From Comamonadaceae bacterium (GTDB lineage Bacteria > Pseudomonadota > Gammaproteobacteria > Burkholderiales > Burkholderiaceae_C): DNA of 20,182 nucleotides. The position numbers were made by a program, and so were the translations under genes. Positions 1 through 20,182 of this stretch are shown here, in pieces; the stretch's first letter is position 1; each line of letters starts with the position of its first letter. The notes beneath the pieces were generated by a model, which was not told the origin of the DNA, made no database searches, and worked only from the letters and a program-made list of their open reading frames with translations. The stretch spans positions 1-20,182 of the forward strand of contig CANLWQ010000008.1 in the NCBI GenBank assembly GCA_947494405.1, written 5' to 3'.

Positions 1-147
1 ATACAAATTTTCCAGATGCAAGCAATCATGCGCGCCATCATCAACAAACAAAATGCGCTCGGGTAAAACTGTTTGCGAAAGAATCGACTCGATGCAATGG
101 GCTGCTAAGTGACCGTAGCCATAAGATGCAATTACTAAAGTGATCAT
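1..147 (-). CDS. Glycosyltransferase family 2, N-terminal part (runs off window)
   Basis: Only the first 49 codons are in the window; the gene continues past the left edge. The visible peptide begins MITLVIASYGYGHLAAHC and continues with a helix (ESILSQTVLP) and a strand ending in FVDDGAHD. This is the first beta-alpha-beta unit of the GT-A fold: a hydrophobic strand ending in a Ser/Tyr turn, then the S-I-x-x-Q helix, then the strand carrying the acidic pair that in family 2 glycosyltransferases contacts the nucleotide-sugar. The protein probably transfers a sugar to a surface polysaccharide or lipid, but donor and acceptor cannot be told. The ATG overlaps a perfect TTTGTACAAA palindrome (147-156). 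No clear Shine-Dalgarno sequence is seen. Recognition of the fold is fairly secure; everything downstream is unseen. Confidence 0.72.
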   Translation of the reverse strand, partial: MITLVIASYGYGHLAAHCIESILSQTVLPERILFVDDGAHDCLHLENLY

Positions 148-212
148 TTGTACAAAGGCCGCACTGAGGCGGAATTGGCTATAGGGTTGTGATTCATAGC
201 CAAAGGAACTGT

Positions 213-272
213 ATGAAAGTCCGCAAGGTGCTACACGCGGGCGGATTCTGCCACTTTTATGTGAAAGATTAG
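213..272 (+). CDS. Possible 19-residue small ORF
   Basis: A short reading frame runs from an ATG at 213 to a TAG at 270-272. It is preceded by a good ribosome-binding sequence (AAAGGAA, 203-209) at plausible spacing. The peptide is basic at the N-terminus (MKVRKVLH) and then reads AGGFCHFYVKD, with two His and one Cys. A G-rich hairpin follows immediately (275-295). It is divergent from the glycosyltransferase and convergent with the dioxygenase gene. I do not recognise it: it could be a small protein, a leader peptide or chance. The ribosome-binding site and the hairpin straight after the stop are the only support. Confidence 0.25.
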   Translation: MKVRKVLHAGGFCHFYVKD

Positions 273-274
273 TT

Positions 275-295
275 GGTGGCTCTCAAATAGCCGCC
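275..295 (+). terminator. Hairpin downstream of the small ORF, weak terminator candidate
   Basis: GGTGGCT (275-281) and AGCCGCC (289-295) form a 7-bp stem with one G-U pair and a 7-nt loop when read on the plus strand. No T-run follows (TTCACAAG), so intrinsic termination is doubtful. On the minus strand the G-U pair becomes a C-A mismatch, so the structure favours plus-strand RNA. Confidence 0.25.
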
Positions 296-340
296 TTCAC
301 AAGGTCATACATGCTTGGTACACGTTGCACAGTAAACGTT

Positions 341-1108
341 TTAAGGTGTTGGCGCTGCAGCATTTTGAAAATAATCTTTACTCAAAGTCACAACCAGTGT
401 GTCACGATAGCCTAGTTTGTTGAGAGGCTGAATAGGCGTGCTTTCATGAATCATGCGGGTGTCATCTAACAGCACTAAGGACCAAGGCTGCGACAAGGTG
501 AATCTTTCTCCGTGAGGTCCATCGGCATCAAATACACGCGTTTCTCCACCTTTGATGTCATGGCGATCCACCATAAAAACAGCAACGAAATTGACACCGT
601 CACGGTGCGCTCCCTCTGGCGTTGGTCGACCAATGCCATCAGATGTATCGATACGAAATTGATGCGCCTCGATACACCATGTTTTTTGAATGGGCGCACT
701 TAGCTGGGTCGCAGTTTGTGCCAGTTTGTAAAGAATTTTTGGCCAAGCCGGTTTGGCAATGGTGGTGTTCAACACGGGTTCGAACCAACGTTCCATTCCA
801 CCGTGCAGTGCGTTGTAGTCGAGTGACTGCCAATGCGCTCTGTGTGGAACTTGTGTCAGTGTGTTGTCTTCAAAAATAAAACTGCTATGACGGCGACGGC
901 GGTAGCGACCACCGTCTTTGAGGTATTTGTCATGTGGCATATCTGCCCAATCAGAGGACAAATCGTTTAACTCGTCTGCTGAGCAACCCATCCACTGACT
1001 AACGTTTGCTGCATCGAGTACGCAAAAACCGTTTTTTTGTAATGAAGAATGAACGTCGCTGATTTCAGCGTAATTGGGTATGAGCTCTTTCACAAATTCA
1101 TCATACAC
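341..1108 (-). CDS. 2OG-Fe(II) dioxygenase, PF10014/BsmA-like family
   Basis: This is a probable cytoplasmic non-heme iron dioxygenase of the PF10014 family, whose studied members hydroxylate free amino acids such as L-isoleucine using 2-oxoglutarate and O2. The 255-residue protein shows the expected order: a basic segment (RYRRRRHSSF, ~69-78), the iron ligands H168 and D170 in EGAHRDGVNF, a GGETRVFD strand (~187-194), the distal ligand H221 in RMIHEST, and R235 in YRDTLVVT, the likely 2-oxoglutarate anchor. The start is uncertain. The first candidate is a GTG at 1108 with AAGG directly abutting it, so the spacing is poor; the frame is open upstream only to a TAA near 1139. The gene is divergent from ahpC, with 170 bp between the start codons. 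Substrate is unknown. The neighbouring glycosyltransferase suggests no obvious pathway. Confidence 0.8.
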   Translation of the reverse strand: MYDEFVKELIPNYAEISDVHSSLQKNGFCVLDAANVSQWMGCSADELNDLSSDWADMPHDKYLKDGGRYRRRRHSSFIFEDNTLTQVPHRAHWQSLDYNALHGGMERWFEPVLNTTIAKPAWPKILYKLAQTATQLSAPIQKTWCIEAHQFRIDTSDGIGRPTPEGAHRDGVNFVAVFMVDRHDIKGGETRVFDADGPHGERFTLSQPWSLVLLDDTRMIHESTPIQPLNKLGYRDTLVVTLSKDYFQNAAAPTP

Positions 1109-1160
1109 CTTGAAAAAACCAGCGATCAGCAGCGCTTTTTAGCTTTTGAAGCGCCTTAGC

Positions 1161-1187
1161 TTGAGTCAATGTCTGTCATTGACACAA
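1161..1187. promoter_or_regulatory. 27-bp near-perfect palindrome, operator candidate upstream of ahpC
   Basis: Arms TTGAGTCAATG (1161-1171) and CATTGACACAA (1177-1187) are inverted repeats matching at 10 of 11 positions around a 5-bp centre. The element lies 91 bp upstream of the ahpC ATG, in the divergent region shared with the dioxygenase gene, and contains a TTGACA hexamer (1179-1184) that could be a -35 box, although no good -10 is seen at 16-18 bp. The sequence does not fit the OxyR ATAG-N7-CTAT pattern well. It may bind a dimeric regulator of one or both genes. Confidence 0.5.
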
Positions 1188-1278
1188 ACAATCAGGGTTA
1201 TCCCTAGGAGCGATTATGATTCGACTCAATGAGTTTTTCTCATTAGATAGTTTTTATCAATCCAACAAAGGAATCACC

Positions 1279-1842
1279 ATGTCTCTGATCAACACACAAG
1301 TTCAACCCTTCAAAGTTCAAGCATTTCACAATGGCAAATTCATTGAAATTACCAATGAATCGCTTAAAGCCAAATGGTCTGTGCTGATTTTCATGCCTGC
1401 TGCTTTTACTTTCAACTGCCCCACAGAAGTTGAAGATGCAGCGGACAACTATGCAGAATTCCAAAAAGCCGGTGCTGAGGTTTATATTGTGACGACCGAC
1501 TCCCACTTTGCCCACAAGGTATGGCATGAAACATCTCCTGCTGTTGGCAAGGCCAAGTTCCCCTTGATCGGTGACCCCACGCATCAATTGACCCGCGCAT
1601 TTGGCGTACACATTGAAGAAGACGGCATGGCCTTGCGTGGCACTTTCGTCATCAACCCCCAAGGCCACATCAAAACTGCTGAAGTGCATTCCAACGAAAT
1701 CGCTCGCGATGTCAAGGAAACACTGCGCAAACTTAAAGCAGCTCAGTACACCGCGGCCAACCCTGGTCAAGTTTGCCCTGCCAAGTGGAATGAGGGCGCA
1801 AAAACTTTGACACCTTCACTTGATTTGGTTGGCAAAATCTAA
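1279..1842 (+). CDS. ahpC: Alkyl hydroperoxide reductase peroxiredoxin subunit AhpC
   Basis: AhpC is the cytoplasmic 2-Cys peroxiredoxin that reduces hydrogen peroxide, organic peroxides and peroxynitrite and is recycled by AhpF. The 187-residue protein, the usual family length, begins [16 protein letters not shown]. It carries the peroxidatic Cys47 in FTFNCPTE, the [13 protein letters not shown] segment (~98-110), and the resolving Cys166 in GQVCPAKW, and it ends SLDLVGKI as in Escherichia coli. The ATG at 1279 is chosen because AAAGGAA (1267-1273) sits just upstream and the N-terminus then matches the family exactly. A start at 1216 would add 21 unsupported residues. ahpF follows after 19 bp, so the two are surely cotranscribed. 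A 27-bp palindrome upstream is the likely control point. Asn46 before the Cys replaces the commoner Val; from memory this occurs in beta-proteobacterial relatives. Confidence 0.97.
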
Positions 1843-1861
1843 GACAGACAGAGAGAAAAAA

Positions 1862-3421
1862 ATGCTTGATACACAGATGAAAACCCAGTTGCAAGCTTAT
1901 TTACAAAACTTGCGCAACCCCATCAGTTTGGTTGCAACGCTAGACGGCGGTGAGAAAAGTGCAGAAATGCGCGAACTGCTTGAGGAGATTGCTGGGTTGT
2001 CTGATAAGGTGAGTTTTGATGATTCTGGACACGATGCGCGCATGCCATCGTTTCAAATTGTCAAACAGGGAGAGGACAGCGGTGTACGTTTTGCTGCCAT
2101 TCCCCTGGGACATGAGTTCACTTCCTTGGTCTTGGCTCTGCTTTGGACGGGAGGACACCCGCCCAAGGTGGAGGCTGAAGTGATCGAGCAAATCAAGGCG
2201 TTGGACAAGGACATGAAGTTTGAGGTTTACATGTCCTTGTCTTGCCATAACTGCCCTGACGTGGTTCAAGCAACCACCTTGATGGCTATTTACAACCCTA
2301 AGATTCAAACCACAGTCATTGACGGAGGCTTGCATCAAGCGGAAGTAGAAGCGCGCCAAGTCATGGCTGTGCCCATGGTTTACATGAATGACCAAGTCTT
2401 TGGTTCAGGTCGAATGAGTCTGGAAGAAATTGTTGGCAAGCTCGATACCCATTCCGCAGAGCGGGACGCTGTCAAACTGAATGAAAAAGATCCTTTTGAT
2501 GTGTTGATCGTCGGTGGCGGTCCTGCGGGTGCCGCGGCCGCGGTGTATGCTGCTCGTAAGGGTATCAGAGTGGGCGTTGCTGCCGAGCGTTTTGGGGGTC
2601 AAACCAACGACACCTTGGCGATTGAAAACTACATATCTGTGCTTGAGACCGATGGGCCCAAGTTTGCAGCTGATTTAGAGGCGCAGTTGCGTCACTATGA
2701 AGTTGACATCATGAACTTGCAGCGCGCCGACAAAATCATTCCTGCAACACAAGAGGGCGGTTTGGTGCAAGTGCATATGGCCAATGGCGGTGTGTTGAAA
2801 GCGCGCAGTGTGATTTTGTCAACCGGCGCGCGCTGGCGTAATGTGAATGTGCCAGGAGAGCAAACCTACAAAAACAAAGGTGTGGCGTATTGCCCGCACT
2901 GTGATGGCCCGTTGTTCAAAGGCAAGCGTGTGGCTGTGATTGGCGGCGGGAATTCTGGTGTGGAGGCCGCGATTGATTTGGCTGGGTTCGTGGCCCATGT
3001 TTCTTTGATTGAATTTGCCGACACATTGAAAGCTGATGCTGTGTTGGTTCGTAAGTTACAGAGCTTAGCCAATGTGAGCATTCATCTGAATGCACAAACC
3101 ACCGAAATTACCGGTGACGGGCAAAAGGTCAATGGCATGCGCTACAAAGACAGGTCTACCGACCAAGAGCATTTGGTGGAACTTGAAGGCGTATTTGTGC
3201 AAATTGGTTTGATTCCCAACACAGAGTTTTTAAAAGGCACGATTGAATTGAGCAAGTTTGGTGAAATTGTGGTGGACGCCAAAGGCCACACCAACTTGAC
3301 AGGTGTATTTGCGGCAGGCGACGTGACCACAGTGCCTTACAAGCAAATTGTCATCGCAGCGGGGGACGGTGCTAAAGCTGCGCTGAGTGCTTTTGATTAT
3401 TTGATTCGCACGCCTGCTTAG
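1862..3421 (+). CDS. ahpF: Alkyl hydroperoxide reductase flavoprotein subunit AhpF
   Basis: AhpF passes electrons from NADH through FAD and two Cys pairs to AhpC. The 519-residue protein has the complete architecture: an N-terminal tandem thioredoxin-fold domain with the redox pair C128-H-N-C131, an FAD-binding [10 protein letters not shown] motif (~residues 216-225), the catalytic C344-P-H-C347 pair, an NAD(H)-binding [10 protein letters not shown] motif, and the C-terminal FAD motif [13 protein letters not shown]. The N-terminus [15 protein letters not shown] matches the E. coli protein when the ATG at 1862 is used. AGAGAGAAAAAA upstream is a purine-rich ribosome-binding site. A start at 1820 would overlap ahpC and is rejected. 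E. coli has AGDCTT where this protein has AGDVTT. The gene ends 29 bp before a convergent histidine kinase gene, with a 15-bp inverted repeat across the junction. Confidence 0.97.
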
Positions 3422-3434
3422 ACAGCAATCTAAT

Positions 3435-3498
3435 CACGTTCAAGGTTTCTTAAAAACACATCTCCTCTTTGCTTGCAGGGAGGGAAACCTTGAACGTG
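3435..3498. repeat. Perfect 15-bp inverted repeat across the ahpF / kinase 3' junction
   Basis: CACGTTCAAGGTTTC (3435-3449) and GAAACCTTGAACGTG (3484-3498) are exact reverse complements separated by 34 nt. The right arm lies in the last coding codons of the kinase (TTFKVS region); the left arm lies just past its TAA, in the intergenic gap. RNA from either direction could fold into a 15-bp stem with a long loop. It may act as a bidirectional terminator or 3'-end stabiliser for the convergent genes, although neither side has a strong T-run. The repeat itself is certain; its function is inferred. Confidence 0.6.
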
Positions 3499-4940
3499 GT
3501 TCCCATTTCACTGCTGCTGGTGAAATTGATTGTGCCGTTATGAGATTCGATGATGGTTTTGCTCAGCCACAATCCGATTCCCATGCCGTCCTCTTTACTG
3601 GTTCGCAACAATTCAAAAATAGAGTTTTCTATAGCTGGGTCTATGCCACATCCGTTATCACTGACGGTGAAAACAATGTTTTCGTTTTCTGTTCGAGTTG
3701 TCACTTTAATTACTTTTGTTTTTTTTAAATCAGCTTGGAAAGATTCACAGGCATTGGTCACCAAATTAAGCAAAACCTGTTGAAGTTGAGACTTGTCGCC
3801 GGTAAATGTCAAAGCATGTGGATGGAGATCTTCCGTTAAGTCAATTGAATGACGTTGCAGGGTTGATTGGCTGAGCAACAAAATATCTTTGACTAAATCG
3901 TTGATGTCAAAGACGGATATAGATTTGCCCCCATGGCCAAACATATTTCGCAAGGTGCTGATGATGTTTGCTGCTCGTTGGTTGGCTTTCTTGAGCCCTG
4001 TCATTGCTTTATGGATACTTGATGTTTGATTTGAATCCATGGCATTGTTGGCTATAACCAAATCAATCATTTCTGCATTCATTTGAATGACAGTCAAAGG
4101 TTGATTGAGTTCGTGCGCCAAACTGGCCACCAATGCACCCATACCAGCTGTTTTATTCAGCATGGTGAGTTGTCGAATGATTTCTTCTCGTTCTTGCAAA
4201 AGTTTTTGTAATTCCATGCTGTTGCGCTGCATAGTATCTGCAAGCTCATGGGTGCTGGCCAATTCACTGGCAACTGCCAATTTCTGTCGTTCTGCGTTCT
4301 CTAAAAAAATACGTAAAAAAGCTATATTGCTCAACGTAATGGCAACAAACTGACCAATCACCATCACGGCTTGATGCCAACTGGGCGCGTAAATATCATC
4401 GATGGTGCCAGCCGAGTAAACCCCTAGCGCACGTACAGCCAAGGTGATTGTTAGTGTCAAACCCGCCCCCATCAGCAATCCCGCGCCGAGTGATTTTTGA
4501 TGTTTGTTAAGTTGTAATCCAATAAGGAAATAGTCAAAGCAAAGTAAGGCGTAGAACCCATTGAACAATATCAAAGCTTCCCACTCAGCTTGGTGGAAAT
4601 AAATCAAGTAGCTAAACACTACAAAATAGCTGGTGTTAACAAAATAATAAAACTGAAATTTTCTATCTTGAGGCTCTGGAAGAAGGTACATACGCAGTGC
4701 CATCATCCGTCCGCCATTGCCAACCAACATAAAAAGTTGAGAGACGTACAGAAAGACAAACTCTGGAATACTTCCCCTGGTGGCCAACAAAATAACCGCA
4801 ATACCACTGCACATCCCGGAGAAGCACCATAACTTCACTTGATAGCTTCGGTACTCTTGTAATGCGAGCCAAATAACGCCATGCAGAATCAAGTAGATGA
4901 AGCAAATCATGAAAATAGTGGTTTGCGGATCTAGCCTCAT
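3450..4940 (-). CDS. Seven-helix membrane sensor histidine kinase
   Basis: This is a 496-residue inner-membrane histidine kinase. About seven hydrophobic segments occupy residues 8-27, 36-54, 61-79, 97-115, 122-142, 151-172 and 189-213, with no large periplasmic domain. A helical, probably coiled-coil linker follows (~214-265). The dimerisation/phosphoacceptor region has H276 in SLAHELNQPLTVI. The ATPase domain shows an N box (NLVTNACESF, ~392-401), a G1 box (DNGCGID, ~428-434), an F-box-like FELLRTSK and a G2 box (GMGIGLWLS, ~452-460). All catalytic residues are present. I recognise no named sensor domain in the membrane part. The gene starts 3 bp after the mreB-like stop and is almost certainly translationally coupled to it. 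No response regulator follows; the obvious partner is the divergent regulator at 6542. The signal may lie in the membrane or come from the cytoskeletal partner. Confidence 0.9.
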   Translation of the reverse strand: MRLDPQTTIFMICFIYLILHGVIWLALQEYRSYQVKLWCFSGMCSGIAVILLATRGSIPEFVFLYVSQLFMLVGNGGRMMALRMYLLPEPQDRKFQFYYFVNTSYFVVFSYLIYFHQAEWEALILFNGFYALLCFDYFLIGLQLNKHQKSLGAGLLMGAGLTLTITLAVRALGVYSAGTIDDIYAPSWHQAVMVIGQFVAITLSNIAFLRIFLENAERQKLAVASELASTHELADTMQRNSMELQKLLQEREEIIRQLTMLNKTAGMGALVASLAHELNQPLTVIQMNAEMIDLVIANNAMDSNQTSSIHKAMTGLKKANQRAANIISTLRNMFGHGGKSISVFDINDLVKDILLLSQSTLQRHSIDLTEDLHPHALTFTGDKSQLQQVLLNLVTNACESFQADLKKTKVIKVTTRTENENIVFTVSDNGCGIDPAIENSIFELLRTSKEDGMGIGLWLSKTIIESHNGTINFTSSSEMGTTFKVSLPASKEEMCF

Positions 4941-4943
4941 CTT

Positions 4944-5984
4944 TTATTGACTCACGAAGATGCCTTGCACACTGTCTAGGTGTTCGAGCGCCATTCCGCA
5001 TCCCCGTACAACGCATGTCAGAGGTTCCTCGGCCCGTAAAACCGGTAAGCCGGTTTCCTGCGCAATTAACTTATCTAAGTGCTTGAGCATGGCACCGCCT
5101 CCTGTCAGCATGATGCCACGCTCGGCGATGTCTGAACTCAATTCTGGAGGTGTGTTTTCCAGTGCAATTTTGATTGCCATGACAAGGCCATTCAATGGTT
5201 CTGACAATGCTTCGAGCATTTCTGAGGATGAAACCATGAACGATTGTGGAATGCCCAAGCTCAAATTTCGGCCAGTGATATTCATTTCCTTGAGCTGTGA
5301 ATCTGGGTAGGCTATGGCAATCTCTTTTTTGAGCATTTCGGCAGTTTGATCGCCAATGAGCATGCCGTAATTTCTTCTGATGTAGTTGACAATAGCCTCG
5401 TCAAATTTGTCGCCACCTATTCGTACGCTGCCCTTGTAAACCATGCCGCCCAGTGAAATGATGGCTACCTCAGTCGTTCCGCCGCCTATATCGACGACCA
5501 TGGAACCGCAGGCTTCAGCTACCGGCAGACCCGCACCTATGGCTGCGGCCATGGGTTCTTCGATCAAATAAACTTGAGAAGCACCCGCACCCAACGCTGA
5601 TTCGCGAATGGCACGGCGCTCGACTTGGGTAGAACCGCAGGGAACACAGATGATGATTCTTGGACTCGGACGCAACCAACTGCTGGGGTGAACTTTGCGA
5701 ATGAAATGCTTGAGCATCAATTCGGTGATGGTGAAGTCGGCTATGACACCGTCCTTCATGGGTCGAATGGCTTCAATGTAATCAGGAACTCGGCCCAACA
5801 TACTCTTTGCCTCATGGCCTAGAGCCATTAGGTTTTTTTTGCCACCTGGCCCAGACGAGTGTCTGATGGCGACCACAGAGGGTTCGTCCAACAAAACACC
5901 TCTGTCTTTGGCATAAATCAGGGTGTTGGCTGTGCCCAAATCAATGGCTAAATCGGTGGAAAACCATCTTGCTATCAGTTTCAA
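4944..5984 (-). CDS. MreB-family actin-like protein (probable paralogue of the cell-shape MreB)
   Basis: This 346-residue protein aligns over its whole length with cell-shape MreB, a bacterial actin that polymerises under the membrane. An amphipathic N-terminus (MKLIARWFS) precedes the phosphate-1 motif [12 protein letters not shown] (11-22). Then come [20 protein letters not shown] (~110-129), the phosphate-2 motif [11 protein letters not shown] (163-173) and the adenosine motif [10 protein letters not shown] (291-300). The usual nucleotide-binding residues look intact, so it should bind ATP. The start is a TTG at 5984, with AAGG 11 nt upstream; a TGA two codons before it rules out a longer form. 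The canonical mreC, mreD, mrdA and rodA are absent here. Instead it lies between a RodZ-like HTH gene (53 bp upstream) and a histidine kinase gene (3 bp downstream). A second, specialised MreB is my inference; that it is the only MreB of the organism cannot be excluded. Confidence 0.9.
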
Positions 5985-6037
5985 AATATATCAAGCCTTG
6001 CTATGCATATCGCTTTCAAATTGCGCCAGGCATCATT

Positions 6038-6388
6038 TCATGGAGATGTGTTTTTTTTCAGGAATGCGGGTATGAATTGGGCTTCATTTTTGACTTGAAG
6101 AATGCTGGGGGCCCTTTGTATATCGCTGATGAAAAGGTGAGGCAAGTTAAGCCCCAGTTTTTTTGCATATAAACGGGCAAACCACTCCAGTGGTTGGGTG
6201 GCATTTTTCTTGAAGTGTTCTTCTTTGCCTTCTTCTATCGCTAAGATTTGATCTTCACGCATGCCGAGTTTTTTGCTCATCTGCGCAAGCGTCCATCCCT
6301 TGCTCTCGCGAAACTGGCGCAACATACGTCCAGTTTCAACATGCCTTGAATGGTCAAGAGATGAATCAAGATTCATTTTGCTAAGCAT
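6038..6388 (-). CDS. Stand-alone RodZ-type helix-turn-helix protein
   Basis: A 116-residue soluble protein with one helix-turn-helix domain at about residues 18-82 (MLRQFRESKGWTLAQMSKKL, MREDQILAIEEG, FARLYAKKLGLNL). The sequence resembles the cytoplasmic HTH_25 domain of RodZ, which binds MreB directly, more than a typical phage-type repressor: note the AIEEG turn and the LYAKKLGLNLP helix ending. The transmembrane helix and periplasmic domain of RodZ are missing, and the ~35-residue tail is hydrophilic. It is the first gene of the HTH-mreB-kinase operon. It could therefore be an MreB-binding adaptor, a DNA-binding regulator of the divergent promoters, or both. The start is ATG 6388 or ATG 6376; neither has a good ribosome-binding site. 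A 16-bp palindrome covers the second. Confidence 0.75.
   Translation of the reverse strand: MLSKMNLDSSLDHSRHVETGRMLRQFRESKGWTLAQMSKKLGMREDQILAIEEGKEEHFKKNATQPLEWFARLYAKKLGLNLPHLFISDIQRAPSILQVKNEAQFIPAFLKKNTSP
6361..6376. promoter_or_regulatory. Palindrome at the start of the HTH gene
   Basis: ATGAATC-AA-GATTCAT is a 7-bp inverted repeat with a 2-bp centre, lying over codons 5-10 of the HTH gene and including its alternative ATG. It could be an autoregulatory operator or simply codon composition. The symmetry is exact apart from the centre; function is unproven. Confidence 0.3.
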
Positions 6389-6391
6389 TTA

Positions 6392-6417
6392 ATTTCAACA
6401 TGAGTGAAATATTGCAC
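6392..6417. promoter_or_regulatory. Inverted repeats just upstream of the HTH gene
   Basis: ATTTCA (6392-6397) and TGAAAT (6405-6410) are exact inverted repeats with a 7-bp spacer. They lie 4-22 bp before the HTH start codon. The overlapping GTGAAATATTGCAC (6404-6417) is itself a near-palindrome. Together they fit an operator covering the leader of the minus-strand operon, which would suit autoregulation by the HTH protein. Confidence 0.35.
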
Positions 6418-6485
6418 CTAATGCATTCTTTCTCCATACCGAAATGGGGATAATTTTCAAAAATATGTTTAAATAGAAAAGTACA

Positions 6486-6499
6486 TTCAGTGCACTGAA
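6486..6499. promoter_or_regulatory. Perfect 14-bp palindrome TTCAGTGCACTGAA
   Basis: TTCAGTGCACTGAA is fully self-complementary. It lies 43 bp upstream of the response regulator ATG, in the 153-bp divergent region. It ends 7-9 bp before AT-rich -10-like hexamers (TATATA/TATAAA, 6506-6513), which places it over the -35 region of a promoter lacking a consensus -35. This is the arrangement expected for an activator site, and the response regulator or the HTH protein are candidate ligands. Confidence 0.45.
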
Positions 6500-6511
6500 G
6501 CGATTTATATA

Positions 6512-6525
6512 AACTATAAATAGTT
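6512..6525. promoter_or_regulatory. AACTAT-AA-ATAGTT inverted repeat in the regulator leader
   Basis: Arms AACTAT (6512-6517) and ATAGTT (6520-6525) are exact inverted repeats, 16 bp before the response regulator ATG in a very AT-rich tract that includes a T7 run directly before the start codon. The tract has no Shine-Dalgarno sequence, so translation may start without one or the element may hold a promoter -10 and a short leader. Confidence 0.3.
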
Positions 6526-6541
6526 ATCTATATATTTTTTT

Positions 6542-7174
6542 ATGAGTTTTATGCATATTAAAGGTCATATTTATCTAGTGGATGATGATTTGGAAATCAG
6601 AATCCATTTGAGCGACTTGCTTAGGCAATCCGGTTACGGCGTTGCCGATTACGCAAGTGCAACAGATTTCTTAACCTCAGCCAACCGCATTTCGCCTGCG
6701 GTTTTGGTTCTGGATATGCGTATGCCTGTGATGACAGGTCTAGATTTACAAAAAGCACTGACAGCTCAGGCTTGGAACTTACCCATTATTTACATGAGCG
6801 GGGAGAGTCACAGCCAAGAAATCATTGACGCTATGAAAACTGGGGCCATAGATTTTTTATGGAAACCTTTTCCCCATTCCCAGCTTTTGCAAGCCGTTGA
6901 AAAAGGTCTTGCATCAGATTTAAATTTCCGTCAAAAAGAAATACGTTTAAGCAAGGTTGAAAGTTTGTATCAAACGCTGAGTTCACGAGAAAAACTCATT
7001 TTTTCACTGATGCTTTTGGGGCATGGCAATAAACGAATTGCAGCCATCACCGATTTAATGGCCGACACGGTGAAAAAGTATCGAGCGCAAGTTATGGACA
7101 AAATGCAGGTAGACAGCTTGGCGGAACTGCTTTCCTTTTGTAAGGGCTTTGAGCCTATGAACTATTCAGACTAA
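6542..7174 (+). CDS. FixJ/NarL-type response regulator (receiver + LuxR HTH)
   Basis: A 210-residue DNA-binding response regulator. The receiver domain (~8-125) has the acidic cluster D14-D16, phosphoacceptor D58 in VLVLDMRMP, S86 in YMSGES and K108 in LWKPF, so it should accept phosphate. A linker precedes a LuxR-type HTH (~146-205: LSSREKLIFSLMLLGHGNKR, then TVKKYRAQVMDKM and SLAEL). The WKPF receiver end is typical of FixJ/TodT/TtrR regulators. The ATG at 6542 is used; ATG 6551 is possible, and neither has a ribosome-binding site. It is divergent from the HTH-mreB-kinase operon, whose kinase is the most likely partner. egtD follows on the same strand after 61 bp, so regulator and ergothioneine genes could share transcripts. 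Confidence 0.93.
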   Translation: MSFMHIKGHIYLVDDDLEIRIHLSDLLRQSGYGVADYASATDFLTSANRISPAVLVLDMRMPVMTGLDLQKALTAQAWNLPIIYMSGESHSQEIIDAMKTGAIDFLWKPFPHSQLLQAVEKGLASDLNFRQKEIRLSKVESLYQTLSSREKLIFSLMLLGHGNKRIAAITDLMADTVKKYRAQVMDKMQVDSLAELLSFCKGFEPMNYSD

Positions 7175-7189
7175 CTGGGGCAAAAACAA

Positions 7190-7208
7190 CTCTTATGCTG
7201 TATAAGAG
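7190..7208. promoter_or_regulatory. CTCTTAT / ATAAGAG inverted repeat upstream of egtD
   Basis: CTCTTAT (7190-7196) and ATAAGAG (7202-7208) are exact inverted repeats around GCTGT, between the response regulator and egtD. No T-run follows, so an operator or an mRNA leader hairpin seems likelier than a terminator. The only strong purine stretch (AGAGAGGAG) overlaps the right arm and is about 25 nt from the egtD ATG, too far for an ordinary ribosome-binding site. Confidence 0.4.
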
Positions 7209-7235
7209 AGGAGTTCAAAGTCATTAAAATAATTC

Positions 7236-8183
7236 ATGCATCATATTGACACATACGAAGTTGGCGCAACAAGTCATCAGGGTTTCGTGCCCGAAATTGA
7301 GACAGGTCTACTCGCTACAACAGCTTCAATCTCACCAAAATTTTTATACGACCCATTAGGCTCCAACCTCTTTGCTGCCATTACCTTACTGCCTGAATAC
7401 TATCCAACCAAAACCGAAAAAGATATTCTTTTTGAATACCAAGATCAAATTGCCAACGCTGTGGGCGTTGGCGGTACCTTGATAGATTTGGGTGCAGGGA
7501 ATTGTCAAAAAGCAGAATCTCTTTTTAACGCGCTCAAGCCCACCGACTACATTGCGATTGATTTTTCAACTGAGTTTTTGCATGAGGCTATTAAAAATCT
7601 TCAAGCTCAGTATCCTCATATTCACATGCAAGCCATTGGCATGGATTTTTCTCAAGAACTCGTCATTCCTAAAGCCGTCAATACAAGCCAAAGAACTTTC
7701 TTTTATCCAGGCTCAAGCATTGGTAACTTTGTTGGCTCCCAAGCTCTCAAGCTTCTCAGTCAAATCAAGGAGCAAGCACTGGGTGGTGGTCTGTTGATGG
7801 GTGTTGATTTGATGAAAGAGGATTCGGTGTTGATGGCGGCATACGATGACCCCCTCAAACTCACAGCGGCTTTTAATCTCAATATTTTGAGATCGGTTAA
7901 TGCACATCTGGGTTGCGACTTCAAAGTGGATCAATTCCGTCATGTGGTCAAAATAAATCATGCATTGAATAGAGTCGAGCTTTATCTTGAGGCACTTGAA
8001 GACTTGACTGTCTCATGGTCTGGCAATTCCAGAACCTTCAAAAGGGGCGAGCTCATTCACACCGAGTATTCGCACAAATACACCATTGCATCTATTCAAG
8101 AATTATTGAAGAACGCAGGTTTTACAACCTCACAAATTTGGACCGATCCCAAAAACTACTTCGCCGTCATTTATGCTCGATAA
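7236..8183 (+). CDS. egtD: L-histidine N-alpha-methyltransferase EgtD
   Basis: EgtD trimethylates the alpha-amino group of L-histidine with three S-adenosylmethionine molecules to give hercynine, the first committed step of ergothioneine synthesis. The 315-residue protein is the usual family length. It shows the family segments SPKFLYDPLGSNLFAAI (~33-49) and LLPEYYPTKTE (51-61), the SAM-binding loop LIDLGAGNCQKA (82-93), and TFFYPGSSIGNF (154-165), which forms part of the substrate pocket. A TAA two codons before ATG 7236 fixes the earliest start. No close ribosome-binding site is visible. egtB overlaps its last 11 bp, so the two are coupled. The combination of motifs and the egtB neighbour make the assignment firm. 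Confidence 0.95.
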   Translation: MHHIDTYEVGATSHQGFVPEIETGLLATTASISPKFLYDPLGSNLFAAITLLPEYYPTKTEKDILFEYQDQIANAVGVGGTLIDLGAGNCQKAESLFNALKPTDYIAIDFSTEFLHEAIKNLQAQYPHIHMQAIGMDFSQELVIPKAVNTSQRTFFYPGSSIGNFVGSQALKLLSQIKEQALGGGLLMGVDLMKEDSVLMAAYDDPLKLTAAFNLNILRSVNAHLGCDFKVDQFRHVVKINHALNRVELYLEALEDLTVSWSGNSRTFKRGELIHTEYSHKYTIASIQELLKNAGFTTSQIWTDPKNYFAVIYAR

Positions 8184-9405
8184 GACCCTAAAACCTGCAG
8201 TTTCAGCAAACGAGTTGTTAGAACAATTCCATAGCTCAAGACAATACTCTTGCGATCTCATCAAGAATTTATCAGCCGAAGACTGCCAATCTCAGTCGAT
8301 GGAGGACGCCAGTCCGGCGAAATGGCATTTGGCTCATGTCACTTGGTTTTACGAGGTCATGGTTCTCAAACCCTATGAACAAAACTTCGCCTTTTGGAAT
8401 CCTGCGTTCGCAGTTTTATTCAACAGCTATTACAACGGTATTGGGGACAAGCACCCGCGCACACAACGTGGACTGCTAACCCGTCCGGCGCTCTCTGAAG
8501 TGCTTGAATGGCGCAAGAATATTGAAGACCGAGTGACAAAACTCTTAAAAGAAAATTCTTCTCCCGATGTGCTGTGGTTAATTCAAGTAGGCATCAACCA
8601 CGAGCAGCAGCACCAAGAATTACTGCTCACAGATATTCATCATCTCTTTTCTCAAAATTCACTTTACCCTGCTTATTCTTCGCAAAACAAAGCTGTGGCT
8701 CATGCGGACACGCCTTTTCAGTGGATCGAAGGCGTGGGTGGTTTGGTTGAAATTGGTTTTGACGGGGAGGGCTTTCATTTTGACAATGAGAAGCCTTTGC
8801 ATACCGCGCTGAATCCCGACTATTTCTTGGCCAATAGATTGGTGAGCAATTCAGAGTGGCTTCAGTTTACAGAGGACGGTGGATATAAAAACTTCAAATG
8901 GTGGCTTGATGCTGGCTGGGCATGGCTTCAAGCCCATCAAATTTCTGCGCCTCTTTATTGGAACAAGAAAAACGACACACAACTGTTTCGTTTTTCGCTA
9001 GAGGGTAATTCGCCACTGGATATGCATGCGCCAGTAGCCAATATCAGTTACTTTGAAGCCGATGCATTTGCACGCTGGGCCAGTGAAAATATTCCTCACC
9101 TCTCTGGCGCGCGCCTGCCCACAGAATTTGAATGGGAGGCTTTTGCAAAAAATAAACCTGTACAAAGCAAAGACTTATTTGGCAAGGTCTGGCAATGGAC
9201 CAGCAGCAACTACAACCCCTATCCGGGCTATCGGCCTTGGGCTGGTGCTGCTGGCGAGTACAACGGTAAGTTCATGGTCAATCAGATGGTCATCCGAGGT
9301 GGCTCTGTCTACACGCCTGCAGACCATTCACGAGTTTCATACCGTAATTTCTTCCCAACCCATGCGCGTTGGCAAATGACCGGCTTAAGACTTGCCAAAT
9401 TTTGA
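8173..9405 (+). CDS. egtB: Ergothioneine sulfoxide synthase EgtB
   Basis: EgtB is a non-heme iron enzyme that joins hercynine to a thiol (cysteine or gamma-glutamylcysteine) with O2 to form the sulfoxide intermediate of ergothioneine. The 410-residue protein has an N-terminal DinB-like helical domain and a C-terminal formylglycine-generating-enzyme-like domain. The three iron-binding His are visible: H52 in WHLAHVTWF, and H143 and H147 in NHEQQHQE. The C-terminal half shows RLPTEFEWEAFA, GKVWQWTSS, GEYNGKFMVNQMVIRGGS and SYRNFFPTHARWQMTGLRLA, typical of proteobacterial EgtB. The ATG lies inside the 3' end of egtD. egtC and egtE are absent from the window. An enzyme that uses cysteine directly would not need EgtC, but thiol preference cannot be read safely from the sequence. 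Confidence 0.95.
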   Translation: MLDKTLKPAVSANELLEQFHSSRQYSCDLIKNLSAEDCQSQSMEDASPAKWHLAHVTWFYEVMVLKPYEQNFAFWNPAFAVLFNSYYNGIGDKHPRTQRGLLTRPALSEVLEWRKNIEDRVTKLLKENSSPDVLWLIQVGINHEQQHQELLLTDIHHLFSQNSLYPAYSSQNKAVAHADTPFQWIEGVGGLVEIGFDGEGFHFDNEKPLHTALNPDYFLANRLVSNSEWLQFTEDGGYKNFKWWLDAGWAWLQAHQISAPLYWNKKNDTQLFRFSLEGNSPLDMHAPVANISYFEADAFARWASENIPHLSGARLPTEFEWEAFAKNKPVQSKDLFGKVWQWTSSNYNPYPGYRPWAGAAGEYNGKFMVNQMVIRGGSVYTPADHSRVSYRNFFPTHARWQMTGLRLAKF

Positions 9406-9406
9406 A

Positions 9407-9420
9407 TTGGCTCAAGCCAA
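9407..9420. terminator. TTGGCT-CA-AGCCAA hairpin between convergent egtB and DUF427 genes
   Basis: TTGGCT (9407-9412) and AGCCAA (9415-9420) are exact inverted repeats directly after the egtB stop. A second, competing pairing GCCAA/TTGGC (9394-9398 with 9407-9411) overlaps it. In minus-strand RNA a TTGGC/GCCAA stem with a 4-nt loop is followed by TTCAAAATTT. It is a weak bidirectional terminator candidate in the 56-bp gap. Confidence 0.3.
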
Positions 9421-9461
9421 GCATAAATCTTTGGCGGTAGATACCAGCTGAATAACAATAA

Positions 9462-10013
9462 TTACCAGCCGCTGCTGCCTGGGTCGCCTTTAAATGGCCC
9501 AGCCAGATCAGGCGTGACCCACCCCCCGTAAAACCCTCCTGGCTGCGCAACAACTTGGGCACCGCCCACAGTGCAATCGAGATGGTGTGCGTAAAAAGCA
9601 ATGCAGTCAGCCAGTGGCTCCGCTCCAGCCAAGGGCTGTGGATAGCTCCAAGCAACCCGAGGCAAGCAAAGCTCGCCATGCATCAAATCCCAATAAAGTG
9701 CAGGACCTTTCCACTCGCAAAATGAGCCTGTGCCTGCTGCACGCAACAGTGAGGCATTGACGTCGGCCAGTGGGATATAAAAAGTAGGGGGGTGTGAGGT
9801 TTCGCGTACCGCCCAAGCGTCATGTGTACGAGCCACCAGTCTCTCGCCCCAGTGCACCACAATCTGGCGCAGGTCTTGTATGAGCTGTGGCGGGCGGGGG
9901 AAATCCCATACTGAAACTTGGTCCTGCTTGGGTGTATCTGCAAAAGGTGGCCTATCTGTTCCACGCCAGCGCCATTGGGCGCGGGCTCGGTTCAATGCTT
10001 CAAGATCTTCCAT
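9462..10013 (-). CDS. DUF427 domain protein
   Basis: A 183-residue protein of the DUF427 family, whose biochemical role is not established. The conserved block is recognisable: GERLVARTHDAWAVRET (~76-92), PTFYIPLADVN, CEWKGPALYWDL (~118-130), AWSYPQPL, IAFYAHHLD and the C-terminal PGGFYGGWVTPDLAGPFKG. It has an extra ~35 residues at the N-terminus. No signal peptide is seen, so it is likely cytoplasmic. It lies 9 bp downstream of the catalase-related gene and is probably cotranscribed and coupled to it. The pairing hints at a redox or oxidant context but does not prove it. Confidence 0.88.
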   Translation of the reverse strand: MEDLEALNRARAQWRWRGTDRPPFADTPKQDQVSVWDFPRPPQLIQDLRQIVVHWGERLVARTHDAWAVRETSHPPTFYIPLADVNASLLRAAGTGSFCEWKGPALYWDLMHGELCLPRVAWSYPQPLAGAEPLADCIAFYAHHLDCTVGGAQVVAQPGGFYGGWVTPDLAGPFKGDPGSSGW

Positions 10014-10022
10014 GCCAGTGAC

Positions 10023-11039
10023 TTACTGCTTAGAGCCTTCCGAGAGTCTGCGGCCTAAACCCACTGCATAAGGCGCTTCTCTTGCCGCGAGCATAGGATC
10101 GTTAGATGGCTCTACACCCTTGGGCAAGACAGTGGGAATGAACGTCATGTCACGACAGGCACCGCCTGAATCTTCAGCAACTGCTGTCACCTTCAAGCTG
10201 CCCAGCGTTACTTTTCGACGACTTTCGGGCAAGGGCACTGTGGCACTGTCTAGTTTGTCACCAGCCTCTGCCAATTGAAGGTTGAAATTGAAAGTTACTT
10301 GTCCGTCCTTGACGCGTTGACGAAGATCGTCGAACAGGAAAGAGGTTCCTTTTGCCTTGGCTTCTTCATCGCTCAGGCCCATCACGCCGGCGACAGGCTC
10401 AAAAATCCATTTGCCAAATTGCTTTTCGCCCTTGCTGTTGACAAACGCAAAGGCATTGACACCCCAGTAATTGACAGAGGCAAAGCTGGCTGGCACCGGC
10501 TGGCTTGCAAAGTATTTACCTTGTAGCAGCACTTCTGGGTTGGCTTCGGCAAAAGCTTTGACCTTTTCAGGGTTGGGTGCTTTGGTTGAAGGGTCTGGGG
10601 TGAGTGACTCCAAGCGCCCGAGCAATTGTGCTGGTGTTGATGATCCAAAAACAGGCGCTGAAATATTTCCCATTTGCCATGTTTCACCATCAGGGAGGTT
10701 GAACTGCAGCGCCATATTGCGCTGACTTTTTGCATTGTCTACAGCCTTAGGGTTACCGCCGCCTACAGAAAAGCGAAGGATCACAGGTATTTTTTGGCCA
10801 CTGAATGCAGATGCCGAGGACAAGGTGCGACCGTCGGTGCTGCCTACAAACTCTCCGGTTGCGCATATTCCCTTCGCACCCGAGCGGCGATATCCTTCAA
10901 ATTTTCCACCGGCTGCCTCGAAAGAGTCCACCATCTTCACGGGGTCCACAGTTTCTGCGTTGATGGCAGTTGCCATCATGAGATTGCTGAAAGTGAAAAC
11001 AGCCAGAGCAGATAGTCTTGGGTAAGGGTGGAATGACAT
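10023..11039 (-). CDS. Exported catalase-related peroxidase (SrpA-like family)
   Basis: This is a small catalase-fold heme protein, 338 residues from ATG 11039. That start gives a signal peptide (MSFHPYPRLSALAVFTFSNL, cleavage probably after INA at residue 28), so a periplasmic location is likely. A start at 11090 would bury the signal peptide and is rejected; neither has a clear ribosome-binding site. Family landmarks are GAKGICATGEF (54-64), PVILRFSVGGGNPKA, MALQFNLPDGETWQM, FDFxL-type NFNLQLAEAG, and the C-terminal RxxxY of AREAPYAVGLGRRL, which supplies the proximal heme tyrosine. The residue before AKG, where catalases carry the distal catalytic His (HAKG), is Gly54 here. Catalatic or peroxidatic activity is therefore uncertain. 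The DUF427 gene follows after 9 bp. Confidence 0.85.
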   Translation of the reverse strand: MSFHPYPRLSALAVFTFSNLMMATAINAETVDPVKMVDSFEAAGGKFEGYRRSGAKGICATGEFVGSTDGRTLSSASAFSGQKIPVILRFSVGGGNPKAVDNAKSQRNMALQFNLPDGETWQMGNISAPVFGSSTPAQLLGRLESLTPDPSTKAPNPEKVKAFAEANPEVLLQGKYFASQPVPASFASVNYWGVNAFAFVNSKGEKQFGKWIFEPVAGVMGLSDEEAKAKGTSFLFDDLRQRVKDGQVTFNFNLQLAEAGDKLDSATVPLPESRRKVTLGSLKVTAVAEDSGGACRDMTFIPTVLPKGVEPSNDPMLAAREAPYAVGLGRRLSEGSKQ

Positions 11040-11208
11040 GATGAATAAATAAAGTTGATAAAAATTAACTATATAGTGGAAAAAAACCAATCTAATGCGG
11101 CAAATGAGAAACCCCAGCCAATCAGACAGTAATTAAATCTGGCTTGGTATATTGCAAGTCTTGATAAGGGCGCGTTGAAAAACCTGAGCTATTGAATGGA
11201 AATCTTGT

Positions 11209-12423
11209 ATGACTTTGCCCCTTGACTTTATTCAAACCACTGCAGTGGGTGCTGTTGCATTGTTTCTGGGTGTGTTTATTCTGCACCGTATACCTGTGCT
11301 GCGACGCTACAACATTCCTGCCGCTGTCACTGGCGGCTTGGTGATTGCAATTCTTGTGACGGCAGCGCGGGAATTCAACCTGGCAACCGTTAAGTTTGAC
11401 ACCACCTTGCAAGCGCCATTGATGACGGCATTTTTCACATCGATTGGCTTGAGTGCCAGTCTTGGGTTATTGAAAGCAGGCACTCGACAAGCACTGGTAT
11501 TTCTTGCGCTGGCAACATTTTTGGCCATCATTCAAAGTTTGATTGGCATCGCCACAGCTGTTGCATTCGGTCAATCCCCATTGCTGGGCGTGCTGATGGG
11601 CCCAGCTGCACTGACCGGTGGTCCAGCAACTGCCTTGGCATTTGCGCCGCAGTTTGCTGCAGCTGGCGTAGTGTCAGCTGAGTCGGTAGCCATTGCTGCT
11701 GCGATGGCCGGTATCGTTATGGGTGGCTTGGTGGGTGGACCTATAGTCACACGATTGATTGTGCGTTACCAACTGCACTCACCCAAACCCACAAGCTCAA
11801 CACCACCTTCCGCACAATCAACCACAAGCAGGATTGTGGATTCAACCAGCGACGAAGAGCGCGACTTACTGACTGTGCTCAAAGGTATTGGCGTGTTGCT
11901 TGTGGCTATGGGGGTTGGTGCTTGGTTGGGTGGCGTCATGAAGTCGGCTGACTTGACCCTGCCTGGCTATGTCGGCGCCATGCTGATGGGCGCTGTGATT
12001 CGCAATATAGATGATCGAACCCAATGGTTTGAAATTCCGCATGAATTGACAGAGCGCATGGGTCTGGTCTGTCTGTCCTTGTTTTTGTCTGTGGCCTTAA
12101 TGAATTTAAAGCTCTGGGAACTGACTTCCATAGCGGCGCCCTTGCTAGTCAATCTTTTTATTCAAGTGATTGCAGTTGCTGTTTTCTGTTGGTATGTGGT
12201 TTTCAGGGTCATGGGCCGCGATTACGACGCTGCTGTGATGAGTGGCGGCTTCACCGGTTTTATGTTGGGCACAACAGCCAATGCCATGGCTGTCATGCAC
12301 TCCGTGGTGCAGCGATATGGACCATCGCCACGCGCATTTTTGGTAGCTCCCATCGTAGGTGCTTTCTTCATTGACTTCACCAATGCATTGCTCATTACAG
12401 GCTTGTTGAACTTGCTAAGTTAG
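11209..12423 (+). CDS. gltS: Sodium:glutamate symporter family protein (GltS-like)
   Basis: A 404-residue inner-membrane transporter of the GltS (ESS) family, which takes up glutamate with sodium. It has two inverted halves of about five helices each. These are joined by a hydrophilic loop (~188-218, Ser/Thr/Pro-rich). Each half has a glycine-rich re-entrant signature: MGPAALTGGPATALA (~130-144) in the first and GGFTGFMLGTTANAMAVM (~347-364) in the second. The ATG at 11209 is supported by GGAAA (11198-11202). Substrate specificity beyond an anionic amino acid or similar carboxylate cannot be fixed by sequence. The gene is divergent from the catalase-related gene; the 169 bp between them hold AT-rich sequence but no convincing promoter. 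The acyltransferase gene starts 38 bp downstream. Confidence 0.85.
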   Translation: MTLPLDFIQTTAVGAVALFLGVFILHRIPVLRRYNIPAAVTGGLVIAILVTAAREFNLATVKFDTTLQAPLMTAFFTSIGLSASLGLLKAGTRQALVFLALATFLAIIQSLIGIATAVAFGQSPLLGVLMGPAALTGGPATALAFAPQFAAAGVVSAESVAIAAAMAGIVMGGLVGGPIVTRLIVRYQLHSPKPTSSTPPSAQSTTSRIVDSTSDEERDLLTVLKGIGVLLVAMGVGAWLGGVMKSADLTLPGYVGAMLMGAVIRNIDDRTQWFEIPHELTERMGLVCLSLFLSVALMNLKLWELTSIAAPLLVNLFIQVIAVAVFCWYVVFRVMGRDYDAAVMSGGFTGFMLGTTANAMAVMHSVVQRYGPSPRAFLVAPIVGAFFIDFTNALLITGLLNLLS

Positions 12424-12439
12424 TTTTTGAGTTAGCGAG
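12411..12439 (+). repeat. Inverted repeat over the gltS stop codon
   Basis: CTTGCTAA (12411-12418) and TTAGCGAG (12432-12439) pair over 8 bp with one G-U, enclosing 13 nt that include the stop codon and a T5 run. It may reduce read-through into the acyltransferase gene. Weak support. Confidence 0.25.
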
Positions 12440-12461
12440 TAGGTCTAAGACTGAATATCAA

Positions 12462-14483
12462 TTGCCTGTGCAAACTTCTAACGCTGCAAGTTACCGACCA
12501 GATATAGACGGGCTGCGTGCCATTGCTGTACTTATGGTCATTGCATTCCATGCTTTTCCCGATTGGGTACCTGGCGGCTTCATTGGTGTTGATGTTTTCT
12601 TTGTGATCTCTGGTTTTTTAATTACCCACCTAATTACAAACGGTCTTACCAAACAAAATTTCAATCTCAGATCTTTTTATGCAAGCAGAGTGAGGCGACT
12701 TTTTCCCTCACTGATTTTGGTATTGCTTGCCTGTCAAATATTGGGGTGGTTCGCTTTACTGTCCGACGAATACAAATCACTGGGCAAACACATATCGGCT
12801 GCTGCACTGTTAATTCCGAACTGGCTTATGTGGAGTGAGAGTGGTTATTTTGATTACGCCGCCTATACAAAACCATTGCTGCATCTGTGGAGCCTTGGCG
12901 TAGAGGAGCAATTTTATTTATTCTGGCCTTTGTCATTGTGCTTGGTCTTTAAGTACAAATTAAATGCCATCAGAATAACTTCAGTCCTTTTGTTGGGCTC
13001 TTTACTTTTGAACCTGCTGATGGTTGAGAAATATGCATCGGCAACATTCTTTTTACCCTTCACACGCATGTGGGAGCTTTTGGCTGGTGGTTTATTGGCC
13101 CTTGTGTTGCAAACAGCGTTCTTGGATGCTAGGAGTGTAAAAGCCAAGCTTTTTAGTAACGCCTTCAAACTGCAAGCATTGTCTGTTTTGGGGCTGTTTC
13201 TGTTATTGCTCAGCGTAATTTTTATCGACCAAGACCAGCCCTATCCGGGCAGCTGGGCGCTGTTGCCGGTAGTGGGTACCTTGTTGATCATTGCTGCTGG
13301 TAATCAATCATGGTTTAACCAATCGGTTCTATCTAACCGAGTTCTTGTGGGTATTGGTTTAATTAGCTACCCTTTGTATTTGTGGCATTGGCCTTTGTTG
13401 TCATTAGCAAGAATTCTGGAACAAAGTCAGCCAGACATGGTTATTCGCCTATTGTGTATTGGCATCGCATTCGGTTTGTCTTTGCTTAGCTATTACTTTA
13501 TTGAGAGGCCCATTCGTTTTGGCTCGAATCTAAAAGCCAAAACATATATCTTGATTGCACTGATGTCCCTCACAGCAAGCTTGGGTTTTGTTACTTATAT
13601 GTCTGATGGATTCAAGTCGAGATTTATGAATGAAAAGATCGAATTGCAAACTGCAGATTTGGCGTTCAATATTCCGACCAGTACAGATTGGTATTGCGGT
13701 GACTCAAGTAACGAGGGGCCCCGCTGCCTTTCCAGTGGACCTGATCCATCGACTGTCGTGATGGGGGATAGCCATGCACTGACTATTTACGCTGGTTTGG
13801 TTGAGCTTTTTAAATCCAGAGGTCAGGCTATAGGCTTATATGGTGGTAGCGATGGATGTCCTCCGCTGTTGAATGTAGTCATACAAGACCTTGGTGGAGA
13901 CACCCGTAACTGTTTAAAAAAAGGTTCTCAAGCTATTTTGCGAGTGATCAAAGACCCGGCAATCAAACATGTGATTTTGACGAGCAGGGGGCCTATGTAC
14001 ACAACGGGCAAAGGTTTTGGAGATGTTGAGTCATCACAATTTGGTACTTGGGTTTTGCACTTTGAGGGAGAAGACCGTGGCCTGCGAAGCAATGAAGAGG
14101 TTTTTCACCGGGGCTTGGCCAACACCTTGGATGCATTGCTAGCCGCCAATAAAAAAGTAACTTTTTTGCATGATGTGCCAGAACTTGGATTCGATATCAG
14201 AAACTGCTTTTCCTTCAGACCTTTGGTAATTAGCTCTAAGGTAATGGATCCATGTGCAGTTCGTAAAACCGACTTTTTGGAAAGAACCGAAAGTTACAGG
14301 GCAGGAGTGAATCAGATACTTGCAGAAAGGCCTGACATAAAAGTTATCGATTTAGCACGAGCTTTATGCGATGAAGAATGGTGTTTCGGTTCAAAGAACG
14401 GCGTCTTGTTTTATATGGATGATGATCACCTTAGTCTCAGAGGTGCAGAGTATGTTGTGCGTCAACTATCAGGAAAATTTTGA
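12462..14483 (+). CDS. OafA/YrhL-type membrane acyltransferase with C-terminal SGNH domain
   Basis: A 673-residue protein that probably O-acetylates a cell-surface polysaccharide. The N-terminal acyltransferase-3 domain (~10-380) starts with YRPDIDGLRAIAVLMVIAFH, whose His is the likely catalytic residue. It continues with GFIGVDVFFVISGFLIT and HLWSLGVEEQFYLFWPL through about ten membrane helices. After a further helix (~365-382), a periplasmic SGNH-hydrolase-like domain follows: nucleophile S437 in VVMGDSHAL and a C-terminal D653-D-D-H656, with GGSDGC between. Acyltransferase-3 plus SGNH is the standard architecture of OafA-type O-antigen acetylases. The start is a TTG at 12462 or a GTG at 12468; neither has a clear ribosome-binding site. 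The acceptor glycan is unknown; no polysaccharide gene cluster is adjacent. Confidence 0.92.
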   Translation: MPVQTSNAASYRPDIDGLRAIAVLMVIAFHAFPDWVPGGFIGVDVFFVISGFLITHLITNGLTKQNFNLRSFYASRVRRLFPSLILVLLACQILGWFALLSDEYKSLGKHISAAALLIPNWLMWSESGYFDYAAYTKPLLHLWSLGVEEQFYLFWPLSLCLVFKYKLNAIRITSVLLLGSLLLNLLMVEKYASATFFLPFTRMWELLAGGLLALVLQTAFLDARSVKAKLFSNAFKLQALSVLGLFLLLLSVIFIDQDQPYPGSWALLPVVGTLLIIAAGNQSWFNQSVLSNRVLVGIGLISYPLYLWHWPLLSLARILEQSQPDMVIRLLCIGIAFGLSLLSYYFIERPIRFGSNLKAKTYILIALMSLTASLGFVTYMSDGFKSRFMNEKIELQTADLAFNIPTSTDWYCGDSSNEGPRCLSSGPDPSTVVMGDSHALTIYAGLVELFKSRGQAIGLYGGSDGCPPLLNVVIQDLGGDTRNCLKKGSQAILRVIKDPAIKHVILTSRGPMYTTGKGFGDVESSQFGTWVLHFEGEDRGLRSNEEVFHRGLANTLDALLAANKKVTFLHDVPELGFDIRNCFSFRPLVISSKVMDPCAVRKTDFLERTESYRAGVNQILAERPDIKVIDLARALCDEEWCFGSKNGVLFYMDDDHLSLRGAEYVVRQLSGKF

Positions 14484-14554
14484 CCAACCATGTGGTCCAG
14501 AAAAGCTGATAGAGTTTAAAAATATTTGGTCAATTAAATGCACGGAGAACAGAC

Positions 14555-15148
14555 TTGCAAACCGCCCTGATGTCGCGTCGAAATATTTTGCAGCGTTATG
14601 GACGCCTTGCAATTTCTTTCGGTTTTATCGCGCCGGCCATAGTCACCAGCCGAAAGTCATTGGCTCAGCAGCCAACTCATCATTTGTGCGGAAAACAAAC
14701 GCCTGCCCAATTGCAAGGCCCCTTTTTCAAGCCTTTATCACCCGAGCGTATGAATTTGGTAGAGCCAAAAATGAAAGCGCCGCGCATGCGTTTGACGGGC
14801 ATGGTTGTTGATACAGCATGTAAACCTATTTCAGGCGCACTTTTGGACTTTTGGCAATGCGATGAAAAAGGTCAGTACGACACCAAAGGCTTCACCCTGC
14901 GGGGGCATCAATACGCCAATAGCAAAGGAGAGTTTTTTTTAGAAACTCTGATTCCGGGTTCATACCCAGGAAGAACGCCTCACTTGCATGTGAAAGTTCA
15001 GCGCAAGGGAGGTCAAGTTCTCACCACGCAACTCTACTTACCCAATCAAGCGGCTAATGCGCAAGATTTTCTTTTTGACCCAAGCTTGCTATTGATGCCC
15101 CAAGGGCCAGATTTCCACTGGCAATTTGTTTTGCCAAATTTGACATAA
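14555..15148 (+). CDS. Exported intradiol ring-cleavage dioxygenase-like protein
   Basis: A 197-residue protein with a Tat-like signal (SRRNILQRYGRLAISFGFIA, residues 7-26) followed by a single intradiol dioxygenase domain (PF00775). The mononuclear Fe(III) ligand pattern Tyr-Tyr-His-His is intact: Y108 in GQYDT, then Y137, H143 and H145 in GSYPGRTPHLHVKV. DFWQCDEKG (98-106) is a family signature. The dimerisation domain of catechol 1,2-dioxygenases is missing, as in extracellular members, so the substrate need not be catechol. The start is taken as TTG 14555 because GGAG (14544-14547) sits 7 nt before it; the ATG at 14570 is further away. No aromatic catabolism genes are nearby. It follows the acyltransferase by 71 bp. 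Confidence 0.85.
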   Translation: MQTALMSRRNILQRYGRLAISFGFIAPAIVTSRKSLAQQPTHHLCGKQTPAQLQGPFFKPLSPERMNLVEPKMKAPRMRLTGMVVDTACKPISGALLDFWQCDEKGQYDTKGFTLRGHQYANSKGEFFLETLIPGSYPGRTPHLHVKVQRKGGQVLTTQLYLPNQAANAQDFLFDPSLLLMPQGPDFHWQFVLPNLT

Positions 15149-15187
15149 GCTGCTTTCATTTAACTCATAGCGTTTAAGTCCGGCTTC

Positions 15188-15817
15188 ATGATGCACCAAA
15201 TACCTCTTTTTCCTCTCTCACACGGCTTGTTTCCTGATGGCATGCTGGCACTTCAAATTTTTGAGGTTCGCTATCTTGACTTGATTAAACGTTGCCATCA
15301 GCAGCAACTGCCTTTTGGTGTGGTGTGGCTGAAAAAAGGCAGCGAGGTACAAGTGCCAGGCGAGACACCCATGTTGCACGACTATGGCTGCCATGCTCAC
15401 ATCCGTGACTTTGAACAGTTACAACCCAACTTGTTTCATGTCATTTGCCAAGGGGGGCTTCGCTTTAAGTTAAACGACACACAGCCAGGGCCATTTGGTG
15501 TTTGGCAGGGCGATATCTCTGTCCTTTCACAAGACCCAGAGGTTGAATTACCTACCCATCTAGAGCACCATGCTGGTCGCTTGGGCAAAATCATTGCTAC
15601 GGCGCAAAAGCAGGGACAAATCAATCGACTACCTATATTGCAGCCCTATCTTTTAGACCAATGTGGTTGGGTGGCCAACCGTTACGCTGAAGCCCTGGAT
15701 ATCAGCGCCGATTTAAAAGTCCAGCTTTTGTCCGAACTGGACCCCTTAAAACGATTGCAAGACATTGATTCAATTATGGGATCGAGCGGGGACGCTGGTA
15801 TGTCCCCTAGCGCCTAA
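15188..15817 (+). CDS. LON substrate-binding-domain (LON N-like) protein
   Basis: A 209-residue cytoplasmic protein made only of the LON N-terminal substrate-binding fold (PF02190). It opens with IPLFPLSHGLFPDGMLALQIFEVRYLDLI, the usual PLFPL...LPL.IFE.RY signature (~5-33), and continues with FGVVWLKKGSEV, HDYGCHAHI and FHVICQGGLRFKL, then a helical C-terminal half with ILQPYLLDQCGWVANRYAEALDI. No ATPase or protease domain is present. Stand-alone members are common in proteobacteria and their role is not well defined; protein-quality-control or substrate-delivery roles have been suggested. ATG 15188 or 15191 could be the start. It is convergent with phoX, with 5 bp between the stop codons. 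Confidence 0.88.
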   Translation: MMHQIPLFPLSHGLFPDGMLALQIFEVRYLDLIKRCHQQQLPFGVVWLKKGSEVQVPGETPMLHDYGCHAHIRDFEQLQPNLFHVICQGGLRFKLNDTQPGPFGVWQGDISVLSQDPEVELPTHLEHHAGRLGKIIATAQKQGQINRLPILQPYLLDQCGWVANRYAEALDISADLKVQLLSELDPLKRLQDIDSIMGSSGDAGMSPSA

Positions 15818-15822
15818 ATAGC

Positions 15823-17724
15823 TTACAAACCTATCACGCCACCATCGATTTTTCTAATGGCAACCGTTGCTGAACGCGGACGGTTCTCATCGATATGGTC
15901 TGGCCAACTGGAATACTGGTCGGGGTGTTTAGGATCCCCTCTGTCGCTTGGAGATTCGCCAGGGTGTTGGACATTGATGAATAAGGTGGTGCCATCGGGG
16001 GAGAACGACAGTCCGGTGATTTCACACATATTCGGGCCGGTAAGAAAGCGCTTGACTTCACCGGTGCTGGTGTCGCAAACCAACATCTGGTTGTTACCTA
16101 TGCGCTTGAATTCCCCTTGATTCAATTGGCTGGAATGCACATCGGTTTGTATCCACAGCAAACCACCCGGCCCTATGGACAAGCCATCTGGGCAACCAAA
16201 AAAATCGCCTTTGACATTGCCTTTGGCCTGTTCGCGTTCATTGGCTGGGTCGCCTGCCAGTAGCAAATGGTTCCAAACAAATGTGTCACCTGCAAACATG
16301 TGGGTATCACGCCAGCGAATGATTTGACCCATGGTGTTGTTGGCCCGAGGGTTGGCTGCATCTACGCCGGGATGATTGGTTTGTCCACGGTTGCTGTTGT
16401 TGGTGAGCGTGCAATACACCCAGCCACTTTCACGGTCGATGGTGAGCCATTCGGGACGGTCCATTTTGGTCGCTCCCAGCAAGTCGCTGGCCTGTCGGGC
16501 TTTGATCAAAACCTCACCTTGGTCGGCAAAACCGTTGGCCACGGTGAGCGGCCCACTTCCGTGCACCAGAGGCAACCATCGCCCATTGCCATCGGCATCA
16601 AACCGAGCCACATACAAGATACCGTGGTCTAGCAATTCACGGTTAGCTGCAAAACCGCCCGTAGCGATCTTGTCGCGGCTAATGAATTTGTATACATATT
16701 CAAACCGAGCGTCTTCGCCTGAATAAACCACGGCGCGTCCATCGCCCGATTGCGTTACCCACGCGCCTTCATGTGCACCCCTGCCAATAGCTGTGCGTTT
16801 GATGGGTGTGCTGTTGGGATCCATAGGATCGACTTCGACAATCCAACCGAAACGGTTGGGTTCATTCGGATGGCGGGTGGCATCAAAACGCTCGTCATGC
16901 TTGTCCCATTGGTAAAAACTTTTGGCGCGTAAGCCCCACCGCTGATGATGGGGTGAAGGTTTGTCACCAGCGGAAAAGTAAAACGACCAGTTTTCTTCCC
17001 CAGACAAATAGGTGCCCCAAGGTGTCATGCTGCTAGCGCAATTGTTCAACGTGCCTTTGATGCGTTTGCCCGATGGGTCGGCTGCGGTTTGCATCAAGGC
17101 GTGGCCAGCTGCTGGGCCACCCACAGAAAATTCGGTGTCCATGGTGAAGCGCCGCGCATAAGGCGAGGGCCGCACCATTTGCCAACCTTTGTCAGTGAGT
17201 CTGGCTTCATAGGCAGACAGACCATGGGCGTTCTGCGATTTTTTAACCTTTTCTGCGGTCCAAGGCAACAACCCATCGGAGTGCAATAAACCGTCATCGG
17301 TGTATTCATGGTTGGTCATGATGACCCCATGGGTTGAACTGCCATTGAGAGGAAAAAATACCAAACCATCATGGTGCATACCCATTTGGGCGGCTTGTTC
17401 TTCAGCAGTGTTGGAAGCGTCAGCACGGTACGCCGGCATATTTCCAGGAATACCCACAGGCTCCCCCCAAGCAGCCAATACATTGAAGCGATAACCGGGC
17501 GGTACTTGCACAAAGTCTTCTAGGCTGGGCGGTAATGCTTGAAAATTCAAGCGAGTGGTTGATGTTGATTTGCCGCTTTGCGCATTGGCCCAACCTGTTG
17601 GCGCCAACAATGACAGACCCGCTAGCCACTGCAAACTGATGCGCTTGGCAGGATCTGACACCTGATGGATGTTGGAATTGACCGAACGGTTGCTGTCTTC
17701 CATGCTGTCGAAATCTTTAGCCAT
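15823..17724 (-). CDS. phoX: PhoX-family (DUF839) phosphatase
   Basis: A 633-residue exported protein of the PhoX family, calcium/iron-dependent alkaline phosphatases that release phosphate from organic esters in the periplasm. Recognisable segments are DFVQVPPGYRFNVLAAWGEPV (~70-90), GVIMTNHEYTD, NNCASSMTPWGTYLSGEENW, GRGAHEGAWV, VVYSGEDARFEYVYKF and the C-terminal GPNMCEITGLSFSPDGTTLF. The leader has a hydrophobic stretch (ISLQWLAGLSLLAPTGWANA, ~29-48) preceded by K27-R28 instead of the twin arginine normal for PhoX. ATG 17724 is supported by GGGAG about 10 nt upstream. No convincing PHO box is visible before it. The gene stands alone between convergent and divergent neighbours. Family membership is firm; activity is inferred. 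Confidence 0.9.
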   Translation of the reverse strand: MAKDFDSMEDSNRSVNSNIHQVSDPAKRISLQWLAGLSLLAPTGWANAQSGKSTSTTRLNFQALPPSLEDFVQVPPGYRFNVLAAWGEPVGIPGNMPAYRADASNTAEEQAAQMGMHHDGLVFFPLNGSSTHGVIMTNHEYTDDGLLHSDGLLPWTAEKVKKSQNAHGLSAYEARLTDKGWQMVRPSPYARRFTMDTEFSVGGPAAGHALMQTAADPSGKRIKGTLNNCASSMTPWGTYLSGEENWSFYFSAGDKPSPHHQRWGLRAKSFYQWDKHDERFDATRHPNEPNRFGWIVEVDPMDPNSTPIKRTAIGRGAHEGAWVTQSGDGRAVVYSGEDARFEYVYKFISRDKIATGGFAANRELLDHGILYVARFDADGNGRWLPLVHGSGPLTVANGFADQGEVLIKARQASDLLGATKMDRPEWLTIDRESGWVYCTLTNNSNRGQTNHPGVDAANPRANNTMGQIIRWRDTHMFAGDTFVWNHLLLAGDPANEREQAKGNVKGDFFGCPDGLSIGPGGLLWIQTDVHSSQLNQGEFKRIGNNQMLVCDTSTGEVKRFLTGPNMCEITGLSFSPDGTTLFINVQHPGESPSDRGDPKHPDQYSSWPDHIDENRPRSATVAIRKIDGGVIGL

Positions 17725-17796
17725 GCCGTGCTTGCTCCCCGAGAACTGACTTGTCTGATAAATCTTGCGCCTGACACATCACTATAAACAGCAGTG

Positions 17797-17811
17797 TTGA
17801 GCATTGCTCAA
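17797..17811. promoter_or_regulatory. TTGAGC-ATT-GCTCAA palindrome between phoX and the SDR region
   Basis: TTGAGC and GCTCAA form an exact 6-bp inverted repeat around ATT, 72 bp upstream of the phoX ATG and 15 bp before the small ORF on the other strand. It is a possible operator serving one or both directions; it does not resemble a PHO box. Confidence 0.3.
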
Positions 17812-17826
17812 TTATGGCCAAAGACC

Positions 17827-17970
17827 ATGACAGTTCTTGTTGGTTTTATTCGCGCTGCTTTGCGTGATCAGGTTTGGGGTATGCAATCTGGTTTCACAGC
17901 CTGCGCCCTAATGTTACTTTTAACCTATAGTGCTTTACTTTTTCTTTTGGCTTATATAAACAATGACTGA
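17827..17970 (+). CDS. Possible 47-residue single-helix membrane protein
   Basis: An ATG at 17827 opens 47 codons ending in TGA at 17968-17970. The N-terminal half is amphipathic and basic (MTVLVGFIRAALRDQVWGM). The C-terminal half is a clear transmembrane segment (about residues 23-43, ACALMLLLTYSALLFLLAY) with a short INND tail. The frame overlaps the start of the SDR gene by 8 nt, an arrangement typical of coupled genes, and the SDR gene has no ribosome-binding site of its own. Against it, the ribosome-binding site of the small ORF is weak (CCAAAGACC). I do not recognise it; it may be a small membrane protein or a chance frame in a T-rich promoter region. Confidence 0.35.
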   Translation: MTVLVGFIRAALRDQVWGMQSGFTACALMLLLTYSALLFLLAYINND

Positions 17971-18676
17971 TGGTTGTCCACTTTTTGCGAAAGAACAATT
18001 CAAGGCTTTGGTCATTGGCTCTCATGGTGCTCTAGGCAGCGCATTTGTAGACGCGTTCCGTTCAGACCCCCATTGCACCTTTGTTGAGACTGTCTCTCGC
18101 CACTCCGGCAGTGGTTTTGATTTACTCAATGCGCAATCTATTTGTGACCAAGCCATACTGTCAAGTTCTCTGGGGCCATTTGAAATCATTGTTGACGCCA
18201 CAGGTGCACTTGAAATAGATGGCGTTGGCCCTGAGAAGTCACTCAACAGCTTGGAACCAGAGCAATTAAGCAAGGCCTTTTGGGTCAACGCCATCGGACC
18301 GGCCTTGGTGCTTCGCCACTTTGCGCCACTGCTTGCCAAAAGCGGATCAGTCTATGCCAAGCTTTCTGCGCGTGTGGGAAGTATTTCTGACAATAAAAAA
18401 GGTGGATGGTATGGCTACCGTGCTTCGAAAGCCGCTTTAAATATGATGCTACAAACTGCCGCCATAGAGCTTCAACGCAAAAATACAAATTTACGTGTGG
18501 TGGCTCTTCAGCCTGGAACGGTAAGGTCTCAACTTTCACAGCCTTTTGTAGGTTCTCAAACCCATCTGCTGGAACCACAAGATTCTGTTCTTGGGATGTT
18601 GACCGCTTTAAAAAACCTGCCTGTCAAGCCGGGTGCGCAATTTATTGACTATCAAGGCAATGAAATACCTTGGTAA
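17963..18676 (+). CDS. Short-chain dehydrogenase/reductase (C-factor-like)
   Basis: A 237-residue cytoplasmic NAD(P)-dependent oxidoreductase of the short-chain family. The Rossmann start ALVIGSHGALGSAF (15-28) has the glycine pattern GxxGxxG. Strand 4 reads IIVDATGAL (75-83), where the usual NNAG is replaced. The catalytic region has Ser in KLSARVGSIS (133-142) and the Y152-xxx-K156 pair in YGYRASKAALNMM; QPGTVRS (183-189) follows the cofactor. It resembles the CsgA/C-factor group that carries SDR enzymes of unknown substrate. ATG 17963 lacks a ribosome-binding site and overlaps the preceding 47-codon frame, so coupling is possible. A 41-codon frame begins directly after its stop (TAAATG) but has no independent support. 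Confidence 0.9.
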   Translation: MTDGCPLFAKEQFKALVIGSHGALGSAFVDAFRSDPHCTFVETVSRHSGSGFDLLNAQSICDQAILSSSLGPFEIIVDATGALEIDGVGPEKSLNSLEPEQLSKAFWVNAIGPALVLRHFAPLLAKSGSVYAKLSARVGSISDNKKGGWYGYRASKAALNMMLQTAAIELQRKNTNLRVVALQPGTVRSQLSQPFVGSQTHLLEPQDSVLGMLTALKNLPVKPGAQFIDYQGNEIPW

Positions 18677-18753
18677 ATGTTGCTTATCGTGGCGATCAAA
18701 ATGAATGCCGAGATGTTTAAGCAGCCACCAGAGGAAATTTCTAAAGGAAAAAA

Positions 18754-18843
18754 ATGCAAGCTCGGTGTACTCACTTTCACAGCCAACATCAACTGTGTTT
18801 AAACTTATTCTTCTATAAACCATTCATAAGCGACGTATTGTGA
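18754..18843 (+). CDS. Possible 29-residue Cys/His-rich leader peptide before sodC
   Basis: An ATG at 18754 with an excellent ribosome-binding site (AAAGGA, 18743-18748, 5-nt spacing) opens 29 codons. They end in TGA 18841-18843, which overlaps the sodC GTG start (18840-18842) in the sequence GTGA. The first half is rich in metal-ligand residues: C5, H7, H9, H12 and C15 within RCTHFHSQHQLC. sodC itself has no good ribosome-binding site, so termination-reinitiation from this frame would explain its translation. The residues suggest copper or zinc responsiveness, but that is inference. The frame could be accidental; no homologue is known to me. Confidence 0.4.
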   Translation: MQARCTHFHSQHQLCLNLFFYKPFISDVL

Positions 18844-19352
18844 AAAAATTTCTTTTTTTGGCTGCAGTTCTCGTCATATCTGCTTGTGCCACACAGACCC
18901 ATAGGCCTTCCGCAATCGCGCAGCTTAGCCCCACCAAGGGCAACACCACATCTGGAAGCGTGCAGTTCACGCAAGCTGGGGATAAAGTACTTGTCAAAGT
19001 AGACATCAAAGGGCTTAAGCCAAATGCTCAACATGGCTTTCATGTGCATGAAAAAGGTGACTGCTCTAGCGGTGATGGTATGAGCACAGGAGGTCACTTC
19101 AACCCATCCGGTACCTCACATGGCGCACATGGGCAAGGCGTTCACCACGCTGGAGATTTACCCTCACTGAAAGCTGATGCTAATGGTGCTGCAAAAGTGA
19201 CATTTGAGTCATCCACCATCTCCATCGTTGAAGGGATATCAAATGTCATTGGCAAGGGCTTGATCGTTCACCGAGACCCAGACGATTACAAAACCCAACC
19301 CACTGGAAACGCTGGGCCAAGACTTGCATGTGCAGTGATCAATAAAAGTTAA
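18840..19352 (+). CDS. sodC: Cu,Zn superoxide dismutase, predicted lipoprotein (SodC)
   Basis: SodC converts superoxide to hydrogen peroxide and O2 outside the cytoplasm. The 170-residue protein starts at a GTG and has a lipoprotein signal MKKFLFLAAVLVISAC with the lipid-accepting Cys16 after ISA, so it should be anchored to a membrane facing the periplasm. Metal ligands are visible: H68 and H70 in HGFHVHEKGDC, bridging H86 in GGHFNPSG, the Zn region HGAHGQGVHHAGDLP (94-108, D106) and H144 in LIVHRDPDDY. The disulfide partners are C75 and C164, with R161 in GPRLAC. All key residues are present, so it should be active. Its stop shares the sequence TTAA with the convergent gene. Translation probably depends on the overlapping upstream frame. 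Confidence 0.95.
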   Translation: MKKFLFLAAVLVISACATQTHRPSAIAQLSPTKGNTTSGSVQFTQAGDKVLVKVDIKGLKPNAQHGFHVHEKGDCSSGDGMSTGGHFNPSGTSHGAHGQGVHHAGDLPSLKADANGAAKVTFESSTISIVEGISNVIGKGLIVHRDPDDYKTQPTGNAGPRLACAVINKS

Positions 19353-19666
19353 CTGACAATTAACTGCCCAGCCAAAACACCGCAAACACAAAGTGTCAAC
19401 AAAGTTACTGCGCTAAGCCATTTCAGACGCAACTGCAAGCGTTGAACAGCTGTCATCAGGGCGAGGTTTTGTTCGGCCAACTGGGTCAGCGTATGCGCCA
19501 TTTCCTGTTGTACCTTGGACAGTTGCTCCAACTCAGTTGGCGCTTGGACTTCATCGTTGCGACGTTTATCGATAAAGCCACGGGCCTTCTCCATTACACC
19601 TGGCGCATGTTCAAGTACCTTATCCCAAGGAACAATTTTGAGAGCGGTTAACCAAGAAATTGCCAT
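19349..19666 (-). CDS. Small C-tail-anchored coiled-coil protein of unknown function
   Basis: A 105-residue protein starting MAISWLTALKIVPWDKVLEH, an N-terminus I associate with conserved hypothetical proteins of Burkholderiales. A predicted coiled coil spans about residues 42-80 (ELEQLSKVQQEMAHTLTQLA and following heptads) and a single transmembrane helix about 83-104 (WLSAVTLLTLCVCGVLAGQL), leaving almost no tail. ATG 19666 is well supported by AGGAG 7 nt upstream. It lies 52 bp downstream of the AhpD-like gene on the same strand, and its stop codon overlaps that of convergent sodC (shared TTAA). Function is unknown; it could organise something at the inner face of the membrane. Confidence 0.75.
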   Translation of the reverse strand: MAISWLTALKIVPWDKVLEHAPGVMEKARGFIDKRRNDEVQAPTELEQLSKVQQEMAHTLTQLAEQNLALMTAVQRLQLRLKWLSAVTLLTLCVCGVLAGQLIVS

Positions 19667-19691
19667 TTTTGCTCCTGATGGTTATAAAAGG

Positions 19692-19711
19692 GTGAGGTGG
19701 CTTTCTCTCAC
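19692..19711 (-). terminator. Weak hairpin plus T-run after the AhpD-like gene
   Basis: On the minus strand GTGAG (19711-19707) pairs with CTCAC (19696-19692) around a 10-nt loop and is followed by CCTTTTATA. A 5-bp stem is marginal for termination, so partial read-through into the small coiled-coil gene is likely. Confidence 0.25.
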
Positions 19712-19718
19712 TTGGTAT

Positions 19719-20120
19719 TCAGTCTTTATTGAAAACAGCATCCACAGGCAGTTGCATTGCTGAAGCCAGTTGATTGGTTTTCCCTGCCAAAGCAATCACA
19801 CGCAGTAAATCGGCGTATTGCGCATCTGACATCCCTTTGCTTCTTGCAGCTGCCGTATGAGAATGAACACAATAGCTGCAAGCGTTGGCGACAGAAACCG
19901 CGATATAGATCATTTCTTTGGTGAGAGGATCAAGTGAGGAGGGCGAAGCCATGACAGCTTTAACCTCGCGCCAAGTACTTTCTAGTAAATCAGGGTCAAA
20001 CGCCAAATAGTGCCACATGTTGTTGATGAAATCACTTTGACGGGTTTGCCTGATGTCATCAAAAACAGCTTTGACTTTGGGGTTACTTTCAATATTTGCG
20101 GGTAAGGAAAGGGTGCTCAT
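19719..20120 (-). CDS. AhpD-like carboxymuconolactone decarboxylase-family protein
   Basis: A 133-residue helical protein of the carboxymuconolactone decarboxylase/AhpD superfamily. The peroxidase-type motif C81-S-Y-C84-x3-H88 (ANACSYCVHSHTAAA) is intact, so thiol-dependent hydroperoxide reduction is the likely chemistry rather than decarboxylation. The segment LTKEMIYIAVSVANACSYC is typical of the group, and a GMSDAQYADLLRVIAL helix follows. ATG 20120 is chosen because GGGAG (20128-20132) lies 7 nt upstream; a start at 20162 would add 14 unsupported residues. A TGACA-TT-TGTCA palindrome lies further upstream. Its partner reductant is unknown; the family often works beside peroxiredoxins, and this window carries ahpCF far upstream. 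Confidence 0.88.
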   Translation of the reverse strand: MSTLSLPANIESNPKVKAVFDDIRQTRQSDFINNMWHYLAFDPDLLESTWREVKAVMASPSSLDPLTKEMIYIAVSVANACSYCVHSHTAAARSKGMSDAQYADLLRVIALAGKTNQLASAMQLPVDAVFNKD

Positions 20121-20149
20121 ATGAATTACTCCCAAAAAATTGAATTGAC

Positions 20150-20161
20150 TGACATTTGTCA
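20150..20161. promoter_or_regulatory. TGACA-TT-TGTCA palindrome upstream of the AhpD-like gene
   Basis: Exact 5-bp inverted repeat with a 2-bp centre, 29 bp before the start codon. It is a plausible operator. The neighbouring AGTCAAT (minus strand) also occurs in the ahpC palindrome, but seven shared bases are too few to claim a common regulator. Confidence 0.3.
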
Positions 20162-20182
20162 TCTTATTTAGCCAACTGCCAA

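Follow-up and report, generated by a model that had tools for sequence, protein, structure and literature searches.

Within the window (the whole stretch of 20,182 nucleotides analyzed here), four genes form what is, with moderate probability, a signal-controlled accessory-cytoskeleton cassette, in which a two-component system would switch on a RodZ-like/bactofilin/MreB cytoskeleton; as the two-component system most likely switches this alternative cytoskeleton on, the cytoskeleton is placed at the output of the signaling pathway. This reading is built from sequence comparison: from the gene set and its conservation, from the separate clade of the MreB paralogue (MreB2), from a palindrome at fixed spacing to a -10-like element, and from the joint change of this palindrome with the regulator’s recognition helix. 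RodZ, bactofilin and MreB are usually regarded as constitutive shape machinery; the cassette in this freshwater bacterium and its close kin points to bacteria in which a dedicated signal turns on a spare cytoskeleton.

Locus Organization

The locus contains the following features:
3450-4940, minus strand: kinase, 496 aa; seven-helix membrane histidine kinase with HisKA and HATPase_c domains; final gene in the HTH-MreB2-kinase set
4944-5984, minus strand: MreB2 (MreB paralogue), 346 aa, TTG start; nucleotide-binding motifs intact, the seven members of its clade all located in such modules
6038-6388, minus strand: short RodZ-like HTH protein, 116 aa, HTH_25; soluble, lacking a transmembrane segment and RodZ_C
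6408-6413, minus strand: -10-like element AATATT; spacing to the palindrome conserved, with the palindrome center near a presumed position -42
6436-6450, minus strand: operator-like palindrome TCCCCATTTCGGTAT; in relatives the right half is stronger
6542-7174, plus strand: FixJ-type response regulator, 210 aa; receiver and GerE domains, divergent from the HTH gene

The coordinates and strands of the four open reading frames agree throughout with the initial annotation, as do the gaps of 53 bp (HTH/MreB2) and 3 bp (MreB2/kinase). The HTH-MreB-kinase set goes beyond chance, because the set and its regulator recur in other genomes of the genus.

Regulator and Predicted Operator

The regulator matches the Pfam domains Response_reg and GerE, with the phospho-Asp and Lys present; its best NCBIfam model is FixJ with 157 bits, under the cut-off of 255, and it is not assigned as a FixJ equivalog. 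The features that define the FixL/FixJ family are all present: the phospho-acceptor His of the kinase and the phospho-acceptor Asp and GerE output of the regulator.

A conserved palindrome that the initial annotation had missed lies upstream of the HTH operon in all 19 type I and type II loci (16 exact, three with one mismatch), ca. 42 bp upstream of the presumed start and at a fixed spacing to the -10 element; the best palindrome fit in the six other upstream regions has 3-5 mismatches. We infer that it represents the predicted operator of the regulator. The pattern was derived from these same upstream regions, and therefore only the genome scan is independent: across 84 genomes it found 21 matches, 15 of them within modules, compared to four for the reversed-pattern control. 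The six matches outside modules (G002:C14, G013, G026, G079, G019, G087) are near the control in number, and no cytoskeletal gene was recognized there by eye. Searched at up to one mismatch, the 1.93-Mb draft assembly contains the 18-base context of the window palindrome at a single place; even with three mismatches, an ideal symmetrical palindrome could not be located in the window. The palindrome changes jointly with the recognition helix, which reads DTxKK(H/Y)R in all 16 aligned type I/II regulators (of 19) and ATLKIHK in four of four aligned type III regulators; a TAC-N10-GTA palindrome occurs in 15 of 16 type III and IV/V regions and in none of the 19 type I/II regions. An MreB paralogue and a soluble RodZ-like protein would then stand under an apparently dedicated two-component switch, with its predicted operator at one site in the draft genome.

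Seven-Helix Kinases and Their Neighbors

The kinase combines HisKA and HATPase_c domains with H-, N- and G-boxes, and Pfam detected no PAS domain in it. Its initial description as a seven-helix membrane kinase is supported by an AlphaFold2 model (mean pLDDT 70) with seven long helices from residue 5 (5-26, 33-53, 60-86, 92-116, 119-147, 151-177, and 188 onward). The listed Foldseek matches to the kinase cover the catalytic core; the seven-helix sensor yielded no informative match, a result that is silent on novelty.

With its kinase, the module is part of a broader group of kinases linked to cytoskeletal genes, which had escaped the initial annotation. Of 54 kinases with the seven-helix sensor, 36 have a cytoskeletal or RodZ-like gene (MreB, bactofilin, ftsAZ, minDE or RodZ-like HTH) no more than 5 kb away, compared to none of 20 control kinases of the genus, which were matches covering the kinase domain only and included many orthologues; the 36 linked loci, all from one genus, are not independent and represent approximately six arrangements, and the neighbor profiles drew on some of these loci. 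No neighbor of this kind was recognized for the other 18 kinases, some of them at contig ends, and five close kin of the window kinase (G105, G074, G061, G073, G078) stand alone. In other genera, 20 kin loci (holding 21 of the 58 matches listed) contained no bactofilin, MreB, RodZ_C, FtsZ or MinD/Min recognizable with the genus-built profiles. At one kin locus outside the genus (L320), a RodZ-type HTH was observed beside a regulator ca. 4 kb away. A RodZ-like-bactofilin-regulator set is present in each of the 13 genomes whose kinase is at ftsAZ-lpxC, at lpxC alone (contig end) or at minDE. Where the kinase stands at ftsAZ-lpxC, it lies outside this set, a position consistent with a sensor that reads division or growth state.

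As a tentative extension, one genus may have evolved cytoskeleton-dedicated seven-helix kinases that control as well as read MreB2, bactofilin/RodZ-like, FtsZ and Min polymers, so that filament state would set the expression of an alternative filament; if true, these kinases would constitute a bacterial cytoskeleton-sensing two-component system. Somewhat more doubtful is the view of the initial annotation that the cytoskeleton is the input, in which the HTH protein would attach to filaments of MreB2 or bactofilin, and the state of the filament or of the membrane would be passed on to the kinase. The frequent cytoskeletal neighbors of the family kinases and the separate kinase of the ftsAZ-lpxC arrangement would suit such an input; yet MreB2 is absent from seven of 14 type I loci although the HTH gene is retained, neither a fused sensor nor a docking element came to light, and the palindrome indicates transcriptional control of the cytoskeletal genes. 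What stands of the cytoskeletal signaling module as first proposed is its conserved HTH-MreB2-kinase-regulator set; the filament as input ranks below the cytoskeleton as output.

The Short HTH Protein and Bactofilins

The short HTH protein matches HTH_25 with 39.4 bits (cut-off 24.6), the best among four Pfam HTH families; RodZ_C was not matched in its 116 residues at E <= 0.001. The window protein has no predicted transmembrane helix, with a highest 19-residue hydropathy of 0.52, and all 14 short HTH proteins stay at or below 0.70. The initial label of a soluble RodZ-type HTH protein accordingly holds for the HTH_25 match and the missing membrane helix, but the RodZ_C domain and single transmembrane helix of RodZ are absent. 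Its C-terminal peptide (I/L)P(A/G/S)FL is conserved. A profile of this protein found no match at E <= 1e-9 in 399 genomes of the family save G000, the genome of the window; with none in the 393 genomes outside the genus, the HTH module cannot be traced further. A PHROGs search returned nothing useful. In a search of solved structures by sequence, the top rows were chained RecA, a repeat artifact, and most others were generic HTH proteins.

One unlikely alternative makes the short HTH protein a common XRE-type repressor that controls its own operon by binding the palindrome, with MreB2 and the kinase as targets and a superficial likeness to RodZ. The missing membrane helix is compatible with a repressor, and Foldseek ranks SinR, XRE, C-protein and HipB folds first, with RodZ matches tied with a HipB and none below E 0.001; however, HTH_25 remains the best Pfam family, the palindrome tracks the recognition helix of the regulator, and in type II loci longer RodZ-like membrane proteins occupy the slot of the short HTH protein. 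Moreover, no palindrome precedes the HTH and bactofilin genes of G087, where the regulator (in the 14 kb examined) and a family kinase are absent.

Bactofilin genes recur in these neighborhoods. Among the matches listed, three of the seven loci with MreB2 have a bactofilin gene placed between the HTH gene and MreB2; bactofilin is present in the G015, G099, G091 and G016 loci, with a 27-bit remnant in G107, and it follows HTH without MreB in G016 and G087. Six type II loci combine a RodZ-like protein and bactofilin with a regulator and kinase of the kind seen here. The window locus has no bactofilin, and none lies in its 53-bp HTH-MreB2 gap. M23 was not matched at the annotated type I loci; elsewhere in the genome of the window, G000:C38 carries a bactofilin-M23-bactofilin-HTH set, its first bactofilin read by eye. 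These placements suggest that RodZ-type HTH proteins occur together with bactofilins and not with MreB alone.

MreB2 as a Paralogue

MreB2 matches MreB_Mbl over the full-length domain with 469 bits (cut-off 27), and the nucleotide motifs are found in the window copy. MreB2 and six relatives form a clade of their own (support 98/98), parted from 31 mreC-linked MreBs by a branch supported at 100/99; residues specific to MreB2 were recorded. The window copy neighbors HTH and kinase genes and no mreC, in contrast to the canonical elongasome. A canonical MreB also exists in this genome (G000:C5); cut by a contig end, it agrees in 155 of 155 residues with an mreC-linked MreB found in the genus. Judged by sequence, MreB2 is a true paralogue and not the sole canonical MreB.

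MreB2 was recognized in seven of 84 genomes of the genus, a count that covers assembled sequence, as draft genomes may carry copies in unassembled parts. In all seven it lies in the module together with the short HTH gene, the regulator being adjacent in six and one gene away in the seventh. Besides G012:C13, 13 fragments or partial copies at contig ends were compared for hidden MreB2: 12 were 98-100% identical to canonical MreB, and that of G095 was nearest to another paralogue; the remaining C-terminal MreB fragments were at most 75% identical to MreB2. MreB2 is an optional part of the module, a point missed initially; the kinase tree has long branches and requires two changes of MreB2 presence, and hence gain and loss are indistinguishable there.

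That a spare MreB was inserted by accident into a two-component operon, drifted and is functionally uncoupled appears very improbable: MreB2 is patchy, MreB next to the type III kinase is degraded, partly deleted or missing, and a canonical MreB exists, but all seven MreB2 copies are full-length, monophyletic and set in the module, the short spacing is kept, and the wider kinase family is linked in several ways to RodZ-like, bactofilin and division genes.

Proposed Mechanism

In the favored reading of a switchable accessory cytoskeleton, the seven-helix kinase would sense a membrane or envelope cue and phosphorylate the divergent FixJ-type regulator, a pairing suggested by adjacency. The regulator would bind the palindrome near -42 and activate HTH-MreB2-kinase; including the kinase itself, this activation would create positive feedback. 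The products would build an alternative membrane-associated actin filament from MreB2 and the soluble RodZ-like protein as its putative adaptor; relatives may add or keep bactofilin, or employ a longer RodZ-like membrane protein. The filament would redirect wall growth and, presumably, cell shape. A small freshwater genome thereby makes two ideas testable, shape switching on a signal and kinases that read filament state.

Comparison with Known Systems

In the canonical MreB-RodZ elongasome (mreBCD, RodZ), RodZ binds MreB via its HTH domain (PMC3599482). The window locus shares an actin-like MreB with intact nucleotide motifs and a RodZ-type HTH; it differs in that its set has no mreC neighbor, MreB2 falls outside the mreC-linked clade, the HTH protein lacks a membrane helix and RodZ_C, and a two-component system is built into the locus. 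BacA-LmdC modules of bactofilin and M23 peptidase are described as an accessory cytoskeleton modifying elongasome growth, with bactofilin genes clustered with their partners (PMC10945521). They resemble the window locus as an accessory cytoskeleton cassette, as proposed here, and differ in their partners, which in the window are a RodZ-like HTH protein, MreB2 and a kinase-regulator pair without bactofilin. WalRK-type envelope systems likewise govern the growth of the cell wall through two-component signaling. Their targets are hydrolases or envelope regulons, and their two-component loci are not known to carry cytoskeletal polymer genes. FixL-FixJ, finally, shares the HisKA/HATPase_c kinase and the FixJ-like regulator; in contrast to FixL-FixJ, the sensor in the window is a seven-helix membrane domain without PAS, and the probable target is a cytoskeletal operon.

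Locus and gene content

The window locus contains four open reading frames at the positions proposed in the initial annotation, with the intergenic gaps of 53 and 3 bp that it gave; their Pfam matches are listed with the candidate operator.

3450-4940, minus strand, seven-helix histidine kinase (HisKA/HATPase_c)
4944-5984, minus strand, MreB2 (MreB_Mbl), nucleotide-binding motifs retained
6038-6388, minus strand, HTH protein (HTH_25)
6436-6450, minus strand, operator-like palindrome upstream of the HTH gene
6542-7174, plus strand, divergent FixJ-type regulator (Response_reg/GerE)

Redox-defence genes are plentiful in the window (1216-3421, 7236-9405, 10023-11090, 18840-19352 and 19719-20162); they include ahpC (identified by eye) and ahpF, the ergothioneine genes egtD and egtB, and genes for a catalase-family protein, a Cu-Zn superoxide dismutase and a CMD-family protein.

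MreB2 is a distinct paralogue

By its sequence, MreB2 is a real paralogue. The source assembly, a 1.93-Mb draft (80% complete) in which the window is contig C8, also holds a canonical MreB, truncated at a contig end and identical in 155 of 155 residues to an mreC-linked MreB of the genus. A search of 84 genus genomes with MreB2 returned several MreB groups, and a tree was built from 55 of the 111 distinct full-length sequences (all 24 that are not mreC-linked and 31 of the 87 that are). The separate clade envisaged in the initial annotation was recovered: the window copy groups with six others (support 98/98), and a branch with support of 100/99 divides this clade from the mreC-linked proteins. 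The remaining groups comprise a set adjoining bactofilin genes, a set adjoining Lrp-like genes (judged by eye) and a set with neither kind of neighbour. Of the best 80 MreB loci in the genome collection, 79 lie within 1.5 kb of mreC, and the remaining one (L006) carries the same module as the window. Apart from MreB2, one paralogue clade of the genus (L203, L213, L214, L223) is divergent from a 107-108-aa bactofilin; in genome G012 the next gene at this locus encodes a FixJ-like regulator in which no phospho-Asp is seen by eye. At E <= 1e-40, the 84-genome search gave no MreB match in G006 (97% complete), G002, G066, G070 or G102; in the nearly complete G006, MreB may be truly absent or may fall in an assembly gap.

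Conservation of the short-HTH (type I) module

Among the 14 type I loci, MreB2 is present in seven (G000, the window's genome; G014, G015, G072, G091, G099, G107) and was not seen in the other seven (G006, G016, G018, G023, G035, G065, G070); at G065 and G070 the contig ends there and the kinase directly adjoins the HTH gene, and at G016, an HTH-bactofilin locus, the kinase is cut by the end of another contig. The regulator is divergent and adjacent in 12 of the 13 loci whose contig reaches it; the exception is G014, where a distantly related kinase, cotranscribed in arrangement with the regulator as one operon, intervenes. In G015, G099 and G091 the HTH and MreB2 genes are separated by a gene for a 111-aa bactofilin (PF04519 in two, an analysis-built profile in all three), a bactofilin remnant (27 bits) is found in G107, and in G006 a bactofilin lies 2 kb past the kinase; G087 has HTH and bactofilin only. 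The HTH profile had no match at E <= 1e-9 in 393 family genomes outside the genus.

A wider kinase family

The sensor-domain profile A4 (18 rows, 17 chosen by likeness to the window kinase and one, the G014 kinase, for its position next to MreB2) had 54 matches, spread over 44 of the 84 genus genomes, and the locus around each was annotated with profiles. Cytoskeletal or RodZ-like genes occur within 5 kb of 36 of the 54 family kinases versus none of 20 other genus kinases; the 36 become 30 when HTH-only and RodZ-like-only loci are excluded, and four of these 30 depend on a reduced or degraded MreB. At 20 loci in other genera (covering 21 of the 58 matches listed), no bactofilin, MreB, RodZ_C, FtsZ or MinD was found; at one of them a RodZ-type HTH lies at a distance of about 4 kb.

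Six type II loci combine regulator, RodZ-like protein, bactofilin and kinase. Type III comprises five loci, four of them beside ahpF. The adjoining MreB gene has lost an internal stretch in G012 and is degraded in G019, G076 and G089, a pattern suggestive of repeated loss; G026 has no MreB there. The bactofilin-linked MreB paralogues were the best match of the G012 copy. Type IV kinases follow ftsA-ftsZ-lpxC in 11 loci, and the genomes concerned hold a RodZ-like-bactofilin-FixJ-regulator set at a separate place; one more type IV kinase, where a contig ends, follows lpxC, and the single type V kinase follows minDE. Across type IV and V genomes, the regulator has bactofilin and RodZ_C-like matches just upstream in 13 of 13, and an HTH in 12 of 13, the exception (L312) being a shorter stretch. 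Five solo kinases are akin to type I; other family kinases are without cytoskeletal neighbours. The Pfam cut-off for RodZ_C was reached by only one protein (G012, contig C106), at 24.1 with its frame neighbours (20.9 scanned alone); for the other RodZ-like proteins, whose Pfam matches are sub-threshold or missing, the RodZ architecture is drawn from an analysis-built profile and, in five of six tested, a clear membrane helix.

Kinase and ahpF stand tail to tail in type I (G000, and G013, whose kinase is a fragment at a contig end) and type III (G012, G019, G026, G076), with ahpF 82-96% identical to that of the window, as though a single chromosomal site were shared by the two module types. AraC-like small ORFs (by eye; about 90-100 aa; one was scanned and matched no Pfam family) recur beside family kinases, and bactofilin-M23 peptidase-bactofilin-HTH (RodZ-like) sets were also seen, those of G080 and G018 (L222, L277) near minDE.

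Table. Loci of the kinase family and associated features
Type III MreB genes, with an internal deletion or degraded: L207:5024-5755, L209:3545-4060, L259:6213-6791, L261:1328-1843
Kinase directly after ftsA-ftsZ-lpxC: G009 (contig C77), G032 (contig C2), G061, G062, G073, G074, G075, G078, G083, G090, G105; loci L125, L126, L252-L258, L262, L263
Kinase and ahpF tail to tail: L122, L207, L208, L209, L259, window 1820-4940
AraC-like small ORFs: L225:8771-9043, L225:10071-10340, L227:9418-9720, L246:8372-8650, L272:4605-4901
Bactofilin-M23-bactofilin-HTH sets: L229:3949-6718 (G000, contig C38), L220, L221, L222, L277

Candidate operators and their likely binder

In types I and II, the region preceding the HTH or RodZ-like gene carries a shared palindrome, TCCCYAWTTNGGKRT, exact in 16 of 19 regions and with one mismatch in three; in G014 and G002 this region lies between kinase and HTH, and five of the type II loci have a small ORF between palindrome and RodZ-like gene. 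In five type III regions and G087 the best matches have 3-5 mismatches. The pattern was derived from these same regions, so that a genome scan is the fairer test: across 84 genomes it gave 21 matches, 14 in these regions, one in the G034 module and six elsewhere, against four for a reversed-pattern control. In the window's own genome the one-mismatch form has a single site (6435-6452); the ideal symmetrical palindrome has no match in the window at three mismatches.

Type IV/V promoters (11 of 13 loci, those with sequence available) carry TACGCC-N4-GGCGTA followed by TTGAC, with at most one mismatch, in 10 of 11 regions. The looser TAC-N10-GTA occurs in those 10 as well, in all five type III regions (34-53 of 1000 when these are resampled) and in none of 19 type I/II regions. 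The recognition helix of the regulator reads DTxKK(H/Y)R in all 16 aligned of the 19 type I/II proteins, ATLKIHK in the four type III proteins aligned, and TIKLHR in both type IV/V proteins read. Helix and site thus change jointly, a pattern that favours the regulator over the HTH protein as the binder of the palindrome.

Direction of signalling

Most likely, the kinase-regulator pair switches on the HTH-MreB2-kinase operon, which would build an alternative cytoskeleton; with the kinase inside its own target operon, the gene order implies positive feedback. The opposite direction, from filament state to kinase, was put forward in the initial annotation and is the less likely of the two; the kinases placed beside ftsZ and min speak somewhat for it. 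No such module was described in the titles and abstract openings of the matches listed for MreB paralogue, bactofilin, RodZ, two-component and Limnohabitans topics, a coverage outside which most subscription journals fall. As to activation by the regulator, a gap-free alignment on the palindrome shows an A 26 bases and a T 28 bases past its last base, invariant in 19 of 19 regions and falling within a -10-like element; this would put the palindrome near -42, the placement of class II activators.
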